Below, piece by piece: positions 1 to 64,000 of a stretch of DNA of 64,000 nt (its first letter is position 1; every line of letters begins with the position of its first letter). Origin of the DNA: Chryseobacterium aureum (GTDB taxonomy: Bacteria > Bacteroidota > Bacteroidia > Flavobacteriales > Weeksellaceae); NCBI RefSeq assembly GCF_003971235.1, contig NZ_CP034661.1, forward strand, positions 124,001 through 188,000, in the 5' to 3' direction. The translations under genes were made by a program, and so were the position numbers. The notes beneath the pieces are model-generated. The model was not told the DNA's origin. It made no database searches and saw only the letters and a list, made by a program, of their open reading frames with translations.

Positions 1-699
1 ATGGAATTCCAGAAAGCTCAATATTCCGTCAATAAAGGACTTTGGGGAACTTCTGTAGGAGGAAAAGAAACGCTGACATCCAGAAATTATCTTCCGGAAG
101 AAGCTTTTCCATCGCAAATCAAAGAAACTCAGCCTTCAGAACTGGAGATCGGGTTTAAGAACGGAGAAGTAATATCTGTGAATGGGGAAAGCTTTGAACA
201 TTCAGTATATGCTATTCAAAAAATAGAAACATTGGCTTCGGCATATGGAATCGGTCGTGATATCCACGTAGGAGATACGATTGTTGGAATTAAAGGGCGA
301 GTAGGATTTGAAGCGGCAGCAGCATCGGTAATTATCAAGGCGCATCATTTATTAGAAAAGCATACCCTTTCAAAATATCAGCAAATGATGAAGTCTCAGT
401 TATCCGACTGGTATGGAAACTGGCTTCATGAGGCACTTTTCTTAGATCCTGTTATGAGAAATATTGAGTCTTTCCTGACAGATTCTCAAAAAACAGTAAG
501 TGGAAAAGTATTTGTAACCCTTCATCCATACAGATTTATTTTGAATGGAATTGAATCTGCTCATGATCTGATGTCTGATCAATTCGGAAGCTATGGAGAA
601 GCCAACAGAGCCTGGACAGGTGATGATGTAAAGGGATATACCAAGATTGTAAGCAATTCTTTAAATATATACCACCAGATTAACCAAAATATCAACTAG
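1..699 (+). CDS. argG: Argininosuccinate synthase, C-terminal part (cut by window start)
   Basis: This is the last 232 residues of argininosuccinate synthase, which joins citrulline and aspartate with ATP to give argininosuccinate. The full enzyme is usually near 400 residues, so roughly the first 40 percent lies before the window. The Met at base 1 is an internal residue, not the start. The segment KGLWGTSVGGKETLTS and the later EALFLDPVMRNIESFL are typical of the family's C-terminal synthetase and multimerisation region. It is the first visible gene of a same-strand arginine cluster, and argC begins 52 bases after its stop. Confidence 0.93.
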   Translation: MEFQKAQYSVNKGLWGTSVGGKETLTSRNYLPEEAFPSQIKETQPSELEIGFKNGEVISVNGESFEHSVYAIQKIETLASAYGIGRDIHVGDTIVGIKGRVGFEAAAASVIIKAHHLLEKHTLSKYQQMMKSQLSDWYGNWLHEALFLDPVMRNIESFLTDSQKTVSGKVFVTLHPYRFILNGIESAHDLMSDQFGSYGEANRAWTGDDVKGYTKIVSNSLNIYHQINQNIN

Positions 700-751
700 T
701 TCCGAAGGAACAATTTAATGTGGGACAGTACACAATGCTGTCAGAATCAAA

Positions 752-1717
752 ATGAAGAAAACAGTAGGAATCATTGGTGCCAACGGTTATACAGGAAGTG
801 AGCTGATACGCTTACTGGCCTTTCATCCCCATGTGACATTGAGTTTTTTATATAGTCGTTCGAATTCGGGGACAAGAATTTCGGATCTGTACCCGGATTT
901 AACGACGGTTTGTGAAATGGTTTTGACGGATAAGCCTGAAGACGTGGATATTCTTTTTCTGTGCCTTCCCCATAAAGAAAGTCAAAACTGGTTAACGCAG
1001 AATTCTGTTAAAGATGAAACGCTGGTGATTGATCTTGGAAACGATTTCCGTCTGGAAGGAAATTTCGAAAACAGAGATTTTATCTACGGATTGCCGGAAA
1101 TCAATAAAAAACAACTGGCGGGAGCAAAAAGTATTGCCAACCCTGGATGTTTTGCTACGGCAATTCAACTGGCCTTGCTGCCGTTGGCAGAGAAAGGAGT
1201 GTTACATGAAGTTTTTACCACAGGGATTACAGGTTCTACAGGAGCCGGGCAATCTCTGCAGGCTACCACTCATTTTACCTGGAGAAATGATAATGTTTCA
1301 GCTTATAAAACATTGACTCATCAGCATGTTGATGAGATTTTACAGCAGCTGATTGCATACAATAATAAAGAAGTAAACCTGAATTTTGTTCCATGGAGAG
1401 GAGATTTTGCAAGAGGAATTTTTACAAGTTCCACCATGAAGACGGATCTTAAGCTGGAGGAGATAGAACAGTTATATCAGGATTTTTATGCAGAGGAGCC
1501 TTTTGTTACGGTCAGTAGCAGGGCAGTTGATTTAAAGCAGGTTGTCAATACCAATCGCTGTGTGATTCAGATCGAAAAGAGTGGAAATGTTGCCGTTATT
1601 CACTCAGCGATTGACAATTTGTTGAAAGGGGCTTCAGGACAGGCAGTCCAGAATATGAATCTGGCCATGAACTGGGAAGAAAATGCAGGATTAAATCTGA
1701 AACCGATGGCATTCTAA
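752..1717 (+). CDS. argC: N-acyl-gamma-glutamyl-phosphate reductase
   Basis: This enzyme reduces N-acylglutamyl-5-phosphate to the semialdehyde with NADPH, the third step of arginine synthesis. The N-terminus carries the Rossmann motif GANGYTGSEL (residues 9-18). The catalytic cysteine is Cys133 in NPGCFATA, and GSTGAGQS follows in the substrate-binding part. Its 321 residues fit the short ArgC class. It lies between argG and argD in the same direction. If the pathway uses succinyl intermediates, as the carbamoyltransferase here suggests, the substrate would be the N-succinyl compound. Confidence 0.95.
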   Translation: MKKTVGIIGANGYTGSELIRLLAFHPHVTLSFLYSRSNSGTRISDLYPDLTTVCEMVLTDKPEDVDILFLCLPHKESQNWLTQNSVKDETLVIDLGNDFRLEGNFENRDFIYGLPEINKKQLAGAKSIANPGCFATAIQLALLPLAEKGVLHEVFTTGITGSTGAGQSLQATTHFTWRNDNVSAYKTLTHQHVDEILQQLIAYNNKEVNLNFVPWRGDFARGIFTSSTMKTDLKLEEIEQLYQDFYAEEPFVTVSSRAVDLKQVVNTNRCVIQIEKSGNVAVIHSAIDNLLKGASGQAVQNMNLAMNWEENAGLNLKPMAF

Positions 1718-1829
1718 TTTATTAATAAGGTAGAAGGTTGCAGATGATAGGTTGCAGTAGTGCGAAGAATAACTTTTAGACCTGCAAACTTTCAACGATC
1801 AACCATCAAACTAACAATTAGCAAAAAAA

Positions 1830-2975
1830 ATGAATTTATTCAACGTATATCCATTATTCAACATCAATCCGGTAAAAGCTCAGGGATCTTTTCTCTGGGA
1901 TGATAAAGGAGAACAATATCTTGATTTTTACGGAGGTCATGCTGTGATTTCTATCGGACACAACCATCCTTATTATCAGAATAAACTGAAAGATCAGCTG
2001 GAAAAAATATCTTTCTATTCCAACTCTGTTCAAAATGAATTGCAGACTGAACTGGCAGAAAAATTAGGAAAGCTTTCAGGATACGAAGATTATAACCTTT
2101 TCTTATGCAATTCCGGAGCGGAAGCGAATGAAAATGCATTGAAACTGGCTTCCTTTCATAACGGAAAGAGCAAAGTGCTGTACTTTTCAGGTTCATTCCA
2201 CGGAAGAACTTCAGCTGCGGTTTCAGTGACTGATAATGCAAAAATTGTGGCTCCTGTTAACTTTTCCGAAAGATTTATCAAGTCAGAATGGAATGATGTA
2301 CAGCAGCTTGAAGAAACTTTTGAGAAATTTGGAAGTGAAATCTCTTCCGTGATCATCGAAGGAATTCAGGGAGTAGGCGGTATTATGATTCCAACACCGG
2401 AATTTTTATCTAAAATCAAAGAACTGTGTGAAAAATATGATGCTGTTCTTATTTTGGATGAAGTGCAGTCCGGATACGGGAGAAGCGGATATTTCTTTGC
2501 TCATCAGGAATTTGGTGTGGAAGCAGATATTATTACTACAGCAAAAGGAATGGGGAACGGATTTCCAGTGGGTGGAGTTTTGATTCATCCTAAGTTTCAG
2601 GCAAGCAACGGCTTGCTGGGCACTACATTTGGAGGAAATCACCTGGCTTGTGCTGCTTCAATTGCTGTTCTTGATGTTATGAAAGATGAAAATCTTCTCG
2701 AAAATGCTCAGAAAATGGGCGAGTATATTGAAAATGAAATTAAAGATGTACCACATATTACATCCATCCGAAGGAAAGGATTGATGATTGGAATAGAACT
2801 CGACAGAGACTGTTCAGAAGTAAGGAAAGAATTACTATTCAATCATCATATTTTCACAGGAAACTCGAATGATAAAACAGTGTTAAGGATTCTTCCGGCA
2901 CTCAATATCAAAAAAGAGGAAACAGATCTTTTCATCAATGCTTTGAAAGCAGTGTTAGGAAATATTAAGATGTAA
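1830..2975 (+). CDS. argD: N-acylornithine aminotransferase, PLP-dependent
   Basis: A class III (fold type I) aminotransferase that converts N-acylglutamate semialdehyde to N-acylornithine using glutamate. The PLP-binding features are visible: NSGAEANE (about 94-101), LDEVQSG with the pyridine-contacting Asp210, and the Schiff-base lysine Lys239 in TTAKGMGNGFPVGG. Its 381 residues are normal for ArgD. The position between argC and the carbamoyltransferase gene supports the arginine role over the catabolic ornithine or GABA transaminases of the same family. Confidence 0.93.
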   Translation: MNLFNVYPLFNINPVKAQGSFLWDDKGEQYLDFYGGHAVISIGHNHPYYQNKLKDQLEKISFYSNSVQNELQTELAEKLGKLSGYEDYNLFLCNSGAEANENALKLASFHNGKSKVLYFSGSFHGRTSAAVSVTDNAKIVAPVNFSERFIKSEWNDVQQLEETFEKFGSEISSVIIEGIQGVGGIMIPTPEFLSKIKELCEKYDAVLILDEVQSGYGRSGYFFAHQEFGVEADIITTAKGMGNGFPVGGVLIHPKFQASNGLLGTTFGGNHLACAASIAVLDVMKDENLLENAQKMGEYIENEIKDVPHITSIRRKGLMIGIELDRDCSEVRKELLFNHHIFTGNSNDKTVLRILPALNIKKEETDLFINALKAVLGNIKM

Positions 2976-3003
2976 AAGGCAAATAGTAAAAAGGTATTGC
3001 GTT

Positions 3004-3080
3004 TGTCATTCTGAATGTAACGAAGTGGAGTGAAGAATCTCTTAAAATATAACAATGCAAGATTCTTCCTTCGTCAGAAT
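3004..3080. repeat. Intergenic GTCATTCTGA / GAAGAATCT repeat, copy 1
   Basis: The gap between argD and argF' contains GTCATTCTGAATG, a GAAGTGGAGTGAAGAATCT stretch and then GATTCTTCCTTCGTCAGAATT in roughly inverted form. The same arrangement recurs at about 10953-11027. It looks like a dispersed, hairpin-forming intergenic repeat. No coding frame is convincing here. Confidence 0.6.
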
Positions 3081-3208
3081 TACAAAAACAATTGTCAATT
3101 GCTGAGTAAAACGCCTTTGCGAACGAAAAAAGCACTAGTGAAAAGCTTTGCGTCCTTGCGTTAAAATTCTCAGAATGTGTAAACAAAATCTTTAAAATCA
3201 ATTTTAAA

Positions 3209-4168
3209 ATGAAAAAATTTACCGCTGTAAGTGATGTAGAAAACTTACAGGAAATCATAAAAAAAGCTTTAGAAATAAAAGCAGATCCTCTTACCGAAAC
3301 AGAAAAAGGAAAGGGAAAAACAATCGGACTTGTATTTTTAAATTCAAGTTTAAGAACCCGTTTGAGCAGTCAGATTGCAGCCCAGAACCTGGGGTTGAAT
3401 GTATTGACGCTGAATGCGGCTCAGGAAGCCTGGAATCTGGAATTTGCCGATGGAGCGGTCATGAATGGAGATACTGTAGAGCATATCAAAGATGCCATTG
3501 AAGTGTTAAACCAATACTGCGATATCATTGCAGTACGTTGTTTTGCAGGAATGAAAAGTAAGGAAGATGATGTGAATGAAAGTATTTTAAGCCAGTTTGA
3601 AAAACATGCGAAAGTACCTGTTATTTCATTGGAATCTGCCACACGTCACCCGCTGCAAAGTCTGGCAGACTGCATTACCATTACAGAAAACTGGAAAAAA
3701 GACCATAAACCAAAAGTAGTATTAACCTGGGCACCGCACATCAAGCCTATCGCTCATGCAGTTGGAAATTCTTTTGCAGAATGGATGCAGGAAATGGATG
3801 TGGAGTTGGTAATTGCTAATCCCATAGGGTACGATTTAGATAAAAACTTTACCAAAGATGTGCAGGTAATTCATGATCAGGACGAAGCATTAAAAGAGGC
3901 AGATTTTATCTATGTGAAAAACTGGTCTTCTTTTGATGATTATGCTGCAATGCCGGAAGTGAAAGGCGATTGGATGCTGACCAATGAAAAATTAGCCAAT
4001 ACCAATGATGCGAAAGTAATGCACTGCCTTCCGGTTCGCCGTAATGTAGAATTAAGCGATGAGGTAATGGATGGAGATCATTCTATAATCTATCAGCAGG
4101 CCAAAAACCGGATTTTTTCCGCGCAGGCTGTATTCAGCGAAATTTTAGAAGAATTGAATGCCGGATAA
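3209..4168 (+). CDS. argF': N-succinylornithine (or N-acetylornithine) carbamoyltransferase
   Basis: This is the acylornithine branch of the transcarbamylase family, which transfers the carbamoyl group to N-acylated ornithine to give N-acylcitrulline. The carbamoyl-phosphate loop reads SLRTR (47-51) instead of the STRTR of ordinary ornithine carbamoyltransferase, and MHCLPVRR lies near the C-terminus. Residue 90, in GDTVEH, is valine. In the Xanthomonas acetylornithine enzyme the equivalent residue is glutamate, and in the Bacteroides succinylornithine enzyme it is proline. Swapping this residue is known to swap specificity, so Val90 favours N-succinylornithine. Length (319) is as expected. 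It is followed by argB and argE. Confidence 0.9.
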   Translation: MKKFTAVSDVENLQEIIKKALEIKADPLTETEKGKGKTIGLVFLNSSLRTRLSSQIAAQNLGLNVLTLNAAQEAWNLEFADGAVMNGDTVEHIKDAIEVLNQYCDIIAVRCFAGMKSKEDDVNESILSQFEKHAKVPVISLESATRHPLQSLADCITITENWKKDHKPKVVLTWAPHIKPIAHAVGNSFAEWMQEMDVELVIANPIGYDLDKNFTKDVQVIHDQDEALKEADFIYVKNWSSFDDYAAMPEVKGDWMLTNEKLANTNDAKVMHCLPVRRNVELSDEVMDGDHSIIYQQAKNRIFSAQAVFSEILEELNAG

Positions 4169-4250
4169 TTTTTTCAGTCATGAATCCTGATTACTGATCC
4201 TTGTCAGGGTTCAAAACCTTAATAAGGATAGAAAGAGAAGGATTACAAAA

Positions 4251-5054
4251 ATGTTTACAATGAAAGAAAAGTTATACATCATAAAAATTGGCGGAGCTTT
4301 AATTGATGATGAGGAACTATTAACCCAATTCTTAGAACAGTTTTCTGAAATCCGGGAGAAAAAGATCCTTGTTCACGGTGGCGGAAAGTTGGCCACCACA
4401 TTGGCTGATAAACTCGGGATAGAGCAGAAAATGATTAACGGAAGGAGGATTACGGATAAAGAAACATTGGATATTGTAACCATGGTGTATGCAGGAGGAA
4501 TCAATAAAAATATTGTTGAAAAACTGCAGCAGAAAAAATGCAATGCGATAGGATTTTCCGGTGCAGACGGAAACCTTATTAAAGCGAAGAAAAGAGAACA
4601 TCCTGAAATCGACTTCGGATTTGTGGGGGATATCAGTAAGAAAAGTGTGAACAGAAAGCTGGTTTCAAAACTCATGAAACTGAATCTTGTCCCTGTATTT
4701 TCAGCAATTACCCACGATAGAAAAGGAAATCTTTTCAATACCAATGCAGATACCATTGCTTCTGTGATGGCGCAGGCACTTTCAGAAAAATATGAAGTGG
4801 AATTGCTGTATTGTTTTGATAAAGAAGGAGTCTTAGAAGATGTAAACAATCCTGAATCAGTGATCAAAAGTGTTACCGAAGAAGACTTTACCACATTGAA
4901 AGAAGAAGGGAAGCTTCACAAGGGAATTTTACCCAAACTTGAAAATGCTCTGGGGGCCATAAAAAATAATGTAGACAAAGTGTTTCTGATTAAAGAAACA
5001 GAATTGAAAAATCATATAGAAAATCATCATGCAGGAACTGAAATCTGTTTATAA
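4251..5054 (+). CDS. argB: N-acylglutamate kinase
   Basis: An amino-acid kinase family protein that phosphorylates N-acetyl- or N-succinylglutamate. The N-terminal IIKIGGALIDD, HGGGKLAT (nucleotide and substrate glycine loops) and the C-terminal GILPKLENALGAIKNNV are characteristic. The first Met gives MFTMKEK; the ATG three codons later (4260) is an equally possible start. Its 267 residues are typical. The end overlaps the start of argE by 26 bases, which suggests coupled translation. No N-acylglutamate synthase gene is visible in the window. Confidence 0.93.
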   Translation: MFTMKEKLYIIKIGGALIDDEELLTQFLEQFSEIREKKILVHGGGKLATTLADKLGIEQKMINGRRITDKETLDIVTMVYAGGINKNIVEKLQQKKCNAIGFSGADGNLIKAKKREHPEIDFGFVGDISKKSVNRKLVSKLMKLNLVPVFSAITHDRKGNLFNTNADTIASVMAQALSEKYEVELLYCFDKEGVLEDVNNPESVIKSVTEEDFTTLKEEGKLHKGILPKLENALGAIKNNVDKVFLIKETELKNHIENHHAGTEICL

Positions 5055-6111
5055 TAAAGAAGAGCTGTTGAATAATGCAGTCGGATTGCTTAAAAATTTG
5101 ATTGAGATTCCTTCATTCAGCAAAGATGAGTTTAATACATCCGTAGAAATTGAAAATTTTTTCAAAAAGCATCAGATTCCTACCAAACGTTTTAAAAACA
5201 ATATCTGGGCGGTAAACAAGCATTTTGATGTTTTTAAGCCATCTGTTTTGCTGAATACCCATCATGATACAGTAAAACCCAATAAAGCATATACGCTTGA
5301 TCCTTTTGTTCCGGTTGAAAAAGAGGGTAAGCTATTCGGATTGGGAAGCAATGATGCCGGAGCTTCTCTGGTTTCTATGGCACAGGTTTTTTTACATTTT
5401 TATGATAAAGAAGATTTACAATATAATTTAGTTATTGCTTTGACGGCAGAGGAGGAGATTTCAGGATTTGATGGAATAGAAGCTCTGTTTCCGCAGCTAC
5501 CCAACGTAGAACTTGCCATTGTAGGAGAACCCACGCAGATGAATCTGGCGATTGCAGAAAAAGGACTCCTTGTGATTGATGGAGAAATGAAAGGGACTCC
5601 TTCTCATGCCGCTCATCCTAATGACGATAACTCGATTGTAAAATGTATGCAGGATTTGCAGAATATCCTTGACTTTAAATTTCCAAAGGTTTCAGAATAC
5701 CTGGGAGAAGTGAAAGTTACTCTGTCAGGAATTCATGCAGGAGTACAGCATAACGTCGTTCCTGAGTCTTGTCATTTCACGCTGGACGTAAGAGTAACAG
5801 ATGAATATTCCAATCAGGAAGCTTTTGATATCATCCAGTCTCAGATGAAATCTGCATTAACGGCAAGATCATTCAGACTGAATTCTTCAAAGATCGAAAT
5901 GGATCATCCTTTTGTACAGGCAGGCATTGAAATAGGAAGGACTACTTACGGTTCTCCCACTTCCTCAGATCAGGCAATTATTCCATGTACATCTGTGAAA
6001 TTGGGACCTGGCGACAGTAGGCGCTCTCATACCGCAGATGAATTTATCTATATCCATGAAATAGAAGAAGGAATAGAAATCTACATCAGAATTTTAGAAA
6101 AAGTGTTATAA
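5029..6111 (+). CDS. argE: M20-family N-acyl-ornithine/citrulline deacylase
   Basis: A zinc metallopeptidase-fold (M20) hydrolase that removes the acyl group from the arginine intermediate. Metal and catalytic motifs are visible: NTHHDTVKP (first metal His with its Asp), GSNDAGAS, the TAEEEISG pair of acidic residues, and SHAAHPND in the lid domain. In organisms with an acylornithine carbamoyltransferase the substrate is N-acylcitrulline rather than N-acylornithine. The start overlaps argB, and a 260-base gap with short CAGCCTC-type repeats separates it from argH. Confidence 0.9.
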   Translation: MQELKSVYNKEELLNNAVGLLKNLIEIPSFSKDEFNTSVEIENFFKKHQIPTKRFKNNIWAVNKHFDVFKPSVLLNTHHDTVKPNKAYTLDPFVPVEKEGKLFGLGSNDAGASLVSMAQVFLHFYDKEDLQYNLVIALTAEEEISGFDGIEALFPQLPNVELAIVGEPTQMNLAIAEKGLLVIDGEMKGTPSHAAHPNDDNSIVKCMQDLQNILDFKFPKVSEYLGEVKVTLSGIHAGVQHNVVPESCHFTLDVRVTDEYSNQEAFDIIQSQMKSALTARSFRLNSSKIEMDHPFVQAGIEIGRTTYGSPTSSDQAIIPCTSVKLGPGDSRRSHTADEFIYIHEIEEGIEIYIRILEKVL

Positions 6112-6371
6112 AATGGAAGAAGGATGTAGGAAGAGGGAAGTTCTTGCAGTATGGTATTAGCTTCCAGCCTCCAGCCTCAGGCTTCCAGTTCAATATATGT
6201 TTTGACTCCGTCCGGCAGGCATTGAAGTTGAGTTTTTAATAAGATTTATGCAAAAAAGAAAATTAGAAATGAAAGCTTTACATAAGGAAATGTTTTTTTA
6301 TAGTTAATAGTAATAAGGATTGCCTTGCCGGGCATGTCAAAACCAACAAATATTTTAAATCAAACAGTATC

Positions 6372-7676
6372 ATGAAAAAAATATGGCAGAAGGATGACCT
6401 TGCCACCAATATATTAGTCAATCATTTTACAGTCGGGAAAGATCTTGACTTTGACGAGCGTTTAGCCAAATATGACGTGAAAGGTTCTATGGCGCATTGC
6501 AAAATGCTGGCAGAAACCGGAATCATCACTCAGGAAGAATCCAAGCAGATGTTATCTGTTTTGAATACTATTTTAAATAAAATTGAAGACGGAAGTTTTG
6601 AAATTGATAAAGATGCTGAGGATATCCATTCTCAGGTAGAAGCAATCTTAATTGAAGAATTAGGAGATACAGGAAAGAAAATCCATACCGCAAGATCAAG
6701 AAATGATCAGGTTTTACTGGATATAAAATTATATTTACTGGATGAGATCCGTGAGATTACTGCTCTTACAGACGAGTTTTTTCAGATTTTAATTCAACTG
6801 GCAGATCAGCATAAAAATGTTCTGCTTCCAGGGTATACCCATTTGCAGATTGCAATGCCTTCATCATTCGGACTGTGGTTCGGAGCGTATGCAGAAGCCC
6901 TTTTGGATGACGTGGAAATGTTGTTCTCAGTAAAAAATATCATTAACAAAAATCCATTGGGGTCCGCAGCGGGTTACGGCTCTTCTTTTCCGATCAATCG
7001 TGAAAGCACTACCTATAACCTGGGTTTCCAGTCGATGAATTATAACTCGGTGTACGCTCAGATGACCCGTGGAAAGTCGGAAAAAATGTTATCAATGGCT
7101 ATGGCAACTTTAGCCGGAACATTGGGGAAGTTTGCTTATGATGTATGTTTGTACTTAAGCCAGAATTTTGATTTTATAAGTTTTCCAAAAGAATTTACCA
7201 CGGGAAGCAGCATTATGCCCCATAAAAAGAATCCGGATATCTTTGAGTTGGTTCGGGCACGATGCAACAGAATTCAGTCGCTTCCGAACGAACTGATTCT
7301 TTTGACAAGCAATCTTCCTTCAGGATACCACAGAGATGTGCAGCTGACCAAAGAAATACTTTTCCCTGCCATAGATTCTTTAAAGGAATGTCTGGAAATC
7401 TTAAGCTATACTTTACCGAATATTCAGGTAAAAGACGGCATTCTGGAAGATGAGAAATACAAATACCTTTTCAGTGTAGAAAAGATCAATGAAGAAGTGA
7501 AAAGCGGAAGTTCATTCCGGGACGCTTATGTAAAAGTAGGGCAGGAGATTGAAAATAATGAGTTTGAATTTGAACCCGGCAACCTTGAACATACCCACCA
7601 GGGAAGTATCGGTAATCTTTGCCTGGATAAAATAGAATATCAGTTCAATAAACTGAAAAATAAATTATTGGGTTAG
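6372..7676 (+). CDS. argH: Argininosuccinate lyase
   Basis: It splits argininosuccinate into arginine and fumarate, the last step of the pathway. The fumarase/aspartase superfamily signature GSSIMPHKKNPD lies at about residues 278-289, HTARSRNDQV holds the substrate-binding residues near 108-117, and PGYTHLQ follows. At 434 residues it is slightly shorter than the usual 455-460 but has the full signature set. It is the last gene of the visible arginine run and has its own 260-base upstream region, so it may be separately transcribed. Confidence 0.95.
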   Translation: MKKIWQKDDLATNILVNHFTVGKDLDFDERLAKYDVKGSMAHCKMLAETGIITQEESKQMLSVLNTILNKIEDGSFEIDKDAEDIHSQVEAILIEELGDTGKKIHTARSRNDQVLLDIKLYLLDEIREITALTDEFFQILIQLADQHKNVLLPGYTHLQIAMPSSFGLWFGAYAEALLDDVEMLFSVKNIINKNPLGSAAGYGSSFPINRESTTYNLGFQSMNYNSVYAQMTRGKSEKMLSMAMATLAGTLGKFAYDVCLYLSQNFDFISFPKEFTTGSSIMPHKKNPDIFELVRARCNRIQSLPNELILLTSNLPSGYHRDVQLTKEILFPAIDSLKECLEILSYTLPNIQVKDGILEDEKYKYLFSVEKINEEVKSGSSFRDAYVKVGQEIENNEFEFEPGNLEHTHQGSIGNLCLDKIEYQFNKLKNKLLG

Positions 7677-8019
7677 AATCTAAGCCATTGAGATCTTTAA
7701 AACTTAGGCCATATCAGCAGAAGTTCTAAAAATTATTTGAGCCTGCTGTCTTTTCGTTGTGAAAGCCTTAATCTTATAAATCTTATCTGCTTAAGTGGTC
7801 TTAATGGCTGGATTGTAATTCCGTTCTTTGAATTTGATGATTGATAAACTGAGCTGTTAAGCTTGATGAAGACTTTAAGGTAAGTTTAAGGATAGCCGCA
7901 AAGTTTTAAAATTCGCCTGCGAATTCCTTAACAATTATATCTTATTTTTAAGACGCAAGAAAATCAGAGATTTTCAGCAAAGGGAAACAGAATTAAGATT
8001 GAGATTAAAATAAAAGTAT
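7677..8019. other. Gene-free stretch between argH and the Lrp gene
   Basis: I see no convincing coding frame, RNA gene or strong hairpin here. The sequence is AT-rich and lies between two convergent genes. Confidence 0.6.
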
Positions 8020-8481
8020 TTATTCCAGATCAATTTTAAACTTGGTAGATTTTTTTACCTCATGAAGTACAATGGAGCTATGGTATTGTCCAATGTTGGG
8101 AAGATTTGAAATTACACTCACCGCAAACTCATTATAAGAATTGATGTCTTTTGCAATAATTTTCAGCATATAGTCGTATTCTCCGGAAAGACTGGTGATT
8201 TCCTGAACTTCATCGTATTGGGAAATATTGTCCTCAAAGGTCTCCAATACTTTTTTGGATTGTTCCTTAAGACGTACATTACAGTAAACAATAATATTCA
8301 GACCCAGTTTTTCACGGTTTAAAAGACCAACATATTTTTCAATGATCCCCTGTTTCTCCAGTTGTTTGATCCGTTCATACGTAGGAGTAAAGGTAAGACC
8401 TATCTTTTCGGAAATTTCTTTTACCGATAATGTAGAGTCTTCCTGAATAATACTGAGAATCATTTTGTCTTTTAAATCCAT
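8020..8481 (-). CDS. Lrp/AsnC-family transcriptional regulator
   Basis: A 153-residue feast-famine regulator. The N-terminal winged-helix DNA-binding domain runs over about residues 1-60 (DKMILSIIQEDSTLSVKEISEKIGLTFTPTYERIKQLEKQGII). The C-terminal RAM/ligand domain has the EITSLSGEYDYMLKI segment typical of the family. It sits convergent to argH and divergent from pyrB, so it could respond to an amino acid and act on arginine or pyrimidine genes. That is inferred only from position. A TATTTTTG -7-like element lies just upstream on the minus strand. Confidence 0.88.
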   Translation of the reverse strand: MDLKDKMILSIIQEDSTLSVKEISEKIGLTFTPTYERIKQLEKQGIIEKYVGLLNREKLGLNIIVYCNVRLKEQSKKVLETFEDNISQYDEVQEITSLSGEYDYMLKIIAKDINSYNEFAVSVISNLPNIGQYHSSIVLHEVKKSTKFKIDLE

Positions 8482-8567
8482 AGAATAAAGTTGTGTGTTA
8501 ACAAAAATATTAATTTTAAATGAGAATAAGGAAAGACTGAAGTTTTTAATTTATTTTAAACATAATT

Positions 8568-8598
8568 TTTGTAGGTTCATAAAATTGTTGTATCTTTG
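8568..8598 (+). promoter_or_regulatory. Bacteroidota-type promoter of the pyrB leader
   Basis: TTTG at 8568-8571, exactly 19 bases, then TATCTTTG at 8591-8598. This matches the TTTG-N19-TAnnTTTG consensus used by the primary sigma factor of Flavobacteriia. The expected start site (about 8602-8606) falls on or just before the ATG of the leader ORF at 8605, so the leader may be read from a nearly leaderless transcript. Confidence 0.75.
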
Positions 8599-8604
8599 CA
8601 CCTA

Positions 8605-8676
8605 ATGAATAAAAAAGCATTTATATCATTAGATTTACCGGGCGAAAGCGCCCTTTACGATATTTATTGTTATTAA
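8605..8676 (+). CDS. Putative 23-residue leader peptide of pyrB
   Basis: A short frame begins with [13 protein letters not shown] and ends in IYCY just before a terminator hairpin. The stop codon (8674-8676) overlaps the 5' foot of that hairpin, and the last codons are U-rich. This is the arrangement of the E. coli pyrBI leader, where ribosomes translating up to the terminator prevent it forming when RNA polymerase stalls for lack of UTP. Assigning this role here is inference from layout; the peptide has no sequence resemblance that I recognise to the E. coli leader. Confidence 0.55.
8640..8653 (+). promoter_or_regulatory. Candidate RNA polymerase pause hairpin in the pyrB leader
   Basis: GGGCG (8640-8644), loop AAAG, CGCCC (8649-8653) makes a small GC-rich hairpin in an otherwise AT-rich leader. 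It is followed by a U-rich stretch and then the terminator. In E. coli pyrBI a pause hairpin precedes the UTP-sensitive tract in the same order. Confidence 0.5.
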
Positions 8677-8703
8677 GCGAAGATTGTTGTCTTCGCTTTT
8701 TTT
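8675..8703 (+). terminator. Intrinsic terminator (attenuator) just upstream of pyrB
   Basis: AAGCGAAGA (8675-8683), loop TTGTTG, TCTTCGCTT (8690-8698), with a run of seven T ending at 8703. The perfect 9-bp stem and T-run lie 19 bases before the pyrB start codon and downstream of its promoter, so it can only act as an attenuator on pyrB. Confidence 0.85.
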
Positions 8704-8722
8704 ATGTCCAAAAATTAGAATT

Positions 8723-9613
8723 ATGTTTACGATTACAGAACTAAGCACCGAGAGAATCAACAGTATACTGACAGAAGCATCGGCTTTTGCAAACGGTAAA
8801 ACTGCCAAAATTGAAGGAGAAGTTTTTTGCTCAAACCTTTTCTTCGAAGACAGTACAAGAACGAAAACAAGTTTTGATCTTGCAGAAAGAAAACTGGGAC
8901 TTCAGGTAGTTCCTTTTGATGCATCACATAGTTCGGTAAACAAAGGTGAGAGTCTCTATGATACAGTAAAGACCATCGAAAGTATAGGAATCAACCTGGT
9001 GGTAATCCGTGATAAGAAAGACAGATACTTCGAAGAACTGAAAAATATTAAGATTCCTGTTATCAACGGGGGAGACGGTACAGGAAACCATCCTTCACAA
9101 TGTATGCTGGATTTGCTGACCATCTATCAGGAATTCGGAAAGTTTGAAGGATTGAAAGTAGGAATTGTAGGAGATGTAAAACACAGCCGCGTTGCCAATT
9201 CAAATGCAGAGGCTTTAAGAAGATTAGGCGCTAAAGTTTACTTCTCAGGACCGGAACAATGGTTTGATGAAGGAGCTCTGATCAACGGAACTTACATGTC
9301 TGTAGACGAACTGATTGGTGAAGTGGATGTTTTAATGTTATTAAGAATACAACATGAGAGACACGATGATGCAATGAGCTTCACAGCTTCAGAATACCAC
9401 AGAAGATATGGTCTGACCAAAGAAAGAGAAAAGGCCATGAAAAAAGAAGCCATCATCATGCATCCGGCTCCCATCAACAGAGGAGTGGAAATAGATTCAG
9501 ATCTTGTAGAATGCGAAAGATCAAGAGTCTTTAAACAAATGGAAAACGGAGTCTTTGCAAGAATGGCTATTTTGAAAGAAGCATTGGAAAGTAAAGGATA
9601 TACCTTTAAATAA
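8723..9613 (+). CDS. pyrB: Aspartate carbamoyltransferase catalytic subunit
   Basis: It joins carbamoyl phosphate and aspartate to give carbamoylaspartate, the committed step of pyrimidine synthesis. The carbamoyl-phosphate loop [10 protein letters not shown] lies at about 43-52, with [16 protein letters not shown] and MHPAPINRG further on. I chose ATG 8723 (MFTITELS, 296 residues). The frame can be opened upstream to a TTG at 8684, but that lies in the loop of the terminator. No pyrI regulatory subunit follows. Expression is probably set by the attenuator directly upstream. Confidence 0.94.
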
Positions 9614-9652
9614 GATTCGGGATTAGAGTTCCGGGATAATAGACACTGCGAA

Positions 9653-9708
9653 ATTCCCCTCCTTTGGAGGGGTGGCGAAAATTCAAAGAATTTTTGACGG
9701 GGTGGTTT
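9653..9708. repeat. 56-bp GC-rich intergenic repeat, copy 1
   Basis: This starts with CCCCTCCTTTGGAGGGG (self-complementary) and continues through AAAATTCAAAGAATTTT (also palindromic) to GACGGGGTGGTTT. A second copy of the same length lies at 28367-28422, where the last 39 or so bases are identical. Repeats of this form are common between genes in flavobacteria. Confidence 0.8.
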
Positions 9709-9732
9709 AAAATAGAATAGAAAGTTAAAAAG

Positions 9733-9830
9733 CCCCGTAGGGGCGACCCGTTAATAGCAATGGGTGAAGCCCATGTAAATAAAAAGGATTTAGATAATCC
9801 GAGCCCTGTAAGGGCGATCTGTTAATGACA
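9733..9830. repeat. Tandem GCCCYGTARGGGCGA repeat units
   Basis: Two diverged copies of one unit: AGCCCCGTAGGGGCGACC followed by GTTAATAGCAATGGG, and AGCCCTGTAAGGGCGATC followed by GTTAATGACA. Each holds a short GC-rich inverted repeat, and GGGTGAAGCCC sits between them. This is an intergenic repeat with no coding frame. Confidence 0.65.
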
Positions 9831-9868
9831 TATCAATAAAGTAAAATAATAAGAGATAAAAGTTTAAA

Positions 9869-10942
9869 ATGAAGAAAAAATTAATACTGGAGTCCGGTGA
9901 AGTGTTTCATGGAGAAGGTTTCGGAGCAGAATTGGAAACTGCAGGGGAAGTAGTTTTCAATACCGGAATGACAGGGTATCAGGAATTGATCTCTGACCCG
10001 TCATACTGCGGTCAGATAGTTTGTATGACCTATCCGCTTATCGGTAATTATGGTATTAACCGTGATGATTATGAAAGTATAGAGCCGGCAATCAAAGGGC
10101 TTATCGTAAAAGAACTTTGCGATCTTCCTTCCAATTTCCGTACTCAGATTACTTTAGATGAATTATTTAAAAAGAAAAATCTTTCAGGAATTTCAGGAAT
10201 TGACACCAGAAGACTTACCAGAGTTCTTCGTAACCATGGAGTAGTAAAAGGAAAAATCGTAAATGCTGATGCCGATGAAACAGCTGTAGCTTCCGAATTG
10301 AAAGCAACAAGCTTCCCAACCAACCAGGTGGAAGAAGTTTCTACAAAAACACCTTATGCTAACCCAAACAGAGGTTTCAAAGTTGTATTGGTAGATTTCG
10401 GTGCCAAACTGGGAATTATCAGAGAATTGTCTCAAAGAAACTGTGACATCATTGTAGTTTCTCAGGATACTACAGCAGAAGAAATTCTATTGATGAATCC
10501 GGATGGAATCATGCTGTCAAACGGTCCTGGTGATCCGGAAGATGTACCGCATGCTTTAGATATGATCAGAGGATTGTTAGGAAAAGTTCCCATCTTCGGA
10601 ATCTGCTTAGGTCACCAGTTAATTGGTCTGGCCTGTGGCGCAAAAACATTCAAACTGAAATTCGGGCACAGAGGAGGAAACCACCCGGTATTGGATTTAG
10701 AGAAAAATACAGTAGCCATTACTTCTCAAAACCATGGTTATGCTGTGGATCAGGAAAGTTTAAAAGGAACAGACCTTATCGAAACACACATCGCCCTGAA
10801 CGACAGAACAAATGAAGGACTAAAACACAAAATCCACCCTTGTTTCTCCGTTCAGTATCACCCTGAAGCAAGCCCAGGCCCTGAAGATGCAAACTACCTG
10901 TTTGATGAGTTCATTCAAATGATGGAGGACTTTAAAAAGTAA
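9869..10942 (+). CDS. carA: Carbamoyl-phosphate synthase small (glutaminase) subunit
   Basis: It hydrolyses glutamine and passes ammonia to CarB for carbamoyl phosphate synthesis, feeding both pyrimidine and arginine routes. The N-terminal CPSase small-chain domain (ILESGEVFHGEGFG, GMTGYQE) is followed by a class I glutamine amidotransferase domain. The nucleophile Cys is in GICLGHQ (about residue 246), and the His-Glu pair is in QYHPEASPGP near the end. Its 357 residues are normal. carB follows after a 161-base repeat-bearing gap. Confidence 0.96.
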   Translation: MKKKLILESGEVFHGEGFGAELETAGEVVFNTGMTGYQELISDPSYCGQIVCMTYPLIGNYGINRDDYESIEPAIKGLIVKELCDLPSNFRTQITLDELFKKKNLSGISGIDTRRLTRVLRNHGVVKGKIVNADADETAVASELKATSFPTNQVEEVSTKTPYANPNRGFKVVLVDFGAKLGIIRELSQRNCDIIVVSQDTTAEEILLMNPDGIMLSNGPGDPEDVPHALDMIRGLLGKVPIFGICLGHQLIGLACGAKTFKLKFGHRGGNHPVLDLEKNTVAITSQNHGYAVDQESLKGTDLIETHIALNDRTNEGLKHKIHPCFSVQYHPEASPGPEDANYLFDEFIQMMEDFKK

Positions 10943-10952
10943 CACGACTATC

Positions 10953-11027
10953 TGTCATTCTGAATGAAGCAGCAGCGTAATGAAGAATCTCAACAGTAAT
11001 GAGTTAGATTCCTACGGAATGACAAAA
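10953..11027. repeat. Intergenic GTCATTCTGA / GAAGAATCT repeat, copy 2
   Basis: CTGTCATTCTGAATGAAG, then TGAAGAATCTC, then GATTCCTACGGAATGACA. The ends GTCATTC and GAATGAC are inverted copies, so the RNA could fold into a long hairpin. It is related to the repeat at 3004-3080. Confidence 0.65.
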
Positions 11028-11103
11028 TACAATCGTAAGTCTTATTAAAAGTAAAAATACGAAGTTTAAGAATTTTGATTCTCGACTCTAATAAAAAAGA
11101 AAA

Positions 11104-14100
11104 ATGGCAAAACGTACAGATATAAAAACAATTTTAGTAATCGGTTCAGGACCTATCATCATCGGTCAGGCAGCTGAATTTGATTACGCAGGAACGCAGG
11201 CTTGTCTGTCTCTGAAAGAAGAAGGCTACAAGGTAATTTTGATCAATTCAAACCCTGCAACAATTATGACGGATGTGGAAATCGCAGATAAAGTATATAT
11301 CGAGCCGATTTCATTACAGTTTGTAAGCCACATCATCAGAAAAGAACGCCCGGATGCATTATTACCAACACTGGGAGGCCAGACAGGTCTTAACATGGCG
11401 GTAGAACTGGAGAAATCAGGAATTCTTGAAGAGTGTAAAGTGGAAGTATTGGGAACCAAGCTTTCTGCAATCAACAGAGCGGAAGACAGAGACCTTTTCC
11501 GTGAGCTGATGAGAGAGCTGAATGAGCCGGTACCGGAATCTGATATCGTAAATACGGTAGAGGGTGCCCTTGCATTTGCCAATGAAATCGGGTATCCTGT
11601 AATTGTCCGCCCTGCCTTTACAATGGGAGGTACCGGAGGTGGTATCGCTTCCACAGAATCTGAATTGAAAGAGATTGCTGAATTAGGTCTGAAATACAGC
11701 CCGGTTACGCAGTGTCTTATTGAAAAATCAATCGCTGGTTTCAAAGAAATTGAATACGAAGTAATGCGTGATGCAAACGACAATGCCATTGTGGTTTGTA
11801 ACATGGAAAATATTGACCCGGTAGGTGTTCACACGGGAGATTCTATTGTAGTAGCTCCTTCTCAGACCCTTTCAGACAGAGAATATCAGTTACTGAGAAA
11901 TGCTTCCCTGAAAATCATCAGAGCGTTAGGAATTGAGGGTGGATGTAACGTACAGTTAGCTTTAGATCCGCACTCTTTCGACTACTATATCATCGAAGTA
12001 AATCCTAGGGTTTCCCGTTCATCAGCATTAGCTAGTAAGGCAACAGGATATCCGATTGCAAAAATTGCTGCAAAGATTGCTGTAGGATTAACTTTGGATG
12101 AAATCATGAATCCTGTAACAGGAAAGACATACGCATGTTTCGAGCCGGCTCTTGACTACGTGGTAACAAAATTCCCAAGATTCCCATTCGATAAATTCGA
12201 AACGGCAGACAGAAGACTTTCTACACAGATGAAAGCAACGGGTGAAGTAATGGCAATCGGAAGAAACCTTGAAGAATCTTTACAGAAAGCCATCCGTTCA
12301 TTAGAAACAGGAATCAAGCATTTAGGATTAAAAACAAAACAGGCTCAGGCGCTTACTGCTGAAGAAATCGAAAGAAGAATCAGAGTGTGTGATGATGAGA
12401 GATTATTCATCATCGGAGATGCTTTAAGAAGAGGTTACGACTGGGAACAGATTGTAGAATGGAGCAAAATAGACAAATTCTTTATCTGGAAGCTGAAAAA
12501 GTTAGTAGACTTCGAAAAAGTAATTGCTGAAAACAAATTTGATAAAGAAACATTAATCGAAGCTAAGAGATTAGGTTTTGCGGATATCAACATCGCAGTG
12601 CTTTGGGATGTGAAAGAGCGTGAGGTATTCAACTTCAGAAAAGAAAACGGAATCATGCCGGTGTACAAAATGGTAGACACCTGTGCCGCAGAATTTGAAA
12701 GTGAAACCCCTTATTTCTACGGAACGTACGAAGAAGAGAATGAAAGCGTTGTTTCAGACAAAGAAAAAATCATTGTACTGGGTTCAGGACCAATCAGAAT
12801 CGGACAGGGAGTAGAATTTGACTACGCAACGGTTCACTCGGTATGGGCAATCAAAGAAATGGGTTACGAAGCAATCATCATCAACAATAACCCTGAAACG
12901 GTTTCTACCGACTTCTCTATCTCTGATAAACTATATTTCGAGCCGCTTACAGAAGAAGATGTAATGAACATCATCGAACTTGAAAAACCAAAAGGAGTTG
13001 TAGTACAGTTCGGAGGACAAACTGCGATCAACCTTGCAGATAAACTAGCCGCTCACGGAGTACAGATCTTAGGAACTTCACTGGAAGATCTTGACAGAGC
13101 TGAAAACAGAGATAAATTTGAAAAAGCACTTCAGGAATTGGGAATTCCTCAGCCAAAAGGAAGAACTTCAACTTCGAAAGAAGAAGCGATAAAAATTGCC
13201 AACGAAATCGGATATCCGGTATTGGTGCGTCCAAGCTACGTTCTTGGAGGTAGAGCCATGGAAATTGTATACGCAGAAGCAGAACTGGCTCACTACATGG
13301 AAAATGCAGTAGAAGCAAGTCCTGAACACCCTGTTTTGGTAGACAAATACATGGTAGGAAAGGAAATTGAAGTAGACGCTATCTGTGACGGTGAAACCGT
13401 AGTAATTCCCGGAATTATGGAGCACATCGAAAGAGCAGGAGTTCACTCCGGAGACTCTATCGCAGTATACCCGCCGCAAAATATCTCTCAGAGCGAGATT
13501 GATACGTTGGTAGATTATACACAAAGACTGGCAAAAGGATTAAAGGTTATCGGATTAATGAACATCCAGTACGTTCTTTTCGAAGGAAATGTATATGTAA
13601 TCGAGGTAAACCCTAGGTCTTCAAGAACAGTTCCTTTCTTATCCAAAATCACAGAAGTTCCAATGGCTAACCTGGCAACAAAGGCAATCCTGGGACAAAA
13701 ACTGAAAGATTTAGGGTACGAAAACGGATTGGTTCCCAATAAAGAAGGAGTATTCGTAAAAGTACCGGTATTCTCTTTCTCTAAACTGACGAAAGTGGAC
13801 ATCTCTTTAGGCCCTGAAATGAAATCTACAGGAGAAGTAATGGGGAAAGATACAACCCTTGAAAAAGCACTTTACAAAGGATTGGTAGCAGCTGGAAGAA
13901 AAGTTCCTATGCACGGTTCTATCCTTTTCACAGTAGCAGATAAGCACAAAGAGGAAGCAGCAGCACTTGCAGCAAGATTCCATGAAGTAGGGTTCAGAAT
14001 CTGGGCTACGGAAGGGACAGCTAAGTTCTTTGAAGAAAAGGGAATTCCTTGCAAAATCGGATACAAAATAGGAGAAGAAAGTGTAAATCTTATCGATCTT

Positions 14101-14286
14101 ATCCAGAAAGGAAAGGTTCAGTATGTTGTGAATACCACTACAAAAGGTAAACAGGCAGAAAGAGACGGTTTCCAGATCAGAAGAATGAGTGTGGAAAACG
14201 GTGTTCCTTGTTTAACTTCAATGGATACGGTAGAAGCTATTTTAAAAGTGATTGAAAGCATGAGCTTTAAAATGGAAACCATGTAA
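11104..14286 (+). CDS. carB: Carbamoyl-phosphate synthase large subunit
   Basis: The synthetase subunit makes carbamoyl phosphate from bicarbonate, ammonia and two ATP. It shows the internal duplication of the family: two biotin-carboxylase-like/ATP-grasp halves. [22 protein letters not shown] opens the first half, and [18 protein letters not shown] (near residue 560) opens the second. [20 protein letters not shown] and [15 protein letters not shown] are the paired metal-binding segments. The C-terminal MGS-like allosteric domain begins near residue 925. Its 1060 residues are full length. A VOC gene follows after 10 bases. Confidence 0.97.
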
Positions 14287-14296
14287 ATGTTCTCTG

Positions 14297-14689
14297 ATGA
14301 ATCAAAGATTGGCACATATTGCAGTTCTTGTAGATGATTATGATGAAGCAATAGCGTTCTATACCCAAAAATTAAACTTTGCTTTAGTGGAAGATACTGC
14401 TTTATCATCTTCGAAAAGATGGGTGTTAGTAAAGCCAAAAGGAGATGAAGGATGTTCCATATTACTGGCTAAAGGGGTTAATGATCTGCAAAAAAGCAGA
14501 ATCGGCAATCAAACAGGCGGACGTGTTTTTTTATTCCTGTATACAGATGATTTCAACAGAGATTATCAGAATCTGATTAAAAATAACGTGAAGATAATTG
14601 GAGAACCTCGCCATGAAAAGTATGGAATAGTAGCTGTTTTTGAAGATTTATATGGCAATAGGTGGGATTTGATTGAACCTGCCAAATAA
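14297..14689 (+). CDS. VOC-family (glyoxalase/bleomycin-resistance fold) protein
   Basis: A 130-residue single-domain vicinal-oxygen-chelate protein. It starts with RLAHIAVLVDDYDEAIAFYTQKLNF, the usual first beta-alpha-beta unit, and ends with VAVFEDLYGNRWDLIEP, which carries the C-terminal metal-ligand region (AVFEDLYGN, Glu). The substrate cannot be told from sequence. It starts 10 bases after carB and may be read through from it. Confidence 0.8.
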   Translation: MNQRLAHIAVLVDDYDEAIAFYTQKLNFALVEDTALSSSKRWVLVKPKGDEGCSILLAKGVNDLQKSRIGNQTGGRVFLFLYTDDFNRDYQNLIKNNVKIIGEPRHEKYGIVAVFEDLYGNRWDLIEPAK

Positions 14690-14739
14690 ATGGGAAGTAA
14701 ATAAACACTTAATACCATTATTTAGGACTCGGATCACCC

Positions 14740-15065
14740 GAATGACAACATATAATAATGGCAGTGAAATTGGCAAACCATCAGACTTTTATTAAGAGAA
14801 ACTCTTTATAAACAAACCCTGTAAGAACAGTACTTACAGGGTTTTTTATTTTATTGATTAATAGTCAGGAAATAAGCAGCATCGGGTGATTCTTTATTTT
14901 TGAAATTAGAAAAGAAGAAAAATTAATGGGAAAACATATCCGCATAAGCTGGTTTTAAATGGAGTACCGTTATTGAGATTGCATATTTACAATATCAGTT
15001 TGGGTCTATGGGATTTTGAGGAGCAACAGCAGTATTGAGGTACTGAAAAAAGGTTGAGATATCTG
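14740..15065 (+). pseudogene. Decayed copy of the 18590-19050 block
   Basis: About 14759-14812 encodes MAVKLANHQTFIKRNSL, which resembles the end of the remnant at 18279-18703 (MGVKFKNNQNSIKIN). A terminator follows at 14815-14848 that is base-for-base the one at 18703-18737. From about 14868 the sequence follows the 5' half of the 18857 gene (shared TTCTTTAT and AAGAAGAAAAATTAAT stretches, then AAGCTGGTTT) but with stops and indels. It is therefore a degraded duplicate. The rest of the gap, to 15258, holds only the kelch gene's leader. Confidence 0.7.
14815..14848 (+). terminator. Intrinsic terminator, duplicated hairpin copy 1
   Basis: AACCCTGTAAG, loop AACAGTA, CTTACAGGGTT followed by a T-run. 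The 11-bp stem is perfect and is identical to the hairpin at 18703-18737. Confidence 0.85.
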
Positions 15066-15175
15066 TAGGTAATTATATTTCTGAAAATCAAGATATAGCA
15101 TATCATGAGTTAATGATTAATAAATTATTGGTTGATTTGTATAATTTGTATAAATTCGCTTAAAAATTAATAGAA

Positions 15176-15183
15176 TAATTTTG
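15176..15183 (+). promoter_or_regulatory. Possible -7 element of the kelch gene
   Basis: TAATTTTG matches TAnnTTTG and lies about 75 bases before the GTG start of the kelch-repeat gene. No TTTG is found at the usual 19-base spacing, so the call is weak. Confidence 0.35.
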
Positions 15184-15258
15184 CGACGACCAATATCTTT
15201 CATGATAAGATAGGGTGAAAATTATTTTATACTTAAAAAACAAAAAACACACATAACC

Positions 15259-18114
15259 GTGAGAAAAATATTTTTTCTTTTGATAAGCACAATGTGCTTA
15301 TCACAAAACACCAATTTTACCTGGATACAAGGAGGAAATCAAATTGAACAAATTGCTGAATTCGGAATATACGGACTGGAGAGTAACGAGAACTGGCCGA
15401 ATATTTTAAAAGAAATGTCCTATGTTGTAGATAACGACGGCACTTTCTGGATGTTTGGCGGTTACAGCACCGGATGGGTAGGTAATGCAACCAGCCTTTT
15501 GTGGAGCTACAACTATCAGAATAACAATTTTACCTTCAGAAAAGGCTGGCTTTACCACGATTTTAATGGTTACAATAAAGGGATAAATGTAGATAGCTAT
15601 AGAAATGTCCCCGGAGCTGTAAGACAGTCTTCCATGTGGGCTTCAACAAATAAAAATTTATATATTTTCGGAGGAGCGGATGCGTCTGGTAAACAAAAAA
15701 ACGATCTGTGGAAATTCAACAGCCTTACGAATAACTGGACTAAGATTGTAAACGGAACACCAACCGGTGAAGCTGACTTCGGCACAAAAGGAGTTGAAAA
15801 TAGTACCAATATTCCGCCTGCACTGATCAATACAACAACGTGGACCGATTCGTCAGGAAATCTCTATTTATTCGGAGGTAAAACATCAAATGGGAACGAA
15901 TACAATACCGTATGGAAGTATACTATTTCCACCAATATGTGGTCTTGGATCGGAGGATCAGATCAACCCAATACAAATGGTGTATACAATAGCATAGGGC
16001 AGGAAAATACCCTGAATACTCCAAGTGCAAGATTTGGAAGCTGCAGTTTTAAAGATTTACAGGGGAATATCTTTATTTATGGAGGATACCATAGTTCCGT
16101 ACCTCAAAGCTATAATTACAATGATATATGGAAGTTTAATCCTGTAAACGGATTATGGACCTGGATGAAAGGAAGCCAGACAAGTACCGAAAATATTGCC
16201 GGTGGAATAGGAGTGGAAAACACGAATAATATGCCGGGAACCATTACTTATAATAATGACAATCCCAAACCCAATAACTGGACCGATAAAAACGGGAATT
16301 TCTGGATTCAGGTAAATTATTATATGTGGAAATACACACCATCCACTAATTCCTGGACATTAATGAAGAAAAATGGGAATCCTCCTGTAAATCAGCCGCC
16401 TGTTTATGGGATGTTAAACGTGGAAGATGCACAAAACTTTCCGGGCTTCAGAAATACTTCAGCCTGCTGGACAGGAAATGACGGAAATCTGTATTTGTAC
16501 AACGGAAATACCAATGATTCAAGTACATATGCAATTGATCTTTGGAAGTATAATACAATGACCAATAACTGGGTACAGGTGAAAGGACCGGGAATCACAA
16601 GCGGTGGTAACTCGTATGATTTTACTGCCTATGAAAAACTGGCAGGGCTTGTTGAAAGCGAAAATACTCCCGGAGGAACAGCCAAATATGGTGCTCAATG
16701 GAGAGATGCTGACGGAAATTTATGGCTTTACGGAATTTGTGGAAAATATGGTAATGAAATAAATAGTACAGGCTATTCTTCTGTTGATTTATGGAAATTT
16801 AATTCCTCTCAGAAGAAATGGCAATGGATCAATGGTAATGAAAACAGTTTCTTTAAATCTTATACAAACGATCTGCTCAATTATGGAATCATCAATGTTG
16901 AAAATAAGAGAAACGCTCCGGGACGCCGAATCGATGCCATGTCCTGGATTGATAATAATGGAAATCTCTGGATGTTCGGGGGACAGGTACCGCTGGTGAA
17001 TTCTTATTACCAGGATTTATGGATGTACAACGTTGCATCCAACAACTGGATTTGGAAAGGTGGAATAAAAAATCCTAATACTGTTTCTAACAGACATGCC
17101 AGCTATGGAAGCCAGGGGATATACGCTTCAGCTAATATTCCGGGAGCAAGAGTAAGAGGAAAGACATGGACCGATGCCCAGGGAAATTTTTACTTGTACG
17201 GAGGCTATGGCTCCGACGAAACTTCTGCAAATGAAGGATATTTAAATGACGTATGGAAATACGATATTGCTCAAAACCAATGGGTATGGCTGAGTGGGGA
17301 TAAAACCGTTAATAACTTCAGCAGTACCAGCTATCCTGTAGCTGACTATGGAACCGGCATCAGCTGGGCCGACGAAAACAAAGACTTCTGGTATTTTGCC
17401 AATGCCAAAATGTGGAAATATCAAACCAATACCAACAGCTGGTCTGTGATGGGTACCCCTCCTCCTTATGGAAATGCCAGCTATGGAACTATGGGAACAG
17501 AAAGTTCTTCTAATTTCCCCGGAGATAGAAACAAGGCATTAACATGGACGGGCAAAAACGGAGATCTGTGGTTATTGGGAGGAAATAGTACTTCTCTGCA
17601 AAATTTATGGAAATACAATATCTATACAAATAAATGGACCTGGATGTATGGCCCTCAGTCTTCATCTTCCTATAATTATGGTCAGCTAAATGTTCCATCC
17701 AATACAAATTTACCACCATACAGACGCTATTCTGCTACCTGGAATGACACGCTTGGAAATTTATATTTCTTTGGAGGTACACAGACCGAAGCGTATGATC
17801 ACCTGAGTTATAATGATGTTTGGAAGATAGATATTGCCAACTATAACCTGAACACCAATGAATCCACAAAGTCAGATGGAAAATTCAAGGTCTATCCGTC
17901 TCCTGTTTCAACCGAAATTACGGTAGAATCGGCTGAAAGTTTTGAAAAAATAACAATTTCTGATTTTTCCGGTAAAAATGTAAAAACACTACATTTTACT
18001 CCAGCTAAAAAGATGGTTGTAAACGTATCGGATTTGAATACCGGAGCTTATATAATAACTGTTTATGGACGGAAAGACAGCACTCTGTTTTCAACAAAAA
18101 TTATAAAAAAATAA
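15259..18114 (+). CDS. Secreted kelch-repeat beta-propeller protein with T9SS sorting domain
   Basis: A 951-residue exported protein starting at GTG with a short signal peptide (RKIFFLLISTMCLS). About twelve repeats follow, each with a core such as GNLYLFGG, GNLWMFGG or GNFYLYGG and then LWKYN.TNNWTW. They are spaced roughly 65-75 residues apart, as in kelch/galactose-oxidase propellers. The C-terminus from about residue 875 (KFKVYPSPVSTEITVES, ending TKIIKK) is a type A type IX secretion sorting domain. The protein is thus probably moved across the outer membrane and anchored or released. Ligand and activity are unknown. It stands alone between two copies of a duplicated small block. Confidence 0.88.
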   Translation: MRKIFFLLISTMCLSQNTNFTWIQGGNQIEQIAEFGIYGLESNENWPNILKEMSYVVDNDGTFWMFGGYSTGWVGNATSLLWSYNYQNNNFTFRKGWLYHDFNGYNKGINVDSYRNVPGAVRQSSMWASTNKNLYIFGGADASGKQKNDLWKFNSLTNNWTKIVNGTPTGEADFGTKGVENSTNIPPALINTTTWTDSSGNLYLFGGKTSNGNEYNTVWKYTISTNMWSWIGGSDQPNTNGVYNSIGQENTLNTPSARFGSCSFKDLQGNIFIYGGYHSSVPQSYNYNDIWKFNPVNGLWTWMKGSQTSTENIAGGIGVENTNNMPGTITYNNDNPKPNNWTDKNGNFWIQVNYYMWKYTPSTNSWTLMKKNGNPPVNQPPVYGMLNVEDAQNFPGFRNTSACWTGNDGNLYLYNGNTNDSSTYAIDLWKYNTMTNNWVQVKGPGITSGGNSYDFTAYEKLAGLVESENTPGGTAKYGAQWRDADGNLWLYGICGKYGNEINSTGYSSVDLWKFNSSQKKWQWINGNENSFFKSYTNDLLNYGIINVENKRNAPGRRIDAMSWIDNNGNLWMFGGQVPLVNSYYQDLWMYNVASNNWIWKGGIKNPNTVSNRHASYGSQGIYASANIPGARVRGKTWTDAQGNFYLYGGYGSDETSANEGYLNDVWKYDIAQNQWVWLSGDKTVNNFSSTSYPVADYGTGISWADENKDFWYFANAKMWKYQTNTNSWSVMGTPPPYGNASYGTMGTESSSNFPGDRNKALTWTGKNGDLWLLGGNSTSLQNLWKYNIYTNKWTWMYGPQSSSSYNYGQLNVPSNTNLPPYRRYSATWNDTLGNLYFFGGTQTEAYDHLSYNDVWKIDIANYNLNTNESTKSDGKFKVYPSPVSTEITVESAESFEKITISDFSGKNVKTLHFTPAKKMVVNVSDLNTGAYIITVYGRKDSTLFSTKIIKK

Positions 18115-18169
18115 GAAATTTTATGAGCCTTTAAAAGGAGATATGTAAAAAATATCCAACAGCTATTTA

Positions 18170-18205
18170 ATAAAGGGTTTCCGTTTTCGGAAACCCTTTA
18201 TTTAT
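18170..18205 (+). terminator. Strong terminator after the kelch gene
   Basis: ATAAAGGGTTTCCG, loop TTTT, CGGAAACCCTTTAT. The stem is 14 bp and perfect, 55 bases after the stop codon; the T-run is poor but the stem is very stable. Confidence 0.75.
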
Positions 18206-18278
18206 GGATAGATGAACTCAAATATAAAACTGACCAATATAAACGCCAATTCAATTTGATTTCGCTAAAAAGATAATC

Positions 18279-18703
18279 ATGGAAAAAGAAGACTTTGGGG
18301 GATTATTGTTCCGGTTAATGATTCAAAATTTCTTATGCGGTTACATGGGGATGGAAAATGATTCTAAGTATAAATACTAATGAAACTGTGAGATTACAAA
18401 ACCAAATAAAATTGATCCACAGAGAATATTAAAGGACATGATTTTAATTTTAGAACATTTCCGGATCTCTCTTTTCCAATCAATACTATTGTGGATTTCA
18501 TATTGGCAAGGGCCTCAGAAAATGTTATAACTGAACAGGCCGGTAAAGTTTTGAATGTGACCAGAATTCCAATTGCCAATCTTGATTTGATGAATAAATT
18601 TGCGACACTCGTTAATGCCTTAGCTGGAGAATCTGATGGGGTAGGAAATGTAACAATGGGAGTGAAGTTCAAAAATAACCAGAATTCTATTAAGATAAAT
18701 TGA
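18279..18703 (+). pseudogene. Frameshifted remnant of an unknown gene
   Basis: The longest open part encodes 70 residues from 18491 (MDFILARASENVITEQ to NQNSIKIN). The same frame runs open further upstream (FNFRTFPDLSFPINTIV) to a stop with no start codon. Earlier pieces appear in other frames: MEKEDFGGLLFRL from 18279 and GIIVPVNDSKFLMRLHGDGK. This suggests a gene broken by several frameshifts. I do not recognise the family. The tail resembles the remnant at 14759-14812. A terminator begins at its stop codon. Confidence 0.5.
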
Positions 18704-18737
18704 ACCCTGTAAGAACAGTACTTACAGGGTTTTTTAT
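18703..18737 (+). terminator. Intrinsic terminator, duplicated hairpin copy 2
   Basis: AACCCTGTAAG, loop AACAGTA, CTTACAGGGTT and a run of T. It is identical to 14815-14848 and begins inside the stop codon of the preceding remnant. Confidence 0.85.
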
Positions 18738-18856
18738 TTCATATACCTAAAAAGCTGTTCAGTTTTACCAAATTATTTATAAATTAGAGCGTTAAAATTC
18801 AGGCTGTTATTATTATTTAGAGAAATAATAGAAATTCCACCAAACTATAGATAACC

Positions 18857-19357
18857 ATGGCAGAATATTACGCAAAATCAAGTAATTCTTTATCTTTTGA
18901 AATTACAAAAGAAGAAAAATTAATTGGAAAACTTACCTACACAAGCTGGTTTAAATTTAATGCTGTTATTGAAATTACAGGTGGACAGACCTATCAGGTG
19001 GAGCCAAAAGGTTTTTGGGGAACGACCATTGAGCTTAAAGATCATGAAAGGGTGCTTCTGAAATTCAGAATGAACTGGAATGGGGAAATTGTAGTGCAGA
19101 CCTATTTTGATGGGATCAAAAATGGCTACCTTTTTAAGCACAGAGGGATCTTTAAAGAAGCATTTGTGCTTACAGATCAGGACGGCGTTGAGCTGATGAT
19201 TATAAAACCGCACCTGAAGTGGACTTCCATGAATTACGAATACCAGATCACCACTTCTGATGCCTTTGAAACCCTTCCCGAAAAAGAAATTGTTTTAATT
19301 AATGCATTGCATTGTGCCAATTATTACATGTCAATGATGGCATCTGCAGTACTCTAA
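18857..19357 (+). CDS. Uncharacterised 166-residue protein
   Basis: I do not recognise this protein with certainty. It has no signal peptide and is rich in beta-strand-like segments (KLIGKLTYTSWFKFNAVIEI, YQVEPKGFWGTTIEL, VVQTYFDGIKNGYLFKHRG). It ends in a helical stretch (INALHCANYYMSMMASAVL). The pattern of paired strands around one C-terminal hydrophobic helix is reminiscent of tubby/LURP1-like beta-barrels, but this is only an impression. A decayed copy of its 5' half lies at about 14868-15065. A convergent terminator follows. Confidence 0.65.
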   Translation: MAEYYAKSSNSLSFEITKEEKLIGKLTYTSWFKFNAVIEITGGQTYQVEPKGFWGTTIELKDHERVLLKFRMNWNGEIVVQTYFDGIKNGYLFKHRGIFKEAFVLTDQDGVELMIIKPHLKWTSMNYEYQITTSDAFETLPEKEIVLINALHCANYYMSMMASAVL

Positions 19358-19399
19358 AAACTCCAGCCGGAAAGAACCCAATTACAGCTATCATAAAAT

Positions 19400-19425
19400 A
19401 AGCTGCCTCAGAAGACAGCTTGTTT
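19400..19425. terminator. Bidirectional hairpin between convergent genes
   Basis: AAGCTG and CAGCTT (19400-19405, 19416-19421) with partial pairing inside, followed by TGTTTTA. It lies between a plus-strand and a minus-strand gene end. Confidence 0.5.
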
Positions 19426-19459
19426 TAGGATGAGATTACACTTCTCTTCAATAGGTTTT

Positions 19460-20476
19460 CTAATGCCTGTTATCACAATTTATCGGTAAATTCTTCTCGT
19501 TCTTATCTAAAAAGCTAATAGAAGGACAGCCAAAAGAATAGGCAATGAATCCAAAGATGACAGGAGGTCTTCCTTTGAAAAGGTGCCCGGTCCATTGGAA
19601 AATGTTGGCATTATCAGCATCTATTCCATAAAGTGGAAAAAACTCTCCGCCATCACTATCTGCAAGAGAAAATGTCTTCTCAGCAATTTTTTTCTGGTGA
19701 TCATTAATGACTACAAGCCTGCGCTCCACAATATTTTGTTCTTCAAGATAATCCTGCAGATAATACGTCATATTTTCATACTGCGACTGGTAGGTTTTCC
19801 CCAGGGTAAATTTAGAATGGGTAAAATATTTTTTGGATACATCAGTTTTGGCTTTTTGCCATTTCACAGCCTGCATTTTATTTTCTACAAAAGGATTTTT
19901 GTTTCCAAAATAAGCGATGGAATTATTAAATCGGTCGGCATCTGCTATTTTTTGGTGGGTTGCTACCTGAAAGCCCATCATATAAGAATCCGGATCTAAA
20001 TCTTCACTATCTGTATAAGGACTTAAATAAGCTACGGCCTTTAATTGGCTGATTGGCATTTTTTGAAGCTTGTTAGTGCCATACTTATAAATATACAGTG
20101 AATCATGTTCTGTAAGGTGAATTCCCTCAAGGAGTTTTTTCCTGCTTGGAGCATCCAGTTCAAAATGCTGAAGCTCCTCAAAAGACATCTGTTTATGATT
20201 CTTGGCAATGCCTTCAGGAATAGGCTGCTCACCTTTATAAATATCTGAAACAGAAATAAAAATAGTGGCCTCAGAATCTTTTTCCGCAGATGAAATGGTA
20301 GACAGGCTGAAAATAGTAAAATTAGTATAATCAATCCTGTCTTCTGCTTTTGTCATTCTTACAGAATCTTTAATGATATTTGTTTCTTGGGCAGATACTT
20401 TCTTCTCTTCTTTCTTACAGCCTGTAATTACCAGCTGACAACATATAATTGCTGAAATGGTTTTGATCTTCATCAT
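19460..20476 (-). CDS. Uncharacterised outer-membrane-type lipoprotein
   Basis: A 338-residue protein with a lipoprotein signal peptide (KTISAIICCQLVITGC, cysteine at about 20 followed by charged KKEEKK). The mature part has no family I recognise. It contains EDLDPDSYMMGFQVATHQK and a C-terminal GHLFKGRPPVIFGFIAYSFGCPSISFL. A second ATG one codon in is an equally possible start. It lies 22 bases downstream of the retropepsin-like gene (20499-21353) in the same direction, so the two are probably co-transcribed and may work together in the envelope. Confidence 0.7.
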   Translation of the reverse strand: MMKIKTISAIICCQLVITGCKKEEKKVSAQETNIIKDSVRMTKAEDRIDYTNFTIFSLSTISSAEKDSEATIFISVSDIYKGEQPIPEGIAKNHKQMSFEELQHFELDAPSRKKLLEGIHLTEHDSLYIYKYGTNKLQKMPISQLKAVAYLSPYTDSEDLDPDSYMMGFQVATHQKIADADRFNNSIAYFGNKNPFVENKMQAVKWQKAKTDVSKKYFTHSKFTLGKTYQSQYENMTYYLQDYLEEQNIVERRLVVINDHQKKIAEKTFSLADSDGGEFFPLYGIDADNANIFQWTGHLFKGRPPVIFGFIAYSFGCPSISFLDKNEKNLPINCDNRH

Positions 20477-20498
20477 ATTATTAATAATGTATAGTTTT

Positions 20499-21353
20499 CT
20501 AATTCATTGTATAGTAAGGTTCTGAAAAATATTTGCTGGGTTTTATATAGGCCATCTTCCTTTCAGCATCGATGATCCAGATAAATCTCCGGAGCATATC
20601 GGCACCCAGATAGCTTACATGCTGATTCTTGAGTTCTCCGGAGAAAAATCCTACCGAAACATCTTTGAAAATACTGTTTCCTAATTTAAAATAAGGAAGA
20701 ACAGCCTGTTTCGTTATCAGAGTTTTTCCCTCAGCGTTTTTCAGAATTTTTTCTCCTTTTATCTTCAGTATTGTATCAAGATTTTTTTCATCTGCAAAAT
20801 CGTTGCTGTACAGAATAGCGCCCGAAAATCCGGATTGCAGCACAAAATAGGTTTCCTGCTGTTGCTTTCCATCAATAATCTGATCTGCGGCAAGATAAAA
20901 GGCATCATGATCTGCAATGATCGGGATAGGCTGATAATCTTTCAGGTCAGGCATCTTGTCGTATATTACAAACTGGCCGTTATCATAATCAATTTTAAAT
21001 GCTTTTCCTTCGAAAATTCCGGTTCCGATTTTTCCGTCGGCTTCATACCCCGTTAGCTGATGATCAAAAAAACGGACCTCTTTCTGCGTAATTTTTCCTA
21101 TTTGTACCGTATTATGATCACTGATTTCTTCTTTAGTGAAGATAATATGATCTGCCTTCCGCTTGCTATCGGGAGAAATTGAATAATCTTTCATTGCGAT
21201 CTGGAACATCAGATCCAGAGAATCCTTTTTGTTGACAAGGGTTTTAACAATGATATTATGATGTTTTGTGATCCGGAAGGGAATCGTCTGCTGGGCTTTT
21301 ATGCCATAAAATCCGGCAGAAAGCAGTATAAAAAGAACTGTTTGTTTGAGCAT
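20499..21353 (-). CDS. Exported retropepsin-like protein lacking both catalytic aspartates
   Basis: A 284-residue protein with a signal peptide (LKQTVLFILLSAGFYGIKAQ). The mature part has the layout of two-lobed bacterial aspartyl-protease-like proteins: a strand pair leading to LDLMFQIA (48-53) and later YFVLQSGFSGAILYSN (169-184). Near the end are LGADMLRRF and WIIDAERKMAYI, which match the usual GxdlLrrf and D..k.... of that family. Where active members have D-T-G, this one has Q-I-A (51-53) and Q-S-G (173-175). It may therefore be a binding or structural protein. The fold assignment is from pattern only. Confidence 0.6.
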   Translation of the reverse strand: MLKQTVLFILLSAGFYGIKAQQTIPFRITKHHNIIVKTLVNKKDSLDLMFQIAMKDYSISPDSKRKADHIIFTKEEISDHNTVQIGKITQKEVRFFDHQLTGYEADGKIGTGIFEGKAFKIDYDNGQFVIYDKMPDLKDYQPIPIIADHDAFYLAADQIIDGKQQQETYFVLQSGFSGAILYSNDFADEKNLDTILKIKGEKILKNAEGKTLITKQAVLPYFKLGNSIFKDVSVGFFSGELKNQHVSYLGADMLRRFIWIIDAERKMAYIKPSKYFSEPYYTMN

Positions 21354-21545
21354 TATTGGTGATTAGTGTTTTAAAACCTTAAAATTACCCCATTATCTTT
21401 GGAAAAACAAATAATAAATCGGCTTAAAATTGTTTCGAAGTATAAAATTATGAACAGTTATAAGGATATATAAGCTAGAAATTACCGACATGCACAATTG
21501 AAGTTATTGATGAACTTTTCATAGTTTTGCGGACTAAAAGCCTTT

Positions 21546-22430
21546 ATGAAAAAATATTTATTAGGAATTTTATTCTTTTCGATTATATCATGTGGAAGTT
21601 CTGATGAACTAGACAATCAAATACCCAGTACTGATCCACTATTAGGCAAAATTAAAACACTTACCCTTAAGGATGAAGAGATAGCAAATGGTATAGCTTC
21701 CCTTGTTCAGAAACAGGATTTTAAATTTGAATACAACAATGATAAGCTGATTAAAGTTTGGGATAGTAATGGTGACTACACTGAAAATCTTAGCTATACC
21801 AATGGTTTGCTTACTTCGATTTCTATCGAGGGAAACACTTATGTCATGGACATGTCTAATCCTTATCCATTTAGTGAAAAGAGGCAACTTATCTATGATA
21901 ATAATCAAAGGCTTGTAAAAGTAAAAAATTTAGACTCAAGCAATGTAAAGAATTATAAAACGTTTGAGTACCCCTCTTCAGATGTTATTATTGTGAAAGA
22001 TTATACTGATTATTACTCTGGAGCAACAGTCAATACGGAAATGCTTAAAATCTTTATGAGTAATCAGAATGTTACCAAAGTTGAAAGATATGAGGATGGT
22101 AATTTATCCAAACTAAGAGATGTTCTTACCTATGAATATGATCAGAAGATAAATCCTAATTTTCTGATAGACAAAAACAGGATGTTGGCATTGCCTAATT
22201 ATGCCTATAATATTTTTTTACTTCAGAATTACTCACAAATTTCTAAGAATAATGTGAGTAAAATGATAAAATATTATTTCGGTTCTTTACCAGACAGTCC
22301 GAAAAAAGAATTTGAAATAATTTCCCAATATCAAAATAACGGTCTCCCTTCTACAATTTATTATCAGGAGAAGATTTCAGATAATACTCCAATTAATTTT
22401 ATAAGAGTTTCTGCAGTTTATGGATATTAA
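21546..22430 (+). CDS. Lipoprotein with YD-repeat-like segments
   Basis: A 294-residue lipoprotein: the signal peptide KKYLLGILFFSIISC ends at a lipobox cysteine near residue 16, followed by GSSDELDNQ. The mature part reads FEYNNDKLIKVWDSNGDYTENLSYTN and RQLIYDNNQRLVKVKN. This strand pattern is typical of the DUF4595/RHS-like lipoproteins that are frequent in Flavobacteriia. No enzymatic motif is visible. It is AT-rich and stands alone, divergent from the 20499-21353 gene. Confidence 0.65.
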   Translation: MKKYLLGILFFSIISCGSSDELDNQIPSTDPLLGKIKTLTLKDEEIANGIASLVQKQDFKFEYNNDKLIKVWDSNGDYTENLSYTNGLLTSISIEGNTYVMDMSNPYPFSEKRQLIYDNNQRLVKVKNLDSSNVKNYKTFEYPSSDVIIVKDYTDYYSGATVNTEMLKIFMSNQNVTKVERYEDGNLSKLRDVLTYEYDQKINPNFLIDKNRMLALPNYAYNIFLLQNYSQISKNNVSKMIKYYFGSLPDSPKKEFEIISQYQNNGLPSTIYYQEKISDNTPINFIRVSAVYGY

Positions 22431-22492
22431 ATTCTTTTTTATATAAATTTAAACCTCGTAAGAAAGCTTATGAGATTTTTTATTTTCATGAA

Positions 22493-23002
22493 ATGAGAAT
22501 ACACCAAAAAAACATATCTACTCCATTGGGAGAAATGATTGCCTGTGCTGTAGATCAGGGAATCTGTCTGCTTGAATTCACAGACCGGAAGAATATTGAA
22601 AAACAATTGAAAGCTTTGTCAAAGTTTCTGAAAGCTGAAATTGAAGAAAAAGAGCATCCCCATTTTGTACAGCTGGAGGAAGAGCTTAAAGAATATTTTG
22701 AAGGAAGGAGAACTCATTTTGAAGTTCCTTTATGGACCACGGGAACAGAGTTTCAGGAAAAAGTCTGGCAGCTGCTCCGTGAAATCCCGATGGGAGAAAT
22801 AAGAACCTATAAACAGCAGTCAGAAATACTGGGAAACCCGAAAGCCATACGTGCTGTAGGAACAGCCAACGGAATCAATAAAATTGCCATTTTAATCCCC
22901 TGCCATCGTGTGATAGGCTCTGATGGTCAGTTGGTAGGATATGCCGGAGGCATCTGGAGAAAACAAAAATTACTGGAATTGGAAAAGGCTATTTTGTTTT
23001 AG
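22493..23002 (+). CDS. ogt: Methylated-DNA-[protein]-cysteine S-methyltransferase
   Basis: It removes alkyl groups from O6-alkylguanine in DNA by suicide transfer to an active-site cysteine. The motif IPCHRVIG places the acceptor Cys at residue 137, and the helix-turn-helix segment before it reads EIPMGEIRTYKQQSEILGNPKAIRAVGTANG. The N-terminal RNase-H-like domain covers about 1-80. Length 169 fits Ogt/MGMT and excludes an Ada-type fusion. Confidence 0.94.
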   Translation: MRIHQKNISTPLGEMIACAVDQGICLLEFTDRKNIEKQLKALSKFLKAEIEEKEHPHFVQLEEELKEYFEGRRTHFEVPLWTTGTEFQEKVWQLLREIPMGEIRTYKQQSEILGNPKAIRAVGTANGINKIAILIPCHRVIGSDGQLVGYAGGIWRKQKLLELEKAILF

Positions 23003-23165
23003 AAAATATTTTATTATTCAGGGTAAAGTTACAGATCAGATTCATTTTTAAAAGGGAATTGGTTAAAATAATGCTGCTATAGAAGAATATCGTAAAAACA
23101 AAATTATTGAATTCAGAGAAAGCTATTTCATTTTGATTTTTGTAATTTTAAGCAAAAATTTACAC

Positions 23166-23768
23166 GTGAAAAAGTTAATATTAGCAGTTTGCATTTCAGT
23201 TTCAGCATTCAGTTTTGCACAGGATTATTCTGTTCCGGCAGCAAGTCCGCGTCAGAAGGTAGAGCAGCAGTTCTCAATGTCTAAGATTTCTATCGACTAC
23301 GGAAGACCGGGAGTGAAAGGACGTAAAATTTTTGGAGAGCTGGTTCCTTATGGACAGGTTTGGAGAGCGGGAGCTAACTCATCTACAAAAATTACTTTCG
23401 GACAGGCAGTGAGTTTCGGTGGGAAAATAGTGCCCGCAGGTACCTATGGTCTTTTCATTGTTCCTTCAGAAAAAGAATGGAAAGTAATCCTGAATAAAGA
23501 CTTCCAACAGTGGGGGGCATATACTTATGATCCTAAGCAGGATGTGGTAGATGTTACGGTACCGGTTAATAAGCTGGCAGACAAACAGGAGTGGTTCGAA
23601 ATCACATTGAATCCTACAGATGAAAACTCAGGAAACCTGGTGATCAAATGGGATATGGCGCAGGCTGAAGTTCCTTTGAAACCTTCAAAATTAGACACCG
23701 TCATCAAGATTTCCGACAAGTTGAAAGAGATCAAGAAAATAGAATCAGATTCTACTAAAAAGAGCTAA
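23166..23768 (+). CDS. Exported DUF2911 protein
   Basis: A DUF2911-family protein. I place the start at GTG 23166, giving a signal peptide KKLILAVCISVSAFSFAQ. The frame is open back to 23133, but that would put residues before a normal signal. The core SMSKISIDYGRPGVKGRKIFGELVPYGQVWRAGANSSTKITF and GTYGLFIVPSEKEWKVILNKD are hallmarks of this family, whose function is not known. It is followed after 3 bases by an acetyltransferase gene. Confidence 0.82.
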   Translation: MKKLILAVCISVSAFSFAQDYSVPAASPRQKVEQQFSMSKISIDYGRPGVKGRKIFGELVPYGQVWRAGANSSTKITFGQAVSFGGKIVPAGTYGLFIVPSEKEWKVILNKDFQQWGAYTYDPKQDVVDVTVPVNKLADKQEWFEITLNPTDENSGNLVIKWDMAQAEVPLKPSKLDTVIKISDKLKEIKKIESDSTKKS

Positions 23769-23771
23769 CCT

Positions 23772-24299
23772 ATGAATTTTTCTGTTCAGCCCGTTTTAGA
23801 GAACTATGAATATCAATTAATCCCCTTACAGCAAGGGGATTTTGAATCTCTATATGAAGTAGCATCCGATCCTAAAGTGTGGGAGCAGCATCCCAACAAA
23901 GACCGGTATAAGAGAGAAGTTTTTGAAAACTTTTTTACAGGAGCTATGGAAAGTAAAGGTGCTTTCAAAATTATTGAGAAAGCTACCGGAGATGTATTGG
24001 GAAGCAGCCGTTACTATGATTTTGATGAAAAGGATCATCATATTTTCATCGGGTATACTTTCTACGGTACAAAATCATGGGGAAAAGGGATCAATCCTCA
24101 GGTTAAAAAGCTGATGCTGGATTATATCTTTCAATTTGTAGATAAAGTTCATTTTCATGTCGGAAAAGAAAATTTCCGTTCGCAAACCGCTTTGGAAAGA
24201 TTGGGAGGACAAAAAATTGCTGAAGAAGAGGTTGCTTATTTTGGAGAAGCTTCCAGAACCAATTTCGTGTATGAAATTAAAAAAGAAGACTGGGTATGA
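23772..24299 (+). CDS. GNAT-family N-acetyltransferase
   Basis: A 175-residue GNAT protein of the RimJ/RimL-like group. YQLIPLQQGDFESLYEVASDP forms the first strand and helix, DVLGSSRYYDFD and IFIGYTFYGTKSWGKGINPQVKKLMLDYIF contain the acetyl-CoA-binding loop, and HVGKENFRSQTALERLGG is the usual C-terminal motif. The acceptor substrate is not predictable. The stop overlaps the start of the cupin gene by 4 bases. Confidence 0.85.
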   Translation: MNFSVQPVLENYEYQLIPLQQGDFESLYEVASDPKVWEQHPNKDRYKREVFENFFTGAMESKGAFKIIEKATGDVLGSSRYYDFDEKDHHIFIGYTFYGTKSWGKGINPQVKKLMLDYIFQFVDKVHFHVGKENFRSQTALERLGGQKIAEEEVAYFGEASRTNFVYEIKKEDWV

Positions 24300-24667
24300 A
24301 AAAATACAAAATACAGCAATCACCTTTTGTAGTGCCTACTACAGACGGAAAGCTGATTGAGGAGCATTGGGGGAATTCCACAGGAAATGCTAATGTGTCC
24401 ATTGCTCATATGGTGGCGCCTCCGGATTGGAGCGAACCTCACCAAACCCCTGAATTTGATGAATTTACGTACATCATTTCGGGGAAAAAACAGTTCGAAA
24501 TCGACGGCGAAATTGTCGTTTTGGAAAAAGGACAGAGCATCCTGATTGAAAAAGGAGCACGAATCCGCTACAGCAACCCGTTTTCAGAACCATGTGAATA
24601 TCTTGCAATCTGTCTTCCTGCTTTCTCTATGGAGCTGGTACACAGAGAGGAAGAAGGTGTAGACTGA
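24296..24667 (+). CDS. Small cupin-domain protein
   Basis: A 123-residue single cupin barrel. Segments APPDWSEPHQTPEFDEFTYIISGKKQFEID and LEKGQSILIEKGARIRYSNP correspond to cupin motifs 1 and 2; His, Glu and His-like positions for metal binding are partly retained. It overlaps the acetyltransferase gene (ATGA), so the DUF2911, GNAT and cupin genes look like one operon. Substrate unknown. Confidence 0.8.
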   Translation: MKKYKIQQSPFVVPTTDGKLIEEHWGNSTGNANVSIAHMVAPPDWSEPHQTPEFDEFTYIISGKKQFEIDGEIVVLEKGQSILIEKGARIRYSNPFSEPCEYLAICLPAFSMELVHREEEGVD

Positions 24668-24686
24668 AAAACAATTAAATAATATT

Positions 24687-24723
24687 AAAAGGCAAATTTG
24701 CTCACCCGCTAATTTGCCTTTTT
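24687..24723. terminator. Bidirectional terminator
   Basis: AAAAGGCAAATT, loop, AATTTGCCTTTTT. It has T-runs on both sides and lies 4 bases from the end of the convergent minus-strand gene, so it serves both. Confidence 0.85.
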
Positions 24724-24727
24724 GATC

Positions 24728-25471
24728 CTATTTTAAAAGTTCTTTCAGGAACATCAGCGTATGATTCCAGGCTCTTTTGGCCATTGTTGGATTATAATCC
24801 GGTGATTTGGGATCCGTGAAGGTATGTTTAGAATGAGCATAGGTGATGATCTGCCAGTCGGCATTTCCTTCATTCATTTCTTTGATGAGGTTATTGTAAT
24901 CATCAGGCGTTACGCTTTTATCATCAGCGGGATTTTCAACAAGAATTTTAGCAGTTAAAGCATCATTTTTTCGACTCTGGTCTTTCGCAAGACTTCCGTG
25001 AATAGAAACAACGCCTGCTACAGGAAGATGTCCTCTTGCAGATTCTAATGCTCCGGTACCTCCGAAACAGTATCCGATGACCGCTACTTTATCAGAAATT
25101 GCCCCATTTTTCTTCAGCTGTTCCAGCGCCAGCGAAATTCTTTTCTGGTATTCCTGATAATTCTGTTTGTAATATCCGGAAGTTTTGGCAGCAGACTCAT
25201 TGTCTGTGGGAATTTTTCCTTCACCGTAAATATCAGCAATAAAAGCAATATATCCTTGCTTTTCAAGTTCAATTGCCGCTGTTTTAGCTTCTTCATCAAT
25301 ACCTTTCCAGGCCGGAAGGATCAATACGCCAGGAAGTTTTTTTCCTGCGTTGGAAGTGATCAGGCCATTCAGTTTCTGTGTGCCGTCCTGATAGGAAACG
25401 GTTTTTAATTTTTGACTGAAAAGGGTTCCTGAGGCCATAATGATTGTGGTTAATAAAATGGAACGTATCAT
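24728..25471 (-). CDS. Exported dienelactone hydrolase family protein
   Basis: An alpha/beta hydrolase of the DLH family, 247 residues, with a signal peptide (IRSILLTTIIMASGTLFS). The nucleophile elbow is GYCFGGTGA, with cysteine as nucleophile as in dienelactone hydrolase. The Asp of the triad is probably in VENPADDKSVTPDD and the His in YAHSKHTF. The export signal suggests it acts in the periplasm on an unknown ester or lactone. Confidence 0.85.
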   Translation of the reverse strand: MIRSILLTTIIMASGTLFSQKLKTVSYQDGTQKLNGLITSNAGKKLPGVLILPAWKGIDEEAKTAAIELEKQGYIAFIADIYGEGKIPTDNESAAKTSGYYKQNYQEYQKRISLALEQLKKNGAISDKVAVIGYCFGGTGALESARGHLPVAGVVSIHGSLAKDQSRKNDALTAKILVENPADDKSVTPDDYNNLIKEMNEGNADWQIITYAHSKHTFTDPKSPDYNPTMAKRAWNHTLMFLKELLK

Positions 25472-25563
25472 AATTATTGTGAATTAGTTGATTGTAAAAC
25501 AGGATTAAAAGTAAGGAATTATTTAAAAGAACTCAACTTCAGGGAAGAATTTCTTCAATTCTT

Positions 25564-25995
25564 TTATTCCGGCCTGTAAAACTGATATTCTCCGTTCTGA
25601 TAGTAAGCATTGATATGCTGAAGGCCATTGGTAAGAATGATTTCTTTCGCTCCGATAATAGAGTTATACCTGGCCGTCTGCTCAAAAGTTTTTTCGGTTA
25701 ATTTAATCTGTGGCGCCTTACATTCAATCAGAATTACGGGTTCTGTTTTTTCAGTAATCAAAAGGTCAATTCGTTTGGTAAGACCGTTCAGGATAATCTT
25801 TTTTTCGGTAATCAAGGCAGATGTAGAATAGGATTTTATGGTAAGATAATAATGTATCCAGTGCTGTCTGACCCATTCCTCAGGAGTGAGCAGAAGATAA
25901 GTTTTACGAACCAAATCATAAATAAAAAACTTATCTTTGTCTTTCTTGAATTTAAAATCAAAAGTTTCCTGAAAATTCAGTTTTGGAAGTTCCAT
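25564..25995 (-). CDS. Nuclease-fold protein related to the N-terminal domain of type I restriction R subunits
   Basis: A 143-residue stand-alone protein starting at MELPKLNFQ (ATG at 25993-25995; the frame extends upstream to 26028 but that overlaps holA). The KRIDLLITEKTEPVILIECKAPQ segment carries the D...ExK pattern of PD-(D/E)xK nucleases, as in the HSDR_N_2 family. LTPEEWVRQHW is also typical of that family. There is no helicase part. It is divergent from holA with only 7 bases between start codons, which is conserved-looking in flavobacteria as far as I recall. The role is unknown. Confidence 0.72.
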   Translation of the reverse strand: MELPKLNFQETFDFKFKKDKDKFFIYDLVRKTYLLLTPEEWVRQHWIHYYLTIKSYSTSALITEKKIILNGLTKRIDLLITEKTEPVILIECKAPQIKLTEKTFEQTARYNSIIGAKEIILTNGLQHINAYYQNGEYQFYRPE

Positions 25996-26002
25996 TAGTA
26001 AG

Positions 26003-27040
26003 ATGAAAGAATTAGATTTAATCCTCAAAAATATTAAAAATAAAGAAGTTTTACCTATTTATTTTTTCCACGGAGAAGAAGCCTACTTTATTGACGTTGC
26101 CGTAAAAGCCCTCGAACACAACTTTTTGGAAGAAGACGAAAAAGCTTTCAACCAGACCGTGACTTACGGAAAAGATACATCTTATCAGGAAATACTTTCT
26201 CTGGCGAGACAGTTTCCGATGATGGGGGATAAGCAGGTGATTATTGTAAAAGAAGCTCAGGATCTGAGATTCAATGAAGAGGAAAACAGGATTCTGGAAT
26301 CTTATGTAGAAAATCCGGTGCCTTCCACCGTGTTGGTTTTTGCCCATAAGCATAAGAAGCTGGACAGCAGAAAAAAAGCCGCCAAAGCCTTAGATAAAGC
26401 CAAAGCCCTTTTCCTGAGTGAATCTGTAAGAGAAAACAATCTTCCGAAATGGATTTCGGATGAATGTGCAAAACTTAAAATCAATACAGCCCCGAATATT
26501 TCTCATCTTCTGGCAGAATATCTGGGCAACGATTTGTCAAGAATCGCGAATGAACTGAACAAGTTAAAAATCATCCTTAAAGAAGGGGAGGTTCTGGACG
26601 GAGCCATTGTTGAAAACCATATCGGAATCAGCAAAGAATATAACGTTTTTGAACTTCAAAAGGCTTTAGGTACCAAAAATGCCAATGCCGCTTTTAGGAT
26701 TGCCCACTTCATGGGTAAGAATCCTAAGAACAATCCTTTCGTCATGATGCTGGCAAGCCTTTATAATTACTTTTCCAACGTTATTATCTACCAGACCATG
26801 GCTGGGCAGCCTCCACAGACCATTGCATCACAGATGGGGGTAAACCCGTATTTCATCAAAGATTATGCGGAAAGTGCAAGACTTTATCCTTTAAAACATG
26901 CAACAAGAGTTATTTCTATTCTGAGAGAATTTGATATGAAAGGGAAAGGTCTTGGAGCCGTTAATATGGGAGAAGCAGAACTGATCAGAGAGCTGGTGTA
27001 CAAAATTATTAATGTAGATAAGATTAAGATGAAGGTGTGA
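26003..27040 (+). CDS. holA: DNA polymerase III delta subunit (clamp loader)
   Basis: The delta subunit opens the beta clamp for loading at the replication fork. The 345-residue length and segments such as LPIYFFHGEEAYFIDVAVKALE at the N-terminus, FPMMGDKQVIIVKEAQDLR, and the C-terminal LYNYFSNVIIYQTMAGQPP and GMGEAELIRELVYKI-like end fit HolA of Bacteroidota. It lacks a full P-loop, as expected for delta. It is divergent from the nuclease-fold gene. Confidence 0.88.
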   Translation: MKELDLILKNIKNKEVLPIYFFHGEEAYFIDVAVKALEHNFLEEDEKAFNQTVTYGKDTSYQEILSLARQFPMMGDKQVIIVKEAQDLRFNEEENRILESYVENPVPSTVLVFAHKHKKLDSRKKAAKALDKAKALFLSESVRENNLPKWISDECAKLKINTAPNISHLLAEYLGNDLSRIANELNKLKIILKEGEVLDGAIVENHIGISKEYNVFELQKALGTKNANAAFRIAHFMGKNPKNNPFVMMLASLYNYFSNVIIYQTMAGQPPQTIASQMGVNPYFIKDYAESARLYPLKHATRVISILREFDMKGKGLGAVNMGEAELIRELVYKIINVDKIKMKV

Positions 27041-27335
27041 TGCGTGTTGCGAGATATGAGGTAACGAGGTTTCGAGGTAAGTGATTGATACAAGGTAATA
27101 AGATACATGATTCAAGGTTTGAGGTCCAAAGGAAAAAAAAGTTTAAATTTTCTTACCAACCTAAACTCCGTACCCCGAAACACAAAACCCCAAAACTCGA
27201 ATTCTGAAAGAATCACCATCGAAATTCAACATATCAGATATTGACAAGTATCATTAAAATAACTTTAAGGAGAAATTAAAAATTCCGAAATTAGCAGTCT
27301 TAATTCAAATTAAATCTTTTCGAACAAAGTAAATT
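27041..27335. other. Repeat-bearing gap upstream of trxB
   Basis: The first half holds repeated GAGGTAACGAGGTTTCGAGG-like units, followed by CTCCGTACCCCGAAACACAAAACCCC, which is roughly their inverse. This is a degenerate intergenic inverted repeat. The last 60 bases before trxB are AT-rich with no clear promoter that I can fix. Confidence 0.5.
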
Positions 27336-28277
27336 ATGGAGCAAAACATTTTAGATTGTGTGATCGTTGGATCTGGGCCTTCTGGCTTCACCGCTGCCAT
27401 CTACGCAGCAAGAGCAGACCTGAAACCTGAACTGTATACAGGTCTGGAGCCGGGCGGGCAATTAACAACCACTACAGAAGTTGACAACTTCCCAGGGTAT
27501 CCAGCCGGGATTACAGGCCCTGAAATGATGATGGATCTGCAAAAACAGGCAGAAAGATTTGATACCAAAGTTCATTATGAAATGATCACTAAAGCTGAAT
27601 TCTCTAAAGAAGTTGGCGGTGTTCACAAATTATATGCAGGAAACAAAGAAATCCTTGCCAAAACAGTTATTATCTCTACAGGGGCTACAGCCAAATATTT
27701 AGGTCTTGAAGACGAGAAAAAATATGCAGGCGGTGGTGTATCAGCTTGTGCTACATGTGACGGGTTTTTCTACAGAGGAAAAGATGTAGTGGTAGTAGGA
27801 GCAGGAGATACCGCAGCAGAAGAGGCTACTTACCTTGCAAAGCTGTGTAAGAAAGTTACACTATTGGTGAGAAAAGACGTATTCAGAGCATCAAAAGCAA
27901 TGGTTCACAGAGTAGAAAACACTCCGAATATTGAAGTGAAATTCCACCATGAATTGATCGGTATTGAAGGAGAAAACAGTCTTGTGGAGAGAGCTGTAAT
28001 TATCAATAACCAGACTCAGGAAAAATCTACTGTTGATGTAGAAGGTATCTTCATCGCAATCGGTCACAAGCCGAACACAGATATCTTTGCCGGCCAGGTA
28101 GATCTTGATGAAAACGGGTATATCCTTACAGAGAAAGGTTCCTCAAGAACCAATCTTCCGGGAGTATTTGCAGCCGGTGACGTTCAGGATCACATCTACA
28201 GACAGGCTATTACAGCTGCGGGAAGCGGATGTATGGCAGCCATGGATGCAGAAAAATACTTGGCTGAATTACACTAA
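27336..28277 (+). CDS. trxB: Thioredoxin reductase
   Basis: An NADPH-dependent flavoprotein that keeps thioredoxin reduced. GSGPSGFTAAIYAARA is the FAD-binding Rossmann loop, the redox pair is Cys138 and Cys141 in CATCDG, GAGDTAAEEATYL is the NADPH loop, and GVFAAGDVQD is the C-terminal FAD motif. Its 313 residues fit the low-molecular-weight bacterial type. A strong terminator follows. Confidence 0.96.
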   Translation: MEQNILDCVIVGSGPSGFTAAIYAARADLKPELYTGLEPGGQLTTTTEVDNFPGYPAGITGPEMMMDLQKQAERFDTKVHYEMITKAEFSKEVGGVHKLYAGNKEILAKTVIISTGATAKYLGLEDEKKYAGGGVSACATCDGFFYRGKDVVVVGAGDTAAEEATYLAKLCKKVTLLVRKDVFRASKAMVHRVENTPNIEVKFHHELIGIEGENSLVERAVIINNQTQEKSTVDVEGIFIAIGHKPNTDIFAGQVDLDENGYILTEKGSSRTNLPGVFAAGDVQDHIYRQAITAAGSGCMAAMDAEKYLAELH

Positions 28278-28299
28278 TAACATTCAGTTTAAACAATAC

Positions 28300-28327
28300 A
28301 AAGCGTACCCTTGGGTACGCTTTTTTT
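28300..28327 (+). terminator. Terminator of trxB
   Basis: AAAGCGTACCC, loop TT, GGGTACGCTTT and a T-run, 22 bases after the stop. Confidence 0.9.
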
Positions 28328-28366
28328 CATAATTGACCCACAATAATCCCAACTGAAGACGGAATC

Positions 28367-28422
28367 ATTCCCCTCCCTTTGAAGGGTGGCGAAAATTCAA
28401 AGAATTTTTGACGGGGTGGTTT
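28367..28422. repeat. 56-bp GC-rich intergenic repeat, copy 2
   Basis: Same repeat as 9653-9708, starting CCCCTCCCTTTGAAGGG and ending GACGGGGTGGTTT, with only a few changes in the first third. Confidence 0.8.
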
Positions 28423-28640
28423 TCGAAAATTCTCATCTAAAATCACTTCCAGCCAGTTGGGAACGGTCTCCAGGTAGTTATGAAACCCTCTCCGGATACT
28501 TGTATAACCACCTCCAGGGGGTTCATGTACGGTCTTTACCCCCTTCGGAACGGGGTGTCCCCCTTAGTGAAGGGCCTCCAGACCCTTATGGAAGGGGCTA
28601 TAGGGGCTATAGGGGCTTCGGAAGGGGATAAACGGAATTT
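28423..28640. repeat. GC-rich cluster of short repeats and hairpins
   Basis: A stretch much richer in G and C than its surroundings. It has CCACCTCCAGGGGG, CCCCCTTCGGAACGGGG, a direct repeat GGGGCTATAGGGGCTATAGGGG and CTTCGGAAGGGG. An 81-codon open frame runs through it, but the composition and repeats argue that it is not a gene. It probably derives from the same repeat family as 28367-28422. Confidence 0.55.
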
Positions 28641-28654
28641 TTGAGGATACACAA

Positions 28655-28682
28655 TAAAAAAACGACCTCCACTGGAAGCCGT
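28655..28682 (-). terminator. Terminator of the XRE regulator gene
   Basis: Read on the minus strand, ACGGCTTC pairs (with G-T wobbles) with GAGGTCGT and is followed by TTTTTTT. It lies 22 bases past the stop of the minus-strand gene. Confidence 0.6.
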
Positions 28683-28704
28683 TTCTGTTATTTATTTAGA
28701 GAAA

Positions 28705-29088
28705 TTATCTCTTTTTCAACTTTTCATTTTCTGCTTTTAAAGCTTTAATCTGCTCTTTCAGAAGATTGATGTATTCCTGCTGGTTTTCCAAAAGATAATT
28801 GGGCACATTACAAAAAAGATTGTAATTAATACTTGCATTATCATTAAGACTTGAGCTGTCATTAAGGGTAGAGTTTTGGTTCTGCGTTTGAGAAACTCTT
28901 TCCTCTCTGATATCTTCTACAGAAACATTTAAAGCTCTTGCCAGTTTTTCCCATTCATCATCAAATATTCTGACATCTCCACTTTCTTTTCTGCTGTAGT
29001 TGGAGACATCCGTTGCCAGAATATCAGCAATCTGCTGTTGAGTATAACCTTTCTGTTTTCTTATCGTTCTTAGTTTCTCCATTGTCAT
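28705..29088 (-). CDS. XRE-family transcriptional regulator with C-terminal coiled coil
   Basis: A 127-residue regulator. The N-terminal HTH_3 domain (1-62) reads LRTIRKQKGYTQQQIADILATDVSNYSRKESGDVR. An Asn/Ser-rich linker (LNDSSSLNDNASINYN) follows, then a charged coiled-coil tail (INLLKEQIKALKAENEKLKKR) that probably dimerises it. Such small regulators are common in Chryseobacterium; the target is unknown. A TATATTTG -7-like element lies just upstream on the minus strand (29107-29114). Confidence 0.8.
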   Translation of the reverse strand: MTMEKLRTIRKQKGYTQQQIADILATDVSNYSRKESGDVRIFDDEWEKLARALNVSVEDIREERVSQTQNQNSTLNDSSSLNDNASINYNLFCNVPNYLLENQQEYINLLKEQIKALKAENEKLKKR

Positions 29089-29293
29089 AGGGTAGCTGTG
29101 TTTTTACAAATATAGAAAAAATGTGTGGTCTGTGAGGAGCAAAAATTATAAAATATAAAATTGAGTACTTTTATTTTTCAAGATTTATGATCCTGTATTT
29201 TTGAATCATTATTAAAGAGCTTCCTGTTCAGGATTGTAAATATCTTTATCCTTAAAGTAAAATTACTACATTTAATGACTAATCAAAAAGAAT

Positions 29294-29506
29294 ATGGAAA
29301 CAAAAGTTATCAAAATAACACACGTTACCGGAACCTATATCATTGAAGCTTCCCATGGAAAACTGAACGACCTGAAAACCCAGTTGGATAAATGCCTGAA
29401 CGACGAGCAAGCAGCAATTGTGGTAAAGGGAGAGGATGGAGATCAGTTTGTATATCCGTCCGAACTTTTAAAAAACAGCTTCATCGCTATCGTAGACATT
29501 GAATAG
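29294..29506 (+). CDS. Uncharacterised 70-residue protein
   Basis: A small soluble acidic protein (METKVIKITHVTGTYIIEAS to NSFIAIVDIE) with good flavobacterial codon use and a proper ATG. I recognise no family. It stands alone between the XRE gene and tRNA-Ser. Confidence 0.55.
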   Translation: METKVIKITHVTGTYIIEASHGKLNDLKTQLDKCLNDEQAAIVVKGEDGDQFVYPSELLKNSFIAIVDIE

Positions 29507-29583
29507 ATGATTGTTTTTCAGAAAATAATTCCCCTGATTCCTAGTCTATTATTAAGTTTTGTTAAAATTTGTGGGGGAAAAGT

Positions 29584-29614
29584 TTTGCAGAAAATAAAAA
29601 TCGTTCTATATTTG
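29584..29614 (+). promoter_or_regulatory. Promoter of tRNA-Ser
   Basis: TTTG at 29584-29587, 19 bases, TATATTTG at 29607-29614. This is a full match to the Bacteroidota primary promoter, with a start expected near 29621, about 28 bases before the tRNA. Confidence 0.8.
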
Positions 29615-29648
29615 CACCACTGAAAACAACGGTATAGCCGGAGTTCAG

Positions 29649-29733
29649 GGAGAGTTGGCAGAGTGGTCGATTGCGGCAGTCTTGAAAACTGTTGACTGTA
29701 ACAGGTCCGGGGGTTCGAATCCCTCACTCTCCG
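29649..29733 (+). tRNA. tRNA-Ser (anticodon UGA)
   Basis: The acceptor stem GGAGAGT (29649-29655) pairs with ACTCTCC (29726-29732), followed by discriminator G. The anticodon loop CTTGAAA carries TGA. A long variable arm follows, as in class II serine tRNAs, and then the T-arm with GGTTCGAATCC. The CCA end is not encoded. Confidence 0.95.
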
Positions 29734-29747
29734 CAATAGTCAAATAT

Positions 29748-29777
29748 AAACCTACTGATAATCAGTAGGTTTTGTCT
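29748..29777 (+). terminator. Terminator after tRNA-Ser
   Basis: The palindrome CCTACTGATAATCAGTAGG with flanking AAA/TTT and TTTTGT downstream, 15 bases after the tRNA. Confidence 0.75.
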
Positions 29778-30200
29778 TTTATTAAAGTTTTTTTACATTT
29801 TTCCTACATTTCTTATATCACTTCTTATCTCGATGCCTCATTTATCAAACTTTCAGGGGCAAAACTGACAGCCGTATCTCTCGAAAAATCCCCAAACTAA
29901 AAATATTTCATCTTTTTTTTAGATAAATAGAGATAATCCTGATATCAAAAGGAGGGTCACTATCAAAACTAAAACAAAGGGAACGGCTTGTTGTTCATAC
30001 TGGTAGTTAAACTGCATAAAAAAAGTTGGTTAAGGTATTTAACAGAGGCCTCAAATTCTGGCCAAAACCAGAGTTCTGGAATCACGCCCTTTCTAATCAA
30101 TCGTAGTTTTACTACACTTTTAAAGTTTTTCAAAATTTGTATATGTGGTATTATACATTTGTCTATATTTGGTGATATAAACACAAATGCCACCGTATTA
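29778..30200 (+). promoter_or_regulatory. Gene-free lead-in to vgrG with two -7-like elements
   Basis: The frame of vgrG is open back to 29988, but the extension (hydrophobic and not VgrG-like) is unlikely to be translated. TACATTTG (30154-30161) and TATATTTG (30164-30171) both match TAnnTTTG and lie 30-40 bases before the chosen start. No TTTG sits at exactly 19 bases from either. I found no copy of the tRNA 3' end beyond the module that would mark an attachment site. Confidence 0.45.
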
Positions 30201-32447
30201 ATGAGAAAAAATATTTCCAATTCTGAAAAGATTTCAGAGAACCATATAGCAGGTATTAACCGTGTGGTTAAGCTCGATATTGTGGTTGAAGGGAAATCCA
30301 TCAGTCATTTTAAACACTTCCGTTTACATCAAAGTGTCAGAACACATCACTATTTTGAACTTACTTTAGCTCATGATTCTTTGGGGGAAGTACAGAATCA
30401 TAATCTTGAAAAAGCCCAGCTATTTTTAGGTAAACGAGTTACGGTAACTTTCAAATATAAAGATACTGAAAACGAAAGTCCTGAAAGAACATTTGTAGGG
30501 GTCATTACAAAAGTTGCATTTAGCCAAGAACAAATGAACCTTGGTAATATTGTTCTCAAAGGCTGCAGCCCAACAATTCTGATGGATTCTGCTCCACATA
30601 CTCAGAGTTTCGGAGGCAGTCAATCTGTAAATACTGCTATCATTGCAGATAGAATTATTAAGGAAGCATTAGGAACGAGTAAATTTGATTTCAGAATAGA
30701 AACCCAGAATAAAGGTTACATCAATTACAGTGCACAGTATTGTGAGACTCACTACAATTACCTAACCAGACTTGCAGAAGCTTATGGAGAGCAATTTTAC
30801 TATGATGGGTATGTGCTGCACTTTGGCAAGCTTCCCCCTCATGAAAAACCTATCCAACTCATTTATGGGAGCAATGTTAATGATGTTCAGGTAGAGTTAA
30901 AAGCAGTTCATACAAAACCAGAATACTTTGGTTACAACAGCAGTACCCATGCTAAAATGAATGGTTCTGACACTGCTATAAAGCATTTAGGAGACCTATC
31001 ATTCAAAGCCTATGAGCTGAATGACAATATTTTTAAAACCCGTTCACTGACTCCCACCCCTATTAATGCTAATATGTTCCTTGATGTGGATGATTCCCAA
31101 ACAAGTGCAAGAGGTAGCAAGGCTGTAGAGGTTTTTACCGTTTCAGGAAGCACAACAGTTCCCTTTTTATTCATAGGTTGTGTAGCAGATATAGACATGA
31201 GAAAACAGGATAGTAACCAAACTTCCCACTTCACTACATTAATGATGACAGAGGTAAGCCATGAAGTGGATGCCAGAGGGTATTATACTGGAAGTTTTGA
31301 AGCTATAGCCGAGGGAACAGGTTTTATGCCTAAGCCAGATTTTGTAATGCCGAAAGCAGAGCCACAGATAGCCACGGTCATTTCTAATATAGACCCTTTA
31401 AATCAGGGTAGAATACAGGTGCAATTTGATTGGCAGTTGAACGATACCACTCATTTTATTAGAATGATGAGTCCAGATGCAGGTGGCACAGATGCAGTAA
31501 GCCAGAATAGAGGCTTTGTAGCTGTTCCAGAAATTGGAGACCAAGTAATGGTTAACTTTGAATATCATAACCCAGATTTTCCCTTTGCAATGGGTGGAAT
31601 GTTCCACGGTGGTGTAGGCTTGGGAGGAGGAATGGATAACCGTGTAAAATCCCTACAGACCAGAAGTGGACACAGATTAGTGTTTACAGAAGACGAGAGT
31701 ATTTTACTGACAGACAAGAGTGGCAATGAGCTGAGGTTTGATACAGAGGGAAGCAATATAAACATCACAGCCCCCGAAACCATTACCATAAAATCCAAGA
31801 ACCTTAAATTTGATATTGAAGAGAATATCGAGACCAAAGCAGGTAAGAATATGGATACCAATGTTGGAGAGAATATTAAGATTATTGCTAAGCAGGAGAT
31901 AAGCCAAGACAGTGGTAAGAAAACTATTATCAATGCTGGAACTAATACTGAAATATCAGCAAAAGCCCACCTAGACCTCTATGGTAAAGAGAAATTTATA
32001 GGTTATACAGATGGACAGACAGAGTTCGGAGCAAAAGACAGAATGCATGTGTATGGTGCTAATTCACTACTAACTGCTAAGGATAAGATTGAATACAAAG
32101 CCCCACAAATGAATAAACTTCCTCAGAATGGGGAGTTTGAGTATACGAAAGAAAGACAGATTGCATCAATGTATTGGGCTTATGAAGAGGAAAATACTTC
32201 TCTGATGGATGACTCTAAGTTTTTTGTAGACATGAATCTTATTGTTCAAACAAGAAACTACGAAGAGGGAGAAAGTATTGATGTTACTATAAAGTCTGAT
32301 GATGGAGAACCTTTAGCAGATGGACTAAATGAACTAACTTTATCAGGAATGGTTGACAGAGATGGAATTGTAATCTTTAAAGAACCTCTAAAATCCTATA
32401 CTCTTGAACTTATGAAAGAAGAGGAAGGAGAAACAGAAAACACATAA
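30201..32447 (+). CDS. vgrG: Type VI secretion spike protein VgrG (orphan)
   Basis: VgrG trimers tip the T6SS tube and carry effectors into target cells. I start at ATG 30201 (MRKNISNSEKISENH; 748 residues). The N-terminal gp27-like part (about 20-370) includes TIIKEALGTSKFDFRIE-type segments and YNYLTRLAEAYGEQFYYDG. The gp5-like OB domain reads QIATVISNIDPLNQGRIQVQF to GDQVMVNFEYHNPDFPFAMGGMFHGG. Beta-helix repeats follow (NITAPETITIKSKN, ETKAGKNMDTNVGENIKI). A C-terminal extension of about 80 residues (from QTRNYEEGESIDVTIKSDDGEPL) looks like an added adaptor domain. An effector, immunity and PAAR-like gene follow; no T6SS structural genes are in the window. Confidence 0.92.
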   Translation: MRKNISNSEKISENHIAGINRVVKLDIVVEGKSISHFKHFRLHQSVRTHHYFELTLAHDSLGEVQNHNLEKAQLFLGKRVTVTFKYKDTENESPERTFVGVITKVAFSQEQMNLGNIVLKGCSPTILMDSAPHTQSFGGSQSVNTAIIADRIIKEALGTSKFDFRIETQNKGYINYSAQYCETHYNYLTRLAEAYGEQFYYDGYVLHFGKLPPHEKPIQLIYGSNVNDVQVELKAVHTKPEYFGYNSSTHAKMNGSDTAIKHLGDLSFKAYELNDNIFKTRSLTPTPINANMFLDVDDSQTSARGSKAVEVFTVSGSTTVPFLFIGCVADIDMRKQDSNQTSHFTTLMMTEVSHEVDARGYYTGSFEAIAEGTGFMPKPDFVMPKAEPQIATVISNIDPLNQGRIQVQFDWQLNDTTHFIRMMSPDAGGTDAVSQNRGFVAVPEIGDQVMVNFEYHNPDFPFAMGGMFHGGVGLGGGMDNRVKSLQTRSGHRLVFTEDESILLTDKSGNELRFDTEGSNINITAPETITIKSKNLKFDIEENIETKAGKNMDTNVGENIKIIAKQEISQDSGKKTIINAGTNTEISAKAHLDLYGKEKFIGYTDGQTEFGAKDRMHVYGANSLLTAKDKIEYKAPQMNKLPQNGEFEYTKERQIASMYWAYEEENTSLMDDSKFFVDMNLIVQTRNYEEGESIDVTIKSDDGEPLADGLNELTLSGMVDRDGIVIFKEPLKSYTLELMKEEEGETENT

Positions 32448-32457
32448 AGACACTATC

Positions 32458-33219
32458 ATGAATATTAATAACTTTATACCAATTCTACTAGAGCAACGAC
32501 GAGGTATTGTTGCCACAAGTGGGAACCAACAGACAAGACCAGTACAGGTTTTAAGACCAAGTTGGAGAGATATGATTAAAAATTATCCTAATACTTCTAT
32601 TAAATCCAAAGATTTATATAGTGATATTGGAGGTGCATTTCCAAAGTTTAAAACTGATGAGGAATTGTTAAGTTCTTACTTAGCTAATTCATGTGCTATA
32701 AGAATGAGCAGGGGGTTAAATTTAAGTGGATTTAAATTACCCCAAAGTAATAAAGGTTATGGTACGAAAGGAGGTGTAATGAGTGGTGATAAAAGTCTTT
32801 CTTATTGGCTTAGAGTTAGAGAGCTAAGCCCATACCTTGCAGACCATTTGGGAAAACCTGAAATAGATTATTCTTTAACTAATTTGGCAATGCCAGAACA
32901 GTATAAGAAGAGAACTTCTTTAACACCTACTGAATGGCAACAAGTAAAAGCTAAAAAACAGAAATTAACAACTGACCAATGGAATAAAATTAAGAGCACG
33001 AAAGGTATTGTTGTTTTTGATGTTTCTGGGTGGGGAGATGCTACAGGACATTTCACTTTATGGGATAAAGCTCACTTGATTTACCCAGGAGGAATTGAAC
33101 ATGATACTGCTGGTAATGATAGGTATTATTTTAGTATGCTATACTACGGATGGAATGATAGAAAAAAAGAATTAACATTGGTGCAAACAAATAGAATAAG
33201 AATATGGGAATTAAAATAA
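32458..33219 (+). CDS. tae4: Tae4-like T6SS peptidoglycan amidase effector
   Basis: An NlpC/P60-like amidase toxin expected to cut the stem-peptide crosslink of a rival cell's peptidoglycan. The catalytic cysteine is Cys79 in NSCAIRMSRGLN, and the catalytic histidine is His198 in ATGHFTLWDKA. Both motifs are typical of Tae4 (N-CA-R-S and G-H--LW). At 253 residues it is longer than the usual 160 or so. The extra length is an N-terminal extension of about 45 residues and an insert at about 135-182 (LTPTEWQQVKAKKQKLTTDQWNKIKS region). It starts 10 bases after vgrG, overlaps the immunity gene, and has no signal peptide, as expected for T6SS cargo. Confidence 0.88.
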   Translation: MNINNFIPILLEQRRGIVATSGNQQTRPVQVLRPSWRDMIKNYPNTSIKSKDLYSDIGGAFPKFKTDEELLSSYLANSCAIRMSRGLNLSGFKLPQSNKGYGTKGGVMSGDKSLSYWLRVRELSPYLADHLGKPEIDYSLTNLAMPEQYKKRTSLTPTEWQQVKAKKQKLTTDQWNKIKSTKGIVVFDVSGWGDATGHFTLWDKAHLIYPGGIEHDTAGNDRYYFSMLYYGWNDRKKELTLVQTNRIRIWELK

Positions 33220-33596
33220 TGAGTATAGTTTTATGTGTATTTTTTAGTACAATAATAACAGCACAGACTGAAAGTACAATTCTAAAAAAATATGCTTTAC
33301 ATAAATGTTTGTCAAATAATTATAAAAATGCTGACCCTTCATTTATCAGTCATGATTATTCAGCATCATACATGTTTCAAATTAAAAGAGCTGACTATAA
33401 TAAGCTCAATTTATTAGATAAACATATAGAGAAAACAACTTCTGATTACTATAAAATGGGAATTACGGAAAATCTTGAAGATAGTAAAGCTAATTATATT
33501 TTTTGGTACTGTATGGATTTTTATGAATCTAAGGAGCTAGATAGTTACATCAAAAAACTTGTTGGAGTAGCATCCAAAAAGAAAACAAAAAAATGA
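33204..33596 (+). CDS. tai4: Tai4-like periplasmic immunity protein
   Basis: A 130-residue protein with a signal peptide (IKIMSIVLCVFFSTIITAQ), which is what protection against a periplasmic amidase requires. The mature part is mostly helical with conserved-looking cysteines (HKCLSNNY, FWYCMDFY), as in Tai4-type immunity proteins. An alternative start is the ATG at 33219, which overlaps the stop of the effector (TAATG). Overlap with the toxin gene fits tight toxin-immunity coupling. Identification rests on context and signal peptide more than on sequence. Confidence 0.75.
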   Translation: MGIKIMSIVLCVFFSTIITAQTESTILKKYALHKCLSNNYKNADPSFISHDYSASYMFQIKRADYNKLNLLDKHIEKTTSDYYKMGITENLEDSKANYIFWYCMDFYESKELDSYIKKLVGVASKKKTKK

Positions 33597-33600
33597 CAAT

Positions 33601-33930
33601 ATGCCTCAACACATCACAGATACCACCCAGCTCAAATGTGATAAAGGAACATCACCAACTCCACTCACAGTAACAAGTCAATCCTTTATGACGATTGAAG
33701 GGAAGCTACAAGCTACAGAAGAAGATAAGCAACCAAATACTAACATTAAACCTTTTGGAATGTGTAGTGTCTTAAGGTCTTATTGCTCACCATCACCTGT
33801 TAAGTGGGAGAATGTCTCTGATTTTGAAATTGAAGGCAAAAAAGAGTTATTAGATAGTTCTACATGCCAGTGTTCTATCGGTGGTAAAATATCAGTTGTA
33901 CAGTCAGCACAGAGTTTTGTTCAGGAGTAA
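33601..33930 (+). CDS. DUF4280 PAAR-like tip protein
   Basis: A 109-residue protein of the DUF4280 family, regarded as PAAR-like caps on VgrG. The family features are TQLKCDKGTSPTPLTV, NIKPFGMCSVLRSYCSPSPVKW, and LLDSSTCQCSIGGKISVV, which hold five cysteines and glycines likely to bind a metal or form the sharpened tip. It starts 4 bases after the immunity gene and closes the vgrG operon, before a hairpin. Confidence 0.85.
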   Translation: MPQHITDTTQLKCDKGTSPTPLTVTSQSFMTIEGKLQATEEDKQPNTNIKPFGMCSVLRSYCSPSPVKWENVSDFEIEGKKELLDSSTCQCSIGGKISVVQSAQSFVQE

Positions 33931-33935
33931 AAAAC

Positions 33936-33972
33936 AGTCTGGTTTTTAGCTAAAAACCAATCTGCCTTTTGT
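33936..33972 (+). terminator. Hairpin ending the T6SS module
   Basis: The perfect palindrome TGGTTTTTAGCTAAAAACCA (33940-33959), followed by CTTTTGTTT. It lies 9 bases after the last gene. From here to 34105 I see nothing further. Confidence 0.6.
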
Positions 33973-34105
33973 TTCAGATAACTAACTGGTAGTCATTTGA
34001 TTAATATGTGAAACAATAGCTTTATGTTATTAAGAAGTATTTCAAGATAAAAAATCCCCTTCAAATTGTTTTAAATAAGCATCCGTTAATCAATTAATTA
34101 ACCTG

Positions 34106-34441
34106 TATATATCAAGCAATTTCCATTATCTGATATCCAATTATAAGCTGATCACGATAGGAACTTTAATTGTACTGATAAGCAACAGTATTATGTCGGC
34201 GCTCTTTTTTAGGATTTTACATTTTAAATGGCAGGATAGTTTTTATGGGGGTGCGCTGCTTTCTCAGACAGGTGAATTTGGAATACTGGCTATTTCGATT
34301 GCTTACAAAACCGGTATGGTAGGTTAAGGGTATGATCTCTATAAAGCCGGGCTGGGTATTACCTGCTTATCACTTTTACTGTCCACCATATGGATTAACT
34401 GCGGGACGTTTTTCAGACTTCGTAAAAAGATTTTGTATTGA
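34106..34441 (+). pseudogene. Remnant of a CPA2/KefB-type cation:proton antiporter
   Basis: The frame reads YISSNFHYLISNYKLITIGT and then IVLISNSIMSALFFRI. Next comes GGALLSQTGEFGILAISIAYKTGMVG, then an in-frame TAA (34325-34327), and it continues GYDLYKAGLGITCLSLLLSTIW to a stop at 34441. LLSQTGEFGIL is the well-known GEF motif region of KefB-like antiporters. Only about 110 residues of the C-terminal membrane half remain, with no start, so it is a broken fragment. The 170 bases after it hold only the leader of hsp20. Confidence 0.75.
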
Positions 34442-34612
34442 GAATAGAAAATGAGTGTATTCTTGTAATCAGTGCTTTATGTCACTATTTCTGAAAAAAT
34501 GACAGAATATCTGAAAAATTTTCACACTTGCTTACATGGTATTTTTTTTGTAATTTTTGATGTACAGCTGGCCAGCTGATGTGTTTTTTAAGGATTGTTA
34601 AACTTAATTAAA

Positions 34613-35074
34613 ATGATTGCTATGAATAATCTAATAAGAAGAAACGGAAACAGCAACTTGGGCTTTTCAAGTGTCTTTGATGATTTTTTTGGTCGTGAAC
34701 TTTTTAACTGGGGCAATAACAATTACTCATCTACCAGTACAACCGTACCATCGGTAAATATAAAGGAGAATGGAGATGCTTACGAGGTTCAGGTAGCGGC
34801 ACCAGGGATGAATAAAAATGATTTTCAGATCAGGCTGGATGGTAATCTGCTTACCATTTCATCAACGAAGGAAGACCGTAAAGAGACAAAAGATGACAAT
34901 TTCACACGAAGAGAGTTCAGTTACCAATCCTTCCAGAGAAGTTTTGAGCTTCCGAAAGATGTGGTGGATCAGGATAACATTCATGCTAAATATGAAAATG
35001 GCCTTTTAATGTTAACCATCCCTAAAAAAGAAGATGCGAAGCAGAAACCTCCCAGAATGATTGAAATATTATAG
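34613..35074 (+). CDS. Hsp20/alpha-crystallin small heat-shock protein
   Basis: A holdase chaperone that keeps unfolding proteins soluble. The alpha-crystallin domain runs from VPSVNIKENGDAYEVQVAAPGMNKNDFQI to MLTIPKKEDAK, with the dimerisation loop and the A/G-L-L motif (YENGLLMLTIPK). The short N-terminal arm is NNLIRRNGNSNLGFSSVFDDFFGREL. Either ATG 34613 (MIAMNNL) or 34622 may be the start; an open TTG at 34595 is unlikely. A strong terminator follows. Confidence 0.93.
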   Translation: MIAMNNLIRRNGNSNLGFSSVFDDFFGRELFNWGNNNYSSTSTTVPSVNIKENGDAYEVQVAAPGMNKNDFQIRLDGNLLTISSTKEDRKETKDDNFTRREFSYQSFQRSFELPKDVVDQDNIHAKYENGLLMLTIPKKEDAKQKPPRMIEIL

Positions 35075-35085
35075 AAATAATACAG

Positions 35086-35117
35086 AATTGGCTACCAAAA
35101 GGTAGCCAATTTTTTTA
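35086..35117. terminator. Terminator of hsp20
   Basis: AATTGGCTACC, loop AAAA, GGTAGCCAATT and a T-run. It also faces the end of the convergent phzF-like gene. Confidence 0.9.
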
Positions 35118-35142
35118 TTTTTTTTATCGCGTGAATAAAAAT

Positions 35143-35931
35143 CTATTCTATCCAGAAATTCCCTACAGAATAGGTTTTAGCTTTTCCCGCCACAATTACC
35201 CTTTCATTTTTGTTTTCACAATAGAGCTGGCCGCCTCTTTCAGATATCTGGCGGGCAAAAAGCTGATCCTTTCCTAACCTTGATGCCCAGAAGGGGATGA
35301 GCGAGCAGTGGGCAGAACCGGTAACCGGATCTTCAAGAATAGAGGATTGAGGGGTAAAATATCTTGAGACAAAATCACAGTCAGTACCTGCTGCCGTTAC
35401 GATCACACCCCCCGGATCCAGATTGATAAGATCAAAAACAGATCGCTCAATGTTGATATTTTTTACCTCTTCTTCAGAATGATAAACCAGAACATAATCT
35501 CTGGATTTGAACACCTCTTTAGGCTGTATATTGAGCGATCGGGAGATATTGTCCGGAAGAGACGATGCTTCGGGCATTCTTGAAGGAAAATCCATATAAT
35601 ATATTCCGTCTTTTACGTCAACGGTTAACGCACCACTTTTGGTTTCAAAAATAATTCTGCTGCCCTGATAATTTAAGATGGAAACTAAGCAATGAGCGGT
35701 TGCAAGCGTAGCATGGCCGCATAAATCCATTTCTATTTCAGGGGTAAACCATCTCAGGTGTATTGTATTGCCATTATCAATGAAGAAAGCGGTTTCTGCT
35801 ACCGCATTTTCACGGGCTATTTTTAAGAGAATTTCATCGGGTAACCAATTTTTTAATGGAACAACACACGCCGGATTTCCATGGAAGATAGATTCTGTAA
35901 AAGCATCTATCTGGTATAACTCTAACTTCAT
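35143..35931 (-). CDS. PhzF-family isomerase-like protein
   Basis: A 262-residue diaminopimelate-epimerase-fold protein of the PhzF group. ELYQIDAFTESIFHGNPACVVPL opens it, with the catalytic glutamate in NAVAETAFF (about residue 45). DLCGHATLATAHCL and a closing EDPVTGSAHCSL are the other family signatures. In phenazine makers PhzF isomerises a chorismate derivative, but most members, including this isolated one, have unknown substrates. Confidence 0.9.
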   Translation of the reverse strand: MKLELYQIDAFTESIFHGNPACVVPLKNWLPDEILLKIARENAVAETAFFIDNGNTIHLRWFTPEIEMDLCGHATLATAHCLVSILNYQGSRIIFETKSGALTVDVKDGIYYMDFPSRMPEASSLPDNISRSLNIQPKEVFKSRDYVLVYHSEEEVKNINIERSVFDLINLDPGGVIVTAAGTDCDFVSRYFTPQSSILEDPVTGSAHCSLIPFWASRLGKDQLFARQISERGGQLYCENKNERVIVAGKAKTYSVGNFWIE

Positions 35932-36135
35932 AGGTTGTAAAAATTTATAAAGGATAAAGATAATCTATTTCCAGAACTAAAATCTTTGATATCCCCCTAA
36001 AATTAGTTCAAATTCTTCTTTATTGAATACATAATTGTTAGCTGTGGTGATAGATGATAGCACTCTTGTTCCCATCCGCTTCTCTTATGAAGTATAGGGC
36101 TACTATCTTTTCTCATCAAAGCTCTCAGATTATTT

Positions 36136-37164
36136 TTAATACCATTTCTTTTTTAATAATAAACTTGCTTTAACTAAAAGGATTAACACCGGAACCTCTA
36201 CCAAGGGGCCAATCACCCCTACGAAAGCCTGTGGAGAATGAATACCAAAGACCGAGATTGCCACCGCAATAGCCAGCTCAAAATTATTTCCGGTAGCGGT
36301 AAAAGCTATGGAAGCATTTTTGTCATATGGAATTTTTAATGCCCTGTTGATGACAAAGCTTATCAAAAACATCAGAATAAAGTAGATGATCAGCGGAACG
36401 GCTACCTTTACAACATCCATGGGTAATTCCAGTATTTTGGAACCTTTTAAGCTAAACATCAGTACGATGGTAAACAGTAAGGCATATAACGTGACAGGAG
36501 ATATCTGAGGCAGAAATTTTCTGTTATACCATTCGGCACCTTTTGATTTTACGAGGAAATAACGGCTAAGAAAACCTGCCAGAAAGGGAATTCCAAGATA
36601 AATCAGTACACTTTCTGTGATGTCCCTCATGGAAACATTTACATTGTAGCTGGCCAAACCCAGTTGATCAGGCAGCACATTGATGAATAGCCAAACCAGG
36701 AAGCTGTACGTAAATACCTGAAAGATACTGTTTAAAGCTACCAGCAAAGCGGCATATTCTCTGTTTCCTTTTGCAAGGTCATTCCACACAATAACCATAG
36801 CAATACATCTCGCCAGTCCGATAAGGATTAAACCGGCCATATAATCGGGTTCATGCCGTAAAAAAATGATTGCGAGCGCAAACATCAGTACCGGACCAAT
36901 GATCCAGTTGAGCAATAAAGAAATACCGATTGCTTTTTTATCTTTAAATAGTAACGGGAGAAGAGAATAATCAACCTTTGCCAGCGGCGGATACATCATC
37001 AGTATAAGCCCTATTGCCAAAGGTATATTCGTTGTTCCAATAGACTGTTCATTAATAATCACCGGAATGGCCGGGAAAAAATGACCCAGAGCAATCCCTG
37101 CTCCCATGGCAAGAAAAATCCAAAGGGTAAGGTAACGGTCAAGAAATTTTAATCTGGGCTGCAT
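36136..37164 (-). CDS. acr3: Arsenite efflux transporter Acr3
   Basis: An ACR3-type arsenite permease of 342 residues with about ten hydrophobic segments, which exports As(III) (or Sb(III)) using the proton motive force. The family's essential cysteine lies in [16 protein letters not shown], and [20 protein letters not shown] is the usual first helix. It is the last gene of a minus-strand ars operon (arsR, DUF6428 gene, arsC, acr3), starting 2 bases after arsC. A 204-base gap follows before phzF. Confidence 0.93.
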
Positions 37165-37166
37165 GA

Positions 37167-37778
37167 TTATTTTTTGATATGAGAAAAAATATAGAACATT
37201 TCTTCAGCAATTTGTAAGCTTCGTTCCCGATACACAGCTGCCTGCTCTGGAGTATTGTCTGAAATCTTTGGATCATCAAACGTTATAGGAATTCTTTTTT
37301 CCGCACCGGGAATAAACGGACATCCGCCATCCGCCTGAGAACAGGTCATAATTGCTGCAAATTCTGAATCAGGATTAAAAGGACTGTCGTATTTTTTTGA
37401 AAAGCCGATAACGGGTAGGCTGTTGTCATCATACCGTATGGCATACACGGGATTAGCTGTATCAGCAATGCTGAAAACTTTGAAACCTTGATCTGCCATC
37501 GTTTCTGCGACTTTAGGAAATAAAGCCGTTGTTTCTGTTCCGCCAGAATAGCAGTAAACTCCGGGAATTGAAAAATAGGAAGCAGCCGCCTGTGCCCAAA
37601 TCTGTGCCAGATGGCTGCGGCGGGAATTGTGAGTGCAGATAAAATTCAGATTGATTGCTTTATGATCATCTGTTTTTTTCTGGATAAAACTGATCAGAGG
37701 CTTCAAAATCTCTTTTCTGTCGGCATCGATAGTATCCCATTGCAGGGACTGAACTGTAGTTAATAATTCCTGATACAT
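37167..37778 (-). CDS. arsC: Arsenate reductase of the low-molecular-weight phosphatase family
   Basis: It reduces arsenate to arsenite so that Acr3 can export it. The P-loop reads [14 protein letters not shown], with the nucleophilic Cys near residue 48. Further cysteines in [13 protein letters not shown] can relay the disulfide, and [15 protein letters not shown] carries the general-acid Asp region. An N-terminal extension of about 35 residues precedes the domain (203 residues in all). It is joined closely to acr3 (2-base gap). Confidence 0.9.
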
Positions 37779-37794
37779 AATTGTTTCGTATTAA

Positions 37795-38268
37795 TTAGCA
37801 GCATCCTGAGCCCGGAGTGCAGCCTGAAGTTGAGTTTGCAGATAATTCAGACAGGTTTTTCTTTTGTTTTTCAGGAGGAATGCCGCATGCTTCCTGAGCT
37901 AGACAGGCTGTTGTTTTGTTTTTCAGGACAAAATTCTGCCCGTTAAAATCCAGGTCATATTTGCCAATAGTTTCACTCTGATATTCCACTTCAATTTCTG
38001 AATCATCTATTCCCAGTTTCTCTTCCGAAAGCTGAATGATATGCAGAAGTTTTCCCGGTTTCAGGCGATGTTCATAATCATCGGCATTCCAAAGCTGGAA
38101 ATTGGTCACTTTCTCATTTCGAAGCACACCGCCGCAATCAATGAAGTTTTTTACGATCTGTCCCACTTCCGTTACATGGAAATGCTCAGGAACGAAAGAA
38201 CCGTTTTCTAATTGAAACTCTACATTGTCCAGTGTAAGCAGAATTTCTTTGATTTCTGATAGTTTCAT
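37795..38268 (-). CDS. DUF6428-type ars operon protein with cysteine-rich tail
   Basis: A 157-residue protein found in flavobacterial ars operons (DUF6428). The body is acidic (VEFQLENGSFVPEHFHVTEVG, KLLHIIQLSEEKLGIDDSEIEVEY). The C-terminus ends SGCTPGSGCC, with Cys also in ACLAQEACGIPP. The cluster of cysteines suggests that it could bind As(III), for example as a carrier to the pump, but that is inference. One palindromic operator lies directly upstream. Confidence 0.75.
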   Translation of the reverse strand: MKLSEIKEILLTLDNVEFQLENGSFVPEHFHVTEVGQIVKNFIDCGGVLRNEKVTNFQLWNADDYEHRLKPGKLLHIIQLSEEKLGIDDSEIEVEYQSETIGKYDLDFNGQNFVLKNKTTACLAQEACGIPPEKQKKNLSELSANSTSGCTPGSGCC

Positions 38269-38306
38269 AGCAGATTAAAATTTAATAAGTAATTATTTTA
38301 TTTATG

Positions 38307-38327
38307 TTATATTGCAATATTACGATG
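38307..38327. promoter_or_regulatory. ArsR operator copy upstream of the ars structural genes
   Basis: The 12-bp palindrome ATATTGCAATAT (38309-38320) lies within 21 bases that are identical to 38688-38708. It lies between arsR and the DUF6428 gene, where a second promoter for the structural genes would be. Confidence 0.7.
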
Positions 38328-38348
38328 GTTTTGGTCAAAAAAAATGCC

Positions 38349-38678
38349 TTAACAGCATTGTTTTATTGTTACATCCTGATTGAAAAACAGGTTGAACTCA
38401 TTTTGAAATTGCTTCCAGGTATTTTCGTTAATGCAGTAGCATACAGATTTTCCTTCAATAGAACCTTTGATGATGTCAATATTCTTCAGCTCTTTTAAAT
38501 GCTGGGAGATGGTAGCCTGGGCCAGCCCGAGTTCTTCAACCAGATCATTACATATACACGCTTTCTGATTAATGATATATTGTAAAATGGCTATTCTTGC
38601 CGGATGCCCCAAAACCTTAAGCAGAGAAGCCAGCTTGTTTTGTTCTTCCGTATAGATTTCTGTTTTTGTAACTCCCAT
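38349..38678 (-). CDS. arsR: ArsR/SmtB-family arsenic-responsive repressor
   Basis: A 109-residue winged-helix repressor. LASLLKVLGHPARIAILQYI is the first helix pair, and EELGLAQATISQHLKELKNIDII is the recognition helix region. KACICNDLVEE places two cysteines at the alpha-3 metal site, matching the ELCVCDL motif of the classic As(III)-sensing ArsR. As(III) binding should release it from DNA. It is the first gene of the operon. Confidence 0.93.
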   Translation of the reverse strand: MGVTKTEIYTEEQNKLASLLKVLGHPARIAILQYIINQKACICNDLVEELGLAQATISQHLKELKNIDIIKGSIEGKSVCYCINENTWKQFQNEFNLFFNQDVTIKQCC

Positions 38679-38687
38679 TGCTTAATT

Positions 38688-38708
38688 TTATATTGCAATA
38701 TTACGATG
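38688..38708. promoter_or_regulatory. ArsR operator copy upstream of arsR, overlapping its promoter
   Basis: Identical 21 bases to 38307-38327, with the palindrome at 38690-38701. On the minus strand TAATATTG, lying inside the site, sits 19 bases after a TTG, so the operator covers the -7 element of arsR. This supports autoregulation. Confidence 0.75.
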
Positions 38709-38831
38709 ATAAATTGATTAGACAATAAAAAAATCAATAAATTTCAGTGTATTGTATTTAAAGCATTGATTTTTAATAGTTTAAATTTATTTCTGCTATT
38801 TTTATACTATTATGGAAGGAGTTGAAATTAA

Positions 38832-38860
38832 AAAGATGAAGCATTTTTCGCTTCATCTTT
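38832..38860 (-). terminator. Terminator after the phosphodiesterase gene
   Basis: AAAGATGAAGC, loop, GCTTCATCTTT (38832-38842 and 38850-38860), 10 bases past the minus-strand gene end. Confidence 0.75.
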
Positions 38861-38870
38861 TCGTGTATTG

Positions 38871-39812
38871 TTATGGTAAACTGATCTTTTTACCTTGTTC
38901 AGGGAAGACAAAATTTACTTTGAGAGGATTGTTTTTCAGTAATTCCTTTTTAATCAATTCGGGATTATCACCTGTGGGTTTTCTGTGGGTAACCACAATG
39001 TTAAGTCCCGCAAGACTGTTTTGCCCGGTTTTTTCTTTCAGCTTACTCAGCTCCTCAATCAGCAGGTTAGGGGTAAGGTGTCCGAACAGCAAATGTTCAG
39101 GCTGGCTGTTGGGGAAAGAAACTTCAATTAATATCGTATTTAGCTGTCTTTTTTTAACAAGTGGAGCGATTGTGTTCCAAAGGTGATCAAGACGGTCAGA
39201 TTTTTCAATGCGGTCTGCCCCGGTATCTCCCAGGTAAAGCAGATAGTGATCTTCTCTTCTTACCAGTGCAGCACTGCTTTTATAGGGATTGACGTGGCTC
39301 AGTTCATATCCGGTTATAAAGAATGGCGTTTTAGGTGCGGGAATTTCCGTTCCTTCCTGAAGTTCATTATAATGATATTTTCCAAGAACAGGCTTTTGTC
39401 CCTGATCAGCAAAATTGATCCAGGTATCTGTGATAAAATAATGATTCTGCAAAATCTGAATTACAGGAGCAATAGCAAAAATATCTTTCTTGGAATCTGC
39501 CGGAGAATTGATGATAAGCCCGGACAAATGATCCAGGTGGCCATGAGATACAAAATATCCTTTTATCTGATCCTTTAAAACGGTTTCTGCTGGTCCTTGA
39601 AGACTTTTCATTTCAATCGCTTTCCGGATGCCTGTATTGACAGTACCAGCATCAAGACATAGAAAGGCATTGTCCTTTGGAGCGCCTACCAGATAGGCAG
39701 ATAAATTGTCTTCCTGCTCACCACCATATATTCCCAAGGGAATAACATCAAAATTTTGTGCTTTACAAACAATATTGAGAAGAACGAATAAAGAAAGTGC
39801 TGTTTTTTTCAT
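38871..39812 (-). CDS. Exported class II 3',5'-cyclic-nucleotide phosphodiesterase (metallo-beta-lactamase fold)
   Basis: A 313-residue protein from ATG 39812 (an ATG four codons earlier, 39824, is possible) with a signal peptide (KKTALSLFVLLNIVCKAQ). The mature part begins FDVIPLGIYGGEQEDNLSAYLV and has the zinc motif VSHGHLDHLSG, the hallmark of class II cAMP phosphodiesterases (PDE1/cpdP). LLYLGDTGAD and the closing HRKPTGDNPELIK also fit. It would hydrolyse cyclic nucleotides outside the cytoplasm. A beta-lactamase role is less likely. Confidence 0.88.
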   Translation of the reverse strand: MKKTALSLFVLLNIVCKAQNFDVIPLGIYGGEQEDNLSAYLVGAPKDNAFLCLDAGTVNTGIRKAIEMKSLQGPAETVLKDQIKGYFVSHGHLDHLSGLIINSPADSKKDIFAIAPVIQILQNHYFITDTWINFADQGQKPVLGKYHYNELQEGTEIPAPKTPFFITGYELSHVNPYKSSAALVRREDHYLLYLGDTGADRIEKSDRLDHLWNTIAPLVKKRQLNTILIEVSFPNSQPEHLLFGHLTPNLLIEELSKLKEKTGQNSLAGLNIVVTHRKPTGDNPELIKKELLKNNPLKVNFVFPEQGKKISLP

Positions 39813-39894
39813 AATACTAACCATAAAAACCCTCTCTTACCAAGAGAGACAGAGCAAATTTACGGTATTTTTTGTCGACTGGCATTCTCTATCA

Positions 39895-39929
39895 GGAAAG
39901 CCCGCATATTTTCAGCAGGCTTTCCTTTT
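39895..39929 (-). terminator. Terminator of the agmatine deiminase gene
   Basis: GGAAAGCC and GGCTTTCC (39895-39902, 39918-39925) with further pairing inside; it lies 8 bases from the gene end. Confidence 0.6.
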
Positions 39930-39937
39930 AAGTATAT

Positions 39938-41065
39938 TTATTGAGGCTGTTGCTGGGTTACACAATGTACCATTCCGCCATTGGCAAACAGATTACGGCA
40001 GTCTATTCCAACCACTTGTTTACCAGGGTAGAGCTGCTGAATGATGTTATTGGCAACCACATCGTTCGGGTCATTGTAATTCGGAACCAATACACGGTTG
40101 TTGGCAATATAGTAATTGATATAAGAAGCACGGCCCACATTTTTCCCGTAAGTGGTGATCACGTCATTTCTTGTTAGGGGTACTTTTACAAACTGATAAG
40201 CTGCTCCGCTTTTGGTGGTGGCATCATATAATTTATCAATATCATTATCAGGAACCTGCCAGTAAGCCAAATCATCAGGACTCATTGTGATAATGGTAGA
40301 TGAATTGGCAAACCTTGCAAAACCGTCTATATGCATGTCTGTAATATCAAGACCAGCCTTCCCATTCAGCCAGATAAATTTCGTTACCCCTAAATTTTTC
40401 GTAAATATCGCTTCTGCTTCCTGCTGAGTCATTCCCGGGTTTCTGTTGTTGTTAAGAATGGAACTTTTGCAGGCCATTAATACTCCGTTTCCATCAATTT
40501 CCACACTTCCGCCTTCATTAATCATCACTGAATTGAGATTGATCTTCGGAATATTAGTGTCAGCTGCTATTTTGGAAGGAATCGCATTACATTGGCTGTA
40601 ATCGGCCTTATTTCCCCAGCCGTTAAACCCCCAATCCTGAATGAATAACTGGCCATTCTGATCTTTCACATAGATCGGCCCGTTATCTCTTACCCAGAAA
40701 TCATCGGTCGGGTACATTTTAAAATTAATCTGGGTAAGCGGAATTCCGGCGCTGTTTAAAAGCCCTGTAATACGGTTTTTTTCTGCATCGTTATAAGCAA
40801 TGATATGTACTTTTTCACTTTGTACCAGTTCTTTGGTCATCGCTACCCAGGTTGCATCCAGACGGTTACGGTAGGTGGTTCCGTATTGATACTGATGCGG
40901 CCATTGCAGCCAGGTTCCTTCATGTTTGGCAGATTCTTCAGGCATTTTATAAACTGGAGCTGCCGGAGTGGTAGTTCCGGTTCCCGGAGGTTCTGGTGTA
41001 TCAGTCTGTGCACATGAAAGTAAAAGAGAAGGTAATAACAGGAATAAGATTTTCTTTTTTTGCAT
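39938..41065 (-). CDS. aguA: Lipoprotein agmatine deiminase (PAD family)
   Basis: Converts agmatine to N-carbamoylputrescine. I start at ATG 41065, giving a lipoprotein signal QKKKILFLLLPSLLLSC followed by a Pro/Thr-rich linker; the upstream in-frame extension to 41134 is not signal-like. Family motifs are KMPEESAKHEGTWLQWPH, DDFWVRDNGPIYV, NEGGSVEIDGNGV, DMHIDGFARF and the catalytic cysteine in GGMVHCVTQQQP close to the C-terminus. Most bacterial agmatine deiminases are cytoplasmic, so the lipid anchor is unusual. An AraC-type regulator lies just upstream. Confidence 0.9.
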   Translation of the reverse strand: MQKKKILFLLLPSLLLSCAQTDTPEPPGTGTTTPAAPVYKMPEESAKHEGTWLQWPHQYQYGTTYRNRLDATWVAMTKELVQSEKVHIIAYNDAEKNRITGLLNSAGIPLTQINFKMYPTDDFWVRDNGPIYVKDQNGQLFIQDWGFNGWGNKADYSQCNAIPSKIAADTNIPKINLNSVMINEGGSVEIDGNGVLMACKSSILNNNRNPGMTQQEAEAIFTKNLGVTKFIWLNGKAGLDITDMHIDGFARFANSSTIITMSPDDLAYWQVPDNDIDKLYDATTKSGAAYQFVKVPLTRNDVITTYGKNVGRASYINYYIANNRVLVPNYNDPNDVVANNIIQQLYPGKQVVGIDCRNLFANGGMVHCVTQQQPQ

Positions 41066-41135
41066 AATTGATTTATTTTTTAATAAGGCAAAATTAAATC
41101 TGCAAAAAATTTTAAAGTTGTCCCAAATTGACAAC

Positions 41136-41960
41136 TTATTTGAGGGGCAGGAAAATATAGGTCAGCTGTTCATTCTGATCCTCTTCGTGCTCTGCATGTC
41201 TTTCATACTTTTCTATGATCGGTGTGTGTGAAAATTCAAGACCGGAATTAAAAATCCAGCGGGAATAGATTTTCGTGTACGTATCATCTATTGTTTCATA
41301 GCTTCCGTTGTGGGTAAACCGGGCATATTTACCTCCGAAAATTGTTTTTGAAGGAAGCTTTTGGCTGGCAGATTCTACAGAAGCACACGCGTCATACCTG
41401 CAGTTGATTTCTGTTTTAATTAACGGTTCATCCGCTATAACACCAAAATATTCTGTTCCGGAATCCGGGAACTTATTTTTCATGAACTTTTCCCAGAGTA
41501 CTTCAATTTCTTCATTATTATAAAAGGTTTTAACACTCTGGTAATATACTTGCAATGGCTTAAGATAAACAATTTCCGGTTCCAGCAATACATCGGATGT
41601 TATGGGAATGATTTCATCTTCACAAAGAAGTTTTTCCTTACTTAATCTTGCTGTTTTAGGAGAAATCCCGAAATGCTGTTTAAAAGCTTTGGAAAAAGAA
41701 GCAATATTGGCAAAACCCACTTCAATAGCAATGGTGGTAAGATTTTCCTGGGTATAAAGGATGCGTTTATAAGCATTTTCTACCTTCAGCCTTTGCTGGA
41801 AAGCTCCTATTGTTTCTCCGCAGCTGTATTTAAAGATCCGCTGAATATTACGGTAAGAATAATGGGAAATATCTTCCAGCTCCTTCACAGAAACAGGATG
41901 ATCATAATTTTTTTCCATGAAATGAATAATTCTGTAAATACAATTCAGGTGGTCTTCCAT
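41136..41960 (-). CDS. AraC-family regulator with GyrI-like effector domain
   Basis: A 274-residue regulator. The N-terminal AraC DNA-binding domain (two HTH motifs, about 8-105) includes DISHYSYRNIQRIFKYSCGETIGAFQQRLKVENAYKRIL and VGFANIASFSKAFKQHFGISPK. The C-terminal half (about 125-274) is a GyrI/SOUL-like small-molecule-binding domain (VYYQSVKTFYNNEEIEVLWEKF, YARFTHNGSYETIDDTYTKIY). It may control the neighbouring agmatine deiminase gene 70 bases downstream, but this is only positional. Confidence 0.88.
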   Translation of the reverse strand: MEDHLNCIYRIIHFMEKNYDHPVSVKELEDISHYSYRNIQRIFKYSCGETIGAFQQRLKVENAYKRILYTQENLTTIAIEVGFANIASFSKAFKQHFGISPKTARLSKEKLLCEDEIIPITSDVLLEPEIVYLKPLQVYYQSVKTFYNNEEIEVLWEKFMKNKFPDSGTEYFGVIADEPLIKTEINCRYDACASVESASQKLPSKTIFGGKYARFTHNGSYETIDDTYTKIYSRWIFNSGLEFSHTPIIEKYERHAEHEEDQNEQLTYIFLPLK

Positions 41961-42089
41961 ACCTTTTGAAATTTTCCGAAATAATTAGCACAGAATAAAA
42001 TTACAAATAAAAGAAATAAAAAGGTGTTTCTGGATTATCCTTGTGATGTTTTTAAACTTTTAAAAAATGAAAATACGGTTTCAAAAAAC

Positions 42090-42118
42090 ACAAAACCTTC
42101 AGAGCTTATCTGAAGGTT
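42090..42118 (-). terminator. Terminator of the MoxR gene
   Basis: On the minus strand AACCTTCAGA, loop, TCTGAAGGTT, then TTTTGTGTTTTTT. It lies 26 bases beyond the stop. Confidence 0.8.
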
Positions 42119-42143
42119 TGTTATTGAACAGGTCGGAATTCAA

Positions 42144-43598
42144 TTAATTACGCAAGAACTGGCCAATACCAGGCGAATCAAAAGTAAAAGTATTCTGATT
42201 TTCAGACTTGTCGATTTTATTGCTTATGGTTAAGGCCCACAGCACAAGTTCTTTACAGAAGTTCTGATCTTCTTTACTCAATTCTGAAGCATTTTCCGCA
42301 ACAACGGTTTCTAAAGGTTCTATCTTATCCAGTTTAGCGTAAAATTCTTCATCCGTATCATTGTAATTCAGCTCCAGATGATTTTTATTGAACCATCTGA
42401 TCAGGTCTGTATACGGTGTTTTGATTCCTTCTTTTTCCAGTTTGGAAATGCGTGGGAATATACTTTCAAATTGCGTCATTACCGCCTTGTCAATTAAGAT
42501 TTTAGCGACATAATCTGCGCCTTCCTGCTCGCCTTCATACACCAGTTCAATTTTTCCTGTGATGGATGGAATGATGGACATGAAATCCAGCAAGCGGACC
42601 GTGGTTTTTTCGGTGCCGGACTCTATCAAACGTAATTTGGCGGCGGCCACTAAATTTTCCATAGCGCTGATGGTAAGACGGGCACTCACTCCGCTTTTCG
42701 CATCTACATATTCACTGATACGGGCTGCAAAAGCGACTTCTTCCAGCAGGTCTTTTGCCAGATCAGGAATCTGTATCTGTGCCTTATCTTCAGGAGAAAT
42801 CAATGCTTCCTGCTCGGTAATCTGTCTGGCAAGAGCTATAGTTTTCGGATAATGGGTGAAAATCTGTGAGCCGATTCTGTCTTTCAGAGGCGTTACAATA
42901 CTTCCTCTGTTGGTATAGTCTTCCGGATTGGCTGTGAATACGAACTGAATATCCAGCGGCATTCTCAGCTGGAATCCACGGATCTGAATATCTCCTTCCT
43001 GCAAAATATTAAACAGGGAAACCTGAATTCTTGCCTGCAGATCCGGTAATTCATTCAAAACAAAGATAGAACGGTTGGCACGCGGAATCATCCCGTAATG
43101 CAAAACACGCTCATCAGAATAGGGGAGCTTTAAGGTTGCAGCTTTAATAGGGTCTATATCACCAATCAAATCAGCTACATTCACATCAGGAGTCGCCAGT
43201 TTTTCATAGAAACGGTGAGAACGGTGTACCCATGAAATAGGAGTGTTATCACCTAATTCTTCAAGAAGATCTTTGGCAAATTTTGAAATGGGCTGAAACG
43301 GGCTGTCGTTGATCTCAGAACCTTTTACGATAGGCATGTATTCATCAAGAAGATCAACCATGCTTCTTGCAATTCTGGTTTTTGCCTGGCCGCGTAATCC
43401 CAGTAAATTGATGTGGTGGCCTGCCAGAATTGCTTTTTTCAGTTGTGGGACAACCGTATCTTCATAGCCCCAAAGTCCTTCAAAAACAGGCTTTTTAGCT
43501 TTAATCCTCGCAATGAGGTTCGCCTGGATCTCTTCATTAATCGTTTTATGGGTGTAACCGGAGTTTTTTAATTCTTTGAATGTAATATCGTTTTTCAT
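42144..43598 (-). CDS. MoxR/magnesium-chelatase-like AAA+ ATPase
   Basis: A 484-residue AAA+ protein. The Walker A region is GLRGQAKT (67-74), with alanine in place of the usual last glycine. A Walker B-like FVLNELPDL, sensor 1 FVFTANPEDYTNRGSIVTPLKDRIGS and VSARLTISAMENLVAAAKLR follow. This matches the ChlI/MoxR branch. Such ATPases work with a VWA partner as chaperones for metal insertion or complex assembly, and a VWA gene lies 65 bases upstream in the same direction. The substrate protein is not evident. Confidence 0.87.
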   Translation of the reverse strand: MKNDITFKELKNSGYTHKTINEEIQANLIARIKAKKPVFEGLWGYEDTVVPQLKKAILAGHHINLLGLRGQAKTRIARSMVDLLDEYMPIVKGSEINDSPFQPISKFAKDLLEELGDNTPISWVHRSHRFYEKLATPDVNVADLIGDIDPIKAATLKLPYSDERVLHYGMIPRANRSIFVLNELPDLQARIQVSLFNILQEGDIQIRGFQLRMPLDIQFVFTANPEDYTNRGSIVTPLKDRIGSQIFTHYPKTIALARQITEQEALISPEDKAQIQIPDLAKDLLEEVAFAARISEYVDAKSGVSARLTISAMENLVAAAKLRLIESGTEKTTVRLLDFMSIIPSITGKIELVYEGEQEGADYVAKILIDKAVMTQFESIFPRISKLEKEGIKTPYTDLIRWFNKNHLELNYNDTDEEFYAKLDKIEPLETVVAENASELSKEDQNFCKELVLWALTISNKIDKSENQNTFTFDSPGIGQFLRN

Positions 43599-43663
43599 GT
43601 TCTTGTAATGCTAATTATCTGGTAAGATTCTTATTCTGAATGGGTTAAATTTTTAACCTGAAT

Positions 43664-44803
43664 TTATATTCTTCTTATTCTGTTTTTCTCGTAATCTTCA
43701 AAAATCATTTGTCCTAAACCTGAAAGTCCTGTCAGGAAAGCTTTTCCTTTGTTCTGTGCTGTAAATTCTTCAATAAACTGACGAAGGTAAGGATCTTGTG
43801 CGATCATGAAAGTAGTAATGGGAATTTTCAGTTTTCTGGCCTGTGCTGCCCTGTTGAGACACTGATTTACGATTTTCTCATCCAGGCCGAAACTGTTCAT
43901 GTAGAATTCACCGCTAGGCAGCTGGATGCAGCTCGGTTTTCCGTCTGTAATCATGAATATCTGCTTGTTGGTATTTCTTTTCCTTCGGAGAATATCCATG
44001 GCCAGCTCTAGTCCGGCCACTGTATTGGTGTGATAAGGTCCTACCTTTAAATAGGGAAGGTCTTTGATTTTGATGGGCCAGGCTTCGTTTCCAAACACAA
44101 TGATATCTATGGAATCTTTTGGGTATTTCCGTTTAATCAGTTCCACCAGAGCCATTGCTACTTTTTTGGCCGGGGTGATACGGTCTTCACCATAGAGGAT
44201 CATAGAGTGGCTGATATCGATCATCAGCACGGTACTCATCTGTGCTTTATGCTTGGTTTCCTCTACAATAAGGTCGTCTTCCGTCAGGCGCAGATCTGAA
44301 ATACCGTTGTTGATCTGTGCGTTCTTCAGGCTTTCCGTCATGTTTACGGCTGTCAGATCATCCCCGTATTGGAAGGAACGGTTTTCTCCATCGCGTTCAT
44401 CCCCGATTCCTGTTTTGTTGGTACGGTGATTTCCTGCTCCGTTTTTTTTCAGTTTCCCAAAAATCTGATCCAAAGCATACTCACGAAGTGCTGCTTCCAG
44501 TTTAGGTGTTAAAATATTCTTGCCTTTCCCGCTTCCTGTATTGCCATCCTCAGGATCTTCTTCTTTGATATAGCCTCTTTTTTTCAAATCTTCTTCAAAA
44601 TCCTGAAGAGTATATTCATCGCTGAAGATATCATATTCCTTGTCCAGCATATCAAGCCACTCGAAGGCTTCTTCAAGATCTCCTGAAGTGTGGGTAAGCA
44701 AATCTTTGAAAACATCAAAGATCCGGTCAAAATGAGAAATTTCTTCCGGCACATGCTTACTGAATATAAATCCTTTCTGAGGATTAAAATTTGTATCTTT
44801 CAT
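43664..44803 (-). CDS. VWA-domain partner of the MoxR-like ATPase
   Basis: A 379-residue protein. The C-terminal von Willebrand A domain (about 188-375) has the MIDAS motif DISHS (Asp196, Ser198, Ser200), a Thr in the GPYHTNTVAGLELA loop and the closing ITDGKPS. The N-terminal half is acidic and helical (FDRIFDVFKDLLTHTSGDLEEAFEWLDML), with a Gly/Lys-rich linker. Like ChlD or CoxE, it probably couples MoxR ATPase work to a target. The 299 bases upstream hold only an AT-rich leader and the terminator of the amine oxidase gene. Confidence 0.87.
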   Translation of the reverse strand: MKDTNFNPQKGFIFSKHVPEEISHFDRIFDVFKDLLTHTSGDLEEAFEWLDMLDKEYDIFSDEYTLQDFEEDLKKRGYIKEEDPEDGNTGSGKGKNILTPKLEAALREYALDQIFGKLKKNGAGNHRTNKTGIGDERDGENRSFQYGDDLTAVNMTESLKNAQINNGISDLRLTEDDLIVEETKHKAQMSTVLMIDISHSMILYGEDRITPAKKVAMALVELIKRKYPKDSIDIIVFGNEAWPIKIKDLPYLKVGPYHTNTVAGLELAMDILRRKRNTNKQIFMITDGKPSCIQLPSGEFYMNSFGLDEKIVNQCLNRAAQARKLKIPITTFMIAQDPYLRQFIEEFTAQNKGKAFLTGLSGLGQMIFEDYEKNRIRRI

Positions 44804-45044
44804 AAGATGATAAGCTGTTTTTGCTTGTTATTTACATTTCACTATTTCAGATATCGCAAATATTTATCTGATCGTATTTTTTTTATTTCGTTTCAAACTG
44901 AAAAGTTAGCAAATTATCACCTTAAGATGTATCCGGATACATAGAAAAAACTAATGGTGTTAATATGAAATACGAATATAATGTTGGCAGACTTTCGTTT
45001 TCAGCACAGGTGATTTTTTTTATCGCTAACCTGCCGGATATAAC

Positions 45045-45070
45045 AAAGCTCCGGAATTTTCCGAAGCTTT
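45045..45070 (-). terminator. Terminator of the amine oxidase gene
   Basis: AAAGCTCCGGAA and TTCCGAAGCTTT (45045-45056, 45059-45070), 33 bases beyond the minus-strand stop. Confidence 0.75.
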
Positions 45071-45102
45071 ATTTATACATCATCTTATGATATAGGAATG
45101 AT

Positions 45103-46875
45103 CTACCATCCCAGATAATATTCTTTATCCAGCCAGTAAGGCCAGTCTAAATTATAGTGGGTTTGAAGCATTTTTTCAGCTTCACAGAAAGCGCCTTCCA
45201 CCCAACCTTGCTGATCAGAATACGCCTCTCCGATAATATGAATTTGCTCATCTGCCAGCGGTTTTCTCATATAAGGCATCACATCTTTTACCTGGAAACC
45301 GGCTTTCCATGCGTGATATCCTGCCCCGTAAGGATCATCTGTCCAGTCTCTGAAATAGGTAACATAAGGTTCCGGAATATGGATGCCATGTAATTCCTTC
45401 AGCTGATTCATTAATTCATTGACCATAAACTGTGTGGCCTGAACATCATCAAACTTATGTAATTCTTCAAGAGATGCAGACCGGGCTGCTTTTACTTTGA
45501 ACAGAACTTTGTCATCAGAAAGTGCTTTCCAGAACGTTTCTGTTTCCATATCACCATAGCTTCCCAGCAACATTGAGTTTTTGGTTTCATGATCTGTACC
45601 GAAGTAATAACACTGTCTCATCGGTAAGTCTGTAATGGAATGCCCGGAATCAATTCCCAGATCTCTCCACCAGGGACCTTCGAAGCCCATCAGGATTTTA
45701 AATGCCGGCTCCATAATAATAGAGCGGATATTTTTGTTCAGTTCCTGGTGTCTGCCGGCATTGAAGAAAAAGTTATTCTGATCCAGAAGCTCGAGAGATT
45801 TTCTCGGCATACCCAATACTATTGAATTGGCGTACACTTTCCATGTGGTATTGCTTCGGATGTTCAGGAAAGTAAGTTCATATTTGTGAGTTGCGGTTAA
45901 GTGATGATCTTTGGTAAAGGTAATCAACCTATTTTCAGACCAGATTCGGGCTCCCTCATACTCCATATAAGTGTTGGCAACTGCATAAGCAATGCTGTCA
46001 TAGCCTTCCTCAATGGTTTTATACGTAGTATCGGCAGAAAAATCTCCTACCATATAGGGAAATGCTTCTGCAGAATTCCAGTTGATTGTATTGGAGTAGT
46101 ATCCTCCGGCATTCGCTAAGAATTCATACCCTTCCTGAGAAACCAGGTCTTTGATCAGGTTCCAGAAACCGATATCATTTACCAGGCGCTTATCATAAGG
46201 AGAGCCAGGGAAATGGTAAATCATTCTCGGCTTTATAGCATCCCAGTCCCGGCTGGTCAGTTTGAATGTATAATCATACCCATTAGGATCTGCAATAATA
46301 AGATCTTTATAATTTTCGGCTACCCATGGATCTGCCATTAATACATTGTAGATGATTTTGTTAAACAACTGATCGGAGCTGAAGCCTTCATCATTTTCAT
46401 TCAGAAAGTAACGGGTAACCAGTTTATTGCCCTGTTTTTGTTCTTCTGTCCATGCATTTTGTTTTAATCGTTCTTTTCTGATGTACATCAGGAGTTTTTC
46501 CGGCTCGCCCATGTGGAATGGGATAGGGGTCATTTTATCCTTTAATACAGGTGTTCTTTTGTTCAGGTCTTTCTCTTTTAACGGGTAACCTTCTATTAAA
46601 GTGGTTACAATTTCCTGAGAAGTAAGATAACGCATTCCTCCGAGCTCACCCCAGAAGTTCATTCCGGGCATGATTACAGATTCCAGTCTTCCGCCCAATC
46701 TGTCACTCATATCAAAGATCTGAACTTCATGACCTTTATATTTATGATCGGTTACCAAACGGAAAGCAGTGTAGAGTCCGGAAGTTCCGGCACCTATGAT
46801 GGCTACTTCTGTTTTCAGATCGGGTTGCATTCCCGGATATAGCGGGGTATCTTTGTTTACGTTTTCTTGGTTCAT
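45103..46875 (-). CDS. Flavin-containing amine/L-amino-acid oxidase
   Basis: A 590-residue FAD enzyme of the flavin amine oxidase family. The dinucleotide fold EVAIIGAGTSGLYTAFRL lies at about 23-40, RLGGRLESV is the second FAD motif, and GELGGMRYL is the GG-doublet region typical of L-amino-acid oxidases. The C-terminus has IIGEAYSDQQGWVEGAFCEAEKML. It oxidises a primary amine or amino acid to the imine, releasing hydrogen peroxide. No signal peptide is seen. It starts 13 bases after the sarcosine-oxidase-like gene, so the two are probably one operon. Confidence 0.87.
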   Translation of the reverse strand: MNQENVNKDTPLYPGMQPDLKTEVAIIGAGTSGLYTAFRLVTDHKYKGHEVQIFDMSDRLGGRLESVIMPGMNFWGELGGMRYLTSQEIVTTLIEGYPLKEKDLNKRTPVLKDKMTPIPFHMGEPEKLLMYIRKERLKQNAWTEEQKQGNKLVTRYFLNENDEGFSSDQLFNKIIYNVLMADPWVAENYKDLIIADPNGYDYTFKLTSRDWDAIKPRMIYHFPGSPYDKRLVNDIGFWNLIKDLVSQEGYEFLANAGGYYSNTINWNSAEAFPYMVGDFSADTTYKTIEEGYDSIAYAVANTYMEYEGARIWSENRLITFTKDHHLTATHKYELTFLNIRSNTTWKVYANSIVLGMPRKSLELLDQNNFFFNAGRHQELNKNIRSIIMEPAFKILMGFEGPWWRDLGIDSGHSITDLPMRQCYYFGTDHETKNSMLLGSYGDMETETFWKALSDDKVLFKVKAARSASLEELHKFDDVQATQFMVNELMNQLKELHGIHIPEPYVTYFRDWTDDPYGAGYHAWKAGFQVKDVMPYMRKPLADEQIHIIGEAYSDQQGWVEGAFCEAEKMLQTHYNLDWPYWLDKEYYLGW

Positions 46876-46888
46876 AGTATTATAATTT

Positions 46889-48076
46889 TTAAAGTGCTAA
46901 GAAATATTTATATCCTAATCGGAAAGGGGTAATATCAAAATCAGTATGTCCGTCCAATGCCAGATCCGACATGATTTTTCCTAAAAACGGAGTGAATTTG
47001 GCGGCCCATCCTGTAGCATATACCACAATGTTTTTATGGTTGGGAACATAAGGAGGGGCAAAATCTATCAGCAGTTCTTTATTGGGAATGGTACTTAGGG
47101 CGATAAGACATGTAGAGGTGTATTCCGGAATGAGGCTGAGGCCGGTCATATGTTTTTCGATCCATTCTGAAGTGTAAGCCAGTTCCTGAGGATTGGGAAT
47201 CAAAGTTCTGTCACTGGGCTCTTCCAGGGGGGTGATGACGAAATCCGGTGCCACACGGATATATTCCGGGTGGTCCCATTCAACAGAAGGGAAACCGTAA
47301 AACTGGTTGCCGTTTTCTCCTGTTGCATTCTGGAATACAAACCAGGTTGGATATTGTATCGCAGGATCAGTCTTTTTAAAATAAGCAGAAGACATATTCC
47401 AGTACGTAGCTTCTATTTTAAAATCAAGAAGATTAATGACACTGTTGATATAAGGCCCCGGAATGATGGCCAGTTTTTTGGCGATATAAACCCCGTTGGG
47501 AGTAGTAAGCTCAAAAAGTTCACCGTTTTGTTTAATCTCCAGCACCGGAGAATCTTCTCTGAGTTCAACAGTTTCTTCCTTCCTGCAAAGATCTAACAGC
47601 GTTTCAATAGTTGCTTTAAAATTGATGCTTGCACCATCTGGCTGAAAAAGTCCGGTATAATTGTCCGGAAGATTTTTGAAATGATACTGTTCTTCAATCT
47701 CCTTTGAGGTCAAAGTAGTATAAGGAACGCCTAATGCCTTTAAAGCTTTTTCTGCCTCGGCTATATTTCCTTCGGTGGAATGTACTTCAGGATCACCAAA
47801 CCAGAGTGTTCCTACCTTATCAAGCAATTGGACGTCTGTCTTTTTTTGAAGCTCATTCCAGTAAGGCAGCGCTTCCAAAGCCATCTTTACCATATACTCA
47901 TCCGGATAAGGAATCCGGAACTGGCGGGATACTCCTGCGGAGCTGCCCAGCTGATTTACAAATGTGTATTGTTCCAATACCAGTGTTTTAGCCTGGCGCT
48001 GACCGAGATGATAGGCTGTAGCAAGACCTATTGCTCCTCCGCCAATGACGATTACGTCGTAGTTTTCTGTAATCAT
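46889..48076 (-). CDS. Monomeric sarcosine oxidase / N-methyltryptophan oxidase family protein
   Basis: A 395-residue DAO-fold flavoenzyme. DVIVIGGGAIGLATAYHLGQR is the FAD loop (7-27), and SSAGVSRQFRIPYPDEYMV matches the MSOX/SolA family. Cys323 in STCLIALSTIPNKELLID aligns with the cysteine that holds FAD covalently in that family. It oxidises an N-methyl or secondary amino acid and makes hydrogen peroxide. The exact substrate is open. A possible 60-residue ORF ends 3 bases before its start. Confidence 0.87.
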   Translation of the reverse strand: MITENYDVIVIGGGAIGLATAYHLGQRQAKTLVLEQYTFVNQLGSSAGVSRQFRIPYPDEYMVKMALEALPYWNELQKKTDVQLLDKVGTLWFGDPEVHSTEGNIAEAEKALKALGVPYTTLTSKEIEEQYHFKNLPDNYTGLFQPDGASINFKATIETLLDLCRKEETVELREDSPVLEIKQNGELFELTTPNGVYIAKKLAIIPGPYINSVINLLDFKIEATYWNMSSAYFKKTDPAIQYPTWFVFQNATGENGNQFYGFPSVEWDHPEYIRVAPDFVITPLEEPSDRTLIPNPQELAYTSEWIEKHMTGLSLIPEYTSTCLIALSTIPNKELLIDFAPPYVPNHKNIVVYATGWAAKFTPFLGKIMSDLALDGHTDFDITPFRLGYKYFLAL

Positions 48077-48079
48077 GGG

Positions 48080-48262
48080 TTATGTAATTTTTTTTTTAGC
48101 ATCGTACTGAAAACATACAGAAAATGAAGTCATCCCTATGAGCGGATGGGTACCATTTCTGTCTTCAATAAATTCTGAATCCTTATCTATACTCTGGGGT
48201 GAGGTATAGAAATGAATCTTGCGGTATCCGTGTATATCCTTTCGGTCACTGTTGATAAGCAT
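48080..48262 (-). CDS. Possible 60-residue ORF heading the oxidase operon
   Basis: MLINSDRKDIHGYRKIHFYT to FQYDAKKKIT, with codon use like its neighbours. Its stop lies 3 bases before the start of the sarcosine-oxidase-like gene (TAACCCATG). TTACTTTG, one mismatch from TAnnTTTG, lies just before its ATG. No family is recognised and no signal peptide is seen. It could be a real small gene or a chance frame in a 5' untranslated region. Confidence 0.35.
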   Translation of the reverse strand: MLINSDRKDIHGYRKIHFYTSPQSIDKDSEFIEDRNGTHPLIGMTSFSVCFQYDAKKKIT

Positions 48263-48747
48263 TTCAAAGTAACAAAGAAGCGGGTATAAGTTCTTAGAGT
48301 GTAAATAACCAATTGTGGTATTGGGTAGAAATACGGATTGGCTGGTAAAACCTCTTTAAATGAGAGTGTCTGTTCTTAACGGGAGGGATGGGATAAACGG
48401 TTTCTGATGATCACCAGATATCATTTTTTGAATAATTATTTACTATGTGTAATAAATTAGAGAGAAAAAGAATATTTTGCTGAGCCTCAACTTTTTGCAA
48501 TTGATCTAAAGAAATGAGTTTACGTAAAGAAAACTTAATGTTTACAGAGCATTTTACTGTAAAATAAAATTAATATCCGTGGGTTTTATCAAATATTCAT
48601 TATTACAAGAAGACAAAAATTACTTTAACTTTGCAAATTGGATGTTATTCGGCTATTGCAGAATTATTGAAAATAATAGTATATTGTTAAGAATAAATAT
48701 CAGATGAACTAACGTAACCGGGAAATTTATTTAACTGATAAACAGAT
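48263..48747 (+). promoter_or_regulatory. Divergent intergenic region with promoter-like site for the kinase gene
   Basis: No gene is seen in these 485 bases. TAACTTTG at 48626-48633 matches the TAnnTTTG element and could drive the sensor kinase gene with a leader of about 110 bases. The -33 position is not a clear TTTG. Confidence 0.4.
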
Positions 48748-50457
48748 ATGAAATATAAATTCTTAAATTTTAAATTGAGAAAAGTTGTTCATTATTCAAT
48801 GATCTTTTGTATTCTATTGATACAGGTCATTATCGCCATATTTTTTTATAACGAATTTGTCAACGGAAAGAAGCTGAAGTTTATTAAGGACCAGCTGGAT
48901 GAAAGCCGGGCATTGGGAGTATTAACGGATAATTCCCGGAAGGATTTTATGGTGGCGCAGGATCATTTGCAAAAATATATGACTACTCAGAATAATGATG
49001 ATTTGCAGCTTTATTTTCAGTCATTGAGAAAACTTAAAATCAATTTTGATAAGATTGGAGAATATGAAAATGTAAGCCCGAAACTGAAAAAAAGTATGGA
49101 TGCTTACCGTCAGGATCCCAAGAAGACCATAAAACTGGAGACCCTGATAGATTCTGTGTACAAGAATTCTCTGAATCCGCCATCCAATATTGAAGATGAA
49201 CCATTTGAACCTGCAAAGTATAAAAATGATTTTGAAGATTTCAAGATCCAGACCCGCACCTATGCTGATACGGTTAAGAGAAAAGGCTTTTTCGGACGTC
49301 TGAAAGATGCCGTAACCGGGAAAGTAGATGTTCAGAAGGAAAGTACGGTGATTACGATGACCAATAACAAAGCCATCGATATTTCCCAGGTGAAATCCAA
49401 AATGGATAACACCATAAAATCCATGGATAAGCATTATGTGGCTGAAGTAAAGAAAATGCAGCAGCTTGCTGCTCAAAGCCAAAAGAAAAATTTGCAGTTT
49501 TACAGTAATTTCAGCAAATTACTGGTATACAGTAACAGCCTCATTGATGTGTACGAAAATGCGATTAAGGACTTTAAAAAAGAACTTGAGAGAGAGTACA
49601 ACGAACAGAGCTCAAATAATAACAGGATCAGGACCAATCTGGTTTTGGGACTTATGATCCTGATGTTTATTGTTTCCATTCTGATCATGTACTTTACAAG
49701 AATGGCATTTATTTATGAACAAAAACTGAATGCTGCCAATAAAGAGATTAAAAAGAATCTTAATTTCAAAAACAGGATTCTGGGAATGCTGAGCCATGAT
49801 TTGAGGTCTCCGCTGAAAATCATCAATATTTTCATAGACAAGATCCACAGAACAACGAAAGATGAAACCATAAAAGATTATCTCAAATCTATAAAATTTA
49901 CCAACAGTACCCTGCTTCTGCAGTCTAATCAGATTTTAGAATATACCAAAAATGAGAATGCTGAAAAAGAACTTATAAAATCCACGTTCAATCTTAAAGA
50001 TGAGATCAGTTCTATTGTAAAAGTGATTACTCCTTACCTGGAAACAAGAAACAACAGATTTGTGGTAACGGACAGAATCCCTGATCATCTAGAGGTATAT
50101 TCTGACAATATAAGAATCAACCAGATTTTTATGAATATCCTGGGAAATGCCAACAAGTTTACAGAAAACGGACAGATTGATCTTGTGATGAATACAGAAC
50201 CGATTGGAAATGATAAAATTTGCCTGATTACCACTGTAGGAGATACCGGAGTAGGAATATCAGAATCTGATCTGGGCAAAATCTTTGACCCCTACTATCA
50301 GGGAATGGTTTCTGATGAGGTAGATAATCTGGGAGCCGGGCTGGGGCTTAATCTCGTTAAAGAAATAGTAGAACTTTTTGATGGGGAGATCTCATTGGAA
50401 AGTAAATTGCATAAAGGAACTAAAGTGACTTTCAGGATTAATTTAAATTGTAAGTAA
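48748..50457 (+). CDS. Membrane sensor histidine kinase
   Basis: A 569-residue kinase with one N-terminal membrane helix (YSMIFCILLIQVIIAIFFYNEF), a periplasmic region of about 250 mostly helical residues, and a second helix near 290-312 (LVLGLMILMFIVSILIMYF). The dimerisation domain has GMLSHDLRSPLK with phospho-acceptor His350. The ATPase domain shows NQIFMNILGNANKFTENG, GDTGVGISESDLGKIFDPYYQG and LGAGLGLNLVKEIVELFDG. The stop is 2 bases before the response regulator start. The signal is unknown. Confidence 0.93.
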   Translation: MKYKFLNFKLRKVVHYSMIFCILLIQVIIAIFFYNEFVNGKKLKFIKDQLDESRALGVLTDNSRKDFMVAQDHLQKYMTTQNNDDLQLYFQSLRKLKINFDKIGEYENVSPKLKKSMDAYRQDPKKTIKLETLIDSVYKNSLNPPSNIEDEPFEPAKYKNDFEDFKIQTRTYADTVKRKGFFGRLKDAVTGKVDVQKESTVITMTNNKAIDISQVKSKMDNTIKSMDKHYVAEVKKMQQLAAQSQKKNLQFYSNFSKLLVYSNSLIDVYENAIKDFKKELEREYNEQSSNNNRIRTNLVLGLMILMFIVSILIMYFTRMAFIYEQKLNAANKEIKKNLNFKNRILGMLSHDLRSPLKIINIFIDKIHRTTKDETIKDYLKSIKFTNSTLLLQSNQILEYTKNENAEKELIKSTFNLKDEISSIVKVITPYLETRNNRFVVTDRIPDHLEVYSDNIRINQIFMNILGNANKFTENGQIDLVMNTEPIGNDKICLITTVGDTGVGISESDLGKIFDPYYQGMVSDEVDNLGAGLGLNLVKEIVELFDGEISLESKLHKGTKVTFRINLNCK

Positions 50458-50459
50458 TA

Positions 50460-51113
50460 ATGGAAACATCAATTCAAAATAAAGAAATTATATTCTTGCT
50501 GGCAGACGACCACAGCATTGTACGTCAGGGAATGGAAATTGTGATCAGTGATATAGTACCTGAAGCTACTGTTTACCAGACTTCAGCTTTAAATAAGGTA
50601 TTAGAGATCATAGAATCCAAAGGAGTAGAAATAGTGGTCATTGATGCTCATTTCCCGGATGGAAACAGCCTTCATATTCTGCCTGAGATAAAAAAAATTA
50701 ATCCCGGTATTAAAATTTTAGTTTTTACAGGTCTGGAAGAAGATCTTCACGGACTTAAATTTGTAAAAGCAGGTGCCAATGGATATTTGAGTAAACTGAG
50801 CGAAGAAGAAGAGGTAAGAGATGCACTTACTGCTTTTATAGAGAAAGGAGAATATTTCTCTGAACATTTGAGAAATCTTATGGTACAGTTGGTTCACAAT
50901 CCTAATCTGATAAGCCCTCTTATGAGCTTAACCAGACGGGAAATGGAAATAGCAGAACTGTATGCGGAAGGATACGGAAATCTCGAAATCTCCAATGAAT
51001 TAAATATTAAACAGAATACGGTAAGCACTATCAAAAAAAATATCTTTGAAAAACTAAAGATAGACAATATGGTAGAGCTTATTGAACTTGTCAAAACGCA
51101 CCATAAACTATAG
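50460..51113 (+). CDS. NarL/LuxR-type response regulator
   Basis: A 217-residue regulator. The receiver domain has acidic residues in LLADDHSIVRQG (Asp15, Asp16), phospho-acceptor Asp62 in VVIDAHFPDG, and Lys near the end. The C-terminal LuxR HTH reads SLTRREMEIAELYAEGYGNLEISNELNIKQNTVSTIKKNIFEKL. It is paired with the kinase 2 bases upstream. NarL-type regulators usually partner HisKA_3 kinases, whereas this kinase carries a classic H-box. Confidence 0.92.
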   Translation: METSIQNKEIIFLLADDHSIVRQGMEIVISDIVPEATVYQTSALNKVLEIIESKGVEIVVIDAHFPDGNSLHILPEIKKINPGIKILVFTGLEEDLHGLKFVKAGANGYLSKLSEEEEVRDALTAFIEKGEYFSEHLRNLMVQLVHNPNLISPLMSLTRREMEIAELYAEGYGNLEISNELNIKQNTVSTIKKNIFEKLKIDNMVELIELVKTHHKL

Positions 51114-51491
51114 AAAGTCTTTATCAAATTCTGCACTTCTTATCATCAAAATATTTTTTATAGATAAATATCGATATTCATATCGAGATGTATCGATGGG
51201 GTTTATAGAATATTTTATTCCGGAATGTTGTTCCTTTGTACTGTGAAATTTAAGTAATGAAAAAGCCAATGAGAAATAATGGTTTTGATTTAAAAATTTC
51301 ATAAAAACACAAATGATTATAACTATTCAAATAATAAACGATAGTTATACTAATGCAAATGATGGAAAAAACAACACGTGATGAAAATTAGAAGTGTATG
51401 AATAACCCTTAGACAGACTTCTTTAAAAACCAGATTTTTAAAAAAACACAAACACAGATAGTGAGGTTCAGTTGATAGGTTACAAGTACAA
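51114..51491. other. Gene-free stretch after the response regulator with ATCGA motifs
   Basis: ATATCGATAT (51168-51177), TATCGA (51181-51186) and TATCGATG (51191-51198) lie close together about 55 bases after the stop. Otherwise it is AT-rich. A 15-codon ATG frame at 51257 is too short to support. Confidence 0.45.
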
Positions 51492-51527
51492 CAAAAAGGA
51501 GGCAGTCTGCCTCCTTTTTGTTTTTTT
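51492..51527 (+). terminator. Strong terminator after the two-component operon
   Basis: CAAAAAGGAGGCA, loop GTC, TGCCTCCTTTTTG and a run of T. It lies about 380 bases after the response regulator, so something between may be transcribed. Confidence 0.85.
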
Positions 51528-51581
51528 ATCATTTGATAAACAGATGCTGAAATCTATCGCTTAGTTTTGCAACAAAAAAAG

Positions 51582-51980
51582 ATGTCAGGAGAAAAAGACC
51601 TAAGCATTTTGCTTCAAAATATGGATCCGGTTATGAATGCCGGAGAATATGTTTTCTGTACCGTAGAAAATCCATCAGAAATACCGGATATCGGAAAAAT
51701 TCTGTTTTTCTTTCGCGAATCTGAAGCTGTTACTGTTGTTTTAGAAAAAAATATTGCCGATGAATGGTCTTTGCATTATCGCTATATTTCTTCATGGATC
51801 ACTTTGAATATTCATTCTTCCCTGGAAGCAGTAGGACTAACGGCTGCTTTTGCCAATGCCCTGAAGAAGGAAAACATCAGCTGTAATGTAGTGGCCGCTT
51901 ATTTTCATGATCATATTTTTGTAGCAAAAAAAGATGCTGAAAAGGCAATGGAAGCTCTTTATACTTTAAAAAATAATTGA
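51582..51980 (+). CDS. ACT-domain protein
   Basis: A 132-residue protein from ATG 51582 (MSGEKDLSILLQNMDP). The frame can open at a TTG at 51567, but that overlaps a TAGTTTTG -7-like element. It matches the small double-ACT group (DUF2241-like): EYVFCTVEN, AVTVVLEKNIADEW, SLEAVGLTAAFANALKKENISCNVVAAYFHDHIFV. Such proteins may bind amino acids; the function is unknown. Confidence 0.8.
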   Translation: MSGEKDLSILLQNMDPVMNAGEYVFCTVENPSEIPDIGKILFFFRESEAVTVVLEKNIADEWSLHYRYISSWITLNIHSSLEAVGLTAAFANALKKENISCNVVAAYFHDHIFVAKKDAEKAMEALYTLKNN

Positions 51981-52061
51981 TGTAAGCGTATCCCTTAAGT
52001 TTAATTTTTAACTTTATGGTTAAACTTAAGCCCATCTCTTTTAACTTTGAGTAATTCCGTT

Positions 52062-52523
52062 ATGAAGAATTTTTTTATCCTTTTTTTTGCCGTATTTTTT
52101 CAGTGGTGCATGGGACAATCACTGATAGAACAAATAAAGTTTGATAATCTCGGTAATGATGACCAGACAAAAATTGAAAAAATCAACCAGTTGTTGCCCC
52201 AAAGTATAAAGCTCAGAGAACAGAACTGCAACGAATATGCGATGAAATATTATGGCTGTATCTTGGAATACAGAATGATATATTTATATAATAATGAACC
52301 TATCGCAATGGATGAAGCCAAATTCAACCGGATTACTGCGATGCGTTCGGACGGCACTGAAAAAACAAATAATTATATGACCAATACCAGAACCTATATT
52401 CTTAATTGGAATGATAAGAAATTTGTATCAAAGAGCGCTACTATCAGTGAAAATGGAATTTCCATGACAGATAATTTCTATCTGGATAAGGCTGAGATAG
52501 AGAGAATGATGAAAAAAAACTAA
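52062..52523 (+). CDS. Uncharacterised exported protein
   Basis: A 153-residue protein from ATG 52062 with a signal peptide (KNFFILFFAVFFQWCMGQ). The mature part (IEKINQLLPQSIKLREQNCNEYAMKYYGCILEYRMIYLYN) has two or three cysteines and no recognised domain. It stands alone. The 180 bases downstream hold TATGTTTG (52671-52678), a likely -7 element of the next gene. Confidence 0.6.
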   Translation: MKNFFILFFAVFFQWCMGQSLIEQIKFDNLGNDDQTKIEKINQLLPQSIKLREQNCNEYAMKYYGCILEYRMIYLYNNEPIAMDEAKFNRITAMRSDGTEKTNNYMTNTRTYILNWNDKKFVSKSATISENGISMTDNFYLDKAEIERMMKKN

Positions 52524-52706
52524 ATAATGAAGAAAATAAGATGAGCGTGCTGTCCTGAAATTTTTAAGGCAGACCATAATCTCTCTCTTTTCGGTTTTTG
52601 AATTGTCTGGTTAAACCGCCGAAATGTCCTGTTCCACTTGTTTTTGAGTGTTTCGCCTGTTTTTGTATTTTATGTTTGCACCATAATCTTACAAAAATAA
52701 ACGACA

Positions 52707-53654
52707 ATGAAAACAATCAGAAAAATCTCAGCCGTTAGCTTACTATGCCTAACTCTTTTTACCGTAGTCACCATGTCATGTACGGAAGAAAATGAGCCTC
52801 CCACGATGCAGGAGACACAGAACACCAATCACCAAAATGCCAAAACCCAATTCATAAACGTTAAAGGAGATGCTGTGGCCTACCGTATTTTAGGAAACCA
52901 AGACGGAATTCCCCTGGTTCTTCTTCCGGGTCTGGGAGGATCAATGGATGATTGGGACCCTGCTGTCACAGACGGATTGGCAAAAAAGTATAAAGTGATT
53001 ATCTTCGACAATAAAGGCGTTTCTTCCTCAAAGGGAACCACTCCGAATACCGTTCAGGCAATGGCTGATGATGCCGTTGAGGTTATCAAAGCACTGAATC
53101 TGAGTAAAGTAAATATCATGGGATTTTCCATGGGAGGCTTTATTGCACAGAGAATCGTGCTCACCAATCCGGCTCTTATCAATAAGGTTATTTTAACAGG
53201 CACCGGCCCTCAAGGGGCAATCGGATTGTCTAACCTTCCTAATATTGTGGCAGGAACAGCAGGATTGAGTCCTGAAGCTTCCTTTTTGAAATTTGGATTT
53301 ACAGAATCTGCCCAAAGTATTGCGGAGGGAAAAGCATCTTATAAAAGAATTCAACTTCGCACAGCCGATAGGGACCTTCCCTTGAATGATGCAGCTTCCA
53401 ATTCGCAGTTTACTGCTGTTCTAACGTGGGCTCAGCCCAATGCTGATGCGCTTACGGAAATTAAACAGATCAAGAATCCCGTATTGATCGTTCACGGAGA
53501 GAATGATCTTCCGGTTTCCGTTCAGAATGCTAAAAATATGGCTCAGAATTTAGACCATGCAGAACTGGTAATTTTTCCGGATTCAGGACATGCTTCTTTC
53601 TACCAGTACCATGATATTTTTGTAGCAAAAGCCATTGAATTCCTTGGAAAATAA
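52707..53654 (+). CDS. Lipoprotein alpha/beta hydrolase
   Basis: A 315-residue hydrolase anchored as a lipoprotein: the signal SAVSLLCLTLFTVVTMSC is followed by TEENEPP. PLVLLPGLGGSMDDWDP is the oxyanion region and the nucleophile serine is in GFSMGGFIAQ. The acid is probably the Asp in VHGENDLPVS and the histidine is in FPDSGHASFYQ. The substrate is unknown. TATGTTTG about 30 bases upstream suggests its own promoter. Confidence 0.87.
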   Translation: MKTIRKISAVSLLCLTLFTVVTMSCTEENEPPTMQETQNTNHQNAKTQFINVKGDAVAYRILGNQDGIPLVLLPGLGGSMDDWDPAVTDGLAKKYKVIIFDNKGVSSSKGTTPNTVQAMADDAVEVIKALNLSKVNIMGFSMGGFIAQRIVLTNPALINKVILTGTGPQGAIGLSNLPNIVAGTAGLSPEASFLKFGFTESAQSIAEGKASYKRIQLRTADRDLPLNDAASNSQFTAVLTWAQPNADALTEIKQIKNPVLIVHGENDLPVSVQNAKNMAQNLDHAELVIFPDSGHASFYQYHDIFVAKAIEFLGK

Positions 53655-53680
53655 TTTGAAAGCTATTCAAATATGCATAC

Positions 53681-53711
53681 AAAAACCCACTGTAGTCTTC
53701 AGCGGGTTTTT
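53681..53711 (+). terminator. Terminator after the alpha/beta hydrolase
   Basis: AAAAACCCACTG, loop TAGTCTT, CAGCGGGTTTTT, with one mismatch in the stem. Confidence 0.8.
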
Positions 53712-53736
53712 GTGTTGTGTTGATGAATAAAGATGC

Positions 53737-54132
53737 TTAAAGGAATTTCTGTACAGCTTCTGCACTCACAGGCGTAAAAAAGTTAATCATATGACCATCC
53801 GGATCAGAAAATAAAAGTGATCTGTTTCCCCATGGCATTGTTGTAGGTTCCTGAATGATATCAGCTCCAATACCTTTAATTCTCTCATATTCTCTGTCTA
53901 CATCTTTAACCAGAAATTCAATAATCGTGGATTGTGTTCCTCTAAAACCGGTAAGACCTTCGGAAAATAATTGCATTGTCCTCGTGCTTCCGATGGCAAT
54001 GGTAATGGAATCTCTAGAGAGTTCTGCGAAATCTTCTGTGTACCATTTGGCATTTAATCCAATGGCCTGTTCATAAAATGCTACTGCCGCTTTGATGTCT
54101 TTGCTGATTATTCTTAATGAGGTAAATGTCAT
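53737..54132 (-). CDS. VOC-family protein
   Basis: A 131-residue glyoxalase-fold protein: TFTSLRIISKDIKAAVAFYEQAIGLNAKWYTEDFAEL in the first half, and QEPTTMPWGNRSLLFSDPDGHMINFFTPV in the second. The PWG/DPDG segment is typical. It may bind a metal through Glu and other residues. It differs from the VOC protein after carB and its ligand is unknown. Confidence 0.83.
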   Translation of the reverse strand: MTFTSLRIISKDIKAAVAFYEQAIGLNAKWYTEDFAELSRDSITIAIGSTRTMQLFSEGLTGFRGTQSTIIEFLVKDVDREYERIKGIGADIIQEPTTMPWGNRSLLFSDPDGHMINFFTPVSAEAVQKFL

Positions 54133-54218
54133 TCTTTTTATTTTAAATAATTATAAGACAAAGGTAGGGTAGCGCTATGACAACAGGCTGTCAGCAGAAA
54201 TGATGATTTTTTACTATC

Positions 54219-54245
54219 ATAAAAAATCCCGGCATAACCGGGATT
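54219..54245 (-). terminator. Terminator of the DUF4249-TonB operon
   Basis: AATCCCGG, loop CATAA, CCGGGATT with a T-run on the minus strand, 9 bases past the gene end. Confidence 0.85.
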
Positions 54246-54253
54246 CTCTTATC

Positions 54254-55072
54254 TTATGGAGTTGTCGTCTGTTCAATGACGAAAGTTTCTGTATCTGTTG
54301 TATGGGCTGAAAAATATCCCAACGCTCCGTTACTGATATTGCTGGGCGGATTGGCCGGAGTAGCGGTTCCTCCATTTCCTCCGGAAATCTGAATCAATGA
54401 GCTGTAATACGTAAATATGTTGTTGTCTATGCACTGCATTTCTACATGAATTTTATCTCCTGGTACCACTTCATGGTCTCTGCCCTTATTATCATCATTA
54501 GGAAGAATCAGGGGCTGCTGATTGACTAATCCGTTGTTCACATTGTCTGAAAAGGTATTCATGTACTTTTTGGTGAGATCATTGATCGTAAAGGTAAATA
54601 GATAACGGTTTCCCAGGGGCATGGGATCTGTGAAAATCGGTAAAAGGGTATAGGTGGTTTTATCGCCAAATTTAAAAGAGCTTTGTTCCAATCCGTCAAA
54701 ATACACCACATCCGGCATTTTGCTCTGTGCGGTATACTGTTTTCCTTCAGCCTGTACTTTTAGGGTATAGGTTCTGCCGGGTTCTCCGGTAAACGTTGTG
54801 GTCTGGTATATTCCGTTTCCGGTATATTGAAGGGTTTCGGTTTGCCCCGTATCATCACTCAGAACTACCTGTGCACCCGCTACAGCCGGATACTGATTCG
54901 GTTCTGAAAATCCTACAGATTTTGTGATTTTTACCGTATAAGGTCCTGGTTTGTTGGTGATATTTCCTTCGATGACAATGTTTCCGCTCTGATCGTTCAG
55001 ATCAAGATCGATTTCTTTTTCACAGGAAGTTACGATAAACAGCGATAATATGATATAAAATGTATTTTTCAT
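54254..55072 (-). CDS. DUF4249 outer-membrane lipoprotein
   Basis: A 272-residue lipoprotein (KNTFYIILSLFIVTSC then EKEIDLDLN) of the DUF4249 family. It begins with an Ig-like part (NIVIEGNITNKPGPYTVKITKSV, GAQVVLSDDTGQTETL, YTLKVQAEGKQYTAQS). DUF4249 genes usually sit beside a carboxypeptidase-regulatory TonB receptor, as here, and are thought to act as its surface partner. It starts 3 bases after the receptor gene. The ligand is unknown. Confidence 0.88.
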   Translation of the reverse strand: MKNTFYIILSLFIVTSCEKEIDLDLNDQSGNIVIEGNITNKPGPYTVKITKSVGFSEPNQYPAVAGAQVVLSDDTGQTETLQYTGNGIYQTTTFTGEPGRTYTLKVQAEGKQYTAQSKMPDVVYFDGLEQSSFKFGDKTTYTLLPIFTDPMPLGNRYLFTFTINDLTKKYMNTFSDNVNNGLVNQQPLILPNDDNKGRDHEVVPGDKIHVEMQCIDNNIFTYYSSLIQISGGNGGTATPANPPSNISNGALGYFSAHTTDTETFVIEQTTTP

Positions 55073-55075
55073 GAG

Positions 55076-57406
55076 TTAGAATTTGAAATTATAAGTGATG
55101 TTGGGTACCCATCGGAACAGAGAAGTCTGCATCGCACGTGTTGTTCCCGGGCGGTCAGGATTGTCTTCAAAATTAATGGTATAGGCATTTTCTCTTCCAT
55201 AAAGATTGTATATACCAAATGTCCATGAACCGCGGAATCTTTTGTTAGAGCTTGGTTCATAAGTTGCGCTCAGATCCATTCTGTGATAAGCAGGCATTCT
55301 GTCTGCATTTCTGCTGCTGTATTGAAATACGGTCTGCCCGTTCAGCTCATATTTTCCGGTAGGGAAGGTGACTGCATTTCCTGTACTGTAGACAAAGAGC
55401 CCCGAAAAGCTCCATTTTGGATTAAGCTGGTAGGTAGCAACAACGGATAGATCGTGGGTTTTGTCCATTCTGGCATTGTACCATTCATTATTATTAATTC
55501 CGTTGATCTTTCTTTCTGTTTTGGAAAGCGTATAGGAAATCCATCCCGTTAGTTTTCCGCTTTTCTTCTTGGCAATAAGCTCCAGACCGTAGGCTCTTCC
55601 TTTTCCGAATAACAGTTCACTTTCTACATCGGCTCCTGTATCAAAACCAATCTGGGCCCCGTTTTTGAAGTCGATCTGGTTTTTCATGTCTTTATAATAA
55701 ATCTCAGCATTCAGTTCATAATTGTTATTGTTGAAATTTCTGCTGTATCCAAGGCTGATCTGATCTGCAATTTCAGGTTTTACGGTATAACTGCTTCCGA
55801 TCCATTGATCCGTAGGGTTTCCGCTGTTGCTGTTGCTTAAAAGGTGCAGATTCTGCGTATTTCTGGAATATCCTCCCTTTACACTGCTCACTTCATTAAT
55901 ACGGTAATTGGCACTAATACGAGGTTCAAGGTTGGTATACGTTTTCCCGAATTTTCCTTTCTCTAAAAAACGGCTGTCGGTAAGAACTCCATTTTCATAT
56001 GTATTGAAGGTGTCTCCGCCCAGTACACTGAACATAGAAAGTCTCAGCCCGTAATTGATCGTCAGCTTTTCTGTGGCTTTATAGTCATCATTAATGTAAA
56101 CCGCATTTTCCCATGAGTACCTCGGGTTTCTTGTAAAGCTGCTCACTGTAGTACCGGAAGCACTGCTTGGCGTAAGGGTATGATAAATCGACTGGAGACC
56201 AAAACGAACAGAATGCTTGTTTCCTGCAAACCAGGTGAAATCCTGCTTAAGATTCCAATCGCGTATTTTTGAATTTAAATCAAATACCGTATCGTCATTT
56301 TTCAGGCTGATTTTATAATCATAATTGCTGTAGATGAAAGATGTATTGGAGAATAGTTTACTGCTGATAATGCTGTTCCATCTGAGCGTTGCTGTGGTAT
56401 TCCCCCAATCTGTATTGAAAGTGTCACCCAATCCCAGAACATCTCTTCCAAAATATCCGGAAAGGTAAATACGGTTGTTTTCATTGATCTGGTAATTGGC
56501 TTTCAGGTTCAGATCGTAAAAATATAACTTGTTGTCTTTATAATCTTTGCTGGTTTTAAGAAAAAGATCTGCATACGTTCTTCTTCCCGAAACAATGAAT
56601 GAAGATTTTTCCTTCTGAATAGGCCCTTCCACACTCAGTCTGCTGCTGATAAGGCCAATTCCTCCGTTAAGATTATAGTCTTTATTGTTTCCGTCTTTCA
56701 TTTTTACATCCAGTACGGAAGAAAGGCGGCCCCCATACTGAGCGGGGCTGTTTCCCTTAATAATGCTGGCATCTTTCAGGGCATCACTGTTGAATGTACT
56801 GAAAAAACCAAGAAGATGAGACGCATTATAAACCGGAGCTTCATCCAGTAATATCAGGTTCTGGTCGGTTGCACCGCCCCTCACACTGAATCCGCTGCTT
56901 CCCTCACCGTTACTTTTGATACCCGGTAAAAGCTGTATGGTTTTCATCACATCCTTTTCACCGAACAGGACCGGAAGTTTTTCTATATTTTTAATGCTTA
57001 GCGTTTCTGCCCCCATCTGAGCTGAGGTCAGGTTTTTATCCTTTTTTATACCGGTGATCACCACTTCATCAATAGCTTTTGCGGTAGTTTCTGCGGGAAA
57101 AAGAGGAAGATCAAGCTTGATATTCTGATCCACTTTAATCTGCTGTTCAAAGTCTTGATATCCCGGATTGGAAATAATGATGGTGTAACTGCCTTCAGGT
57201 AATGAAAGAGAGTAAAATCCATATTCATTGGCAATAACGTTAATGGTGGGATCTTCACTTACCTTTACAGATACTCCTATCAGGAGTTCTCCGTTTTTTT
57301 TGTCTTTCACGGTTCCGCTCACAGAATAGGTTTTTTGTGCCATTGCCAGAGTGCTGAAGCAGAGCGCAGCGGTGGCAGCGGTAATTTTTAAAAAGGATGT
57401 TTGCAT
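55076..57406 (-). CDS. TonB-dependent outer-membrane receptor with carboxypeptidase-like N-terminal domain
   Basis: A 776-residue receptor. Signal peptide (KITAATAALCFSTLAMA), then a CarboxypepD_reg-like domain (SVSGTVKDKKNGELLIGVSV to PGYQDFEQQIKV, about 25-105). The plug follows (SLKNIEKLPVLFGEKDVMKTIQLLPGI-like region, SSGFSVRGGATDQNLILLDEAPVYNASHLLGFFS). The 22-strand barrel ends with an aromatic-F terminus (NITYNFKF). It imports an unknown compound using TonB energy, with the DUF4249 lipoprotein as partner. Confidence 0.92.
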   Translation of the reverse strand: MQTSFLKITAATAALCFSTLAMAQKTYSVSGTVKDKKNGELLIGVSVKVSEDPTINVIANEYGFYSLSLPEGSYTIIISNPGYQDFEQQIKVDQNIKLDLPLFPAETTAKAIDEVVITGIKKDKNLTSAQMGAETLSIKNIEKLPVLFGEKDVMKTIQLLPGIKSNGEGSSGFSVRGGATDQNLILLDEAPVYNASHLLGFFSTFNSDALKDASIIKGNSPAQYGGRLSSVLDVKMKDGNNKDYNLNGGIGLISSRLSVEGPIQKEKSSFIVSGRRTYADLFLKTSKDYKDNKLYFYDLNLKANYQINENNRIYLSGYFGRDVLGLGDTFNTDWGNTTATLRWNSIISSKLFSNTSFIYSNYDYKISLKNDDTVFDLNSKIRDWNLKQDFTWFAGNKHSVRFGLQSIYHTLTPSSASGTTVSSFTRNPRYSWENAVYINDDYKATEKLTINYGLRLSMFSVLGGDTFNTYENGVLTDSRFLEKGKFGKTYTNLEPRISANYRINEVSSVKGGYSRNTQNLHLLSNSNSGNPTDQWIGSSYTVKPEIADQISLGYSRNFNNNNYELNAEIYYKDMKNQIDFKNGAQIGFDTGADVESELLFGKGRAYGLELIAKKKSGKLTGWISYTLSKTERKINGINNNEWYNARMDKTHDLSVVATYQLNPKWSFSGLFVYSTGNAVTFPTGKYELNGQTVFQYSSRNADRMPAYHRMDLSATYEPSSNKRFRGSWTFGIYNLYGRENAYTINFEDNPDRPGTTRAMQTSLFRWVPNITYNFKF

Positions 57407-57807
57407 TAGTTTATTTTAAAGTAGTAGATCTCTGTAATATGAATTAATGTTTAAATAATACACGATTAGTTGGATCTACAGGGGATTTGTTACACGTAAC
57501 AATTTAATTATGAAATAAATCCATTGAAGAAACTGATTTTGAATAATGGTAAAAGCAAGGATCAAATAAGAGTGTTACATAAAAAACAATAGTATGCATG
57601 GTATATTGGGGGTATTATGTTTTTTAAACAGTTTTGTTAGAGAATAGATTATTAACGCGTGTTAGCCGCATTTATTATAATACGCCTTCGGTATAGAAAA
57701 ATGCTTTTAAATCCGAAATATTAAATTTCTTTGCTGTAAAAATGTCAGCTTACGGAATTCTGATCAGAATATTAATCTTATATTGGCTGAGAATTAAGCG
57801 GAAGAAT
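57407..57807. other. Divergent upstream region of the TonB and TlpA genes
   Basis: No gene is supported here. The frame of the TlpA gene is open back to 57742, but the extension (SAYGILIRILILYWLRIK) is poorly preceded by start signals. I see no full TTTG-N19-TAnnTTTG match. Confidence 0.45.
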
Positions 57808-58410
57808 ATGGAAAATCTGAAAGTGTGGCTGAGAAAAAATACCTCTACTACAATACTGACTGTGTTGTTTCTGATTGTATTGGTGAATAAAGACGCAAAG
57901 GCATGGCTGATGAGACAGGTGGCTTCCACCGGAATTCTGAATTCCCGCATATCAGAAGCAAAAGAAATACACAATGCTTTACCGAAGGCTTCCTATGCAG
58001 ATTTTACCGTGAAAAATGAAAACGGAACAGTTATTAATTTCTCAGATTTACAGGGTAAAGTGGTTTTCATTAATTTTTGGGCATCCTGGTGCCCACCTTG
58101 CCGTGCTGAATTTCCGTCTGTGCAGAAATTCTACAACCAGTACAAAAAAAGTCCGGATATGGTATTTCTCACCGTAAACCTTGATGATAATCCGGATCTT
58201 GGGAAATCTTATTTACAGGAAAAAGGCTTTACCGTTCCTTTTCTGGTTCCGTCAGGCAAAATTCCTGAAGGGCTTTACAGCGGTTCTCTTCCCACAACCG
58301 TTGTACTTGATAAAAAAGGAGTGATCCGCTTGCATCATAAAGGATTGGCAGACTACAGTAAACAATCCTTTTACAGGCAGATAGATCATCTCCTGAAAGA
58401 AAAATCTTAA
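57808..58410 (+). CDS. Membrane-anchored TlpA-like thioredoxin
   Basis: A 200-residue protein from ATG 57808 (MENLKVWLRKN), with one N-terminal membrane anchor (TTILTVLFLIVLVNKDAKAW) and a periplasmic thioredoxin domain. The redox motif WCPPC has cysteines at 95 and 98 (NFWASWCPPCRAEFPS), and a cis-proline is in GSLPTTVVLD. TlpA/ResA-type proteins reduce disulfides, for example in cytochrome c maturation. A Crp/Fnr-type gene follows in the same direction after 36 bases. Confidence 0.88.
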   Translation: MENLKVWLRKNTSTTILTVLFLIVLVNKDAKAWLMRQVASTGILNSRISEAKEIHNALPKASYADFTVKNENGTVINFSDLQGKVVFINFWASWCPPCRAEFPSVQKFYNQYKKSPDMVFLTVNLDDNPDLGKSYLQEKGFTVPFLVPSGKIPEGLYSGSLPTTVVLDKKGVIRLHHKGLADYSKQSFYRQIDHLLKEKS

Positions 58411-58446
58411 TTTTTAAATCGTACTTTTATATCCTAAGAAATTAAT

Positions 58447-59010
58447 ATGCTGAATCAGCTAAGAACGCACATTGAAAAAATAATTCTTCTTAATGATGAT
58501 GAATTTGAATTGATATCCTCCTGCTTTACCTATAAAAAATATAAAAAACATCAGTTTTTGATACAGGAAGGAGAGGCTGTGCCTTACAACTATTTTGTTT
58601 TGAAAGGTCTTCTGAAATTGGTGTTTACAGACGGAACGGGAAAAGAACATATCATTGGTTTTGCTATGGAAGATTGGTGGGAAACAGATTTTCCTGCTTA
58701 CTATCAGCAAACCGCCGCCACAATGTCCCTGGAATGTGTGGAAGATACGGAAGTTTTATGCATCCCATTGGATAATTATAAAAAACTCTGTGCGCAGCTT
58801 CCCAAGCTGGAGCATTTCTTCCTGGAAAAAGCCTATAGGGGATTTATTACTGCCCAGCAGCGTACAGTTTCCATGATGACCACCGGAATTAAGGAACGGT
58901 ATGATCAGCTCCTGAAAAAGTATCCTTCTTTAGTACAACGTGTTCCGAAATCTCTCCTGGCAGCCTATTTAGGCGTATCCAGGGAAACATTAAGCCGGCT
59001 GCCTCTGTAA
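58447..59010 (+). CDS. Crp/Fnr-family transcriptional regulator
   Basis: A 187-residue regulator. The cyclic-nucleotide-binding fold covers about 15-120 (YKKHQFLIQEGEAVPYNYFVLKGLLKLVFTDGTGKEHIIGFA), without the arginine of true cAMP pockets that I can see. The C-terminal HTH reads VPKSLLAAYLGVSRETLSRL. There are no clustered cysteines, so it is not an oxygen-sensing Fnr. Two Crp-type palindromes lie just downstream, before ridA, and are plausible targets. Confidence 0.9.
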   Translation: MLNQLRTHIEKIILLNDDEFELISSCFTYKKYKKHQFLIQEGEAVPYNYFVLKGLLKLVFTDGTGKEHIIGFAMEDWWETDFPAYYQQTAATMSLECVEDTEVLCIPLDNYKKLCAQLPKLEHFFLEKAYRGFITAQQRTVSMMTTGIKERYDQLLKKYPSLVQRVPKSLLAAYLGVSRETLSRLPL

Positions 59011-59014
59011 CCAA

Positions 59015-59028
59015 GTGACAAAGCTCAC
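59015..59028. promoter_or_regulatory. Crp/Fnr-type palindrome, upstream copy
   Basis: GTGA-CAAAGC-TCAC, matching the core of the Crp family half-sites GTGA-N6-TCAC. It begins 4 bases after the regulator's stop codon, and its centre is 23 bases from the second site. Confidence 0.55.
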
Positions 59029-59036
59029 CTGATCAT

Positions 59037-59052
59037 TGTGATCCCGGTCACA
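59037..59052. promoter_or_regulatory. Crp/Fnr-type palindrome, downstream copy
   Basis: TGTGA-TCCCGG-TCACA, an exact TGTGA-N6-TCACA. It lies about 58 bases before the ridA start codon. Confidence 0.65.
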
Positions 59053-59109
59053 GGAATTTATTACAACTGTTCCGCACTTTTGTATTGTAATAAATAACAA
59101 TTCAAAACA

Positions 59110-59499
59110 ATGGAAAAAAGAACCGTTAATCCATGGAAATGGCAGGATGAGAGAAGCTATTCTCAGGCTGTGGAAGTAAAAAATGCAGAAGCAACTTTAT
59201 ATTGTTCGGGGCAGGCAGCTATTGATGCTGACGGAACATCCAGTAACAAAGATATGAAATCTCAGCTTGAGCAGGCTATTGCCAATCTGGAAGAAGTAAT
59301 CAGTTCGGCAGGCTATGAATGCCATGGTATTGTAAGATTAAATATCTATACCACTGCCACAGAAGAGCTCTGGCCGCATTTCCCTATTCTTCAGGAGTGG
59401 ATTGCTAAACATAAAATCCAACAGGCAGTGACTATGCTGGAAGTAAAAGGTTTGTTTGAAACATTAAAGGTTGAGCTTGAAGCCACCGTAGTGAAATAA
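59110..59499 (+). CDS. RidA-family protein
   Basis: A 129-residue YjgF/YER057c/UK114-fold protein. RidA proteins hydrolyse reactive enamine/imine intermediates made by PLP enzymes. Family-like segments are TLYCSGQAAIDADG, QLEQAIANLEEVISSAGYECHGIVRLNIYTT and QQAVTMLEVKGLF. The usual substrate-binding arginine near the motif VRLNIYTT is present. It is the first gene after the Crp-type boxes. Confidence 0.88.
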   Translation: MEKRTVNPWKWQDERSYSQAVEVKNAEATLYCSGQAAIDADGTSSNKDMKSQLEQAIANLEEVISSAGYECHGIVRLNIYTTATEELWPHFPILQEWIAKHKIQQAVTMLEVKGLFETLKVELEATVVK

Positions 59500-59519
59500 C
59501 TTATATCCTCCAAAATAAT

Positions 59520-59551
59520 AAAGACCTTCATCCTCCCACTGAAGGTCTTTT
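59520..59551 (+). terminator. Terminator after ridA
   Basis: AAAGACCTTCA, loop, TGAAGGTCTTTT; an 11-bp stem with a T end. Confidence 0.85.
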
Positions 59552-59776
59552 AGTTCCGTAGAATCATCCATAAAAATGATTTTGCCACTCAAATACGATT
59601 ACATTGACATCATAAATTATGGTTAAAAATATTTACCATATTATTTATTCATTACCCGGTGAAATAGCGATTGTCATTGATAAAACAGCAATAAACTATA
59701 GATTATAAAAAATTGAATTATTGCAATTTTTTTAGCTATTTTTATGTTAATTTTAGTTTTTATCAGAATATTTTGT

Positions 59777-59784
59777 TACATTTG
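59777..59784 (+). promoter_or_regulatory. -7 element of the 59883 gene
   Basis: TACATTTG matches TAnnTTTG about 100 bases before the start; TTAG rather than TTTG is near the -33 place. The rest of the gap (59552-59776) is AT-rich with nothing else I can support. Confidence 0.45.
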
Positions 59785-59882
59785 GTTTAAAATAAACGAT
59801 TATTATGGATAATTAGTTAAACTTATTAATGTGCTATTTATTCATATTTGAGAGTATATTATTCATCAAAACCAAAATTATT

Positions 59883-60692
59883 ATGAAACGTAAATTCATC
59901 TACTTATTTTTTTTATCAGGATCTTTTATTTTTTTGAGTGCACAGGTAGGGATTAATACAACAAATCCGCAAGGCGTATTTAATATTGACGGCGCGAAGG
60001 ATAATCCTGCTACAGGAGTACCATCAGTAGCACAACAAGCTAATGATGTGGCTGTTACTGCTGCAGGAAATATGGGAATAGGGACTACCGTTCCCACCAA
60101 TAAGCTTCATGTAAACGGAACAGATCCGTTACGCCTGCAGGGAGTGGGAAGCGGAAACAGTTCTACAGATCCACTGCTGGTAATTGATGCCAATGGGGTT
60201 GTAAAAAATATTGGTACCTTAGGAGCTTTATCTATCCCAAGTCCTGCGGTTTTCCGTTTGGAGACGGCACAGGGTAATTTTTTACAGGCACAGGGAGCCG
60301 GAGGATCGCAGGTGGTACCAATGACTATTATAAAAAATTCTATTCCCGGGCTCACCTATAATGCTGGAACAAGCACCATAACTTTTCCCGCAGGAACTTA
60401 TCAGATTACATTTGTTTATGAAGCAACACATAATGCTACAGGATGTACAATCAGCTCTTATTTTGTAGATTTCCCTCTTAATGCTACTACTTCAAGAATT
60501 CACAATACAGGATCCCATTCTGAAGGAGCGCTTTCCAATCATGGAGGAACCATTACGTATGCCACTACACTTCCAGCCAACCGAACCTGGACGATCGCAC
60601 TAGGAAGGGGCCAGTCCGGTAATTGTTCAGGTGCAGGAATGAACCTTTCTGCAACATCCACTCAGCTGCTGGTATTCCGAATCGGAGATTAA
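59883..60692 (+). CDS. Exported protein with GINTTNP-type N-terminus and jelly-roll-like C-terminus
   Basis: A 269-residue exported protein from ATG 59883 with a signal peptide (KRKFIYLFFLSGSFIFLSA). The mature start QVGINTTNPQGVFNIDG and a second copy GNMGIGTTVPTNKLHVNG are the short repeats common in flavobacterial surface and tail-fibre-like proteins. The C-terminal half (FPAGTYQITFVYEATHNATG to TSTQLLVFRIGD) looks like a C1q/TNF-like jelly roll. Function unknown; likely cell surface. It ends at a strong terminator. Confidence 0.75.
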   Translation: MKRKFIYLFFLSGSFIFLSAQVGINTTNPQGVFNIDGAKDNPATGVPSVAQQANDVAVTAAGNMGIGTTVPTNKLHVNGTDPLRLQGVGSGNSSTDPLLVIDANGVVKNIGTLGALSIPSPAVFRLETAQGNFLQAQGAGGSQVVPMTIIKNSIPGLTYNAGTSTITFPAGTYQITFVYEATHNATGCTISSYFVDFPLNATTSRIHNTGSHSEGALSNHGGTITYATTLPANRTWTIALGRGQSGNCSGAGMNLSATSTQLLVFRIGD

Positions 60693-60756
60693 GTCATTTC
60701 ATGTTCCCAAACAAATAGTAATCATACAGAGAAGATTCTAATAACACAAATAATAT

Positions 60757-60784
60757 AACACTGGTCCATACCAGTGTTTTTTTA
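60757..60784 (+). terminator. Terminator after the 59883 gene
   Basis: AACACTGG, loop TCCATA, CCAGTGTT and a T-run. Confidence 0.88.
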
Positions 60785-60886
60785 TGAGGATATTCCCTAT
60801 ATTATTTTTCGGGCATATGTTTTTTAGATGTACAGCTTTTCTTACATTTATAGAGATCAATCCATAATCACTATAAAATGAATATT

Positions 60887-60922
60887 TGGATATGCAAATA
60901 AAATTTCCAGTATAAGTTAAGC
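60887..60922 (+). repeat. Terminal inverted repeat of the IS, orfB end
   Basis: Begins TGGATATGCAAAT and ends AAGTTAAGC. It pairs with 62113-62148 at about 26 of 36 positions. The stop of orfB (60917) lies inside it. Confidence 0.85.
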
Positions 60923-61795
60923 TACATTTTTGTAAATTTTATTTTGATTGTTAAATTCTTCTATTGTTTGATAATTCAGGGTACTGTGCCTTCTTTTTTT
61001 ATTGTACCATATTTCAATATATTCAAAAATTTCAAGTTCCATCTGTTCTCTTGTGATAAGCTTGTTTCCGTAAATTAGTTCTGTTTTCAATGACTTGAAG
61101 AAGCTTTCAGCCACTGCGTTATCCCAACAATTCCCTTTTCTGCTCATACTCCTTTTTACTCCATAAAAAGCAAGAGTATTTGTGAATTTTTTACTTGCAT
61201 ACTGAACACCTCTGTCTGAGTGAAAAATTAATTTACTGTCCGCTTTTCTATTTTTGACAGCCATTTTCCAGGCAGCTAAACTTGTCTCCGTGGTACTCAT
61301 CCCAGTACTTAAGCTCCAACCAATTACTTTTCGATCAAACAAATCTATAATTGCTGTCAGGTATAAAAATCCATCTTTGGTTTGGAGATAAGTGATGTCA
61401 GAGACCCAAGCTTGGGATGGACTGCCAACCAAAAAGTTTCTATTCAGGATGTTCTCTGCAATCAAATAATTGTGTTTTGAATCTGTTGTTACTCTAAATT
61501 TTCTGCTTAATTTACTTCTTAAACCAAGCTCTTTCATATATTTTGCAACCGTTATTCTGGAGGTCTTAAAACCTGATGAGTCTAATTCTACAGTAATTCT
61601 GGGACTTCCATAGCGTTGCTTTGATGCAAAATAAATAGATGTTATTTGTTTTTTTATCTCTCTTTTTCGTCTCTCTCTATTAGAAAGAGGTCTTGCTTTC
61701 CATTTATAATAACTACTGTAGCTTACTTTTAAAACACTGCACATTTTTTCAATCGGAAATAAAGATTCATGATTCTTAATGAACTCGTATTTCAT
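60917..61795 (-). CDS. IS3-family transposase OrfB (integrase domain)
   Basis: A 292-residue DDE transposase. The N-terminal HTH_21-like region (YKWKARPLSNRERRKREIKKQ) is followed by the rve integrase core. The catalytic acids are Asp in WVSDITYLQTKDG, Asp in IFHSDRGVQYAS, and Glu in DNAVAESFFKSLKTELI. The end RRHSTLNYQTIEEFN is the usual C-terminal motif. It starts inside the stop codon of orfA, in the -1 frame. Confidence 0.95.
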   Translation of the reverse strand: MKYEFIKNHESLFPIEKMCSVLKVSYSSYYKWKARPLSNRERRKREIKKQITSIYFASKQRYGSPRITVELDSSGFKTSRITVAKYMKELGLRSKLSRKFRVTTDSKHNYLIAENILNRNFLVGSPSQAWVSDITYLQTKDGFLYLTAIIDLFDRKVIGWSLSTGMSTTETSLAAWKMAVKNRKADSKLIFHSDRGVQYASKKFTNTLAFYGVKRSMSRKGNCWDNAVAESFFKSLKTELIYGNKLITREQMELEIFEYIEIWYNKKRRHSTLNYQTIEEFNNQNKIYKNVA

Positions 61796-62091
61796 CGACC
61801 GCTCTTGGAAAAAATGGCGATTGCTTTTTTTAATATATCACGCTCAAGCTCTGCATCTCTAAGTCTTTTTTCTAATTCATGAATTTTTTCCTGCTCTGGA
61901 GTTTGTTTGAGATTACCCTTCCCAGGAAAACTCTTTTCTCCGAATTCCTGATAATCTTTTCTCCATTTGTAAAGCATCGTTACTTCAATACCCAGCTCTC
62001 TTGCCAGTTCCGAAATATTAGATCGCTCATAGCTCAATTGAACTGCTTGTTTTTTAAAAGCCGGATCATAGATTTTTCGCCCTTGTTTCAT
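61792..62091 (-). CDS. IS3-family transposase OrfA
   Basis: A 99-residue HTH protein (YDPAFKKQAVQLSYERSNISELARELGIEVTMLYKWRKDY) with a leucine-zipper-like tail (EKIHELEKRLRDAELERDILKKAIAIF). A run of seven A on the minus strand (61825-61831), in the LKK codons, is a likely -1 slippage site to make the OrfAB transposase. The -1 frame is open from there into orfB. Confidence 0.93.
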   Translation of the reverse strand: MKQGRKIYDPAFKKQAVQLSYERSNISELARELGIEVTMLYKWRKDYQEFGEKSFPGKGNLKQTPEQEKIHELEKRLRDAELERDILKKAIAIFSKSGR

Positions 62092-62112
62092 ACGTTAAAA
62101 TTAAGGTTTTAT

Positions 62113-62148
62113 GCTTAACTCTAACTGGAAGCTAAATTAGTATATCCA
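62113..62148 (-). repeat. Terminal inverted repeat of the IS, orfA end
   Basis: Read on the minus strand it starts TGGATATACTAAT and ends GAGTTAAGC. It lies 21 bases upstream of orfA and may hold its promoter. Confidence 0.85.
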
Positions 62149-63078
62149 ATTGAACTTTTTTCAAAACATGCTTTAGTAGGAGGTGCTACACAGGGAATCG
62201 GAGCCGGAATAGCCACCGAACTGGCAAAATGTGGAGCCCATGTTACCGTTATGGCCCGTAATGAAGCAAAGCTTAAAGATTTCGTTTCTGCACTGCCTGT
62301 GATCACTGATGGTCAGAAACATGACTATCTGGCCGCTGATTTTTCAGATTTTGAAAGCTACAGAAAAATTATGGCTGGATATTGTAATACGCATCCGGTA
62401 GATATTCTGGTAAACAATACCAATGGCCCGGAACCGGGCTTAGCAATTGGCAAAAGCACAGATGATTATCAGAAAGCATTTGACCTTCTGTTCAAAACCG
62501 TTTGTGAAACAACATTACTGGTTCTGCCTCATATGATTCAACAAAAGCACGGACGTATCATCAATGTTTCCTCTTTATCGGTAAAAGAACCCATCGGAAA
62601 TCTGGCTTTATCCAATTCAATCCGTTCTGCTGTAATGGCATGGGCAAAAACACTTTCCAATGAGATTGCGGAACATAATGTTACAGTCAATAATGTTTTA
62701 ACAGGATATTTTGACACCGAACGAATTCAAAAACTGGTTGCTCATGAGTCTCAGCAAAGTGGTGCTCCGGAAGAAGAAATAAAAAAGGCCAGAGAAAATA
62801 AAATTCCGATGAAAAGATTCGGGCAGCCGGAAGAATATGGTCATCTGGTAGCTTTCCTGGCTTCAGAATATTCAAATTACCTTACAGGAACAAGCATTCC
62901 GCTGGACGGTGGGTTGAATAATACGTACTAAAATTTTATTGAGATAAGAAGCCCATACTTTTTAAACTACAAAAGCCATATAAAAGTTACGTTTATTATC
63001 TTTGGTTTTTAGGATAAAATACGTTAAATGTAATAACCCCTTATCACCAGTTGTCCTATACATATTGGAAAATAATAT

Positions 63079-64000
63079 ATGAAAAACTGGTCTTTTAAAA
63101 AATGGAACACCGTACTTGGCTGGTTCCTTTTTGCTGTTGCGCTGATTACTTATCTTTCAACCATAGAACATTCCCTGAGTTTTTGGGATTGCGGAGAATA
63201 TATTTCTTCTGCTGTAAAATTGGAGGTTACCCATGCTCCCGGAGCTGCATTGTTCCAGATCATGGGAGCTGTGGCTGGTATGTTTGCGTGGGGGAATACA
63301 GAAAATTATGCTGTTGTGATCAATGCCATGTCAGCATTATTCAGTGCTTTTACGATTCTGTTTCTATTCTGGACCATTACTCATTTTTTAAGAAAGATTT
63401 TATATAAAGATTCTGAAGAAAGTACAAAACATAAGGAAATTTCGATTCTTTTTGCCGGGGTCATCGGGGCTTTATGTTTTACATTTTCAGATACATTCTG
63501 GTTTTCAGCGGTAGAAGGAGAGGTGTATGCGATGGCTTCCATGTTTATAGCCTTGCTGGTATGGCTTATCACCCAATGGGAAAAGGGATATAAAGAACCT
63601 GACAGCGAGAGATGGATTATTCTTATTTTCTTCATCATCGGTCTTTCTGTAGGGGTACATATGATGTGTATGCTGGCTATTCCGGCCATATGTCTGGTTT
63701 ATTATGCCCGGTATTATACTTTTTCCTGGAAAAGCTTTATGGTTGCGAATTTGATTACGCTGGGAATTCTTGCTTTTGTATTTAAAATTATTTTTCCTTT
63801 GATCATGACGATGTTTGGAAAGCTTGAAATTTTCTTTGTGAACGGGCTGGGGCTTCCTTTTCACTCAGGGACCATTGCGGCATTTATTCTTATGTCAGCA
63901 ATCTGTTACTTTCTGATTAAATATGCCCGAAAAGCCCGGAAAAAAGTGTATCAGACTGTAGTTTTATCCCTTGTTTATATGATCATTGGATTTTCATGCT
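63079..64000 (+). CDS. GT117 / DUF2723 membrane protein, N-terminal part (cut by window end)
   Basis: A frame starting MKNWSFKKWNTVLGWFLF that stays open for 307 codons to the window end. It has repeated membrane helices (FAVALITYLS, VVINAMSALFSAFTILFLFW, ILFAGVIGALCFTF, WIILIFFIIGLSVGVHMMCML). The loop SLSFWDCGEYISSAVKLEVTHAPGA with its acidic residues is the diagnostic motif of the DUF2723 family (GT117), related to protein O-mannosyltransferases and thought to glycosylate exported proteins or lipids. Complete members exceed 1000 residues, so most of the gene lies beyond the window. Confidence 0.9.
   Translation, partial: MKNWSFKKWNTVLGWFLFAVALITYLSTIEHSLSFWDCGEYISSAVKLEVTHAPGAALFQIMGAVAGMFAWGNTENYAVVINAMSALFSAFTILFLFWTITHFLRKILYKDSEESTKHKEISILFAGVIGALCFTFSDTFWFSAVEGEVYAMASMFIALLVWLITQWEKGYKEPDSERWIILIFFIIGLSVGVHMMCMLAIPAICLVYYARYYTFSWKSFMVANLITLGILAFVFKIIFPLIMTMFGKLEIFFVNGLGLPFHSGTIAAFILMSAICYFLIKYARKARKKVYQTVVLSLVYMIIGFSC

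Follow-up and report, generated by a model that had tools for sequence, protein, structure and literature searches.

In nearly all genera examined of the family Weeksellaceae, the aspartate carbamoyltransferase gene pyrB lies behind a compact leader that is best explained as a UTP-sensing attenuator acting through the coupling of transcription and translation, a reading that we regard as likely and in which the peptide product itself would have no role. It is built on the anatomy of the leader and on its conservation, from which we infer termination, readthrough, pausing and the response to UTP. The element probably works in the manner of E. coli pyrBI and would then probably be convergent with it. 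We describe it in Chryseobacterium aureum (assembly GCF_003971235.1), within a stretch of 64,000 nucleotides (contig NZ_CP034661.1, positions 124,001 to 188,000) that we call the window and in whose numbering the features below are placed.

Anatomy of the pyrB leader

The series of elements, all on the forward strand, begins with a TTTG at 8568-8571 that reads as the -33 element of a Bacteroidota sigma-A promoter and is kept in most of 80 Chryseobacterium upstream regions. By direct reading, 19 bases separate it from the -7 element TATCTTTG (TAnnTTTG, 8591-8598), recognized from the sequence and from relatives, and another 6 bases lead from this box to an ATG at 8605. There a leader open reading frame (ORF) of 23 codons plus a TAA begins (8605-8676, stop at 8674-8676), predicted to be leaderless, whose frame and stop are kept in relatives. 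Inside the ORF lies a GC hairpin, GGGCG-AAAG-CGCCC (8640-8653, -9.5 kcal/mol), a candidate RNA-polymerase pause hairpin, and the interval from this hairpin to the terminator is a U-rich tract (8654-8674), the candidate UTP sensor. The intrinsic terminator follows at 8675-8703, with its stem at 8675-8698, a T run to 8703 and a foot that overlaps the stop codon of the ORF. The putatively controlled gene, pyrB (8723-9613, 296 amino acids, assigned from its ORF and from relatives), starts 19 bases past the T run and encodes a protein 97-98% identical to those of its closest named relatives, which belong to Chryseobacterium. Folded as a whole, the leader reaches -26.4 kcal/mol and is more stable than every one of 200 shuffles (z -3.6). 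The original prediction had named this promoter, the 23-codon ORF, the hairpin, the U-rich stretch, the stop-overlapping foot and pyrB 19 bases on, and each was found where it had been placed. The terminator, which had been called perfect, is indeed present at 8675-8703 and is nearly perfect, one of its 10 pairs being G-U (-12.9 kcal/mol, z -4.8 by folding).

In Flavobacterium psychrophilum, the -7 box occupies positions -12 to -5 (PMC9723704). When this position is applied here, the predicted transcription start falls at about 8603 (+/-1), two bases before the AUG, and the pyrB leader mRNA is predicted to be leaderless, its 5' UTR measuring about 0-3 nt. Since leaderless mRNAs are a minority in F. 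psychrophilum (5.5%, PMC9723704), a leaderless leader would be a special choice, possibly one that serves early ribosome loading.

On the other side of the promoter, a putative Lrp/AsnC-like regulator gene (8020-8481, reverse strand) diverges from pyrB about 240 bp upstream of it. Such a gene neighbors pyrB at 109 loci of Chryseobacterium and also in three more Weeksellaceae genera (L115/L116, L133/L134 and L136), and is not beside pyrB in the remaining loci compared; its product might act on the arginine/pyrimidine cluster. Downstream, the gap between pyrB and carA holds two copies of a repeat (9720-9840), GGGCGAnCnGTTAATnnCA behind a GCCC..GGGC palindrome, where 0.07 would be expected by chance in the window. 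It looks like a member of an intergenic repeat family.

Rarity of the arrangement within the genome

A generic promoter and terminator scan is by itself uninformative here, terminator-like sites alone numbering 5 against 4.6 expected in 6 kb. We used a detector that requires a -7 box, a nearby ATG, a short ORF and a terminator whose foot lies no more than 12 nt from the stop. It returned 2 matches in 864 kb (17% of the genome, with 378 terminators), namely the pyrB leader and one site without a gene behind it, and hence no second regulated gene with such a leader in that portion of the genome. The regions upstream of pyrD, pyrE, carA and carB hold no such leader either, and the attenuator device seems special to pyrB in this genome. 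The core sequence of the leader has one exact match in the genome, and one other site with 2 mismatches has an imperfect stem only. A search of Rfam gave no family at gathering score, and the matches near the leader were no better than chance level. That the arrangement arose by chance is excluded by its conservation across 148 leaders. Among the other pyr genes compared, PyrE lies within a 459-aa ORF at one locus (L234, G000:C1:2384715-2385191), where it is probably fused to another domain, with PyrF as the natural guess.

Conservation of the architecture across Weeksellaceae

The regions upstream of pyrB were sampled from 26 Weeksellaceae genera. An automatic scan recovered the box, an ATG 5-7 nt behind it, a short ORF and a terminator in 24 of the 26, with a box-to-ATG gap of 6 bases in nearly all leaders and an ORF of usually 21-26 codons. 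Peptides and hairpins vary between genera while the architecture is kept: pairs in the lower stem of the terminator switch type between G-C and A-U, and outside Chryseobacterium a leader hairpin of different sequence occupies the same place. The hairpin region also gives a moderate signal, folding better than its shuffled versions in 27 of the 28 leaders that represent these genera (mean z -1.3). In one further genus (g4, L127), visual inspection reveals the parts; the stop of its ORF falls about 16 nt short of the terminator, and additional sequence precedes pyrB. The other (g17, L139) has neither the leader nor PyrR, and its PyrB is only 52% identical.

The strictest features are the frame, the stop and the terminator, and the sole strict geometric feature is the stop on the terminator foot. 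Counted from the foot, the stop codon has its first base at -1 in 130 of 148 leaders, and a further 11 place it at -4 or -5 (141/148). For 28 representatives drawn from 24 genera, an expectation was derived by shuffling each leader with its dinucleotides kept. The stop falls within -5 to -1 in 23 of them against 0.8 expected, with a nominal P of 3e-31 that is too small, as the P values count kin sequences as independent. The frame stays open as far as -11 from the foot or beyond in 28/28 (7.2 expected) and to -5 in 27/28. Among the listed representatives, the distance from ATG to foot ranges from 67 to 79 nt and changes mostly in steps of three, and thus the reading frame has been kept through change. 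In the five representatives with the stop off its place, the ORF runs through the hairpin in the manner of E. coli pyrL (L126, L131), ends inside it (L128, L135) or stops 11 nt early (L129). Overall, most exceptions read into or through the terminator hairpin (these four, L077 and L083), and an early stop is seen only in L129 and L127. The original prediction had proposed a comparison with relatives as its test, and the outcome speaks for it: frame, hairpin, tract, terminator and stop-to-foot spacing recur family-wide, and it is the peptide that drifts.

A U-rich tract as the putative sensor

The composition of the interval in front of the terminator is distinctive. In the 28 representatives, U makes up on average 61% and A 30% of the last 16 nt before the foot, while the remainder of the ORF has 29% U; the 16 nt before 377 other terminators of the C. 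aureum genome contain 30% U and 47% A. Tracts of 9 or more U and no more than 2 G+C are found in 20 of the 28 leaders versus 1.9% of these 377 terminators. The tract is most likely the natural place for UTP to set the race between ribosome and polymerase.

The mechanism that we propose would run as follows. Transcription would start no more than about 3 nt from the AUG of the leader, as the position of the box suggests, allowing a ribosome to load immediately at the 5' end, while RNA polymerase moves on to the GC hairpin and then to the roughly 60% U tract. At high UTP, the polymerase would pass fast and outrun the ribosome, the terminator at 8675-8703 would form and most transcripts would end there. 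At low UTP, it would linger in the tract, and the ribosome could catch up and reach the stop on the terminator foot. A ribosome at this stop would cover the 5' arm, no hairpin would form and transcription would continue into pyrB, a physical step with precedent in E. coli. The decision would thus most likely depend on whether the first ribosome has arrived when the polymerase completes the terminator, and what would matter is translation to exactly the terminator foot, not the peptide product. In E. coli constructs, when the distance from a stop codon to the terminator behind it was shortened from 28 to 5 nt, termination fell from about 90% to below 10%, and only if the RNA was translated (PMC4824070); there, a stop a few nucleotides before the hairpin blocks termination as it is expected to do here, in an engineered setting and not in a natural leader. 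We infer a role in pausing for the leader hairpin; the pause at E. coli pyrL is reported to be independent of NusA or a hairpin (PMC9291695).

The same switch, a ribosome blocking a terminator, could also report something other than UTP. The signal could be general translation capacity, that is, translation initiation or ribosome supply, with the tract merely slowing the polymerase for coupling. It would agree with frame, stop and terminator being the strictest features, with a leaderless start that could make initiation limiting, and with the lack of a leader at the other pyr genes of the genome. The tract, however, is specifically U-rich when set against other terminators, and the gene behind it is a pyrimidine gene that in other Bacteroidota stands beside a pyrimidine-sensing regulator. 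We consider a signal from translation supply rather unlikely.

Constraint on the leader RNA and freedom of the peptide

Within Chryseobacterium, the complete series of elements is present in all 120 leaders, and 80 of 80 named loci have the -7 box, the ATG at its usual distance from the box, the stem of the hairpin, the tract and the terminator. The hairpin has the form GGGCG-NNNN-CGCCC, with a constant stem and loop bases that vary and thereby alter amino acids. Mean identity over 116 equal-length leaders, among which some species are perhaps counted twice, is 92.9% for the leader versus 63.6% for third positions of pyrB, and within the genus pN/pS is 1.82 for the leader and 0.03 for pyrB. 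Judged by these comparisons, the nucleotides of the leader are constrained and the peptide is not. One leader that looks intact precedes a pyrB with in-frame stops and frameshifts (L145, in genome G063 of 75% completeness), where the broken gene probably reflects sequencing errors.

The near-invariance of the leader inside Chryseobacterium exceeds what the attenuation model needs, and this strong nucleotide constraint is only partly explained by it. A riboswitch or protein-binding RNA, with the ORF secondary, would account for a leader far more conserved than synonymous sites. The near-invariant TTTATATCATTAGA(A/T)TTACC-hairpin-TTTACGATAT of Chryseobacterium and of genus g32 would then be a possible binding site, and AUAUC and GAUAU could close an internal loop around the hairpin. 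In the leaders of two species (L067 and L079), the GATAT after the hairpin has become AATAT, which breaks this possible closing stem without compensation. The sequence, moreover, is not conserved in other genera that keep the architecture, nothing matches in Rfam, and the constraint on the frame would be left unexplained. We consider such an RNA very unlikely to be what the leader is.

The freedom of the peptide extends beyond the genus. Between genera, pN/pS is 0.85 and 1.22 (overall range 0.85-1.8), and selection on the leader peptide was not seen by this measure within the genus or between genera. No run of control codons for a single amino acid recurs across genera, and among the 28 representatives no conserved pairing of the leader with either arm of the terminator exceeds shuffles (mean z -0.10 and -0.09). 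A free peptide sequence argues against amino-acid sensing and against nascent-peptide arrest, and the lack of pairing argues against an antiterminator of the trp type. With the peptide free and no antiterminator in sight, it is translation itself that appears to matter. A TnaC-like arrest of the nascent peptide at the stop, in response to a small molecule (UMP or carbamoyl phosphate, for instance), could be read from the C-terminus (D/N)IYFI* that several genera share. Yet the ends otherwise differ between genera (YCY, YLF, FIF, IYH, FYN), pN/pS at this place is about 1.2 and the A/U tract explains the recurrent end, which makes such an arrest highly improbable. We give least credence to amino-acid attenuation of the trp or his kind, with control codons and mutually exclusive hairpins, for which a leader peptide with a terminator and Asn triplets in the leaders of three genera might be cited, against no recurrent amino-acid run, an unconserved peptide and no conserved antiterminator pairing.

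Absence of PyrR and the history of the leader

UTP-sensing attenuation at pyrB would fill a place that another regulator holds elsewhere in the phylum. A PyrR query found no PyrR gene in any of 100 Weeksellaceae genomes (28 genera); as a positive control, the same query found one in 33 of 40 other Bacteroidota. Outside Weeksellaceae, PyrB is about 35-47% identical and pyrB usually lies directly behind pyrR, and in 40 pyrB upstream regions from these other Bacteroidota no attenuator leader was found. The Weeksellaceae PyrB proteins form a long-branched clade of their own in our tree. Replacement of PyrR control by the attenuator is the simple reading. Pyrimidine-responsive control at the same gene is also what PyrR-dependent attenuation provides, in its Bacillus form and in the pyrR-pyrB operons of most other Bacteroidota; in Weeksellaceae, in contrast, the PyrR gene is absent, and the window gave no match to the PyrR RNA family. 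On balance, we favor a history in which Weeksellaceae lost PyrR and evolved a leaderless UTP-sensing pyrB attenuator independently of enterobacteria, with the ribosome halting exactly at the terminator foot. Inheritance of an E. coli-like pyrBI was considered and rejected, as PyrB sits in its own clade, although the long branch of E. coli in the tree calls for caution.

Comparison with known attenuators and implications

In E. coli, low UTP slows the polymerase in the pyrBI leader, the ribosome catches up and the gene is turned on. A reading of the E. coli sequence gives the same order of promoter, short ORF, U-rich stretch, intrinsic terminator and pyrB as in Weeksellaceae. The original prediction had claimed exactly the order of E. 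coli pyrBI, which holds for the order and not for the geometry: pyrL has 44 codons, extends across the terminator and stops 3 nt short of pyrB, whereas the Weeksellaceae ORF as a rule ends at the foot. The E. coli leader also begins at its 5' end with an untranslated stretch that carries a Shine-Dalgarno-like GGAGG, unlike the predicted leaderless start here. In line with the original prediction, a sequence comparison showed the leader peptide to be unrelated to pyrL; the PyrB proteins are 33% identical and fall in separate clades, and in the C. aureum genome pyrB is followed by carA, not pyrI. With the trp and his attenuators, the leader shares the principle that termination hinges on the coupled translation of a short ORF, but it has neither their control codons nor a competing antiterminator hairpin.

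In the papers that our search covered, leader-peptide attenuation in Bacteroidota has been suggested only for F. psychrophilum, in its amino-acid operons (PMC9723704), and for Bacteroides thetaiotaomicron, at unnamed short ORFs (PMC7366714). This search, mostly of freely available literature, found no earlier pyr leader-peptide attenuator in this phylum, nor did it turn up a transcript map of a Weeksellaceae species that includes pyrB.

The pattern as a whole looks like a clean regulatory swap, in which most of the phylum has PyrR and one family an attenuator that converges with the textbook solution of E. coli. To our knowledge, Bacteroidota do not use initiation led by Shine-Dalgarno sequences, and we know of little on their control of elongation. 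If our reading is true, polymerase and ribosome would be closely coupled in this lineage of Bacteroidota, at least over a leader about 100 nt long, and the pyrB leader would be a compact natural reporter of transcription-translation coupling, by which coupling in Bacteroidota could be tested with a single reporter.

Follow-up and report, generated by a model that had tools for sequence, protein, structure and literature searches.

A conserved pair of Crp-type palindromes between a short Crp/Fnr-type regulator and an arginine-less Rid gene in Bacteroidota: a predicted local, cAMP-independent switch

Two Crp-type palindromes lie in tandem in the gap between a Crp/Fnr-type regulator gene and a Rid-superfamily gene of Chryseobacterium aureum, and this operator pair is real and deeply conserved across many Bacteroidota genera. 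We consider it likely that the regulator acts locally and independently of cAMP, as a Crp-like activator of the gene that follows, with the two palindromes as its operators. The window, i.e. the whole 64-kb stretch of DNA analysed, corresponds to positions 124001-188000 of a 5.07 Mb single-contig genome, and the locus is organised as follows (window coordinates):

57742-58410, + strand: TlpA/ResA-like thioredoxin gene, before the regulator gene
58447-59010, + strand: Crp/Fnr-type regulator, 187 aa, with a cNMP-fold sensor domain and a C-terminal helix-turn-helix (ORF; PF00027, 1e-12; AF2; Foldseek; 3dn7 profile)
58981-58998, + strand: RETLSR codons, R179-R184, the equivalents of CRP R180-R185 (alignment to E. 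coli CRP, NC_000913.3)
59011-59109: regulator-Rid gap, 99 bp
59014-59029, no strand assigned: predicted distal operator AGTGACAAAGCTCACC, 3 bp past the regulator stop codon, position conserved; centre estimated at about -65.5
59030-59036, no strand assigned: linker of 7 bp, which sets the 23-bp centre spacing (profile of 60 loci)
59037-59052, no strand assigned: predicted proximal operator TGTGATCCCGGTCACA; centre estimated at about -42.5 (class II)
59075-59082, + strand: -7 box CACTTTTG, consensus TAnnTTTG, implying a transcription start near 59087
59110-59499, + strand: predicted target gene, encoding a Rid-superfamily protein of 129 aa in which the catalytic arginine of RidA is missing (PF01042, 4.1e-18)

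The palindrome positions given in an earlier note on this DNA (59015-59028 and 59037-59052), together with the 23-bp centre distance and the 99-bp gap, are exact. The distal core GTGA-N6-TCAC (59015-59028) lies within AGTGACAAAGCTCACC (AGTGA-N6-TCACC), which departs from the full TGTGA-N6-TCACA at 2 of 10 positions, and TGTGATCCCGGTCACA has no mismatch; the centres fall at 59021.5 and 59044.5. TGTGATCCCGGTCACA is the sole exact TGTGA-N6-TCACA 16-mer in the window, and the whole genome holds four. At up to two mismatches the 16-mer shows no excess in the window (26 observed vs 31.5 expected), so that the distal palindrome, taken alone as a full 16-mer, is unremarkable. Single sites with at most one mismatch are modestly enriched in the genome (138 vs 77 for a reversed control) and are by themselves too noisy for defining a regulon. 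The exact tandem GTGA-N6-TCAC-N9-GTGA-N6-TCAC, on the other hand, occurs once in the genome, in the regulator-Rid gap. Loosening the tandem to three mismatches retrieves 5 places vs 7 for a reversed-pattern control and carries no signal; only the exact match is therefore informative. Its uniqueness leads us to reject a global Crp regulon with many tandem sites. At up to one mismatch the tandem is present in 62 of 296 family genomes, with one match each, and the reversed-pattern control gave 0 in every genome listed in that search. Among the 30 tandem matches examined (of the 62), 29 sit between a regulator with RETLSR in its recognition helix and a Rid gene; the remaining one (L166) precedes a DJ-1/PfpI-like gene, and no RETLSR regulator was found within the 3 kb examined around it.

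For footprinting, 30 loci from family genomes were combined with 80 named loci (the best 80 of at least 553), giving 109 distinct loci out of 110 once a duplicate (L023 = L149) had been counted a single time; these loci are related, and counts drawn from them are therefore not independent. Among the best 80 of at least 553, the named loci include Chryseobacterium, Flavobacterium, Aquimarina, Leeuwenhoekiella, Pedobacter, Mucilaginibacter, Sphingobacterium, Chitinophaga, Niastella, Dyadobacter, Hymenobacter and Fulvivirga, genera that we take to span four orders, and the regulator has its closest named homologues in Chryseobacterium (75-91% identity). TGTGA-N6-TCACA with at most one mismatch is found between -12 and +60 of the regulator stop in 92 of 109 loci, 46 times in exact form, and in the same test the best other permutation of the half-sites scores 1/109. 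The spacer is equally specific: when lengths of 0-12 were scanned, a spacer of 6 yielded 92 loci and every other spacer 17 or fewer. In 17/109 loci that interval contains no site at up to one mismatch, and L110 has none within 500 bp even at up to two. That the palindromes are due to chance, as one might suppose from weak matches in the window being as common as expected, is refuted by the contrast between 92 loci and the permuted half-sites and by the 62 family genomes vs none for the control; we give this explanation practically no credence. The earlier note had considered the boxes to exceed chance and had put forward footprinting as a check, and on both counts the conservation of a Crp-type palindrome beside orthologues bears it out. 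The tandem itself is not universal: in the 108 loci of a two-site profile (L154, at a contig end, was set aside), both sites are recognisable at up to three mismatches in 63 and neither in 6, with the proximal site only in 28 and the distal only in 11.

Where both sites are present their arrangement is strict, the spacing being 23 bp in 65 pairs and the next commonest value accounting for 6. In the window the linker reads TGATCAT, a partial match to the A-n-A-A-T stretch favoured by relatives (60-locus profile). From the end of the proximal 16-mer to TTTG the distance is 25-27 bp in 86 of the 106 loci (of 109) that have a site at up to two mismatches, and 14 further TTTG counts fall at 48-49 bp, i.e. 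one site spacing more; the 108-locus profile searched gaps of 25-27 only and is no independent evidence for this distance. The conservation profile of the relatives' gaps displays the two sites, the linker and the -7 box (TAnnTTTG), and contains no conserved -33 element. According to excerpts of a transcription-start map of F. psychrophilum, the -7 box TAnnTTTG spans positions -12 to -5 (PMC9723704), which would put the centre of the proximal site at -41.5/-42.5 and that of the distal site at -64.5/-65.5. E. coli Crp sites peak, in excerpts of PMC5957442, at -41.5 (class II) and -61.5 (class I). The distance between site and -7 box thus fits a class II position near -41.5 relative to the implied start, and class II Crp geometry with an additional upstream site suggests an activator-dependent promoter architecture. 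The evidence is stronger for an operator of the adjacent regulator acting on the next gene than for an activator. If the regulator bound both sites and instead repressed the Rid promoter, blocking polymerase at -33 until an inducer is present, its predicted binding would be equally well supported, and a site over the -33 region could occlude the polymerase. However, the position is held to about 1 bp at class II distance, and the conserved -33 element expected of a repressed promoter is missing; we therefore regard repression as improbable and favour activation.

In several loci (L023, L104 and L046) the palindrome overlaps the regulator stop codon, and in many it begins a few bases past it or overlaps it, as might be expected if the palindromes acted at the 3' end of the regulator gene as a terminator, a hairpin or an autoregulatory element. 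No T-run follows them in the window, however, and when extra sequence, partly simple repeats, separates the regulator stop from the sites (L115, L123, L128 and L035), the sites are still found adjoining the -7 box of the downstream gene. Moreover, the 200 bp before the regulator gene contain no site with at most one mismatch in any of the named loci, which are the best 80 of at least 553, and a role at the 3' end is accordingly very unlikely. The insertions between stop codon and operator in L115, L123 and L128 look like simple sequence. The earlier note had also envisaged that the regulator sets its own level from the same region. Since the sites follow the downstream promoter, and none at up to one mismatch precedes the regulator in the 80 named loci, the data support control of the neighbour but lend no support to autoregulation from here.

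The regulator matches PF00027 above the cut-off and thus possesses a cNMP-binding-type beta-roll domain. Its AF2 model (mean pLDDT 95) retrieves the CRP and FNR folds with Foldseek; helices at 168-174 and 179-183, and an alignment that covers the CRP helix-turn-helix (HTH) up to R185, account for the C-terminal part. The Pfam search of the regulator gave no HTH match, and such proteins may consequently carry no annotation beyond cNMP binding. The chain stops three residues past RETLSR, so that the wing after the recognition helix is absent. In E. coli CRP, R180, E181 and R185 are the base-reading residues for TGTGA. The recognition helix is SRETLSR here vs SRETVGR in E. coli CRP, and CRP R180, E181, T182 and R185 are identical in 47/47 aligned regulators (CRP from NC_000913.3). 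The cAMP pocket has fared differently. CRP contacts cAMP through G71, E72, R82, S83, R123, T127 and S128; among the 47 regulators E72 is replaced by D and R82 by A, S or T without exception, G71 and S83 are mostly changed, and the positions of R123, T127 and S128 fall in an alignment gap that may in part be an alignment artefact. The score against the CRP equivalog is likewise low (28.4 bits vs a cut-off of 266). The replaced residues and the sub-cut-off score speak against a cAMP-dependent CRP, and by its sequence the adjacent regulator is not a cAMP receptor. The boxes had been described as E. coli-like, a description that holds for DNA recognition and fails for cAMP sensing. W77, W78 and D81 of the regulator are invariant and align beside CRP G71/E72, a region that we take to be the phosphate-binding cassette, and these residues may line a different pocket. 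FNR-type oxygen sensors need N-terminal Fe-S cysteines; the regulator sequence has no cysteine before residue 26, and an FNR-type sensor was rejected.

The link between recognition helix and operator extends to the homologues. Of the 26 cNMP-domain (PF00027) matches in the genome, both RETLSR proteins have a site just downstream at up to one mismatch vs 0/24 of the others. In a phylum sample, for which 28 of 30 loci were scored (L192 and L193 were left out as repeats, and L199 repeats L043), the site accompanies 10/16 RETLSR regulators vs 0/12 others; six of the 16 have no site at up to one mismatch, and for the RETLSR regulators L206, L208 and L209 the best match within 100 bp has four mismatches or worse. 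Pooled, these counts give 12/18 with RETLSR vs 0/36 without (Fisher p 5.4e-8, kinship ignored).

The single-site design is also found at other promoters. GTGA-N6-TCAC-N26-28-TTTG occurs five times in the genome vs once for the control, and the five promoters are those of the Rid gene and of four others (genome coordinates):

238465-238509 (L188): TGTGA-N6-TCACA without mismatch, before a SnoaL-like gene (Pfam match below threshold); recurs in relatives
1163436-1164071 (L189): RETLSR paralogue, then site and YceI gene; here the module has a different target
2569536-2569580 (L190): site flanked by a Crp/Fnr gene of the SREVVSR type and by a DUF5777 gene; recurs in relatives
2675730-2675774 (L191): GTGA-N6-TCAC before sdhC at the same distance to TTTG; near-identical in relatives

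Among the loci read, all five promoters recur before the same genes in relatives. A search of ten genomes placed 27 of the 30 loci read, among the matches listed, before one of the five recurring genes (adding the own-genome loci makes this 32 of 35; L232 and L242 denote one and the same position). Because this design recurs before the same genes, the motif serves more than one promoter, and it probably does so by way of several Crp/Fnr proteins; it may thus be shared by other members of this family in the genome. The genome-wide motif search suggested in the earlier note separates an exact tandem, found only in the regulator-Rid gap, from a single-site design at five promoters. Could the palindromes be bound mainly by another, global Crp/Fnr protein, with adjacency being secondary? 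The 26 PF00027 matches provide candidates, the paralogue at 1163436 has the same helix, and motif and geometry recur before the sdhC, DUF5777 and SnoaL-like genes, away from RETLSR regulators. Against this stand the restriction of the exact tandem to the regulator-Rid gap, the RETLSR regulator adjoining 29 of the 30 tandem matches examined, and the lack of a neighbouring site in all 36 homologues without RETLSR. We deem a global binder unlikely and retain the adjacent regulator as the predicted ligand of both sites.

The predicted target belongs to the Rid superfamily (PF01042, 66 bits vs a cut-off of 27.3), and its TIGR00004 (RidA) score remains below the cut-off (54.7 vs 106.25 bits). The equivalent of RidA Arg105 is missing in 82/82 Rid proteins (A in 74, V in 4 and T in 4), and a glutamate is kept in all 82. 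A better RidA candidate is encoded elsewhere in the genome, at 3790887 (L222), which scores 159.2 bits, above the cut-off, and keeps the arginine. We rejected the identification of the gene as ridA on account of the sub-cut-off TIGR00004 score and the missing catalytic arginine. The earlier proposal that the regulator controls ridA thus stands in so far as the co-occurring helix and the activator-type position before the Rid gene support control, and has to be amended in that the gene is not ridA proper. In excerpts of PMC4433059, the arginine essential for imine hydrolysis is missing in Rid4-Rid7, the function of which is called unknown there. Across the 109 loci the next gene encodes a Rid protein in 83, a DJ-1/PfpI-like protein in 20 and a YceI protein in 2, with 4 unassigned. 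A search of the open-licence literature, with limited wording, returned no paper that connects a regulator of this kind to RidA, YceI or DJ-1 in Bacteroidota, which is weak evidence of absence. Further downstream, an IS3-type transposase pair lies directly upstream of a short-chain dehydrogenase (SDR) gene (window 60917-62091 and 62251-62931). In relative L020 the SDR gene directly follows the Rid gene, and in the window the insertion junction is where its native start region has been replaced. Between the Rid gene and the IS/SDR genes, at 59829-60692, lies a gene for a putative secreted protein, which is missing there in L020.

We propose that the adjacent Crp/Fnr-type regulator would bind each palindrome as a dimer, a state assumed from its relatives, and would read TGTGA-N6-TCACA through the Arg-Glu-x3-Arg pattern as E. 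coli CRP does, without cAMP. A dimer at about -42 would replace the missing -33 element and recruit RNA polymerase to the -7 box (class II), and a second dimer at about -65 would strengthen activation. The output would be the arginine-less Rid protein here, and a DJ-1/PfpI-like or YceI protein in other lineages. Conserved operators, their spacing, the fixed position of the -7 box, RETLSR co-occurrence and the loss of cAMP residues were computed; that the regulator binds, forms a dimer and activates rather than represses we infer, as we do the start of transcription and the signal. The varying neighbour (Rid, DJ-1/PfpI-like or YceI) suggests that the module is a local switch of one regulator and one neighbour, which probably serves stress. 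More tentatively, and with less confidence than we have in the mechanism at this locus, such modules might be exchangeable stress switches throughout the Bacteroidota, in which a cAMP-blind activator with operators at its 3' end would drive a neighbouring Rid, DJ-1/PfpI-like, YceI or SDR gene and sense a reactive metabolite via W-W-x-x-D of the beta-roll.

To our knowledge, most short Bacteroidota Crp/Fnr-type proteins have no known targets. Here, regulator, predicted operator, promoter geometry and target come together within 660 bp that are conserved in many genera of the Bacteroidota, which makes for a directly testable model of activation at a Bacteroidota -7 promoter; the tie between an arginine-less Rid protein and a specific regulator also offers a handle on the Rid role. 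The system is of an ordinary kind in an uncharacterised form, and its novelty is modest; it is well suited as a test case by virtue of its tight geometry, missing cAMP pocket and arginine-less Rid target. It resembles an E. coli CRP class II promoter in TGTGA-N6-TCACA, in the base-reading residues and in the estimated centre at -41.5/-42.5. Unlike E. coli CRP, the regulator lacks the cAMP-binding residues and the wing after the recognition helix, has a local target rather than a global regulon, and is associated with the Bacteroidota -7 box instead of a -10. Its closest structural relative is 3dn7, a 'cyclic nucleotide binding regulatory protein' of Cytophaga hutchinsonii (best profile, 4.8e-44; best fold, rmsd 1.4), for which we know of no target; 3dn7 shares the short Bacteroidota type, but its helix aligns as TPEYLSE, not RETLSR. 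With regulators of the Crp-FNR superfamily that have a neighbouring target, the module shares the adjacent promoter, the palindromic operator and the single regulator, and it differs from them in that no cofactor motif was recognised and the operator lies at the regulator's own 3' end. Finally, the Rid protein is similar to Rid4-Rid7, as characterised in excerpts of PMC4433059, in keeping the glutamate and lacking the catalytic arginine, whose position is occupied by Ala, Val or Thr here vs Trp in Rid4 and Rid7 and variable residues in Rid5 and Rid6.
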